From a bacterium HR16 (lineage in GTDB: Bacteria > Armatimonadota > HRBIN16): DNA of 36,538 nucleotides. This document shows positions 1 through 36,538 of this stretch, piece after piece. The stretch's first letter is position 1. The number at the start of each line of letters is the position of its first letter. The notes under the pieces were generated by a model that ran no database searches, was not told the DNA's origin, and worked only from the letters and a program-made list of their open reading frames with translations. The stretch spans positions 1 to 36,538 of the forward strand of contig BEHS01000005.1 in NCBI GenBank assembly GCA_002898895.1, written 5' to 3'. The position numbers and the translations under genes were made by a program.

Positions 1-2
1 TG

Positions 3-525
3 GATGGGGAGGTCAGCTGGTTCATGCCGCCAGAGAGAACCCATCAGCAGGTTTTACGCTTCCTTTCTTACCTGCTGGAGGAGTACCTGCACGACACCGG
101 GTTGGGTGAGTTTCTCTTCGCGCCGTTTGAACTTTTCTTGACACGGAGTAACACTTCCCGCGAGCCTGACCTGGATAGTAGTGCTTCGCGAGAACCTTTC
201 GCGCCTCACGGAGGACCGCGCCACAGGTGCCATCGACGTGGTTGCAGAAGTGATTTCCGAGGACAGTGTACACCGCGATAGCGTCGAGGAGTTTCTGGAA
301 TACGAACGGGAAGGTATCCGGGAATACTGGTTGATCGACCCTCTTCAGGGGCACAAGGGTATCACCATCTTCTCGTTACAGGATGGAAGTTACATCCCTG
401 TGCTCGCCGACGAGGAAGGGTGGTTGAATAGCACGGTGCTACCTCGCTTTCGCTTAAAGCGGGAATGGTTTACTGGCGAGCATCTGCCTGACCCCCGCAC
501 CGCCTGGCAGGAGGTGCGGGGATAA
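3..525 (+). pseudogene. Uma2-family (DUF820, PD-(D/E)XK-like) protein, 5'-truncated by the window edge and apparently frameshifted near 171-175
   Basis: Frame 3 reads DGEVSWFMPPERTHQQVLRFLSYLLEEYL...SNTSREPDL up to about 173; frame 1 continues IVVLRENLSRLTEDRATGAIDVVAEVISEDSVHRDSVEEFLEYEREGIREYWLIDP to the stop at 525. Removing one G from ctgg (171-174) joins the two halves into a normal Uma2 sequence. Confidence 0.75.
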
Positions 526-551
526 AGTATCCGGGGGAAGTGCTCGAAATA

Positions 552-655
552 GACCTCTTCCCCGTCCCCTCTCCTGCGAGGAGAGGGGAGCCTCGCGTCG
601 AACTCCCCCTTCCCTTGTAGGGAAGGGGGCTGGGGGATAGGTCAAACCCACCTCT
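552..655 (+). repeat. Dispersed double-hairpin repeat, copy 1 (CCCCTCTCCTGCGAGGAGAGGGG ... CCCCCTTCCCTTGTAGGGAAGGGGG)
   Basis: Two consecutive strong palindromes; near-identical arrangement at 21651-21780 and, inverted, at 27665-27812. Confidence 0.85.
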
Positions 656-678
656 CTTCGGTGTCTCCAAGCAGAGTG

Positions 679-1809
679 CTACTGCCCCAGCGCGTGCTGA
701 ACCGCCTCCTCCATCTGCTTCTCGGTGCCCGGTCCGAAGCCGACCTGCACCCACGCTATCTTCCCCTCGCGGTCAATCAGCACGAAGGTGGGGATGCCCT
801 GTACCTTGTAGGCGTTGAGCACCGCGCCCTCTTTGTCCATCAGCACGCGGAAGCTATAGTTGTTGTCCTGCATAAACTTCTTTACCTTGTCCAGCTCCTC
901 TCTGGCATTCACCGCCAGGACCATCAGGTCGCCCGATTTCGCCTTCTCGTGCTGGCTGAGAGCTTGCGTGTGGGGTAGCGAGTTTCGGCACGGTGGGCAC
1001 CACGTTGCCCAGAAGTCGAGGAACACCACCTTGCCTCGCAGACTGCTCAGCGAGACCTCGTTACCCTCCATGTCGGTCAGGGTGAAGTTGGGAGCTTCCT
1101 GCCCCTTGAGCGAGGTGGTATCGTCTCGCTCTGCCTGCTGTTTGGGTTCCTCCTTCTTGGCGTCCGCCGGCGGCTTAAAAGCGAACGCCGTCTTCTGGAC
1201 GGGCGTGTTCAGCTGCAGGGCGGTCACCAGTTCCTCGTAGGTGTCGCCGTCGGACATTTTGTACACCATGCGGTATACCAGCCCGTCTTTCTGTCCCAGG
1301 AAGAGGGTCATGGTACCGCCTTCACCTGTCAGTTCCACCACACGGCACGGCGTTGCCCCTACCTTTTGCGTGCCCTTTGACTGTGCCTTGTTGAAGCTCC
1401 GCTTCACGAAGCCCTCCAGCATCTGCCCGAACTGCGGCTCCATCGCTACAGCGGCGAAGCCCGCAAAGTTCAGATATCCGCCCATCAGCGGCTTGTCTTC
1501 AGGCACGGGTTGCTGTGTGTAGGTCTTGCTCTGAGCGTCGTAGGTCGTGAAAGTGGCGCCATCGCTCGTAAAAGATTGCACCAGTTTGCCGTTCTGCGTC
1601 ACCTGCACGGAAAACTGCTTCGGGCGCAAGAATTGCACAGAAGCCACAAAGGTCTCACCCATCTTGACCTGCACCGTCGCCCGCAGGCTCTGCACCTTGT
1701 CGTACGCCTGTCGAATCTGCTGCAGCACCTGTTGGGGAGTGATATTCTGTGGGAGTGCACCTGTTGCCAGCGTCAGTATGGCGCAGGTAATCAGCAATGC
1801 TCGTTTCAT
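679..1809 (-). CDS. Secreted LolA-like/DUF2092-like domain protein fused to a C-terminal TlpA/redoxin thioredoxin-fold domain
   Basis: ORF 679..1923; likely start at 1809 (MKRALLITCAILTLATGALPQ signal peptide). C-terminal GQEAPNFTLTDMEGNEVSLSSLRGKVVFLDFWATWCPPCRNSLP is a redoxin CxxC motif. Confidence 0.85.
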   Translation of the reverse strand: MKRALLITCAILTLATGALPQNITPQQVLQQIRQAYDKVQSLRATVQVKMGETFVASVQFLRPKQFSVQVTQNGKLVQSFTSDGATFTTYDAQSKTYTQQPVPEDKPLMGGYLNFAGFAAVAMEPQFGQMLEGFVKRSFNKAQSKGTQKVGATPCRVVELTGEGGTMTLFLGQKDGLVYRMVYKMSDGDTYEELVTALQLNTPVQKTAFAFKPPADAKKEEPKQQAERDDTTSLKGQEAPNFTLTDMEGNEVSLSSLRGKVVFLDFWATWCPPCRNSLPHTQALSQHEKAKSGDLMVLAVNAREELDKVKKFMQDNNYSFRVLMDKEGAVLNAYKVQGIPTFVLIDREGKIAWVQVGFGPGTEKQMEEAVQHALGQ

Positions 1810-1844
1810 CCTCTTCCGCCTCCTCGCGAATGCTCTTTGCGCAA

Positions 1845-1874
1845 AGTATACCAGAAATACACGGTGAGACACAA
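1845..1874 (-). promoter_or_regulatory. Candidate sigma70-type promoter for the LolA-like/TlpA gene: TTGTGT-N18-TATACT with extended -10 (TGG)
   Basis: Minus-strand TTGTGT (1869-1874), 18-nt spacer, TATACT (1845-1850), about 35 nt upstream of the start codon. Confidence 0.5.
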
Positions 1875-1969
1875 GCAAATGTCCGGCACCCGATGTCAGC
1901 CTTAGAGGATTCCACCGGTACACTCCGTAACTTTACCACAAAAGGGAGCGCAGAAAGGTACTGTCGCCG

Positions 1970-3847
1970 ATGGCACGAGTATTCATCCTGCCCGATGAGA
2001 TAGCCTTAGACCTGCCGGATGGTACGCCGTTTGTCCGCGCGTTGTGGCAGGCGGGAGTGGCGGTAGAAACGCCGTGTGGTGGATTTGGAGTCTGTGGAAA
2101 ATGTAAGGTGCGGTTCACCGGTGGGGCGGTTCCCGATCCCACCGAAGAGGAGCTGCGCCATGTGTCCGCGTCAGAACTCGCGGAAGGCTGGCGATTAGCC
2201 TGTCGTCATCGGGTGACCGGCGATGCGGAGGTGGTGGTTCCTGCCGAGAGCCGCCCCGCCATCGCCCAGGTGCTGACCACCGCAGTGGAGCGTGCTGTGC
2301 CTTTGGAACCTGCGGTGCGCCGATTACCTCTGCAACTGCCCGCGCCAAGCACTTCAGACGAGCGTTCCGACCTGCGTCGCCTGCTGGATGCGTTGCATGA
2401 ACAGCATGGCGTCAAACTGGAGGCGGAACAGGTTCCGCTGAGCGTCACACGACAACTGCCGCAGGTGGTGCGCGAGGCGGATTTCCACCCATTTGTGGTG
2501 CTGTTCCACGACCCCGACCACCCCGCCGAAACGCGCCTGCTGGCGGTGCAGTCCGATGATGCCACCCCCCTGCTGGGCATCGCCTTTGACATCGGCACCA
2601 CCACGCTGGTGGGATACCTGATTGACCTGCAAAACGGCAAGGAGATGGCGTACGCCGCGCGCCTGAACCCGCAGGTACAGTACGGCGACGACGTGGTGTC
2701 TCGCCTCACCTTTGTGTACCATGACCCAACGGGTTTGAAACTGTTACAACATGCGGTGGTGCGCGGTCTGAACGAGATTATCGCCGAGGCGTGCCAGTCC
2801 GCAGGGGTAGACCCCCAGCACATCTTTGAGGTAGTAGCGGTGGGCAACACCACGATGCTGCACTTTCTGCTGGGGGTGAACACCAACTCTATCGCCGTTG
2901 CACCGTATGTGCCGGTGTTCACCGACCTGCTGAGCGTGGAGGCGCGTCAAATCGGCTTGCGTGTGAACCCTTCCGCGGTGCTCACCACCCTGCCCTGCGT
3001 GGCGGGCTATGTCGGGGCGGATACGGTGGCGGTGACGCTGACCCACCTGCACGACCCCGACGACGAAACGGTGCTTGCGTTGGACATCGGCACGAACGGC
3101 GAAGTGGTATTAAGGCACCGGGGCAAATACTACTGCACCTCCGCTGCGGCGGGACCGGCGTTCGAGGGAGGTCGCATCTACCAGGGCATTCGCGCCGAGG
3201 TGGGGGCGGTTGCCCAGATCAGCGTGGAGAGCAACGGTGAGAACCATTGGCTACACATCACCACCATCGGCGGAGGGTTGCCCAAAGGCATCTGCGGTTC
3301 AGGATTGATAGATGCCGCCGCGTGCCTGCTGGACATCGGCGCGGTAAACGAGGCGGGGCGCATGAATAACAACGGCGACGGCAAATGGTGGGAATCGCAC
3401 CTCACCACGCTGTGCGAGCAGAAAGCGTTCCAGCTGGTCGCGCCGGAGGCGTCGGGCATCCCCGAAGGCATCGTGCTCACCCAGAAGGACGTGCGCGAGC
3501 TGCAGCTGGCGAAAGGCTCCATCCGTGCGGTCACGGAGGTGCTATTGCAGGAGGCGGGCATTCGCTGGGCGGACGTGCACCGCGTGCTGGTAGCGGGGGC
3601 GTTCGGTATGTATGTGAATCTGCGCTCTGCACAGCGCATCGGTCTGCTGCCGCCCGTACCGCTGGAGCGCATCGAGCCGGTAGGCAACGCCGCAGGCGCG
3701 GGCGCAAAAATCGCCCTGCGTTCGGTACGCGAGCGCAAGCGCGCCGAGTGGCTGGCGCAGCAGATGAAACATGTGGTGATGACCGGCAACCCGCAGTACC
3801 AGGAAGCCTACATGGACCACCTCGGTTTCGTGGAGACGCTGGATTGA
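1970..3847 (+). CDS. ASKHA-domain corrinoid activation/regeneration protein (2Fe-2S ferredoxin domain + DUF4445-type ATPase; RACE-like)
   Basis: N-terminal ETPCGGFGVCGKCKVRF ferredoxin cluster; central LLGIAFDIGTTTLVGYLIDLQNGKE, LALDIGTNGEVVL and GICGSGLIDA ASKHA motifs; 625 aa. Confidence 0.9.
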   Translation: MARVFILPDEIALDLPDGTPFVRALWQAGVAVETPCGGFGVCGKCKVRFTGGAVPDPTEEELRHVSASELAEGWRLACRHRVTGDAEVVVPAESRPAIAQVLTTAVERAVPLEPAVRRLPLQLPAPSTSDERSDLRRLLDALHEQHGVKLEAEQVPLSVTRQLPQVVREADFHPFVVLFHDPDHPAETRLLAVQSDDATPLLGIAFDIGTTTLVGYLIDLQNGKEMAYAARLNPQVQYGDDVVSRLTFVYHDPTGLKLLQHAVVRGLNEIIAEACQSAGVDPQHIFEVVAVGNTTMLHFLLGVNTNSIAVAPYVPVFTDLLSVEARQIGLRVNPSAVLTTLPCVAGYVGADTVAVTLTHLHDPDDETVLALDIGTNGEVVLRHRGKYYCTSAAAGPAFEGGRIYQGIRAEVGAVAQISVESNGENHWLHITTIGGGLPKGICGSGLIDAAACLLDIGAVNEAGRMNNNGDGKWWESHLTTLCEQKAFQLVAPEASGIPEGIVLTQKDVRELQLAKGSIRAVTEVLLQEAGIRWADVHRVLVAGAFGMYVNLRSAQRIGLLPPVPLERIEPVGNAAGAGAKIALRSVRERKRAEWLAQQMKHVVMTGNPQYQEAYMDHLGFVETLD

Positions 3848-3857
3848 GGCAAGCACC

Positions 3858-4856
3858 ATGATACCACGTGAGCGCATACTGACCGCTCTGAACTTTCAAG
3901 AGCCCGACCGCGTGCCGATTTATGTGTGGATATTCGGTCAGCCCGGCGTGATCGACGACATTCTGGCGAGGTACGGCACGTTTGAAGCCTTCTGTGACGC
4001 GCTGGATGTGGACATGACACAGGCCTTCCCCGCCAGGGGTTTTCTGAAGCAGGGCGCGCCGCCCAATAGCCCCGATTCTGAGTACGAACCCGCCTACGGC
4101 TGGGTGTACACGTTGGACGCGGCGTTAGAAGCGGAGTTCACCGACCCCGATGACCCCGAAATCTACACCACCATCCGCGCCGAGATCGAACACCACAAAG
4201 GGCGACGCGGGCGGGCGGTGTTCGTGCAGACGCCGGGCGTGTTCGAAGCGGCAAACGGCGTTATCGGTCAGGAGCAGAACCTGATAGAGCTGGCGTTGCG
4301 CCCCGAGCTATGCAGGCAGCTGTATGAGCGCATCGCACGGTGGTCTGCCCGCTACGCCGAGAACTGCCTGGAGCTGGGCGCGGATGTAATCCACATCTCC
4401 GACGACTGGGGCATGAACAACGCGCTGATGTTCCGTCCGCAAACGTGGTGGGAGGTCATCTATCCCGCCGAGAAGATAATCTGCGATGCGGTGCGCCGCA
4501 GGGGCGGTCTGCTCTCCCTGCACAGCGACGGCTATATCACGCCGGTGCTGGACGGCGTGGCTGAACTCGGTTTCCGCGTGGTGCACCCCGTGCAGGAATC
4601 GGCGGGCATGGATCCGGTTCAGGTAAAGCGCGACTATTTCGGCAGGCTGGGCATCTACGGCGGTCTGGACGTGCGCACCATGCTGGGGCGGGGCTTGCCT
4701 CGCGAGCAGCTGGCAGAACAAATCCGGCGGGTGATGAACGCGCTGAAACCCGGCGGCGGTTACATCTTCTGCACCTCACACATGGTGCAACCCGGCACTC
4801 CGCTGGATGAGGTGGAGTTCGCCTATCAGGTAGCGCATGAGGTGGCGAGGTATTGA
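3858..4856 (+). CDS. Uroporphyrinogen decarboxylase (URO-D)-family protein, probably a corrinoid-linked methyltransferase (MtaA/CmuA-like superfamily)
   Basis: MIPRERILTALNFQEPDRVPIYVW start, GADVIHISDDWGMNNALMFRPQTWWEVIYPAEKIICDAVRRRG..LHSDG, GGLDVRTMLGRG; 11 nt downstream of the corrinoid activator. Confidence 0.85.
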   Translation: MIPRERILTALNFQEPDRVPIYVWIFGQPGVIDDILARYGTFEAFCDALDVDMTQAFPARGFLKQGAPPNSPDSEYEPAYGWVYTLDAALEAEFTDPDDPEIYTTIRAEIEHHKGRRGRAVFVQTPGVFEAANGVIGQEQNLIELALRPELCRQLYERIARWSARYAENCLELGADVIHISDDWGMNNALMFRPQTWWEVIYPAEKIICDAVRRRGGLLSLHSDGYITPVLDGVAELGFRVVHPVQESAGMDPVQVKRDYFGRLGIYGGLDVRTMLGRGLPREQLAEQIRRVMNALKPGGGYIFCTSHMVQPGTPLDEVEFAYQVAHEVARY

Positions 4857-4952
4857 GGCGCAGGTAATGCGTAGCAACGTGTCTCCCCTGCAAAAACACC
4901 CTGCTTTACCCGATAATTCTCACAGGTGAGACAGCGCAGTGGGAGGCATCAG

Positions 4953-5909
4953 GTGACTGTTGTACAGGATCAGGCGTTAGGGTTGCGAAGGCTTATCTCT
5001 CAACGACCGGCGGACGGCGTGCTGGGCATCACGCCCGGCTTGCGTATGGGCACGTGGGTGATTACCGTTGTCAGCGGCACGCCGGAGTCGGGCAAGACTA
5101 CCATCGCCACCAACCTCTCCGCCCTGCTGGGGCAAACGGGGCGCCACGTGGTGTTGCTGGACGGCAACGTGGGCGCACTCACCTGTAGCCGTCTGCTGGG
5201 CACGGAGCCTCGCTATTCCCTTGAAGACCTGTTTGCCGACCGGCGCGACCTTGCGGAGATTCTGGCTTCCGGCGCGGCGGGTATCCGCGTGTTGCCGGGT
5301 GGGGCGCGTATCCTTGCCCTCAAACGGCTTTCCGCTCGAGGCCAGCGAGACGTGATGGAACGCCTGCGCAGTCTCGAAACGCTGGCGGACGTGGTTATCA
5401 TCGACACCGGTAACGCCGAGTCCACCGATACCCTTGCCTACGCACTTTCTTCTGACATCGTGCTGGCGATAGCCCTCCCGCAACGGGAGAGCCTGCTGCA
5501 CACGTATAGTCTGGTGAAGCGGTTGCTTCTGCAACGTGCCGACCTGCAGGTCGGCTGGGTGATGAACCGGTGCAGCTCGCCGGCGCAGGCGCAGAAGATT
5601 GGCAAACAGGTGGAGCGATTGCTTTCCGGGCAGTTTTGGGGCAGGGTGAGGCTATTAGGTTGTGTGGTGGAGGATAACAGCGTGAGCGCAGCAGCGGAGC
5701 AGAACGCCTGTTTCTGGCTTTCCTGTCCCGAGGGTCCGGCGGCAAAAGGGTTGTCTGCACTGGCAGCAGAGCTCCGAACCCAAATCCTGGCGCATCCGGG
5801 GGCGGGCAGGGGGCTTCATGCGTTCCTGGCGCGGCTTGCCGACCACCTGCGCCCACCCGCTCTGCTGCCCATACCGAAAGAGGAGGAACAACAATGGCTC
5901 GTAGCCTGA
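4953..5909 (+). CDS. ParA/MinD/CpaE-like P-loop ATPase
   Basis: WVITVVSGTPESGKTTIATNLSALLGQTGRHVVLLDGNVGALTCSRLLG (deviant Walker A) and ADVVIIDTGNAESTDTLAYALSSDIVLAI. ORF opens at 4926; GTG at 4953 has a better ribosome-binding site (GGGAGG). Confidence 0.75.
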   Translation: MTVVQDQALGLRRLISQRPADGVLGITPGLRMGTWVITVVSGTPESGKTTIATNLSALLGQTGRHVVLLDGNVGALTCSRLLGTEPRYSLEDLFADRRDLAEILASGAAGIRVLPGGARILALKRLSARGQRDVMERLRSLETLADVVIIDTGNAESTDTLAYALSSDIVLAIALPQRESLLHTYSLVKRLLLQRADLQVGWVMNRCSSPAQAQKIGKQVERLLSGQFWGRVRLLGCVVEDNSVSAAAEQNACFWLSCPEGPAAKGLSALAAELRTQILAHPGAGRGLHAFLARLADHLRPPALLPIPKEEEQQWLVA

Positions 5910-7381
5910 AGGTACTGATTGTTTCCGCAGAGGTTGCACCGCTGGCGAAAGTCGGCGGACTGGCAGACGTGGCTGGCGCGTTACCCAAAGCGCTGCGTGC
6001 GCTGGGACACGATGTGCGTATAGCCATGCCCTGCTATCGAATGGTTGAGAAGAACCCCGAATATCCGGTGCGCACGGTGATTAAAAGCCTCCCCGTCCCG
6101 ATTAACCCCATGATCACCGAAGAGGCGATTATCCGACGCACCACACTGAACGGCGGCGTGCCCGTCTATCTGGTGGGACACAAACACTACTTCACCGAAG
6201 CCACCGAATCGAAGAAGATATACGCGCTGGAGCCGGAACCCTATGTCTTCTTCGACCGCACCATCCCGCTGATGCTGCAAGAGCTGGACTGGATGCCCGA
6301 CATCATCCACGCGAACGACTGGCATACAGGGTTCGTACCGGTGTACATCCGGGTGCTCCATGCGCATCAGCCGGAGTGGCAGCAGGTGGGACTGGTTTTC
6401 ACCATCCACAACCTGGCGTATCAGGGCGAGTTTGGGTACGAGCTGTTGTGGAAAGCGGGCTTGCCAGAGTGGTTGTTCCATTACGAGCGGCTGGAGTTCT
6501 ACGGGCGGGTGAATTTCCTGAAGGGCGGTATCGTCTACTCCGACATGGTGAACACGGTCAGCAAGACCTACGCGAAGGAGATTCAGACGCCCGAGTACGG
6601 CTGCCGGATGGAGGGATTACTGCAGTACATCGCATCTCAGGGCAGGCTGGAGGGTATCGTCAACGGCATCGACTACGAAGAGTACAACCCCGCTACCGAC
6701 CCGCGCATTCCCGCGCACTACAGCGCGGACGACCCCTCGGGCAAAGCGGAGTGTAAGGCGGCTCTGCAAAAGGAGTGCGGTTTCACGCCCGACCCAAACG
6801 CTCCGGTGCTGGGCATGATTACCCGTCTGGCAGACCAGAAGGGACTGGACCTGATTGCGCCTATCGCCAAGCAGATATTGAAACTGGGCTTTCAGTTCGT
6901 GGTGCTGGGTACCGGCGATCCGCGCTATGAAGAGCTCTTCACGCAGCTGGCGAAGGAACATCCCGACCAGATGCGTGCGTTCATCGGCTTTGACCCCGAC
7001 CTCGCTCAGCGTATCTATGCGGGCAGTGATATGTTCCTGATGCCCTCGCGCTTCGAACCGTGTGGACTGGGGCAGCTGATGGCGTTGCGCTACGGAACCA
7101 TCCCTATCGTGCGCAAGACGGGTGGTCTGGCAGATACCATCGCCGATTTTTCGCCGCGTACTGGCAAGGGCAACGGCTTCGTGTTCGAGCAGTACGATTC
7201 GTCGGAACTGCTGAAGGCGATAAAGCGTGCGCTGAAGACGTACCGGCAGCCGGAGATGTGGCGCAAGCTGGTGGACACTGCCCTGCGCTCGGACTTCTCG
7301 TGGAGCCGCGCGGCAGGCGAATATGCCGGGCTGTACCTGCGCGCGCTGGAGCAGCGCAAAGCCAGCCTGGAAGCGGCGTAG
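5894..7381 (+). CDS. glgA: Glycogen synthase (ADP-glucose type)
   Basis: MARSLKVLIVSAEVAPLAKVGGLADVAGALPKALRALGHDVRIAMPCY; HANDWHTGFVPVY; NGIDYEEYNPATD; GSDMFLMPSRFEPCGLGQLMALRYGTIPIVRKTGGLADTI. Confidence 0.97.
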   Translation: MARSLKVLIVSAEVAPLAKVGGLADVAGALPKALRALGHDVRIAMPCYRMVEKNPEYPVRTVIKSLPVPINPMITEEAIIRRTTLNGGVPVYLVGHKHYFTEATESKKIYALEPEPYVFFDRTIPLMLQELDWMPDIIHANDWHTGFVPVYIRVLHAHQPEWQQVGLVFTIHNLAYQGEFGYELLWKAGLPEWLFHYERLEFYGRVNFLKGGIVYSDMVNTVSKTYAKEIQTPEYGCRMEGLLQYIASQGRLEGIVNGIDYEEYNPATDPRIPAHYSADDPSGKAECKAALQKECGFTPDPNAPVLGMITRLADQKGLDLIAPIAKQILKLGFQFVVLGTGDPRYEELFTQLAKEHPDQMRAFIGFDPDLAQRIYAGSDMFLMPSRFEPCGLGQLMALRYGTIPIVRKTGGLADTIADFSPRTGKGNGFVFEQYDSSELLKAIKRALKTYRQPEMWRKLVDTALRSDFSWSRAAGEYAGLYLRALEQRKASLEAA

Positions 7382-7395
7382 GGTATAAGAGCACA

Positions 7396-7564
7396 GGGAT
7401 AAACGCGGGCGGGACGGATTGGCACAGATACTATCCGTGTATATCCGTTGCATCTGTGTTAATCTGTGTGCTATTTTCCGAAGGACACGGATAAACACGG
7501 ATAAGACGGATTGACGCGGATGATGCAACCGTGTCCGTCCGTGTGCTATTTTTCCGAAGAACGC
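7396..7564. repeat. Intergenic imperfect tandem/dispersed repeat rich in CACGGATAAACACGGATT-type words
   Basis: gacggattggcacagata..atctgtgtgctattttccgaagga (about 7410-7486) followed by acggataaacacggataagacggattgacgcggatg..ccgtgtgctatttttccgaagaac (about 7486-7562); shared tGTGTGCTATTTTtCCGAAGRAC word about 73 bp apart. Confidence 0.7.
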
Positions 7565-7570
7565 AGCAAC

Positions 7571-7599
7571 TGGCAATCGCGCTGTCGCTGTGTTATACT
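7571..7599 (+). promoter_or_regulatory. Candidate sigma70-type promoter TGGCAA-N17-TATACT
   Basis: TGGCAA 7571-7576, 17-nt spacer, TATACT 7594-7599, about 22 nt upstream of ATG 7622. Confidence 0.45.
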
Positions 7600-7621
7600 A
7601 ACTAACGTGGCGGAGTTCGGC

Positions 7622-7882
7622 ATGAGCGCAAGTCGGCTAACGTGGTTTGTAGCTCTTTGGGGCGCATTGTGGACGTGGTTACTGGCGAGCTGGAGTGGTG
7701 TATCGCTATCGACAAGCATCCTGCGTGCCGTGACCGTGTTCGTTATGCTTACAGCGGTCATGATAGTGTTTCAGGTCGTACTGGACGCCTCCAAAGGTAC
7801 GCGAAAACCTGTCGAAAACCGACCTGCCTCGGATGAACCACCCGCCCCGGATGAGCCGCAAGAAGAGCGCGAAGCGGCGTAA
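7622..7882 (+). CDS. Small membrane protein with two predicted TM segments and an acidic Pro-rich tail
   Basis: MSASRLTWFVALWGALWTWLLASWSGVSLSTSILRAVTVFVMLTAVMIVFQVVLDASKG...DEPPAPDEPQEEREAA; in frame with ORF 7511..7882; directly upstream of the sigma factor gene. Confidence 0.6.
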   Translation: MSASRLTWFVALWGALWTWLLASWSGVSLSTSILRAVTVFVMLTAVMIVFQVVLDASKGTRKPVENRPASDEPPAPDEPQEEREAA

Positions 7883-7891
7883 CAGCGCGTT

Positions 7892-8695
7892 GTGCAACAC
7901 ATCTCGGAGGAGAACTGGCAGGTCATGCCGACAGCGGAGATGGACAAAGCGTGGGAGCGTTACAAACGCTACGGCGACCCACAAGCGCGAAATCAAATTA
8001 TCGAACGCTATGCCTATCTGGTGAAGATTACCGCCGGGCGCGTGGTCAGCTCGCTCCCACCTACCCTGGACCGCGAGGACCTGGTGAGCGCAGGCATCAT
8101 GGGTCTGATCAAGGCAGTAGACCAGTTTGACCCCTCCCGTCAGGTCAAGTTTGAAACCTACGCCATTGCGCTCATTCGGGGGGCGATTCTGGAGATGCTC
8201 CGCTCGGAGGACTGGGTTCCTCGCTCCGTGCGCGACCGCGTCAAGAGCCTGGAGCGCACCTACTCTGCCCTCGAATCGCGTCTCGGACGACCGCCTACCG
8301 AAGAGGAAATCAGCCAAGAACTGGGCATCTCTATCGAAGACTACCACCAGCTGCTCTGCGATGCGGGGCGCACCAACCTGCTCTCCTTAGATGACCTGAT
8401 TCTGAACACGCAGGATGCGGGCGAGAAACTGCATATCTCTGACGTGCTCTCCGACGCCACCTCCGACCCTATGGCGGAAGTGGAACAGCGCGAAATGCGC
8501 CGGTTGCTCGCGGAAGCCATTGACCGCCTGCCCGAACGCGAGCGACTGGTCATTGCGCTGTACTACTATGAAGGCTTGACCTTCCGCGAAATCGGCAGGG
8601 TGCTGGGCGTCTCCGAATCGCGAGTGTATCAGCTGCATACGCAGGCGGTGCTGAGACTCCGCAACTACCTGCAGCGCGACGCGGGCATGTTCTGA
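7892..8695 (+). CDS. RNA polymerase sigma factor, FliA/WhiG (sigma-28) family
   Basis: ERYAYLVKITAGRVVSSLPPTLDREDLVSAGIMGLIKAVDQFDPSRQVKFETYAIALIRGAILEMLRSEDWVPRSVR; RPPTEEEISQELGIS; LPERERLVIALYYYEGLTFREIGRVLGVSESRVYQLHTQAVLRLR. GTG start at 7892, alternative ATG at 7925. Confidence 0.92.
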   Translation: MQHISEENWQVMPTAEMDKAWERYKRYGDPQARNQIIERYAYLVKITAGRVVSSLPPTLDREDLVSAGIMGLIKAVDQFDPSRQVKFETYAIALIRGAILEMLRSEDWVPRSVRDRVKSLERTYSALESRLGRPPTEEEISQELGISIEDYHQLLCDAGRTNLLSLDDLILNTQDAGEKLHISDVLSDATSDPMAEVEQREMRRLLAEAIDRLPERERLVIALYYYEGLTFREIGRVLGVSESRVYQLHTQAVLRLRNYLQRDAGMF

Positions 8696-8699
8696 GCAG

Positions 8700-9869
8700 A
8701 TGACGCACCCCGAATCCCCGAACATGGTTATCGGCCTGATGTCCGGCACCAGTATGGACGGCATCGACGCCGCGCTGGTGCGTATCCATGAAGCGGGCGA
8801 GAGCCTTCAGGTGGAGACGCTCGCTTTCCGCACCACTCCCTATCCCCCTGACGTGCAGGCAGAGCTCGTGCGCACCATTCGCGGGGAGACGGGTGTCGCT
8901 GAAATCTGTCATCTGAACTTCCTACTGGGGGAGCTGTTTGCCGACGCTGCACTACAGCTGATGCAAGAAGCGGGTGTGACGCCCGAACAGCTGCTGTGCA
9001 TCGCCTCGCACGGGCAAACGGTCTGGCATCAACCCGAGCCGATAGAATGGCAAGGACGCGCCATTCGCTCCACTCTGCAGATTGGCGAACCGGCGGTGAT
9101 TGCAGAACGCACAGGCACACCCACCGTAGGCGATTTTCGGGTGGCAGATGTGGCGGCGGGCGGTCAGGGCGCGCCGTTAGTGCCTTATGTCGACTACTTG
9201 CTCTTCCGTCACCCGTCGGAGGGGCGTATTCTGCTCAACATCGGCGGTATCGCCAACCTCACCGCCATTCCCGCGAACGCCTTGCCTGAGCAGGTCATCG
9301 CCTTCGACACGGGACCGGGCAACGCCCTCATCAACGTGGCGATGGAGATTGCCAGCGGAGGCAAGTACCGCTACGACCCTGAAGGCTCCTTCGCCCAGCG
9401 ACACCCCGTGCGCGAGGAGTGGCTGAATGAACTGCTACAACACCCTTACTTCGCGCAACCTCCGCCCAAGTCCACCGGGCGCGAAACTTTCGGTGAGGCG
9501 ATGGTACGCAAGCTGTTGCGCCGTTATAAGCTCTCTGACGCGGAACTGCTCGTGCCTGCGCTGACCGAGCTCACCGCCCGCACCATCGCAGACGGCATCC
9601 GTCGCTTCGTGCTCTCCAGAATGCGGGCGGCAAGGCTTATTGTGTCGGGAGGTGGTGTGCATAACCGCACGCTCATGAAGCGACTGCGGGAACTGCTCCC
9701 CGAACTGCAAGTGGAGACCAGCGACCGCTACGGCATTCACCCCGATGCGAAAGAGGCTGTAGCCTTTGCAGTGCTGGGCTACCAGCGGATACGGGGACGA
9801 ACTAATAATCTGCCATCCGCAACAGGTGCACGACGGGCGGTGGTGATGGGAAAATTGTGTCTGCCGTAG
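8700..9869 (+). CDS. anmK: Anhydro-N-acetylmuramic acid kinase
   Basis: MVIGLMSGTSMDGIDAALVRI; SHGQTVWHQP; GEPAVIAERTGTPTVGDFRVADVAAGGQGAPLVPYVDYLLF; NIGGIANLTAI; FDTGPGNALIN. Confidence 0.96.
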   Translation: MTHPESPNMVIGLMSGTSMDGIDAALVRIHEAGESLQVETLAFRTTPYPPDVQAELVRTIRGETGVAEICHLNFLLGELFADAALQLMQEAGVTPEQLLCIASHGQTVWHQPEPIEWQGRAIRSTLQIGEPAVIAERTGTPTVGDFRVADVAAGGQGAPLVPYVDYLLFRHPSEGRILLNIGGIANLTAIPANALPEQVIAFDTGPGNALINVAMEIASGGKYRYDPEGSFAQRHPVREEWLNELLQHPYFAQPPPKSTGRETFGEAMVRKLLRRYKLSDAELLVPALTELTARTIADGIRRFVLSRMRAARLIVSGGGVHNRTLMKRLRELLPELQVETSDRYGIHPDAKEAVAFAVLGYQRIRGRTNNLPSATGARRAVVMGKLCLP

Positions 9870-10733
9870 CTATCCCTTTACAGCACCCAATTGAATCCCT
9901 CGCACCAGGAACCTCTGCGACACCACGAACAGGATAACCAGTGGGATGATATTCATTACGCTGGCGGCCATGATGAGGTTGGTCTGCCTGCCGTAGTTGG
10001 TGTCGAAATAGAGCATCCCGATGGGCAGAGTGCGCAGGTGTTCGCTTTTGATTAAGATGAGGGGCCAGAAGAAAGAGCCGTAGTTGCCCATAAAGGTAAA
10101 TATCGCCAGCGTAATCAGCCCCGCACGCGACAGGGGCATGATGATGTCCCAGAAGATTTGCCAGTGCGTCGCGCCGTCTATCTTCGCCGCTTCGTTCAGC
10201 GAGGGCGGGATGGTGAGCATGAACTGCCTCAGCAGGAACGTGCCGAACGCGCTGAACGCCGCCGGCACAATCAGCCCGATGTACGAGTCCAGCAGGTGCA
10301 GCCACACCATCAGCGTATAGTTGGGAATCATAGTCACCACGCCCGGAATCATCAGCGTGGCGAGGTAAAGGCGGAACACGGTGTCGCGCCCCTTCCATTG
10401 CAGGCGGGCGAAGGCGTATGCCGCCATCGCGCTGGTGAGGCACTGCAGGAAGGTCACCCACGCGGCGATGAACACGCTGTTGAAGTAGTAGCGGGCGAAG
10501 GGGATTTGCTCGAACACCTTCGCGTAGTTCTCGGGATGCCATACGCTGGGCAAGGGGTTAATCTGCTCGACCTCTTCCAGCGGTTTGAAGCTTGCAAGCA
10601 CCATCCACACAAACGGCGCGAGGGTGGTCAGCGCGATGAGCGTTAGCACCAGGTGGCTGAGCACCACCTTGCCCACACGATTCCACCAGACGGCGATTGC
10701 TGGAGGTTTTGGGGTGGTGGTTCCTTCTACCAT
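9870..10733 (-). CDS. Carbohydrate ABC transporter permease (MalG/CUT1-type)
   Basis: Multi-TM protein with the inner-membrane EAA motif LNEAAKIDGATHWQIFWDIIMPLSRAGLITLAIFTFMGNYGSFFWPLI. Confidence 0.92.
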   Translation of the reverse strand: MVEGTTTPKPPAIAVWWNRVGKVVLSHLVLTLIALTTLAPFVWMVLASFKPLEEVEQINPLPSVWHPENYAKVFEQIPFARYYFNSVFIAAWVTFLQCLTSAMAAYAFARLQWKGRDTVFRLYLATLMIPGVVTMIPNYTLMVWLHLLDSYIGLIVPAAFSAFGTFLLRQFMLTIPPSLNEAAKIDGATHWQIFWDIIMPLSRAGLITLAIFTFMGNYGSFFWPLILIKSEHLRTLPIGMLYFDTNYGRQTNLIMAASVMNIIPLVILFVVSQRFLVRGIQLGAVKG

Positions 10734-11095
10734 TGGATGCTAGCCTCAACCAGAGAACGAGCGTAACCTAATGCGTCGTTCGCGAGAACAGGGAGATTGG
10801 TCACGTCGTTATCATAATCACACTGATTGCGCCATTGGCGAAGCCTGCTAAGCCAGATGGCAGCTGTGGAATGACCATGCTGGCGCAGGTATTCTACAAC
10901 TGCAGCATGGTCTGAAGCGGTTCCTGTTCGTGTAAAATCTGCTCCCCTGGCAAGTTGGTCACGAATGGTGCAAAAAACGGCATAATAGGCTCGGCTAACC
11001 GCTGCACGCTGAAGACACTCGCGAGATACTCGCGAATCCCTTTCTTCCATCAGGTACTCTGCCAGTGTTAGAAACTCTTTCCAGTCAAACGCCAT
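10727..11095 (-). CDS. HEPN-domain protein (second gene of a 127-aa/HEPN module)
   Basis: LQRAAVSRAYYAVFCTIRDQLARG...DHAAVVEYLRQHG..AAIWLSRLRQWRNQCDYDND: SRAYYAVF helix and a terminal R-N-x-x-D-Y motif as in PF05168-like HEPN proteins. Stop overlaps the downstream permease start (ATGGTAG). Confidence 0.8.
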   Translation of the reverse strand: MAFDWKEFLTLAEYLMEERDSRVSRECLQRAAVSRAYYAVFCTIRDQLARGADFTRTGTASDHAAVVEYLRQHGHSTAAIWLSRLRQWRNQCDYDNDVTNLPVLANDALGYARSLVEASIQW

Positions 11096-11098
11096 GCC

Positions 11099-11482
11099 TT
11101 ACTCCGGTGTCTTGAAGTCGGTCGTGAGCAAGAACCATCCATTCGCTCCTTGTAGTAGAGGTACATATTGAGTGTCTATTTCGTCGAGGCTTTGCATTAG
11201 TTCCGGACCGTACTCCCAAAGACGGATATACAGGGTAAGGTAGCTGTGCTCGAACTCCATATCCTCATACACGGTAAGGACGAGCTGTGCCTCTGGAAAG
11301 CGTTTTCGGGTTTCCTCCGCCGCTTTGAGTAAAGCAGCGACCACATCGGGGTGCTGTTCAAGATAACCTACCACCCCTTCCGTGTTCGTGACCGTAACGC
11401 CCCACGCATCAAGTTGATGCAAAGTCTCCCTAATGTATGCAGGGGGTATTGCCTCTTGCAAAACCGTGTGTTGTGCTCTCAT
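11099..11482 (-). CDS. Uncharacterised 127-aa protein (first gene of the HEPN module)
   Basis: Complete ORF MRAQHTVLQEAIPPAYIRETLHQLDAWGVTVTNTEGVVGYLEQHPDVVAALLKAAEETRKRFPEAQLVLTVYEDMEFEHSYLTLYIRLWEYGPELMQSLDEIDTQYVPLLQGANGWFLLTTDFKTPE; AGGAGG upstream; 3-nt gap to the HEPN gene. Confidence 0.75.
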   Translation of the reverse strand: MRAQHTVLQEAIPPAYIRETLHQLDAWGVTVTNTEGVVGYLEQHPDVVAALLKAAEETRKRFPEAQLVLTVYEDMEFEHSYLTLYIRLWEYGPELMQSLDEIDTQYVPLLQGANGWFLLTTDFKTPE

Positions 11483-11497
11483 ACGTTATCCTCCTGT

Positions 11498-11536
11498 CCT
11501 CAGGTTCACTATATCGTGAAACCTGAGGTCTGTCAA
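11498..11536 (-). promoter_or_regulatory. sigma70-type promoter TTGACA-N17-TATAGT overlapped by a 31-bp inverted repeat (operator candidate)
   Basis: Minus strand: TTGACA (11531-11536), 17 nt, TATAGT (11508-11513). Inverted repeat CCTCAGGTTTCAC..GTGAACCTGAGG at 11498-11528 covers the spacer and -10. Start codon of the 127-aa ORF at 11482. Confidence 0.75.
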
Positions 11537-11565
11537 TCCTGTTCCACGTGGGGTGGAGTGCCTCC

Positions 11566-12564
11566 TCAATAGCTGACCTCTTTCGCGCCGAACTTCCAGT
11601 TGACCAGCGTCACCACGAAGATAATGGCGAACAGTATCCACGAAATCGCCGAAGCGTAGCCAATCTGGAACTCCTCGAACGCCTTGGTGTAGATATAATA
11701 CGTCAACGTGGTGGTTGTGCCTGCGGGTCCGCCGGCGGTCATCACCCGCGCCTGCTCGAAACCGCCCTGCAGTCCGCCGATGAAGCTCATCACCACGATG
11801 AAGAAGGTAGTTGGCGCGAGCTGGGGCCAGGTGACGTTGCGGAACACCGACCACTTGCCTGCACCGTCCAGCTGCGCGGCTTCTATCAGCTCCTGTGGCA
11901 CGTTGGTCAGCGCGGCAAGGTAGAGTAGCATATTGTTGCCGCCGATGGCAATCCAGATACCCATGATGATAAGCGCGTCGCGTGCGCCCAGTCCGAACTG
12001 CTTCGCGGTCACACGCACCTGTTCCACGTCCAGCCCCAGCAGGTTCGCGGTGGAGAGTAACCACTGGGGCGCTTTCACATCCAGCCCCAGTGCCTGGCTC
12101 ACCGCGTTAATCGCCGCGTTGATGGGACCGAAATCGGGATTGTACAGCGCCTTCCAGAGTATCATCAGCGCAACGCCGCTGGTGATGCTGGGCAGGTAGA
12201 AGAGTGTTCGGTATAGCACGATGCCCCGCAGCTTCTGGCTGAGCAGTATCGCCAGCGCAAGCGACCCGGCGATGGCAACGGGCATTCCCAGCATCAGGTA
12301 GAGCGTGTTGATGAAGTACAGCCAGAACTGCTGGTCATGCATCAGCTCGATGTAGTTTTGCACGCCAATCCACTGGAAGGGGATGGTGCGCTGCAGGTTC
12401 CAGTTACTGAAGCTGACCACGAGCGAAAACAGCACCGGCCCCGCGGTGAACACCGCGAAGCCGAGAAAATTGGGCAGCAGGAACAACCATGCTACCCATC
12501 TTTCGTCACGAGCGTGAAAACCTCTTCGCATCGACTGGGCTCCAGTTGCCATCGCCCGGTACAC
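11566..12564 (-). CDS. Carbohydrate ABC transporter permease (MalF/CUT1-type)
   Basis: VAWLFLLPNFLGFAVFTAGPVLFSLVVSFSNWNLQ..IGVQNYIELM; EAA loop ELIEAAQLDGAGKWSVFRNVTWPQLAPTTFFIVVMSFIGGLQ. Start could be internal (MRRGFHARDERW). Confidence 0.92.
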   Translation of the reverse strand: MYRAMATGAQSMRRGFHARDERWVAWLFLLPNFLGFAVFTAGPVLFSLVVSFSNWNLQRTIPFQWIGVQNYIELMHDQQFWLYFINTLYLMLGMPVAIAGSLALAILLSQKLRGIVLYRTLFYLPSITSGVALMILWKALYNPDFGPINAAINAVSQALGLDVKAPQWLLSTANLLGLDVEQVRVTAKQFGLGARDALIIMGIWIAIGGNNMLLYLAALTNVPQELIEAAQLDGAGKWSVFRNVTWPQLAPTTFFIVVMSFIGGLQGGFEQARVMTAGGPAGTTTTLTYYIYTKAFEEFQIGYASAISWILFAIIFVVTLVNWKFGAKEVSY

Positions 12565-12592
12565 TGCCCAACGCGGTAATTGCCGCGGTAAT

Positions 12593-12620
12593 GCAGGGAC
12601 GAATGATTATTCGCCCCTAC
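12593..12620. repeat. 28-bp dispersed palindrome, copy P1 (gcagggacgaatgattattcgcccctac)
   Basis: Arms gcagggacgaat/attcgcccctac with 4-nt loop; related copies at 17765-17792, 25278-25305 and 25320-25347. Confidence 0.85.
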
Positions 12621-13900
12621 TTCACCACCGTTACCACAGGCACGGTGCACACATGGTACTCCGTACCGTTCACACTGCCCTGCGCATCGGCGAACAGGGC
12701 GAAGGCGACGGCATCGGTCGGCAAAGCGATTTCGGCAGTGTATTTGCCGTTGCCTGCGGGCTTGGCGTCCTGCGCCGTCCATTTCGAACTGCGCAGGTCT
12801 TTCGTGCTGGATTGCGCCGTCCAGATTTGCACGCCTTCCACCTTGCCCCTGGTGGTCACGGTCACCAGCAGTTTATTGCCCTGTCGCTTCACGTCCGCCT
12901 GGATTTGCGCCAGCGGCTGTTTGGACGCCACCGCCAGGTAGAACGCGGTGAGGTTGTTCACCACACGCGGCAAGCCCTCTTGCAGGCTGTGTCCGGCATT
13001 GGGCACGTACATCAGATATTTCTCGCCCGGCAGGTCGTTAAAGTAGAACTGCGCGGCGTCTATCACCCAGTAGCGGTCGTTCGCACCGTTGATAATCATC
13101 TTGGGCATCTTGAACCGTTCGCGGTAGAAATAGGGGTCTACCGTTGTGGTCAACACCTGCCCTTCGGCGGTGGAGAGCATTTCGGTTAATCCCTTGCTGG
13201 AGTAGTCGGCGATCATCTCGCTATACTTGCCCCAGGTGGCTACCTGATGGGGCAGTTGCTTTGGGAAGTTCAGGATATCGTATACCAGCGGGGCGATGGC
13301 GCGCACGCGCTTATCTACCGCCGCCGTAAGCCATGTCGTCCATCCGCGCTTGGAGCCGCCGGTGACCATAAACTCCTTCACGTCGATACCCCATTGCTTT
13401 TTAGCGATTTCCTGCACGGCGGTCATGGCGCGTACCGCGCTTTTGGTCATCGGCAACAGGGCGGGCCAGGTCTTATCGCCCGTTTTGGCGAACTCCACGA
13501 AGGTGTACGAGATAAGCCCGTCTTCGCTCAGACCGCCGAACAGGGGCTGATTGGGCACATCGTTGAGGATAACGCACAGTGCCCCCACCTTGTTGGCTAC
13601 CTGCCCGAACGCCGCCAGCTCTGCCATCCCGCTACTGCCGGTGATGTAGAGCACAGCAAACTCAGGGTTTTTTAACTGCGCCGGCTTCAGGATATACACG
13701 CGGTGCTTCCATACGATGTCGCGCCATTTTTGCGAGGTGAGACTGACCTCCAGCGCGGTGATGCCGGACATTTCGCGGGTGTTCACAATTTGCCAGCCGT
13801 AGGTGTTATCCTCGGCAGCCACGTAGTCGTCCAGCGGCGTCGCCGACGCCATCCACGTTGTCAGTGCGACCAGCAGAGATACGCATAACCAGCGGAACAT
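12617..13900 (-). CDS. PhoPQ-activated pathogenicity-related protein (PqaA-like, alpha/beta hydrolase fold), secreted
   Basis: Signal peptide MFRWLCVSLLVALTTWMASA; TPLDDYVAAEDNTYGWQIV; TAVQEIAKKQWGIDVKEFMVTGGSKRGWTTWLTAAVDKRVRAIAPLVYDILN; INGANDRYWVIDAAQFYFNDLPGEKYLMYVPNAGHSL. Confidence 0.88.
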   Translation of the reverse strand: MFRWLCVSLLVALTTWMASATPLDDYVAAEDNTYGWQIVNTREMSGITALEVSLTSQKWRDIVWKHRVYILKPAQLKNPEFAVLYITGSSGMAELAAFGQVANKVGALCVILNDVPNQPLFGGLSEDGLISYTFVEFAKTGDKTWPALLPMTKSAVRAMTAVQEIAKKQWGIDVKEFMVTGGSKRGWTTWLTAAVDKRVRAIAPLVYDILNFPKQLPHQVATWGKYSEMIADYSSKGLTEMLSTAEGQVLTTTVDPYFYRERFKMPKMIINGANDRYWVIDAAQFYFNDLPGEKYLMYVPNAGHSLQEGLPRVVNNLTAFYLAVASKQPLAQIQADVKRQGNKLLVTVTTRGKVEGVQIWTAQSSTKDLRSSKWTAQDAKPAGNGKYTAEIALPTDAVAFALFADAQGSVNGTEYHVCTVPVVTVVK

Positions 13901-14004
13901 CTGTTTACCTCCATCGGTGAGTTCTCGTTATCATCTGACGATTCGGCTCAGGGGAAGGTTTACCCTTTTTGGACGGGCATCCGTTCGACACGAAGACTGA
14001 CACC

Positions 14005-14532
14005 CTACTCGAACTTATCCGCCTTGAATCTCTCCACCGAGAACTGCTCGCCGTGTGCGATGCCTGCTTTCATACAGGCGATGTGCAGTTGCTGTTCCAC
14101 CGTGCGGACATCCGGCAAATCGGGCAGCAGTAGACCGCGCCTGCCGTCTTCCGTGTGTACGATAACCCCATAGGTGCGCGGGTCCAGCTCCTCCACCGAC
14201 TGCACCGGCTCGGGCGGATGGAGCACGTACACGGTGTATTCGAGGTCGTGCAGCTCCGACACATCTACCGGCGGGAAGCGGGGGTCTTTCAGCGCGGCAT
14301 CCAGCGCAACCAGAATAATCTCCCTGCCGATGTCGGGATGTAGCGGACGCAACGTGCCAATGCACCCGCGCAGCTGCCCGTCGGAAGTGTGTATCGAAAC
14401 GAAGACGCCCTGCCAGTTCTCCACCGGAGGCGGAGGCAAATCAGGTGGCGGTTCGATGATTTCGCGGTCTCGCAGGAAGTGTTCCACCGCGTCACGCGCC
14501 AGCTGAGCGTATGGATGACGTGTTGTTCCCAT
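14005..14532 (-). CDS. AMMECR1-domain protein (AmmeMemoRadiSam system protein A-like)
   Basis: GVFVSIHTSDGQLRGCIGTLRPLHPDIGREIILVALDAALKDPRFPPVDVSELHDLEYTVYVLHPPEPV; DPRTYGVIVHTEDGRRGLLLPDLPDVRTVEQQLHIACMKAGI. Confidence 0.92.
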   Translation of the reverse strand: MGTTRHPYAQLARDAVEHFLRDREIIEPPPDLPPPPVENWQGVFVSIHTSDGQLRGCIGTLRPLHPDIGREIILVALDAALKDPRFPPVDVSELHDLEYTVYVLHPPEPVQSVEELDPRTYGVIVHTEDGRRGLLLPDLPDVRTVEQQLHIACMKAGIAHGEQFSVERFKADKFE

Positions 14533-15156
14533 TCAGCGCTTCCCCCATAGATTCACTCGCGGCTCCGTGCCCGCCCGCAGACGCCGGAAGTTCGGGCGGT
14601 GTTTCCATGCAATCCACAGCGCAGCGAGCAGAGCGGTTCCATGCACGACACCGTCTGTCTTAAACACCCACATCCACACCAGCGGCAAGGACAACGAGCC
14701 AAGAACCGAGGCTACCGACACATAGCGGGTCAACAGTACCAGCACGCCCCACGTGGCGAACGCGCACAGTGACGCCCACGGCGACAGCGCGAGAAATACC
14801 CCCAGGCTGGTAGCGACCGCCCTGCCGCCCTTGCCGCGCAGGTAGGGCGAGAAGCTGTGTCCCACAATCGCGCCAATGCCCGCCGAGATGCCGTCCCAAT
14901 TGAACAGGTTGCCCAACAGGATAGGCACACTGCCCTTGGCGGTATCCAGCAGGAAAACGATAATGCCTACTGCCGGTCCCAGGACCCTGTAGGCGTTGGT
15001 GGCGCCGATGTTGCCGCTGCCCACCTCGCGCAGGTCCACCCCCTTCCACAGCTTGGCAATCAGCCAGCCGAAGGGAATGCCTCCGATAAGGTAGCCGACC
15101 AGTAGCGCTAAACCATAGTCTCGCCCCAGCCACAGCAGTAAATCGGTTGTGGACAT
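14533..15156 (-). CDS. plsY: Glycerol-3-phosphate acyltransferase
   Basis: LLVGYLIGGIPFGWLIAKLWKGVDLREVGSGNIGATNAYRVLGPAVGIIVFLLDTAKGSVPILLG; GHSFSPYLRGKGGRAVATSLGVFLALSP. Confidence 0.95.
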   Translation of the reverse strand: MSTTDLLLWLGRDYGLALLVGYLIGGIPFGWLIAKLWKGVDLREVGSGNIGATNAYRVLGPAVGIIVFLLDTAKGSVPILLGNLFNWDGISAGIGAIVGHSFSPYLRGKGGRAVATSLGVFLALSPWASLCAFATWGVLVLLTRYVSVASVLGSLSLPLVWMWVFKTDGVVHGTALLAALWIAWKHRPNFRRLRAGTEPRVNLWGKR

Positions 15157-15160
15157 AACG

Positions 15161-18100
15161 TCAGTCTCCAAACAAATCGCGCTCTACCCACCCTCTTACT
15201 TCGCGCATCAGGTGTTCGAACTCCTGCAGCATCTGCGCATGATCTTCCCTGCCCAGCATCCTTGCCAGGATGCGCTGCTCTGCCTCGTCGTCGGGTATCA
15301 CGTCGCGCGGCATCCCATAACGCAGGGTGAGCGCGTTGCGCACGGTGCTCCAGAGCGGATATGCCTCTGCCGCGTTTCGGCTGTCCGCCGGAGAGACCAT
15401 CGCAATCATGCGCAGGGCGTGCAGGGCGGAAAGAGTGCTGGTGTGACGTACACTGCGGTGCTGCTTGCCCACACGCAGTTGCCACGTCTGCACGGTGAAT
15501 TCGATATCCACCATCCCGCCGTATCCCAGTTTCACGTCGCGCCAGCGGTGCTCCGGCTTGAGCCGCTCGTTTTCCACTCTGCGCTTGATGTGGCGAATGG
15601 ATTCCAGCTCCTCCTTGCTGAGTGCGCGTGCGTACACCACCTCTTCTTCCACCATCTGCCTCCACGCCTCGCCAACCGTGGGGTTGCCCGCGATGGGACG
15701 GGCTTTAATCAACGCCTGTCGCTCCCACGTTTCGCCGCGCGTGAGGTAGTACTGTCGATAGTCGTCCACCGTACGCACGATAGCTCCAAAGCGTCCCTCC
15801 GGGCGCAGGCGGGCATCCACCTCCAGCGGCACGTCCTGCGCATGTACCAGTCGGCAGAACTGCAGCACTTCCTCGCACATTTTCGCGGTAACCGCATAAG
15901 CCTCCGCGTGGGGCACGGAGGCAGGATGCTCGAACACAAACAGGATGTCGGCGTCGGAGGCGTAGCCCAGCTCCCAACCGCCCAGCTTGCCCATGCCGAT
16001 TATCGCCACCGAGCGCAGCACCTCCTCCCATTCGGAGTGCGCCTCTATCGCACGCGCCTGAGCCATCTGCAGTGCGCACTCCAGCACCGCCTCCGTCAGG
16101 TGGGTCAGGTCTCTGGCGGTGTCCGCGCCGCGTGCCTCGCCCCATACATCGCGGGCGGTGATGCGCAGCCTCTCCCGACGGATGAAGGAGGCTATCGTCT
16201 GCGCCTGTCGTTCGGGGTAGCCTCGCGGAATGCCGGGGCGCAGCTCCTCCGACAGCCCCAGTCGCTGACGCAGCTGCTGTAACATCTGCTCGCGCGTCTT
16301 GGGTTCGCTGGCGATAATCTCCTCGCTGAAAAGGGTGTCCAATAACTCCTGATGACCGCTGAGCGCACGCATAGTAGGTGGACTCGCTCCCGCCAGTTCC
16401 ACCAGTCGACGCAATACCTCCGGGCTGTCGGCGAAGGCGGTGTACAGCTGTGCTCGATTGGGTACCGCCAGCGCAAGGGTCTCGATGCCCAGCAGAGCGT
16501 CATCGGGCGAGGGGCTGCGCGAGGCGTAGGTGATGAGCGCGGGCGCGATACGCAGAAAACTGTGGCGCATGGCGGGGCTTGCCGCCCCGCGAGTAAAGGC
16601 AGGTGGACTGTCGGCATCTTCCAGCCCCGCGTCCGTGCCCATCAGCGGGATTTGCAGCAGGCGCAGAGCCGCTTGCGGGTCGCGAAAGCCGTTCTGCTCC
16701 AGATGCTGGAGCACCAGCTCTTGCGCTCGGGGGTCGTCAATCGCGCTCAGCAGGTCACGCAAGGGGCTTTCCTGCTGTTCCATCACGCGGTCGCCCGCCT
16801 CGCCGTAAAACACTCTCAGGAATATCTCGCGTACCTGCGCTCGCACGCGGTCGTAGGTCTCCCGGAAATATGCGGCGTTTTCGAAGCCCATGCGTCGCGC
16901 CAGCAGTTCCAGCTGTCGTGGGTCGGCAGGCAACTTCTGGGTCTGCTGTTCGTACAGTATCTGCAGGCGGTGTTCCACCGTGCGCAGGAAGCAGTAGCTC
17001 TCGCGCAGGATAATGGCTTCTTCGGGGGTGAGGAACCCCTCACGTCGCAGGCGTTGCAACGCCTCCAGCGTGTTGCCTGTGCGCACCGAGGGGTGTTGAC
17101 CACCCACCAGCAGCTGTAGTAACTGCACCGCAAACTCGATATCGCGGATGCCCCCTTCGCCGATTTTGACGTTCGTATGTGTCTCGTCGGCAAGAGCCGC
17201 TTTCTGCTCCAGACGGCGTTTGTTGTGGCGGATGTCCTCCACCCATTCGGCGGGCACATAGCTCTGGTAGGTGTACTCCTCCGCCATGCGCATAAACGCC
17301 TCGCCGACACGCGGGTCGCCCGCCACAAAACGCGCTTTAATCAGCGCCTGTCGTTCCCACGTCTCCGCCCAGCTCTCGTAGTAGTGGCGGTAGCTGCTGA
17401 GTGAACGGCTGGGGGCACCGTACCTGCCTTCGGGACGCAGGCGCAGGTCCACCCGAAACACAAACCCGCGCTCGGTGTTGCGTGCCAGCACGTTCACTAT
17501 CTCCTGAGCCAGTCGCTCGGCGTACTGGGAGCCGGTCAGTTTGCCCATCACCCCTACGTCGTCATCATGCACAAAGATGAGGTCGATGTCGGACGAGTAG
17601 TTCAGCTCCCGTCCGCCGAGCTTGCCCATGCCGATTACCGCGAAGGCGGGGGTGCCGGTCATCTCATAACGTCGGGAGAGCTCCTCGTGCGCTATTTCGT
17701 ATGCCACCTGCACGCAAGCGTCCGCAAAGTCGCTAAGAGCCTGTGCGACCTCCGGCAGGTCCGGCAGAGGCGAATAATCATTCGCCCCTGCATTCGTCCC
17801 AGCCAGAATGTCCATCACGCCGATGCGCAGCACCTCGCGCTGTTTGTAACGGCGCAGGGCGTCTATCTTCATACCGTAGCTGGTGCAGGTGCGCAGCAGG
17901 TTGTGCAGGTCGCGGTAGTGCTGGGAGGCGGTTTTGGGGCGTCGGCGCAGGCTGGGGTCGGAGAAGAACTCGAAGTATTCCGGGTTCTGTATCAGGATTT
18001 CGGAGAAGAACTGGCTGGTGGCGCACACGGTGAAGAAAATCTCCAGCACCAATGGGTTCTCGGCAAGGAAGCGATAGTAGGGCAGACGGTTCGCCAAGTT

Positions 18101-18319
18101 CGCCTGCCAGCGCTCGAAGTTATTCAGCGCCATATCGGGGTCTGGCGAGAGCTTTATCGCCCGTAGCAGGTGGGGTAACATCTGGTCAAAAGCTTCGGCG
18201 TGCGGACCCCAACCGCGCAGGATTTCAAAAATGGTGCGTGCCCGCTGCAGGTCGCGGATGCCCAGCTCCTGCAGCTGCGCGTCGGTTAACGTATCGAGAG
18301 GATTGACCGGTTGCTCCAT
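15161..18319 (-). CDS. glnE: Bifunctional glutamine synthetase adenylyltransferase/deadenylyltransferase
   Basis: 1052 aa; two nucleotidyltransferase halves: [26 protein letters not shown] and [35 protein letters not shown] repeated; [10 protein letters not shown] and [10 protein letters not shown]. Confidence 0.96.
   Translation of the reverse strand: [1052 protein letters not shown]
16572..16590. repeat. GC-rich palindrome inside glnE (GCGGGGC-ttgcc-GCCCCGC)
   Basis: Perfect 7-bp arms, encodes RGAASPA in the inter-domain linker of glnE. Confidence 0.5.
17765..17792. repeat. 28-bp dispersed palindrome, copy P2, in frame inside glnE
   Basis: Minus strand gcaggggcgaatgattattcgcctctgc, close to P1 (12593-12620); translated as AGANDYSPL in [21 protein letters not shown]. 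Confidence 0.85.
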
Positions 18320-18328
18320 CGGTTCCTC

Positions 18329-19705
18329 TTACTCGTTCCGGTGCTTTCCCGCCGCCTCCCTGACCTCGATGCGGATGGGCGTGCCCTCCAGCGGGAACTG
18401 TCGCCGGATGGCGTTCTCCAGATAGCGCAGATACGAGAAATGCACGATGTCCGGGTCATTGACGAACAGCACCACCGTCGGCGGTTTGGTGGAGGGCATT
18501 GTGGCGTAGTATACCTTCAACATTTTCCCTTTACGGCTGTAGGGACGGGCGTCTACCGCATCGTGGATAAGACGGTTCAATACGCCCGTAGGAATACGAT
18601 GAGCGTGCGCCTCCGCCGCTTCGAGAGCGGTATCCACCACTGCCGGAACGCCCATGCCCGTCAGCGCACTGGCAAACACCAGCGGCGCGAAGTGCAGGAA
18701 CGGACACTCTTTGCGGAAGATGCGCGTGAAGTCCATCATCAGCGTTTTGCTTGCAGGGTTCTTCATCATATCCCACTTGTTCACCACCACCACGCAGGCG
18801 CGTCCCTCTTCCACCGCGTAGCCGCCCACGCGCTTATCGCCGTCGGTAACGCCTTGTGGACCGTCCAGCACCAGCAAAGCCACGTCACAGCGCCGAATTG
18901 CCTTCTGTGCCCTCAGCACGCTGTAGTACTCTATCGAGCCCTGCACCTTACCCGGGCGACGGATGCCTGCGGTGTCAATCAGCACCATCTTCTGCCCGTC
19001 GCGTTCGAAGGGGGTATCTATGGCGTCACGGGTGGTGCCGGGTATTTCACTGACTATCACGCGCGGCGCACCGAGAATGGCGTTCACCAGCGAGGATTTG
19101 CCTACGTTCGGTCGCCCCACAATGGCGAGTTTGATGGCGGTGTCTTCCTCTTCAGTGGGCGTAGCCGGTGGGAGCAGCTCCGTCACCCGGTCCAGCACGT
19201 CGGCGACGCCGTGTCCGTGAATAGCCGAGATGGTAAAGACCTCCTCCCAACCCAGCGCGTAGAACTCGGTGGCGTCTGCCTCGCGGCGGGTGTTGTCCAC
19301 CTTGTTCGCCACCAGCAGAACGGGCTTGGTGGTGGTGCGCAACACTTCCGCCAGCTCCTCGTCGGCAGGGGTGATGCCCTCTACCGCATCCACCAGAAAC
19401 AGGATAACATCCGCCTCCTCCATCGCAGCCAGCGCCTGGATGCGCACCTGCGTGATGAGGGGGTCTTCATCTTCCAGCAGCACGCCTCCTGTGTCCACCA
19501 CCTGAAAGGCGCGTCCTCGCCACTCGGCTTCCCCATACAGGCGGTCACGGGTGATGCCGGGTGTGTCTTCCACGATTGCCACGCGCCTGCCCACCAGCCG
19601 GTTGAACAGGGTGGACTTACCCACGTTCGGTCGCCCCACAATTGCCACTGTGGGCAACCGCAGCTGCTGGGATTCACCGATGGTCTGTACGGAGGTCTTT
19701 TCCAT
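18329..19705 (-). CDS. der: Ribosome biogenesis GTPase Der (EngA), tandem G domains
   Basis: VAIVGRPNVGKSTLFNRLVGRRVAIVEDTPGITRDRLYGEAEW and LAIVGRPNVGKSSLVNAILGAPRVIVSEIPGTTRDAIDTPFE; start taken at MEKTSVQTIGES (19705), ORF open to 19837. Confidence 0.97.
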   Translation of the reverse strand: MEKTSVQTIGESQQLRLPTVAIVGRPNVGKSTLFNRLVGRRVAIVEDTPGITRDRLYGEAEWRGRAFQVVDTGGVLLEDEDPLITQVRIQALAAMEEADVILFLVDAVEGITPADEELAEVLRTTTKPVLLVANKVDNTRREADATEFYALGWEEVFTISAIHGHGVADVLDRVTELLPPATPTEEEDTAIKLAIVGRPNVGKSSLVNAILGAPRVIVSEIPGTTRDAIDTPFERDGQKMVLIDTAGIRRPGKVQGSIEYYSVLRAQKAIRRCDVALLVLDGPQGVTDGDKRVGGYAVEEGRACVVVVNKWDMMKNPASKTLMMDFTRIFRKECPFLHFAPLVFASALTGMGVPAVVDTALEAAEAHAHRIPTGVLNRLIHDAVDARPYSRKGKMLKVYYATMPSTKPPTVVLFVNDPDIVHFSYLRYLENAIRRQFPLEGTPIRIEVREAAGKHRNE

Positions 19706-19722
19706 AGTGGACACCGCTAAAG

Positions 19723-19751
19723 AGGATACCATAAAAGGGCGGGTTTTGCCA
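19723..19751 (-). promoter_or_regulatory. Candidate der promoter TGGCAA-N17-TATCCT
   Basis: Minus strand TGGCAA (19746-19751), 17 nt, TATCCT (19723-19728) with TGG upstream of the -10. Confidence 0.4.
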
Positions 19752-19870
19752 CAGGGGATGTAAACAGAAACCTTCATCACCTGAACCTTTCCCTGTACGG
19801 CAGGTATGTGCATGGTTAGACGCGAAAAAATACCCAACCTGATTTCTCAAAAGGGGGTGTTTTGCAAGAC

Positions 19871-20521
19871 ATGTCCAGAAGCATCTGGTTGTTGTTACTG
19901 CTCGTGCCCCTGCTGGTTGGCTGTGGTGCAGGGCTGAAGGAGGAAGGGCGTTTGCCCATCTCCAATCCGCTGGGGCGGTCGGAGGGCGAGACGATGGAAC
20001 TGCTTGTCGGCACTGTCCCCAGTTCACGCAACGGCGGCGCGGTGACCAAACAGGCGTTCGCCAGGTACACCGGCTCCTTCTCCGACACCAGCACCAACGT
20101 GACCATCAGCAACGTGCACCGGTTCATCATCTGCCAGCGAATCCAGTCGGCGCAGGTAGAGGTTCCTGAAGGCGCATCCCTGCCCGATACCATCACCCTG
20201 AACAACTTCCATCTCAGCGCCACTTTCTCCGATAATCAAGCACGGGTGACCTTCGATGTGTCCGTCGCCGGTACCGCTACCCTGACGCACACTACGGGCA
20301 ACAACTATGCGGTCACCGTGCAGGGAGAAGGGGTAGACCCCTGTCTGAGCGCGACGGTGCAGACGGGCGACCTGAACACGCTGGCGCAAATCGTGACGCA
20401 GGGAGGCAGTAACATGGTGGATGTTACCCTGACGGCGAGTGTGACCAGCGACCCGGGCCTGCCGGATGGCACCCGAATTCGCCTCACGACCGGTTTAGGT
20501 ACCGGCACTCTGGAGCTTTAG
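19871..20521 (+). CDS. Predicted lipoprotein of unknown function
   Basis: MSRSIWLLLLLVPLLVGCGAGLKEEG: signal peptide with LVGC lipobox; ORF 19862..20521. Confidence 0.7.
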   Translation: MSRSIWLLLLLVPLLVGCGAGLKEEGRLPISNPLGRSEGETMELLVGTVPSSRNGGAVTKQAFARYTGSFSDTSTNVTISNVHRFIICQRIQSAQVEVPEGASLPDTITLNNFHLSATFSDNQARVTFDVSVAGTATLTHTTGNNYAVTVQGEGVDPCLSATVQTGDLNTLAQIVTQGGSNMVDVTLTASVTSDPGLPDGTRIRLTTGLGTGTLEL

Positions 20522-20532
20522 GAGGATGTGCC

Positions 20533-21651
20533 ATGAGCAAACGAACGTTACTGGCTTTTGTGTTATGGGCGGCGATAGCTGCCTGCGCGTGTGCCGATGA
20601 AATCTCCCTCTTCGGATCGCCGAGCAGGGGGATGGCTGGAGCGGGTATCGCGCTGATGCGCAACCCCGCAGAGCAGATGTACCTGAACCCCGCAGCGGTT
20701 GCGTACGTACGCGGAGTGAGGTTCGGGTTGGGTAACCTGAACATGGATACGGAGGGCGCCACCTTGCGCCAGATTAGCGACACCGTGACCATCGGGCAGA
20801 AGGGGGTGGTAGACCTCGCCGACGCCGCGCGCATCGTACGCACCTTTGGCGAGAAAGAGAAGGTGCAGGCGGTTCTCAACGCTGACTTCGGGCTGGTGTT
20901 CAACGGGGTCGCGGTGACCGCCGGGGCGGTGGGCGACTTCCGCCTCTATCCCAACGCGCAGCTGCAGCGCTGGGCTCGCGGGGAAAGCAACGACCTGACC
21001 GGCGCACAGGGCGATATCTACGGTATAGTCGCTTTCAGCCTGCCCGACATCACTGTAGGGGCGCGGCTGTCGGCAGGGGGCGAACAGAGCGAAATCGCCG
21101 TCGGCGCGAGAGTGCGCGTCCTGCGCGTGTTCTACACCCACTACTTCGCCGACCAGAACGACCTCTCCTCGGGAAACGCGGGTAGCCGGGCAGTGGAGCT
21201 GGGCACGGCGGACTATCTGGACAAGCGCGGTACAGCAGTAGATGCGGGCATCATCTGGAAGCCGAACAGGGATGTGCCCCTTTCTTACGCGCTGGTGGTG
21301 GAGAACCTGATCGAGCCGAACATCGAGTTCCCCTTCACCGCACCCAACACCTTACAGACGCCGGGTGCGCTCCAGAGCACGGTGAAACCGCTCAAGCGCG
21401 CGATCCATGCGGGCGTGGCGATGGAGGGCGCGCTGGGCATTACTTACGTCACCGACTGGGTGGACATCACCAACAACACCGGCAAGCGGGAACTGCGTTT
21501 CGGCGCAGAGAAGAGACTGCCGGGTGGACTGGCGATACGCGCCGGTTACGGCACGAAAAACGGCTGGGCGATAGGCGGCGAAATCTTCGGTATCAACATC
21601 GCCATCGCGCAGAAGTTTCCTCTACAGGTATCGCGTTCGCTTACCTTTTGA
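20533..21651 (+). CDS. Predicted outer-membrane beta-barrel protein (UPF0164/PorV/TraF-like)
   Basis: Signal peptide MSKRTLLAFVLWAAIAACACA; GSPSRGMAGAGIALMRNPAEQMYLNPAAVAYVRGVRFGLGNLN; alternating amphipathic C-terminal strands ending RSLTF. Confidence 0.6.
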   Translation: MSKRTLLAFVLWAAIAACACADEISLFGSPSRGMAGAGIALMRNPAEQMYLNPAAVAYVRGVRFGLGNLNMDTEGATLRQISDTVTIGQKGVVDLADAARIVRTFGEKEKVQAVLNADFGLVFNGVAVTAGAVGDFRLYPNAQLQRWARGESNDLTGAQGDIYGIVAFSLPDITVGARLSAGGEQSEIAVGARVRVLRVFYTHYFADQNDLSSGNAGSRAVELGTADYLDKRGTAVDAGIIWKPNRDVPLSYALVVENLIEPNIEFPFTAPNTLQTPGALQSTVKPLKRAIHAGVAMEGALGITYVTDWVDITNNTGKRELRFGAEKRLPGGLAIRAGYGTKNGWAIGGEIFGINIAIAQKFPLQVSRSLTF

Positions 21652-21780
21652 CCTCTCCCCCGGCCCCTCTCCTGCGAGGAGAGGGGAGCCTCGCATCGGA
21701 TGCCCCCTTCCCTTGCAGGGAAGGGGGACAGGGGGTTAGGTGAATACACCTCTCTCAAAAGCTTCGGGAAAGGAGAAGAA
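21651..21780 (+). repeat. Dispersed double-hairpin repeat, copy 2
   Basis: acctctcccccggcccctctcctgcgaggagaggggagcctcgcatcggatgcccccttcccttgcagggaagggggacagggggttaggtgaatacacctctct...gcttcgggaaagga; inverted homologue at 27665-27812 including the tail gaatacacctc...cgggaaagga. Begins at the upstream CDS stop codon. Confidence 0.88.
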
Positions 21781-21835
21781 GTACGGCTCCGACACACGTG
21801 ATTATTTGGATGTGAGTGGAGCAGTCTCGTCTGTG

Positions 21836-21908
21836 TGTCATTCTGAGCGGAGCGAAGAATCTCGTTCTATCGCCACTTTGAGATGCTTCGCTGACGCTCA
21901 GCATGACA
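21836..21908. repeat. 73-bp imperfect palindromic repeat, copy 1
   Basis: TGTCATTCTGAGCGGAGCGAAGAATCTC...GAGATGCTTCGCTGACGCTCAGCATGACA; ends are inverted repeats. Confidence 0.92.
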
Positions 21909-21925
21909 GGATAGGTTGCTTTGCC

Positions 21926-21998
21926 TGTCATTCTGAGCGGAGCGAAGAATCTCGTTCTATCGCCACTTTGAGATGCTTCGCTGACGCTCAGCATGACA
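21926..21998. repeat. 73-bp imperfect palindromic repeat, copy 2 (identical to copy 1, 17 bp away)
   Basis: Exact repeat of 21836-21908. Confidence 0.92.
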
Positions 21999-22058
21999 AA
22001 AGGGTTACACAGCCGGCGCAGGCTGGCTTCGTCTGAAAAGGAGCGGCTTCAGCGAATG

Positions 22059-22125
22059 CGGCTCGGCAGGAGCCTCGCCCTCCCCGCAATAGGATTGGAG
22101 AGCCGCGCTCCGTCGCGACCATAAA
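22059..22125. repeat. Dispersed repeat CGGCTCGGCAGGAGCCTCGCCCTCCCCG...GCGCTCCGTCGCGACC, copy 1
   Basis: About 67 bp, nearly identical to 29886-29954; partial copies at 22131-22158 and 35432-35463. Confidence 0.85.
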
Positions 22126-22130
22126 CCGAA

Positions 22131-22158
22131 CGGCTCGGCAGGAGCCTCGCCCTCCCCG
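22131..22158. repeat. Partial copy of the CGGCTCGGCAGGAGCCTCGCCCTCCCCG repeat
   Basis: Identical first 28 bp of the 22059 repeat. Confidence 0.8.
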
Positions 22159-22280
22159 GGAAGGAACCTTGCCAGACCGGTAGCACAACATAACTTTGTT
22201 TATTTTTCAAAGTCCATCAATCGTGGGGTTCAGCATGTGAAGATGTGCAACCGCCCTTTCACAGTTCATACCCTTCGCCC

Positions 22281-23123
22281 CTACCGCACGACCACCTCCG
22301 CCTGTTGAGAACGTATGTATCGCGACACCGAATCGGTGCCCGGTCCGGCGTCCGCTTCGGGGTCAATACCGCGTAACATCATGCCCTGCCCGCGTGAGAG
22401 ATGGGTCAATACCGTCGGGTGGTCGGTGGGATCACGCATCTGAATAAGCAGTGTGGTGCGTGCTTCGTGGCTGGTATTTACCCCCGAGCCGTGAATGGTG
22501 AGGTAGCTGAACACCACCACATCACCTGCCTCAGCAGGCACGGGCACTGCCGATTCCAGCGGATACTGCTCTATCGGCAAGTGCCAGCCGCCTTCGGGGT
22601 TGTGCGTCAAAGGGCCCAGTTTGTGACTGCCGGGCACGACGCGCACACAGCCCTTCTCGATGGGAGCGTCGTCGAAATGCACGATTGCCGCCAGCATGGT
22701 GTGCTTCTCATGGGGGAAGTAGGGATGGTCCTGGTGCATCGGGAACGGCGCGCCCCTTTCCGGCGGCTTAATGAAGAGCTTTGTGTGGTGCAGCTGGATG
22801 TTCTCGCCGATGAGGTCGGCGATGCGGTCGGTCAAGCGGGGGTCCAGCATCAATCGGGCAAAGGCGGCGCTATGGTACTGGGCGTTGTGACAGTGCAGGA
22901 GCTGCGCAGGCAAATCGGTGATCTTCTTTGAACTGCCCCACGCGGCGTTGATGCCGTTCTCGGAGTAGTTCTGCACCAGACGGGAGATCAGCGCGTGAGC
23001 CTCTTCCCGCAGATACTGCGCCTCCTCGCGGGTGAACACGGATTTCAGCAACAGGTAGCCGTTTTCATGGTAAAACTGCACCTGCTCGGGCGTGAGCGCG
23101 TACTGCTTTTGACCGCAAATCAT
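22281..23123 (-). CDS. Phytanoyl-CoA dioxygenase (PhyH) family protein
   Basis: LTPEQVQFYHENGYLLLKSVFTREEAQYLREEAHALI; FPMHQDHPYFPHEKHTMLAAIVHFDDAPIEKGCVRVVPGSHKLGPL; GDVVVFSYLTIHGSGVNTSHEARTTLLIQM. Start taken at MICGQKQYALTPEQ. Confidence 0.92.
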   Translation of the reverse strand: MICGQKQYALTPEQVQFYHENGYLLLKSVFTREEAQYLREEAHALISRLVQNYSENGINAAWGSSKKITDLPAQLLHCHNAQYHSAAFARLMLDPRLTDRIADLIGENIQLHHTKLFIKPPERGAPFPMHQDHPYFPHEKHTMLAAIVHFDDAPIEKGCVRVVPGSHKLGPLTHNPEGGWHLPIEQYPLESAVPVPAEAGDVVVFSYLTIHGSGVNTSHEARTTLLIQMRDPTDHPTVLTHLSRGQGMMLRGIDPEADAGPGTDSVSRYIRSQQAEVVVR

Positions 23124-23201
23124 CGGTGTACAACCCCTCCTGATAGACTGTTTTTGTACGCTAGATTGTGCCACACCGGATGATGTGCGGTCAAGAGGTA
23201 G

Positions 23202-24374
23202 CTACCCGAAATGCTCTCGTATCCGCCTTACCGCCTCTTCCACCCGCTCGCCGTGGTGGTCGCCGCTGACGGTGATGGAGAAGCGCACATAGCCCTCGCC
23301 GTATTCGCCGTAGCCGATGCCCGGTATCGCTAGGATACCTGCCCGCTCCAGCAGCTGCTTGGCGAACTCGATGGAGGACATTCCGCCCGGCGTAGGAACC
23401 CACACGTAGAAGGTAGCTTTGGGCTTCTGCACATCCCAGCCGATGGACTGGAGCCCTTCTACCAGGATGTCACGTCGCTTCTGGTAGAGGTTCAGCGTGC
23501 GCGTGTTGTCGGCGTACAGCAGGGCGTACGCTCCCGCGCGCGAGATGGCGGCGAACTGTTTGCTGTCCACATACGATTTCATCTTGTTCAGGTTGGCGAT
23601 GGCGTCGCGGTTGCCCGCTGCAAAACCCACACGCCACCCGGTCATGTTGAACATCTTGGAGAGCGAGTTAAACTCTATCGCCACCTCTTTCGCGCCCTCT
23701 ATCTGTAACAGGCTGGGATGGCGGTATCCATCGTATACCACTTCCGAGTACGCGGCGTCGTTCACCAGCAGGATGTCGTATTCGCGGGCGAACTGCACCG
23801 CCTGCCGGTAGAACTCCTGCGTGGCAACCGCGCCGGTGGGGTTGTTCGGGTAGTTCAGGAACAGCAGTTTCGCGCGTCGCGCTACGTCTGAGGGGATTGC
23901 CGAGAGGTCAGGCAGGAAACCGTTTTCGCGCTTCAGGGGCATCGTGCAGGTTTCTCCGCCTGCCATGCGCGTGTTAATGGCGTACACCGTGTAAGCGGGG
24001 TCGGGAACCAGCGCGATGTCGCCCGGCTCGATGTATGCCCATGCCAGATGCGCCAGTCCCTCTTTAGAGCCTATCAGCAGCAGGATTTCGCCATCGGGGT
24101 CCACCGACACGCCGTAGCGACGACGATACCACTCCGCCACCGCTTGCAGGAAGAAGGGTTCGCCGTAAGGGGTTTCGTCGTAGCGGTGGGTGGCGGGGTC
24201 TTGCGCCGCCTCGTACAGTTTGTCGATAATGTCGCGCGGCGTCGGCTGGTCGGGGTCGCCGATGCCGAAATCTATCAGGTCGCGCCCTTCCGCCAGCGCC
24301 TTCGCCTTCAGTTTGGCAATTTCGCCGAACAGGTAGGGTGGGGTTTTATCCAGACGAGATGCACGTGCAGGCAA
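23202..24374 (-). CDS. dapL: LL-diaminopimelate aminotransferase
   Basis: ASRLDKTPPYLFGEIAKLKAKALAEGRDLIDFGIGDPDQPTPRDIIDKLYEAA; FLNYPNNPTGAVA; NSLSKMFNMTGWRVGFAAGN; adjacent to dapF. Confidence 0.92.
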   Translation of the reverse strand: MPARASRLDKTPPYLFGEIAKLKAKALAEGRDLIDFGIGDPDQPTPRDIIDKLYEAAQDPATHRYDETPYGEPFFLQAVAEWYRRRYGVSVDPDGEILLLIGSKEGLAHLAWAYIEPGDIALVPDPAYTVYAINTRMAGGETCTMPLKRENGFLPDLSAIPSDVARRAKLLFLNYPNNPTGAVATQEFYRQAVQFAREYDILLVNDAAYSEVVYDGYRHPSLLQIEGAKEVAIEFNSLSKMFNMTGWRVGFAAGNRDAIANLNKMKSYVDSKQFAAISRAGAYALLYADNTRTLNLYQKRRDILVEGLQSIGWDVQKPKATFYVWVPTPGGMSSIEFAKQLLERAGILAIPGIGYGEYGEGYVRFSITVSGDHHGERVEEAVRRIREHFG

Positions 24375-24392
24375 ACCTTTTTCCTCCTTCGC

Positions 24393-25244
24393 TCAGATGT
24401 CTATCTCTCCCACAAACACTTCGGTGGCGGGACCGGTCATCAACACACGCCCATCGCCCAGCCACTCGATCTGCAGGTCGCCACCGGGCAGATGCACCAG
24501 CACCTCTCTGCTGGTGAGCTTATTTAACGCGCCTGCCACCACCGAGGCGCACGCCCCCGTGCCGCAGGCAAGCGTCAGTCCCGCGCCGCGCTCCCACGTG
24601 CGCAGGATGATTTCGCGGTTGTTCACCACCTGCACGAACTGCACGTTGGTGCGTTTGGGGAACAGCTTGTGGTTTTCGATCTGGGGACCGACCTTCTCCA
24701 CCGGGAAGCCGGCAACGTTATCCAGAAAAATCACCGCGTGCGGGTTGCCCATCGAGACGGCAGTGAACTCCAGCTTTTTGCCCGCTGCGCGCAGAGGATA
24801 GCCGATAACATTTTGCACGCCGTCCACGCGCACCGGTATCTCCTCCGGCGCGAGACGGGGCACGCCCATATCCACCGTAACGGAGGCGACCTTGCCGCCC
24901 TGGATGTTCAACTTCAGCGGTTTGATCCCCGCCAGCGTCTCCACGTTCATCTGGGTGCCGGTCACATGTTTGCGGTCGTAAGCGTACTTGGCGAAACAGC
25001 GGATGCCGTTACCGCACATCTCCGCCTCACTGCCGTCGGGGTTGAACATACGCATACGCAGATGCGCCACCCGCGAGGGAAGCACCAGTATCACTCCATC
25101 CGCGCCAATACCGAACCGCCGGTCGCACAGGCGACGCGCTAAATCGGGCAGACTCTCCTCAGCTATCTCCGACTTCAGGCAATCCAGCACCACAAAGTCG
25201 TTGCCGATGCCATGCATTTTGGTAAACTGCACTTTACGTGACAT
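24393..25244 (-). CDS. dapF: Diaminopimelate epimerase
   Basis: FTKMHGIGNDFVVLDCL; FNPDGSEAEMCGNGIRCFAKYAYD; VSMGNPHAVIFLDNV; ERGAGLTLACGTGACASVVAG. Confidence 0.97.
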   Translation of the reverse strand: MSRKVQFTKMHGIGNDFVVLDCLKSEIAEESLPDLARRLCDRRFGIGADGVILVLPSRVAHLRMRMFNPDGSEAEMCGNGIRCFAKYAYDRKHVTGTQMNVETLAGIKPLKLNIQGGKVASVTVDMGVPRLAPEEIPVRVDGVQNVIGYPLRAAGKKLEFTAVSMGNPHAVIFLDNVAGFPVEKVGPQIENHKLFPKRTNVQFVQVVNNREIILRTWERGAGLTLACGTGACASVVAGALNKLTSREVLVHLPGGDLQIEWLGDGRVLMTGPATEVFVGEIDI

Positions 25245-25277
25245 CGCCTCCTGTGTCTCACAAGATTGTGTCGCCAG

Positions 25278-25305
25278 GCAGGGGCGAAGGAGTATTCGCC
25301 CCTGC
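25278..25305. repeat. 28-bp dispersed palindrome, copy P3
   Basis: gcaggggcgaaggagtattcgcccctgc, followed by aggtctggtcacggt. Confidence 0.85.
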
Positions 25306-25319
25306 AGGTCTGGTCACGG

Positions 25320-25347
25320 TGTGGGGCGAGAGGTTGTTCGCCCCTGC
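25320..25347. repeat. 28-bp dispersed palindrome, copy P4, in tandem with P3
   Basis: tgtggggcgagaggttgttcgcccctgc; ggtcacggt follows both copies (about 42-bp tandem period); ends next to the hfq stop codon at 25361. Confidence 0.8.
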
Positions 25348-25360
25348 ACGGTGGTCACGG

Positions 25361-25666
25361 TCAGGCATTCTCTGTGGGTGTCTCGCCGGTTTCTGCGCCT
25401 TCGACAGGTGTACTCACCGCGCGCGCCGCGGCATCCGGTGGGCGATAGGTGGAGACCGGTCTGGAAGGCACCACCGAGGTAATCGCATGTTTGTAAACCA
25501 GCTGGGTGGGCTTGCCCGGACTGTCGAGCAGCACCGTGAAGGCATCGAACCCGCGAACCAACCCACGCAGTTGCACGCCTCCAATCAAATAGATGGTGAC
25601 GGCAATGTTTTCTTTGCGCACCTGGTTCAAAAAAACATCCTGCAAGTTGATTTGAGTCTTCGCCAT
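25361..25666 (-). CDS. hfq: RNA chaperone Hfq with a C-terminal extension
   Basis: [66 protein letters not shown]; next to miaA. Confidence 0.95.
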
Positions 25667-25696
25667 GTCGTAGGCTCCCCTCCGTCCAAAAATCCA

Positions 25697-26641
25697 TTAA
25701 GTGTGTTCTGATTCGCTCCGCAGTCGCTCCAGTATCTGCCGCGCCGCCTCTTCAGCGCCTTGCGAAGCGTCTACCCATTCGATCTGCTTGTCGGCGCGAA
25801 ACCATGTTAATTGACGCTTGGCGAAGCGCCGAGTTTCACGTTGTATCAGCGCTACCGCCTCTTGCAGTTGCAGTTTGCCCTGAACCACCTGCACCAGCTC
25901 GGCGTAGCCCAGCGACCGCATGGCGGGCAGGTTGGGGTCATAACCGGCTTCCAGCAGTCGGCGCACCTCCTCCAGCCAACCCTGCGCTACCATCCGCTCC
26001 ACGCGCTCGTTGATGCGCCGGTATAGCAGCTCGCGCGGCATGGTCAACCCGAAGCGACGTGCTTTACCCACCTCTGGAGGAGGCTGGCGTCGTTGCCATT
26101 CCGAAATCGGCCGTCCGGTAACGTGAAATACCTCCAGCGCACGGATGATACGCACCGCATCGTTGGGGTGGATGCGCGACGCCGACTGTGGGTCTACTGC
26201 TTGTAGCCGCGCGTGTAGCGCTGCGCTACCCGACCTTTTCACTTCCTGCCACAGCTGCCTGCGCAGTGCCTCGTTTGCCGCCGCAGGGGGAATATGGAAC
26301 CCATCCAGCAACGCTTTCACATACAGCCCCGTGCCTCCCACCACGAGTGGCAATGCTCCACGCTGCCGAATCTGCCGAATCGCCTCCAGCGCCATCTGTT
26401 GAAACCTGGCAACACTGAAGGGTTCATCGGGATTGCAGACATCGATGAGGTGGAAGCGCACGCGCCTCTGCTGCTCCGGCGTGGGTTTGGCGGTACCGAT
26501 ATCCATTCCGCGATAGACCGCCATGCAGTCCGCGGAGATAATCTCTGCGCCCAGCGCGTCTGCCAGCAGAATACCCACATCCGTCTTGCCGGTAGCGGTG
26601 GGTCCCACTACCGCCACAACATCGGGCAGGAAGTCTCTCAT
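25697..26641 (-). CDS. miaA: tRNA dimethylallyltransferase
   Basis: VVAVVGPTATGKTDVGILLADALGAEIISADCMAVYRGMDIGTAKPT; PLVVGGTGLYVKALLDG; ETRRFAKRQLTWFRAD. Start taken at MRDFLPDVVAVVG. Confidence 0.96.
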   Translation of the reverse strand: MRDFLPDVVAVVGPTATGKTDVGILLADALGAEIISADCMAVYRGMDIGTAKPTPEQQRRVRFHLIDVCNPDEPFSVARFQQMALEAIRQIRQRGALPLVVGGTGLYVKALLDGFHIPPAAANEALRRQLWQEVKRSGSAALHARLQAVDPQSASRIHPNDAVRIIRALEVFHVTGRPISEWQRRQPPPEVGKARRFGLTMPRELLYRRINERVERMVAQGWLEEVRRLLEAGYDPNLPAMRSLGYAELVQVVQGKLQLQEAVALIQRETRRFAKRQLTWFRADKQIEWVDASQGAEEAARQILERLRSESEHT

Positions 26642-26718
26642 CGGCTCCGTGCTTCTCAGAGTGTGGCTGTTGCACACGCCCTTGCTACTTGACAAGGTAC
26701 AAAACGCTTGCGCAACCC

Positions 26719-26748
26719 AGTATACCATAAGCAGGGGCTAACCTGCAA
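26719..26748 (-). promoter_or_regulatory. Candidate miaA-hfq promoter TTGCAG-N18-TATACT with extended -10 (TGG)
   Basis: Minus strand TTGCAG (26743-26748), 18 nt, TATACT (26719-26724). Confidence 0.5.
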
Positions 26749-26829
26749 GGTTTACGGGGCGGGGAGGGCATCGGGTGGTTTGATTCACCGGCTGACCGCG
26801 ATAGGTGGGGAATGCTTTTTGTCACGGGG

Positions 26830-26883
26830 GAGTCGTCGGTCGCCGGTTTGGACTCTCCACGAAGGGGACCGACGGCTCTTTTT
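26830..26883 (+). terminator. Rho-independent-terminator-like hairpin with no obvious upstream gene
   Basis: GAGTCGTCGGTC (26830-26841) pairs with GACCGACGGCTC (26867-26878), one G-U, followed by TTTTT (26879-26883); 25-nt loop. Confidence 0.55.
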
Positions 26884-26990
26884 GCGTAGCTAACCAGAAA
26901 TTTTCCCCGATTTTCTCGCAAAAGGCTTGCATTTTTGCGGGGGGGTATGGTAGAATGGAGCCAAAGCGGGGTAGTAAAAGCGGGTGCTCC

Positions 26991-27019
26991 TTGACAACCT
27001 GTTTTAATTTTCTCATAAA
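26991..27019 (+). promoter_or_regulatory. Candidate CRISPR leader promoter TTGACA-N17-CATAAA
   Basis: In the AT-rich leader; predicted start about 12 nt before the first repeat. A second candidate lies at 26927-26956 (TTGCAT-N18-TAGAAT with extended -10 TGG). Confidence 0.55.
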
Positions 27020-27037
27020 ACGACAAAAACTGTTTGG

Positions 27038-27476
27038 GTTACGAGCCTACCTATAAGGGATTGAAACTTGCACGTTGGATTAGATAGTCCAGCCTCGTGC
27101 TGCGAGGTTACGAGCCTACCTATAAGGGATTGAAACCAAAGCGAACGCTATCGGTTGCCCAATAGTCGAAAGGTTACGAGCCTACCTATAAGGGATTGAA
27201 ACTGAACGATGAGATAGAACTGTCTGCATTCGAACAGCGGTTACGAGCCTACCTATAAGGGATTGAAACTCCGGTCGGTATGTTCGGTGTCCGCTTCCGA
27301 TAAGCGGGTTACGAGCCTACCTATAAGGGATTGAAACGTATCTGCGTAGCTGATAGGCGATAGAGGCTGTACCCAGTTACGAGCCTACCTATAAGGGATT
27401 GAAACCTCTTCCCAGCCTCCGATTTCCCATGCCTCGTCTATGCACGGTTACGAGCCTACCTATAAGGGATTGAAAC
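27038..27476 (+). CRISPR. CRISPR array: 7 identical 30-bp repeats GTTACGAGCCTACCTATAAGGGATTGAAAC, 6 spacers of 36-41 bp
   Basis: Repeats start at 27038, 27107, 27173, 27240, 27308, 27376, 27447; spacers 39, 36, 37, 38, 38, 41 bp. The ATTGAAAC 3' end matches type I/III-style 5' crRNA handles. No cas genes in the window. Confidence 0.98.
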
Positions 27477-27504
27477 GACGATAGAGGCTATCGTGCGCCC
27501 ATTT

Positions 27505-27577
27505 TGTCATGCTGAGCGCCAGCGAAGCATCTCAGGGTGGCGATACAAAGAGATTCTTCGCTCCGCTCAGAATGACA
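27505..27577. repeat. 73-bp palindromic repeat, copy 3 (inverted relative to 21836)
   Basis: TGTCATGCTGAGCGCCAGCGAAGCATCTC...GAGATTCTTCGCTCCGCTCAGAATGACA. Confidence 0.9.
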
Positions 27578-27627
27578 GGGTTGGTGGAACTACCTCGCTC
27601 GTACCCCAATGCCGTTGTGCAGTCACC

Positions 27628-27849
27628 CCACCATTGATGAGTTTTGAAAAAATAGTCGTATTTATCTCCTCATTTCCTTTCCCGCAGCTTCGGGAGGGGT
27701 CCTGGAGGCGAGGTGTATTCAACCTAACCCCCTGTCCCCCTTCCCTGCAAGGGAAGGGGGCATTCGGCGCGAGGCTCCCCTCTCCTCGCAGGAGAGGGGC
27801 CGGGGGAGAGGTTAAATCGCTTGATTTTCTCAAAACTCATTAATCGTGG
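27628..27849. mobile_element. MITE-like 222-bp structure with 26-bp imperfect terminal inverted repeats enclosing double-hairpin copy 3
   Basis: Left CCACCATTGATGAGTTTTGAAAAAAT (27628-27653) versus right ATTTTCTCAAAACTCATTAATCGTGG (27824-27849): 23/26 complementary matches. Solo right-end-like copy near 22202-22226. No transposase ORF. Confidence 0.5.
27665..27812 (-). repeat. Dispersed double-hairpin repeat, copy 3
   Basis: Reverse complement of the 21651-21780 family. Confidence 0.85.
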
Positions 27850-27879
27850 AGCGCAGCTTCCCTCATCGAGGTCACCGAT

Positions 27880-27952
27880 GAGATTCTTCGCTTCGCTCAG
27901 AATGACAGGGTTGGTGCGCCCTGTGTCATGCTGAGCGCCAGCGAAGCATCTC
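27880..27952. repeat. Two half-units of the 73-bp palindromic repeat in switched order
   Basis: gagattcttcgcttcgctcagaatgaca (27880-27907) and tgtcatgctgagcgccagcgaagcatctc (27924-27952). Confidence 0.85.
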
Positions 27953-28047
27953 GGCGTGGCGATACAATACGAGCAGGCTGCGTACACGATTCTCCGCCGG
28001 CGAACCTCTCTCCCCTGAAGAACAGGCTGGTAACGCTCCGACATCGG

Positions 28048-28076
28048 TTGACAATTTGCTCATCACGTGATACGAT
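28048..28076 (+). promoter_or_regulatory. sigma70-type promoter TTGACA-N17-TACGAT
   Basis: Perfect -35 (28048-28053), 17-nt spacer, -10 at 28071-28076; upstream of the small PII-like gene. Confidence 0.65.
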
Positions 28077-28154
28077 TCAACATGGATAGCACCTCCTGTC
28101 GATACTTCTTTCTCTGCCCGCGAGCGATGAGCTTTTGAGAGGAGGATGGCAACC

Positions 28155-28451
28155 ATGAAGATGCTCATGATTGTCTGCGAGACGGGCATCGACTACCGCG
28201 TGGTCAAGGTACTGGACGAGGTGCATGTGCCGGGCTATACCCGCTACTCCGGAGTATCCGGCGTTGGAGAGACCGGAAGGAGACTGGGTTCGCCCATCAT
28301 GCCGGGGCAAAACACCGTTTTCCTGAGCGTCATGCCCGATGAAATGGCTCAGCAGGTTACCGAGAAGCTCAAGCAGCTGGTAGACAGCTTCGAAGAGCGT
28401 CGTAAACCTGCACTCCGAGTGTTCGCGATGCCGGCGGAAATCATGCTGTGA
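28155..28451 (+). CDS. Small PII-like/ferredoxin-fold regulatory protein
   Basis: MKMLMIVCETGIDYRVVKVLDEVHVPGYTRYSGVSGVGETGRRLGSPIMPGQNTVFLSVMPDEMAQQVTEKLKQLVDSF; start 28155 has better SD spacing than 28146. Confidence 0.6.
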   Translation: MKMLMIVCETGIDYRVVKVLDEVHVPGYTRYSGVSGVGETGRRLGSPIMPGQNTVFLSVMPDEMAQQVTEKLKQLVDSFEERRKPALRVFAMPAEIML

Positions 28452-28472
28452 ACTCGGAACCGAGTGAACATG

Positions 28473-28510
28473 GCGGCTCTTTCCTCCATGAGCAGGAAGA
28501 GCCGCTTTTT
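28473..28510 (+). terminator. Rho-independent terminator after the PII-like gene
   Basis: GCGGCTCTTTCCT-ccatgagc-AGGAAGAGCCGC followed by TTTTT. Confidence 0.85.
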
Positions 28511-28543
28511 GCGTGGAATGCGGGTAATAGAGGAGGAGAGGAG

Positions 28544-28897
28544 ATGAAGGTGATTCCGTCATCGAGCATCGCGTTTCAACCGGTGACCACCGAAGGAGCC
28601 TGCGGAGCGTTTATCAAAGAGCTCATTACCGACCGCGATGGTGCGCCAACCTTTGCCATGCGTCTGTTCGAAATCGCGCCCGGCGGGAACACGCCTCTGC
28701 ACCAGCACCCATGGGAGCATGAGGTGTTCATCTTGAGCGGGCAGGGCGAGCTGCGAGGACAAAACGAAAGCCACCCGTTTCGTGAAGGTGATGCGGTGTT
28801 CGTGCCGCCCGATGAACTGCATACCTTTGTCAATACCGGCGAGCAACCTCTGCGGTTGCTCTGCATGATTCCCGTTCAGCAACCCTGTTGTCGATAA
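28544..28897 (+). CDS. Cupin-domain protein
   Basis: MRLFEIAPGGNTPLHQHPWEHEVFILSGQGELRGQNESHPFREGDAVFVPPDELHTFVNTGEQPLRLLCMIP; ORF open from 28448. Confidence 0.9.
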   Translation: MKVIPSSSIAFQPVTTEGACGAFIKELITDRDGAPTFAMRLFEIAPGGNTPLHQHPWEHEVFILSGQGELRGQNESHPFREGDAVFVPPDELHTFVNTGEQPLRLLCMIPVQQPCCR

Positions 28898-28911
28898 CAC
28901 GGAGGAGAAAA

Positions 28912-29793
28912 ATGGCGCAAGAAGTTTCGCTTGCAGTGAAGCTGGGTTTTAAGCCGACCGATAAGGTGCTGATTGTGAACGCCGACGACGTGGGCATGAG
29001 CTACGCGGCGAACCAGGCGACCATTCAGGGCATGGAGAAGGGGCTGATCACCGCCGGTTCTATCATGGTTCCCTGTCCCTGGTTTCTGCAGATTGCCGAA
29101 TATGCCCGCACACACCCCAAGGCAGATTTTGGTATCCACCTCACCCACACCAGCGAGTGGAAGTACTATCGCTGGGGACCCGTTGGTGACCGGTGCAGGC
29201 TGAAAGGGCTGATAGACCCGCAGGGCTATCTGTGGAGCGATGTCCCCGAAGTGTACGCCCATGCTACCCCGGAGCAGGCGATGATTGAAGCGCGCGCCCA
29301 GATTAAGATGGCGATGGATAACGGCATCGACATCACCCATCTCGATTCGCACATGGGAGCCCTGCAGTACAGCGACAAGTACTTCTACGAGGTGTACGTC
29401 CCCCTGGCGAAGGAGTTCAACCTGCCGGTGCGCATGGGTTCGCAGGATCTGCTGGCACAGTTCGGCTATCCCGATATGCGCCAGAAGGTGCTGGAGCAGG
29501 GCATCCTGTTCCCCGACTATCTGATACACGGCGGGCGCAAACCGGGCGAAAGCGTGACGCAGTACTGGAAGCGCATGTTGCGCGAGCTCAAGCCGGGCGT
29601 CACTGAGCTGTACATCCATCCCGCGCTCCCAACCGAAGAGATGCAGCACATCGCCGGGTCGTGGAAAGACCGCGCCGAGGAGTTTCGCCTGTTCACCACC
29701 GATGCGGAGATTCGCCGTATCCTCAAGGAGCAGGATGTGAAGCTGATCGGCTGGCGCGTGATTCGCGACCTGCAACGCAAGGGGCGGCGGTAA
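28912..29793 (+). CDS. ChbG/YdjC-family carbohydrate deacetylase
   Basis: VLIVNADDVGMSYAANQATIQGMEKGLITAGSIMVPCPWF; KADFGIHLTHTSEWKYYRWGP; DITHLDSHMGALQ. Confidence 0.92.
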   Translation: MAQEVSLAVKLGFKPTDKVLIVNADDVGMSYAANQATIQGMEKGLITAGSIMVPCPWFLQIAEYARTHPKADFGIHLTHTSEWKYYRWGPVGDRCRLKGLIDPQGYLWSDVPEVYAHATPEQAMIEARAQIKMAMDNGIDITHLDSHMGALQYSDKYFYEVYVPLAKEFNLPVRMGSQDLLAQFGYPDMRQKVLEQGILFPDYLIHGGRKPGESVTQYWKRMLRELKPGVTELYIHPALPTEEMQHIAGSWKDRAEEFRLFTTDAEIRRILKEQDVKLIGWRVIRDLQRKGRR

Positions 29794-29885
29794 GGCAGGC
29801 TACCGACTTCGGGTTGCGAGGCGGTCGCTCCACGTTCCCCGATGGGGAGGGTGAACCTCCTTGTGAGCCGAACATCACCTGCCAC

Positions 29886-29954
29886 AACGGCTCGGCAGGA
29901 GCCTCGCCCTCCCCGCAATGGGATTGGAGGGGCGCGCTCCGTCGCGACCGTAAA
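29886..29954. repeat. Dispersed repeat CGGCTCGGCAGGAGCCTCGCCCTCCCCG..., copy 3
   Basis: Nearly identical to 22059-22125. Confidence 0.85.
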
Positions 29955-29962
29955 AGTGAGTG

Positions 29963-30036
29963 CCCCCCTCCTGGCCTCCCCCGTGGACGGGGGAGGAACC
30001 GCTCCCTCCCCGCTTGCGGGGAGGGCTGGGGTGGGG
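29963..30036. repeat. GC-rich intergenic hairpins (cctcccccgtggacgggggagg; ccctccccgcttgcggggaggg)
   Basis: Two consecutive palindromes in the non-coding gap between ChbG and murJ. Confidence 0.65.
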
Positions 30037-30174
30037 GCTAAACGGGCTCACCAGGAGAGGTTCGCCCTCCAGAGAGGGCCCGCGATTAAAATCATGGGCT
30101 ATGTGGGAAGCAAAATCCGCCTGCGCGGATTGAACAACCTGTGAAGACAGGTTTGCTGTCACCAGACCTTGCCG

Positions 30175-31740
30175 TTATCCGCTGCGCCTTCGCAGCGCCC
30201 TCAGCGCGTCGCCCATCTCCTGGGCGCGCAGCAATCTGGCTATCAGGAGATACACCCCTCCGCCTGTCGCCGTAACCAGCACAATCGCCAGCAACGAAAT
30301 CAGCTTGGGATGCAGACCCCATCCGTGAAGCCACGCCACCAGCAGCACCCGCACCCCGTAGCCGACCACCCCGCCGAAGACGGATGCCAGCACCAGCCTC
30401 GCGAGAGGAAGCCAGAGCTGCCCAACCGGTATCTGCACCTTGCGACGCAGAGCATATAACATCCACAGAACATGCAGTATCGCCGCGATGGAACCCGCCA
30501 GCGCAAGCCCCTTATGCGCCAGAGGACCCATTAGCCACCAGTTGAGAGGCACAAACACCAGCGTCGTCAGCGTGCCGATGACCACCGGCGTCACGGTATC
30601 CTGCACCGCGTAGAACGCGCGGTTCAGAATCGCCTGACTGGAGAAAGCGAACAAGCCGATGCAATAGAACACCAGCGCCTCGGCGGTAATGCGCGTGTCG
30701 TATGGGGTGAACTTCTTGTATTGCAGCAGGATGGACACGATGTCGGTAGAGAGCACCATCATCAGCACGGAGATGGGCACGGTGAGGAACCACAGCGCGC
30801 GTAAGCCCTGCAGCAGCGTGCGACGAAACGCTTCCATGTCACCGCGTGCTGCCTGTGCGCTCAGCGTGGGAAACACCGCGATGCTGATAGCCTGCGCGAA
30901 GATACCCAGCGGCGCCTGCATCTGTTTGTTGGCGTTGTCCAGAGCGGAGACCGCTCCGGGGGGCAATAGCGAAGCAAATGCACGGTTAATCAGCACGAAC
31001 ACCTGCGGCAACGACAGCCCCAGAATCACCGGCAAAACCAGCTTCCCCACCCGCACCACGCCCGGATGCTTCAGGTGCAGACTGAACCGGTAACGCACCC
31101 CTACTCGGCGCAGGAACGCCATCTGTAACAGCAGGTTGCCTGCTATCGCGCCCGCCAGCGCGCCCCACGATAGCCCTGCGACGCCCAGATGTCCGCCCAG
31201 CAACCACCCCCCGGCGATGATGCCAAGGTTGTAGATAATGGGACCCAGCGCGGGAACCAGAAAGTGCCCGCGCACGTACAGCGTCGCCATAATCAACCCA
31301 CCGAGAAAGAAGCATATCTGTGCGGGCAAAACGATGCGGGTAAGCGCAGCGGTCATGTCCAGCTGCCAGGGCTGAAAGCCCGGTGCAATCAGGGGAACCA
31401 GCTGGCGGGCGAATACCTCCCCAATGAGCACAAAGCACGTGACCACCAGCGTCATGAAGGTGGCAACTACCGAGAAGACCTTCCATGCCTCCTCTTCCTG
31501 ACCACGCGTGAGATATTCGGTGAACACCGGCACAAAAGAGGAGGAAAGCGCGCCGCCTGCGATAAGGAAGAAGAGCAAATCGGGAATGGAAAACGCCGCC
31601 CGATACACATCAGTGTAAGCGTTTTGACCGAACCATGCGGCGATAGCGGTATCCCGTAACTGCCCCAGCACGCGGCTGATAAAAATCGCCGCCATCATCA
31701 CCGCCGCGGCGCGAGCAACTTTATGTGTCTCCTGAGTCAT
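30175..31740 (-). CDS. murJ: Lipid II flippase MurJ (MviN family)
   Basis: 521-aa multi-TM; MMAAIFISRVLGQLRDTAIAAWFGQNAYTDVYRAAFSIPDLLFFLIAGGALSSSFVPVFTEYLTRGQEEEAWKVFS. Confidence 0.95.
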   Translation of the reverse strand: MTQETHKVARAAAVMMAAIFISRVLGQLRDTAIAAWFGQNAYTDVYRAAFSIPDLLFFLIAGGALSSSFVPVFTEYLTRGQEEEAWKVFSVVATFMTLVVTCFVLIGEVFARQLVPLIAPGFQPWQLDMTAALTRIVLPAQICFFLGGLIMATLYVRGHFLVPALGPIIYNLGIIAGGWLLGGHLGVAGLSWGALAGAIAGNLLLQMAFLRRVGVRYRFSLHLKHPGVVRVGKLVLPVILGLSLPQVFVLINRAFASLLPPGAVSALDNANKQMQAPLGIFAQAISIAVFPTLSAQAARGDMEAFRRTLLQGLRALWFLTVPISVLMMVLSTDIVSILLQYKKFTPYDTRITAEALVFYCIGLFAFSSQAILNRAFYAVQDTVTPVVIGTLTTLVFVPLNWWLMGPLAHKGLALAGSIAAILHVLWMLYALRRKVQIPVGQLWLPLARLVLASVFGGVVGYGVRVLLVAWLHGWGLHPKLISLLAIVLVTATGGGVYLLIARLLRAQEMGDALRALRRRSG

Positions 31741-31750
31741 GCTGGGTGTT

Positions 31751-31779
31751 ATTGTACTGCGCTACCGCTACAGAGTCAA
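31751..31779 (-). promoter_or_regulatory. Candidate murJ promoter TTGACT-N17-TACAAT
   Basis: Minus strand TTGACT (31774-31779), 17 nt, TACAAT (31751-31756), close to the start codon (31740). Confidence 0.55.
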
Positions 31780-31874
31780 ATGGTTATTTACAGCGAACCC
31801 GCTAATGTGGTAGACTTCGAGCCGGGTAGGTTAACAGGTATTGCACCATTCTTTCATGGGGCGGGAGGTACGGG

Positions 31875-33062
31875 ATGGCTTCTTCCCCTCAATCGGGCGC
31901 CGAAGGCGAGAGAAAGCCTCAAAAAGCTCATCCGTTCTGGGGAGCACTGGTGATTGGCGCCGCTCTGGCGGTGCTCTTCGTGATGGTGTATCCCTTCATC
32001 GCCAGCCGTCAATACCAGAACCTGCAATTGCCAACCGCTGAGGAGACCACCGTAAAGGTAGCCGACAGGATGGCGGGTCTGCCTAAAGCCGAGCGCGCCA
32101 AACTGGCACGCGAGCTGTTTCGTAGCCCCAATCCCCTCCTGCGTCTGGCAACGGTGGAATCCATTGAGGACGGGAAAATCCAGGAAGTATACTCTCTGCT
32201 GGAGCATGGGCTGGAAGACAACAGCTCGGCGGTGCGCCGGCGTTCAGTGGAGGCGTTGTGGAGGCTGGATCGCGAGCGCGGGATGCGCTTGTTGCTGGCG
32301 GGGCTGCGCGATGAGGACGTGGATATCCGCCGCGCGGCAATCAGCCAGATGCGCTTTGCAAACGACAAGCGTGTTGTGCCTGCGGTGATACCGCTGCTGG
32401 ACGACCACGATCAGACCACTCGCTTTTTTGCGCTGGGCGTGTTGCGTAAGCTGACCGGCAAACCCTACTTTACCAAAACCACTGACCCACCTGATAAACA
32501 GCAGGCGGTGATTCGCCAGTGGAAGCAGTGGTGGGCAAAAGAGCAGGCACGCTGGGCAAATGAACGACGATGGGCAACCGCCAGTCCGATACATCCGAAG
32601 CGTATCGATCCTGCACCGCCCTTTACTCTGAGAAGCCTCGACGGCGCGCAGCTGCGTCTGCAAGAGATGAGGGGCAAGTTTCTCTTGCTCCACTTCTACG
32701 GTACCTGGTGTGCCCCTTGTGAGACGGAGATGCCCGAACTGGTGCGCCTGCGCCGGGCTTATCCTGAGGACGTTCTCGTCATGATAGGCATCGCGGTCAA
32801 TGAAACACAGGGCGAGCGCACAGTGCGCGAGTGGATAGAAAGGTTCAAAATCACTTACCCACAGGCTCTGGCAACGCCTGAGATTGTCTCCGCATACTGG
32901 ATACAGGGCGTGCCGATTACCTATGTCATTGACCCCGAAGGACGTATCCGCTACCGCTTCGAGGGCGAGAGGGATTTCGAAACGTTGCGCAAGGCGGTCG
33001 ATCGCGTGCGGGCAGAGGCTACCGCCACAGGTTCATCAACCACACCAGCAACGGCGCGATGA
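31875..33062 (+). CDS. Membrane-anchored HEAT-repeat protein fused to a C-terminal TlpA/redoxin domain
   Basis: TM segment FWGALVIGAALAVLFVMVYPFIA; HEAT-like AVRRRSVEALWRLDRERGMRLLLAGLRDEDVDIRRAAISQMRFANDKRVVPAVIPLLDDHDQTTRFFALGVLRKLTG; redoxin FTLRSLDGAQLRLQEMRGKFLLLHFYGTWCAPCETEMPELVRLRRAYPEDVLVMIGIAV. Confidence 0.88.
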   Translation: MASSPQSGAEGERKPQKAHPFWGALVIGAALAVLFVMVYPFIASRQYQNLQLPTAEETTVKVADRMAGLPKAERAKLARELFRSPNPLLRLATVESIEDGKIQEVYSLLEHGLEDNSSAVRRRSVEALWRLDRERGMRLLLAGLRDEDVDIRRAAISQMRFANDKRVVPAVIPLLDDHDQTTRFFALGVLRKLTGKPYFTKTTDPPDKQQAVIRQWKQWWAKEQARWANERRWATASPIHPKRIDPAPPFTLRSLDGAQLRLQEMRGKFLLLHFYGTWCAPCETEMPELVRLRRAYPEDVLVMIGIAVNETQGERTVREWIERFKITYPQALATPEIVSAYWIQGVPITYVIDPEGRIRYRFEGERDFETLRKAVDRVRAEATATGSSTTPATAR

Positions 33063-33708
33063 GCAATGCGGGAAGGAAGTTCGCCACCGGAATCGGGCGC
33101 AGGTTCAGCAGGCGAATGCCTAACCCCAGCATCATCAACCCGCCGGTGGCGAACATCACGTTTTTCATCCCTTCGGTGAGCACGTTGCCTATCCAGCCTG
33201 CACCCAGCGTCAGCGTGCCCTGTACCACCAGCACCGTGCCCGCCGAGAACAGCACTCCCCATCCCAGCGCGGCGGTGAAGAAGGCAGAGGAGACGCCGTC
33301 CAGCAGGCTTTTGACCAGCAACAGGCTGTAGTTACCCGTCAATCCGTCCTGAATACAGCCCATGATAGTCATCGGACCGACGCAGAAGAGGATGCTGGTG
33401 CTGACGAACGCCTGGCTGAAAGTGCTGCCGCCTTCATTGCTGAAACGTTGCTGCAGAGCGTTACCCAGCGCGTCCAGCTTTGCCTCGATGTCCAGCCCTT
33501 CGCCGATGATCGCACCGAGTAGCAGACTTGCCAGAGGCAGAAGGGGGTTCTTTTCACTCAGGCTCATCTGCACCCCAATCATGAGCGTCATCAAGCCGAT
33601 GATTTGCATGGTGGTTTCGCGCAGGCGCGGCTTGAGGAAACGCCGTGCGGTCAAACCCACGCCCGTGCCCACCACTACCGCTGCCGTGTTGATAAAGGTG
33701 CCTATCAT
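33019..33708 (-). CDS. DUF554-family membrane protein
   Basis: MIGTFINTAAVVVGTGVGLTARRFLKPRLRETTMQIIGLMTLMIGVQMSLS; FCVGPMTIMGCIQDGLTGNYSLLLVKSLLDGVSSAFF. Confidence 0.92.
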   Translation of the reverse strand: MIGTFINTAAVVVGTGVGLTARRFLKPRLRETTMQIIGLMTLMIGVQMSLSEKNPLLPLASLLLGAIIGEGLDIEAKLDALGNALQQRFSNEGGSTFSQAFVSTSILFCVGPMTIMGCIQDGLTGNYSLLLVKSLLDGVSSAFFTAALGWGVLFSAGTVLVVQGTLTLGAGWIGNVLTEGMKNVMFATGGLMMLGLGIRLLNLRPIPVANFLPALLIAPLLVWLMNLWR

Positions 33709-35240
33709 CCTGCGCTCGCGCCCTGCTCCTGCTCCACTTCCTTGCGCAACAGACGTTTGAGAATCTTGCCTGTGCCGGACTTGGGTAGTGACTCGCGGAA
33801 CTCCACGCGCCGCGGCACCTTGAAGTTCGCCAGCCTCTGACGGCAGTAGCGGATAATCTCGCGCTCGGTTGCCTCCGCGCCCGGTTTCAGCACCACGTAA
33901 GCCACCGGAGCCTCACCGCGCAGCTCGTCGTACTCCCCGACGACAGCCGCCTCCGCCACCGCAGGATGGGTATGCAACACCTCCTCTACCTCGCGCGGGT
34001 AGACGTTCAGACCACCCACGATAATCATGTCCTTCTTGCGGTCTACGATGTAGAAGTAGCCGTCCTCGTCCATCTTGCCGATGTCGCCGGTGTGGTACCA
34101 GCCGTTGCGCATCGCTTCGGCGGTGGCTTCGGGGAGGTTGTAGTAGCCCAGCATCACGTTCTCGCCGCGCACCACAATCTCGCCCAGCTCGCCCACCGGC
34201 ACTTCGTTGTCGTTGTCGTCGAAGATTTTCATCTCCACGCCGGGGATGGGCAGTCCGATACTGCCCGGCTTGCGCACCCCGCGCGGCGGATTCACTGCGG
34301 TCACCGGGGAGCACTCAGTGGGTCCATCGCCTTCCACGATGACCACGTTGAAGCGCTTTTCGAAGGTTTCCATGACCGCCACAGGCATCGGCGCACCGCC
34401 CGACACGCAGATGCGCAGCGAGGAGAGGTCGTACTCACGCGGCAGCTGGTAGTGCAGGATAGCGGCATACATCGTCGGCACTGCGGGGAAGATAGTGCAA
34501 CGGTGTTTTTCTATCGTTTCCAGCACGCCGTCCGGGGTGAACCGCTCCACCAGCGTGTTGGTGCAGCCCACATAGATGGAAAGGTGCATACACACCGTGC
34601 CCGCGAAAGCGTGAAACAGCGGCAATACGGTCACGAAGTTATCTGAAGGCGTCATCTCCAGCACCGGCACGCACGATTCGCAGTTGGCAATCAGGTTGCG
34701 GTGGCTGAGCATACAACCTTTGGGGAAGCCCGTCGTGCCGGAAGTGTACAGGAACACGGCAGGATGCTCACGCGGGTTAAAATCCGGCGGGGTAGGCACT
34801 GGCGCCGGCTGTTGCCACAGGGCGTCGAAGGAGAGAAAGTCCGGAGCCTCGCCGCCTGCCAGCAGCAGATGTTGCAGGGAGGGTACCTGTGGCTTCACCG
34901 CCCGCAGCACATCCGCCAGCATCGGTATCGTTACCGCCGCTTTCACTCCGGCGTCGTTGTAGATGTAGCGCAGTTCGTCGGGCTTGAGCATGGGGTTCGC
35001 CGGCACCGCAATCGCCCCCAATGCTTGACAGGCGTAATACGCCATGATGAACTGTGGCACGTTAGGCAGCAGGATTGCTACCCTGTCGCCCTTCTCGATG
35101 CCGAGCTCCCTCAGTCCCTTCGCTACCCCGCTCACCGCGCCAAGTAGCCGTCCATAGGAAACAGGGTTATCGCGAAAGATGATAGCGGTTTGGTCGGGAT
35201 TGCGCTGTGTGGTTTGTAAAAGCATTTCGAAGAGATTCAT
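33705..35240 (-). CDS. Long-chain fatty acid--CoA ligase / AMP-dependent synthetase
   Basis: AVFLYTSGTTGFPKGCMLSHRNLIANC; GWYHTGDIGKMDEDGYFYIVDRKKDMIIVGGLNVYPREVEEVLHTHPAVAEAAVVG; PKSGTGKILKRLLRKE. Start taken at MNLFEMLLQTTQRNP. Confidence 0.94.
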   Translation of the reverse strand: MNLFEMLLQTTQRNPDQTAIIFRDNPVSYGRLLGAVSGVAKGLRELGIEKGDRVAILLPNVPQFIMAYYACQALGAIAVPANPMLKPDELRYIYNDAGVKAAVTIPMLADVLRAVKPQVPSLQHLLLAGGEAPDFLSFDALWQQPAPVPTPPDFNPREHPAVFLYTSGTTGFPKGCMLSHRNLIANCESCVPVLEMTPSDNFVTVLPLFHAFAGTVCMHLSIYVGCTNTLVERFTPDGVLETIEKHRCTIFPAVPTMYAAILHYQLPREYDLSSLRICVSGGAPMPVAVMETFEKRFNVVIVEGDGPTECSPVTAVNPPRGVRKPGSIGLPIPGVEMKIFDDNDNEVPVGELGEIVVRGENVMLGYYNLPEATAEAMRNGWYHTGDIGKMDEDGYFYIVDRKKDMIIVGGLNVYPREVEEVLHTHPAVAEAAVVGEYDELRGEAPVAYVVLKPGAEATEREIIRYCRQRLANFKVPRRVEFRESLPKSGTGKILKRLLRKEVEQEQGASAG

Positions 35241-35431
35241 TATCCTGTTACACCTCCTCGCCGATGGATTCGCAAACGAAGCTGCCTTTTCCTGCGAAAC
35301 AGGAATTGTGTAACCGCTTGCGTAACAGTTTCTGTGCCTGTGGCTTGAATCGTGCGGGCGAACCAGCGGTTGTGATGCCACGCTCTGTCGTTGCCGGTTC
35401 GCTTGTGGCACTCAAGTCCGCGAAATGGTTA

Positions 35432-35463
35432 CGGCTCGGTAAGAGGCTCGCCCTCCAGGGGGA
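35432..35463. repeat. Diverged partial copy of the CGGCTCGGCAGGAGCCTCGCCCTCC repeat
   Basis: cggctcggtaagaggctcgccctccaggg, just upstream of the Gfo/Idh/MocA start. Confidence 0.6.
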
Positions 35464-35497
35464 CGACGTAAGAAACAGGGCAAAGGAGGTCCGGCAG

Positions 35498-36529
35498 ATG
35501 GCTGTCGAACAATGGGGTATCGGCATCGTTGGGTTGGGTGGCATCGCTAACGTGCACCTGCAAGCGTACCGCAGCATCGGTCTGAGGGTGGTAGGCGGTG
35601 CAGACATTGACCCCGAGAGGGTCAAGTTGATGCAGCAAAAGTGGACGTTGCCCATCGCTACCACCGATGTAGAATCTCTGATTGCCCATCCTGACGTCAA
35701 GATTGTGGATGTGGCAGCGCCGCATTTCCTGCATGTCCGCGAGCCGATTTTCCGCTGGGCAGCGAAGTACAAGAAGGCTTTGTTCGTGCAGAAACCGCTG
35801 GAACAGTATTACGAGAACGCCAAAAAGCTGGTACAAATCGCCGAAGAGGCAGGTATCCCGCTGATGGTCAACCAGAACTCGGTGTTTGTGCCCGGCTTTC
35901 AGGCGATAGAGCGGTATCTGCGTGACGGAGCCATCGGTGCTCCGTACTACTGCCAGATAGAGAACCGCAACTGGTTTGACCTGAGCGCGCACCCTTTCTA
36001 TGGCAAGCAAGAACGCTGGGTACTCAGCGATATGGGAGTGCACCATCTTGCGCTGGTAGTACACTGGTTTGGCAGCTGGCGCAGTGCCTACGCTATCATG
36101 GGGCGCGACCCGTCGCAGAAAGGCATTGTGGGTGATACGTGGAACGTGATGAGCATCCGATTTGAGAATGGGATGCAGGCGTGCATCATCAACAACTGGT
36201 GCTACCGCGGGCACTTGTTGCGTCCGCACTCCGTAGAGGAGGTGGTGATACAGGGCGACAAGGGGGCGATAACGGGCACCAGCGAGGAGGTGGTAATCGT
36301 TACCACCGACCCGCCCGCCGAGGTGCGTCCGCGTTTCACCGGCAAATGGTTCCCCGACGCCTTCGGGAACGCCATGCTACACTATATCCGCTCTCTGGAG
36401 GAGGGCAAGCCCTACCTGTGCAGCGGCAGACATAACCTGCAGGTAGTCGCGCTGATCGAAGCAGGTTATCGCTCGGTGCAGGAAGGGCGCGAGGTTACCC
36501 GTAAAGAGATAATGGGCGAAAACGCCTGA
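35498..36529 (+). CDS. Gfo/Idh/MocA-family oxidoreductase
   Basis: WGIGIVGLGGIANVHLQAYRSIGLRVVGGADIDPERVKLMQQKW; LFVQKPLEQYYENAKKLVQIAEEAGIPLMVNQNSVFVPGFQAIERYLRDGAIG; aaaggaggtc SD upstream of ATG 35498. Confidence 0.94.
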   Translation: MAVEQWGIGIVGLGGIANVHLQAYRSIGLRVVGGADIDPERVKLMQQKWTLPIATTDVESLIAHPDVKIVDVAAPHFLHVREPIFRWAAKYKKALFVQKPLEQYYENAKKLVQIAEEAGIPLMVNQNSVFVPGFQAIERYLRDGAIGAPYYCQIENRNWFDLSAHPFYGKQERWVLSDMGVHHLALVVHWFGSWRSAYAIMGRDPSQKGIVGDTWNVMSIRFENGMQACIINNWCYRGHLLRPHSVEEVVIQGDKGAITGTSEEVVIVTTDPPAEVRPRFTGKWFPDAFGNAMLHYIRSLEEGKPYLCSGRHNLQVVALIEAGYRSVQEGREVTRKEIMGENA

Positions 36530-36538
36530 GGGATAAAA

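Follow-up and report, generated by a model that had tools for sequence, protein, structure and literature searches.

A HEPN-domain gene and an uncharacterised partner between two sugar ABC permease genes: a probable toxin-antitoxin or anti-phage pair

The malF-malG junction and its inserted pair

The window, a stretch of 36,538 nucleotides from bacterium HR16 (contig BEHS01000005.1), carries on its minus strand a sugar ABC-transporter operon in which two permease genes are separated by two other genes. In order, these are a MalF-type ABC permease gene (11566-12564; PF00528, E 3.2e-9), a 127-amino-acid open reading frame of an uncharacterised family at 11099-11482, which we call mid, a gene at 10727-11095 for a HEPN-domain protein of 122 amino acids that is a predicted RNase effector, and a MalG-type ABC permease gene (9870-10733; PF00528, E 2.7e-19). 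The original prediction had placed the four genes in this way between 9870 and 12564, and both the sequence and the PF00528 matches of the two permeases agree with it. The same is true of the proposed overlap ATGGTAG (10727-10733, read on the minus strand from 10733 to 10727), in which the final Trp codon and stop of the HEPN gene run into the start of malG. The window malF aligns with its congeners only from about residue 8-16, so its real start is probably later than annotated; orthologues are present in all nine congeners, with 91-98% identity over full-length matches.

A sigma-70 promoter, TTGACA-N17-TATAGT, lies at 11508-11536 on the minus strand and agrees with the consensus at 11 of 12 positions. 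It is the sole sigma-70 match within 9800-12700, a region in which 1.6 matches per shuffle are expected by chance, and its hexamers are identical to the letter, with the same spacing, in the sister species G184. Over its -10 element extends an imperfect palindrome, CCTCAGGTTTCAC-gatata-GTGAACCTGAGG (11498-11528, minus strand), a possible operator whose core is kept in G184 and whose score is weak when taken alone, being reached by 15 of 300 shuffles. No enrichment of palindromes was found upstream of 95 related modules, where about 3% beat shuffles at p<0.05; a family-wide operator was rejected on these figures, and classical autoregulation across the family is therefore unsupported. Of the proposed operator-promoter, the promoter is conserved in G184, whereas the operator does not extend to the family.

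Judged from related genomes, the pair is an insertion into the ABC operon, as had been proposed. Direct malF-malG junctions occur in two congeners, with spacings of 11 bp in G180 and 7 bp in G179. The sister species G184 has the module at the same site with an internal deletion that takes the first half of the HEPN gene and leaves mid open, and G187 retains two scars, one made up of the mid end and the HEPN start, the other of the final HEPN codons, which are joined to malG. With G183, where about 22 bp at the junction match the G184 HEPN gene at its end, the scar-bearing congeners number one or two. Misassembly was rejected, since a second genome (G184) has the same insertion and other congeners have remnants there.

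Other genes occupy the junction as well. A TPR gene of about 330 codons, found nowhere else in the genus, lies there in G187 (L046:1687-2691), G183 (L048:1565-2548) and G181 (L049:1962-2969), and G186 has a truncated MNT-like open reading frame (GS...SDIDIAV; L052:2082-2430, reverse complement) with a weak match to the MntA model (E 0.013). Since the congeners show the module, its remnants, the TPR gene, the MNT-like frame or a direct junction, genes have repeatedly been gained and lost here, and the junction offers a clean natural example of the gain and decay of a module at one site. A further HEPN copy in G183 (L018:1501-1854) has an internal TAA, and no mid was detected upstream of it. Between the window and G184, mid has a dN of 0.08 and a dS of 0.33 (ratio 0.25), compared with ratios of about 0.03 for malF and 0.02 for malG; by this measure mid is constrained, though more loosely than the permeases.

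The malG gene of G179, which is without the module, also begins with ATGGTAG, and that of G186 begins with ATGGTGG. Because these module-less genes already start in this way, the HEPN gene seems to read into malG, its last codons, TGG-TAG, being read out of malG's own ATGGTAG, and the simplest reading is that the 3' end of the HEPN gene was joined onto malG. The module promoter is positioned so as to be able to drive malG, and it is plausible that malG is translated partly by coupling to HEPN. The suggestion that the pair has captured expression of a permease subunit is thus plausible in the anatomical sense; since the genus is shedding the module at this junction, the coupling looks incidental.

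Distribution of the mid-HEPN pair

Relatives of the HEPN protein were collected by an alignment scan of one genome per species, which gave 262 relatives, the best 80 of which were kept. Together with loci from a search of the phylum, a scan of viral contigs and plasmids, as well as a few that came through a search with mid and are biased in that respect, they make up 101 HEPN loci. mid lies directly upstream of HEPN in 94 of the 101, and two of the remaining seven loci sit at contig edges. From the mid stop to where the HEPN domain match begins, the median gap is 0 nt. These 94 loci have the small, tightly linked, partner-first two-gene operon of toxin-antitoxin modules in general, and to have the partner in front is usual for antitoxin-toxin operons (PMC3710099). 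The two proteins also diverge together: in a mirror-tree comparison their distances correlate with r=0.73, a value that includes shared host ancestry, and 1000 shuffles gave no more than 0.085. In 43 of the 94 modules a third gene, TIGR04255, stands directly upstream of mid.

The pair is sporadic within the phylum, where 291 genomes include 11 that have mid and 20 that have HEPN. Solo HEPN and solo mid genes are both uncommon, a few loci (L004 and L008) having mid without any HEPN. Hosts, going by their record titles, include Planctomycetota, Acidobacteriota, Chloroflexota, cyanobacteria, Thermotogales, methanogens, Archaeoglobales and Heimdallarchaeota, and plasmids of Thermus and Gloeothece carry the module beside VapBC or near a replication gene. 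On the Thermus brockianus plasmid pTB1 (L054), TIGR04255-mid-HEPN adjoins VapBC close to cas6. Tandem arrays, either mid-HEPN-mid-HEPN or mid-mid-HEPN, occur in cyanobacteria and one Chloroflexi record (L097, L100, L109). Viral contigs yielded four relatives in the HEPN scan, and two of these have mid; a single mid protein, used to scan viral sequences, returned no relative, the conserved blocks of mid by itself being too short for an alignment scan.

The immediate neighbours comprise 170 Pfam families over 101 proteins scanned, with no constant partner. They include three restriction-modification-type DNA methylases, two AbiLi and two PD-T4-6 proteins, a minority of defence genes that was counted without a random-locus control and is suggestive only. 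The relatives have no consistent sugar-operon context and are not, as a rule, next to permeases. The prediction of an autonomous pair, found together at nearly all loci and also away from ABC operons, is supported, and the neighbourhoods of the 101 loci exclude both that homologues never form a pair and that they always lie between these permeases. On its genomic distribution, mid-HEPN is an autonomous, mobile and widely spread module.

These neighbourhoods also bear on whether the module serves the transporter, as a working component or a coupling element, and is kept since malG expression depends on it. Such a role could draw on the ATGGTAG overlap and on a promoter able to drive malG, but malF and malG adjoin directly in two congeners, other congeners have a broken module or something else in its place, and the pair's relatives lie mostly away from permeases; we consider it highly unlikely. 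A transporter component was rejected on the intact junctions of G179 and G180 and the heterogeneous contexts elsewhere. The feature is real and is not a transporter part.

The HEPN protein, mid and TIGR04255

The HEPN protein of the window is itself unmatched in Pfam and NCBIfam, and its identity follows from the PF05168 matches of its family (44 of 80 members, the window protein not among them), from profile matches to solved HEPN proteins and from its predicted fold. The AF2 model (pLDDT 95.7) has the four-helix HEPN fold, and its best PDB matches in Foldseek are AF0298 and HepT/MntA toxin structures, at a probability of 1.00 with E-values of only 0.0016-0.5. The structure search had been proposed for both proteins; mid has no fold match in the PDB.

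The protein carries R89-N90-Q91-C92-D93-Y94 and lacks Rx4-6H, with no histidine at that place, and on this ground it had been suggested to be non-nucleolytic. Across the 80 aligned members, R30, R35, Y37, R89 and Y94 are invariant and H63 and D93 are kept in 79, which leaves H63 and R89 with Y37/Y38 as a putative site. In a profile alignment to the HEPN protein of retron-Kva2, R39-YYY-42 lies opposite R35-A-Y37-Y38, and H64 opposite H63; R122 is paired with R89 only in a weak second alignment segment. The upstream His and the Arg with YY that characterise the AF0298/type IX retron HEPN group are present, the Arg subject to the weakness of that segment. The retron-Kva2 HEPN has no canonical motif, H64 and R122 are used at its dimer interface, and H64A, R122A or Y40-42A abolish phage defence (PMC13405049, a July 2026 preprint); the same kind of alternative site was proposed for AF0298 in a 2013 survey of HEPN proteins (PMC3710099). 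Because the conserved site aligns with residues of retron-Kva2 that are essential for defence, the non-nucleolytic reading is not the best default and is unlikely, and the window protein is predicted, from its modelled fold and its residues, to be an active RNase.

A catalytically dead HEPN would make the pair an RNA-binding regulator of the sugar operon, comparable to inactive MtlR-family HEPN proteins, for which repression of the mannitol operon has been proposed (PMC3710099). The absence of Rx4-6H and the location in a sugar-transport operon would suit such a regulator, but residues resembling an active site are invariant across distant phyla, the relatives show no consistent sugar-operon context and congeners run the same malF-malG pair without the module, all of which makes this quite improbable.

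The AF2 model of mid (pLDDT 94.2) has the order H-E-H-H-E-E-H-E, and the conserved features of the family are a hydrophobic core and a D-P-E turn, D74-x-E76, which is D-M-E in the window. The window mid is unmatched in NCBIfam; among 83 mid members each Pfam match is confined to a single protein, and PADLOC gave single weak matches only. The best hit in the fold search of the PDB had an E-value of 0.06 and a TM-score of 0.32, which is no match, and one unnamed viral protein matches mid at E 1.5e-5. A divergent MNT was considered and rejected, there being no Pfam nucleotidyltransferase in the 83 members and no such fold match. By its position in the operon, mid would be the controlling partner of HEPN.

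TIGR04255 (profile match E 1e-46 in one example locus) is absent from the window and from its genome. Where it accompanies mid-HEPN it is well conserved (alignment A10), and it also occurs in many loci without the pair. In six of these (L153, L154, L158, L160, L170 and L173) it is followed by other small genes that are mutually similar, of an LPVPDA...LLYVWDK...HHFE type or a WNGYxxxxP type, which suggests that its partners are exchangeable. The mid proteins of L009, L004 and L008 begin with the N-terminal signature of TIGR04255, for example MARHYKNPPVVEA, a pattern that an in-frame deletion of TIGR04255, with its start left joined to mid, would give. PADLOC and the PDB gave nothing useful for TIGR04255, and a full-text literature search for it found no paper.

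Interpretation and comparison with known systems

We favour a self-contained HEPN RNase effector with an undescribed controlling partner, similar in logic to a toxin-antitoxin pair or an abortive defence system and lodged by chance in an ABC operon, a reading to which we give a probability of about 60%. The pair is probably an RNA-cutting toxin and the protein that controls it, and its most likely role is in toxin-antitoxin action or anti-phage defence, not in transport. The module inserted at a variable site inside the operon, probably by horizontal transfer. The downstream gene would encode a HEPN ribonuclease, dimeric and of the type seen in AF0298 and type IX retrons, with the alternative H63 and R89 site, which would cut RNA (tRNA, by analogy) and thereby arrest the cell. 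mid, as a dedicated partner, would keep HEPN inactive or gate it, and TIGR04255, the third protein in about half of the related loci, probably adds sensing; the window copy is the two-gene form, which would be transcribed from its own promoter. Such a logic fits because the partner comes first, the linkage is tight, the two proteins diverge together and HEPN was lost before mid in G184.

mid could act on HEPN in a different way. HEPN may be a real RNase that mid serves as an activator, or as a subunit for target recognition or assembly, and not as an antitoxin; together they would form an anti-phage effector with TIGR04255 as its sensor. Type IX retrons keep a related HEPN protein in a multi-subunit complex from which it is released on infection (PMC13405049), and the conservation of TIGR04255 with the pair and the scarcity of either gene alone would agree with this. 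However, a mid that stays open after the HEPN gene is broken, as in G184, and the few mids without any HEPN (L004 and L008) suit an antitoxin better than an activator, and we consider a subunit role rather unlikely.

Many defence systems act through a HEPN RNase, and what restrains each such enzyme is a common unknown. Here, a HEPN type with an alternative site, just tested in a retron, is tied to a partner family lacking a name, a domain model and a known fold, and three orphan families (mid, HEPN and, about half of the time, TIGR04255) become one three-gene system that can be tested directly. A broader reading, which we hold tentatively and at slightly less than even odds, is that mid is a new HEPN-controlling family with a fold unseen in the PDB which, joined by a HEPN RNase like that of type IX retrons and often also by a TIGR04255 sensor, constitutes an undescribed defence or toxin-antitoxin system across bacteria and archaea, dropped here into an ABC operon so that malG was made part of its transcription unit.

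The module resembles several known systems in part. First, its HEPN protein is similar to the type IX retron effector (retron-Kva2, PDB 36ht; PADLOC HEPN_IX) at a profile E-value of 6e-4, HEPN_IX being matched by 34 of 80 members, and the two have in common the non-canonical H, R and YY residues without Rx4-6H. Unlike a type IX retron, the module is without a reverse transcriptase, ncRNA and winged-helix gene, and its partner is the unrelated mid, with or without TIGR04255; in the window it is flanked by malF and malG, and no reverse transcriptase is found among the 25 commonest neighbour families of its relatives. Second, AF0298/UPF0332 (HEPN-T; PDB 2hsb) is the best fold match, with a probability of 1.00 and a TM-score of 0.62, and likewise has a conserved upstream H and no H in Rx4-6H, whereas a mid partner is nearly obligatory in the family of the window protein. 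Third, HepT-MntA (type VII toxin-antitoxin) has the same two-gene, partner-first order, a conserved Tyr near the motif and, in the HepT structures 7bxo and 5yep, the same HEPN fold, but mid is not recognised as a nucleotidyltransferase and the canonical Rx4H is replaced. Finally, TIGR04255 (NCBIfam sporadTIGR04255) supplies a third gene to the 43 modules mentioned above, is missing here and has other downstream genes elsewhere. The mid partner family is the uncharacterised half of the pair, and the HEPN effector is of a known kind.
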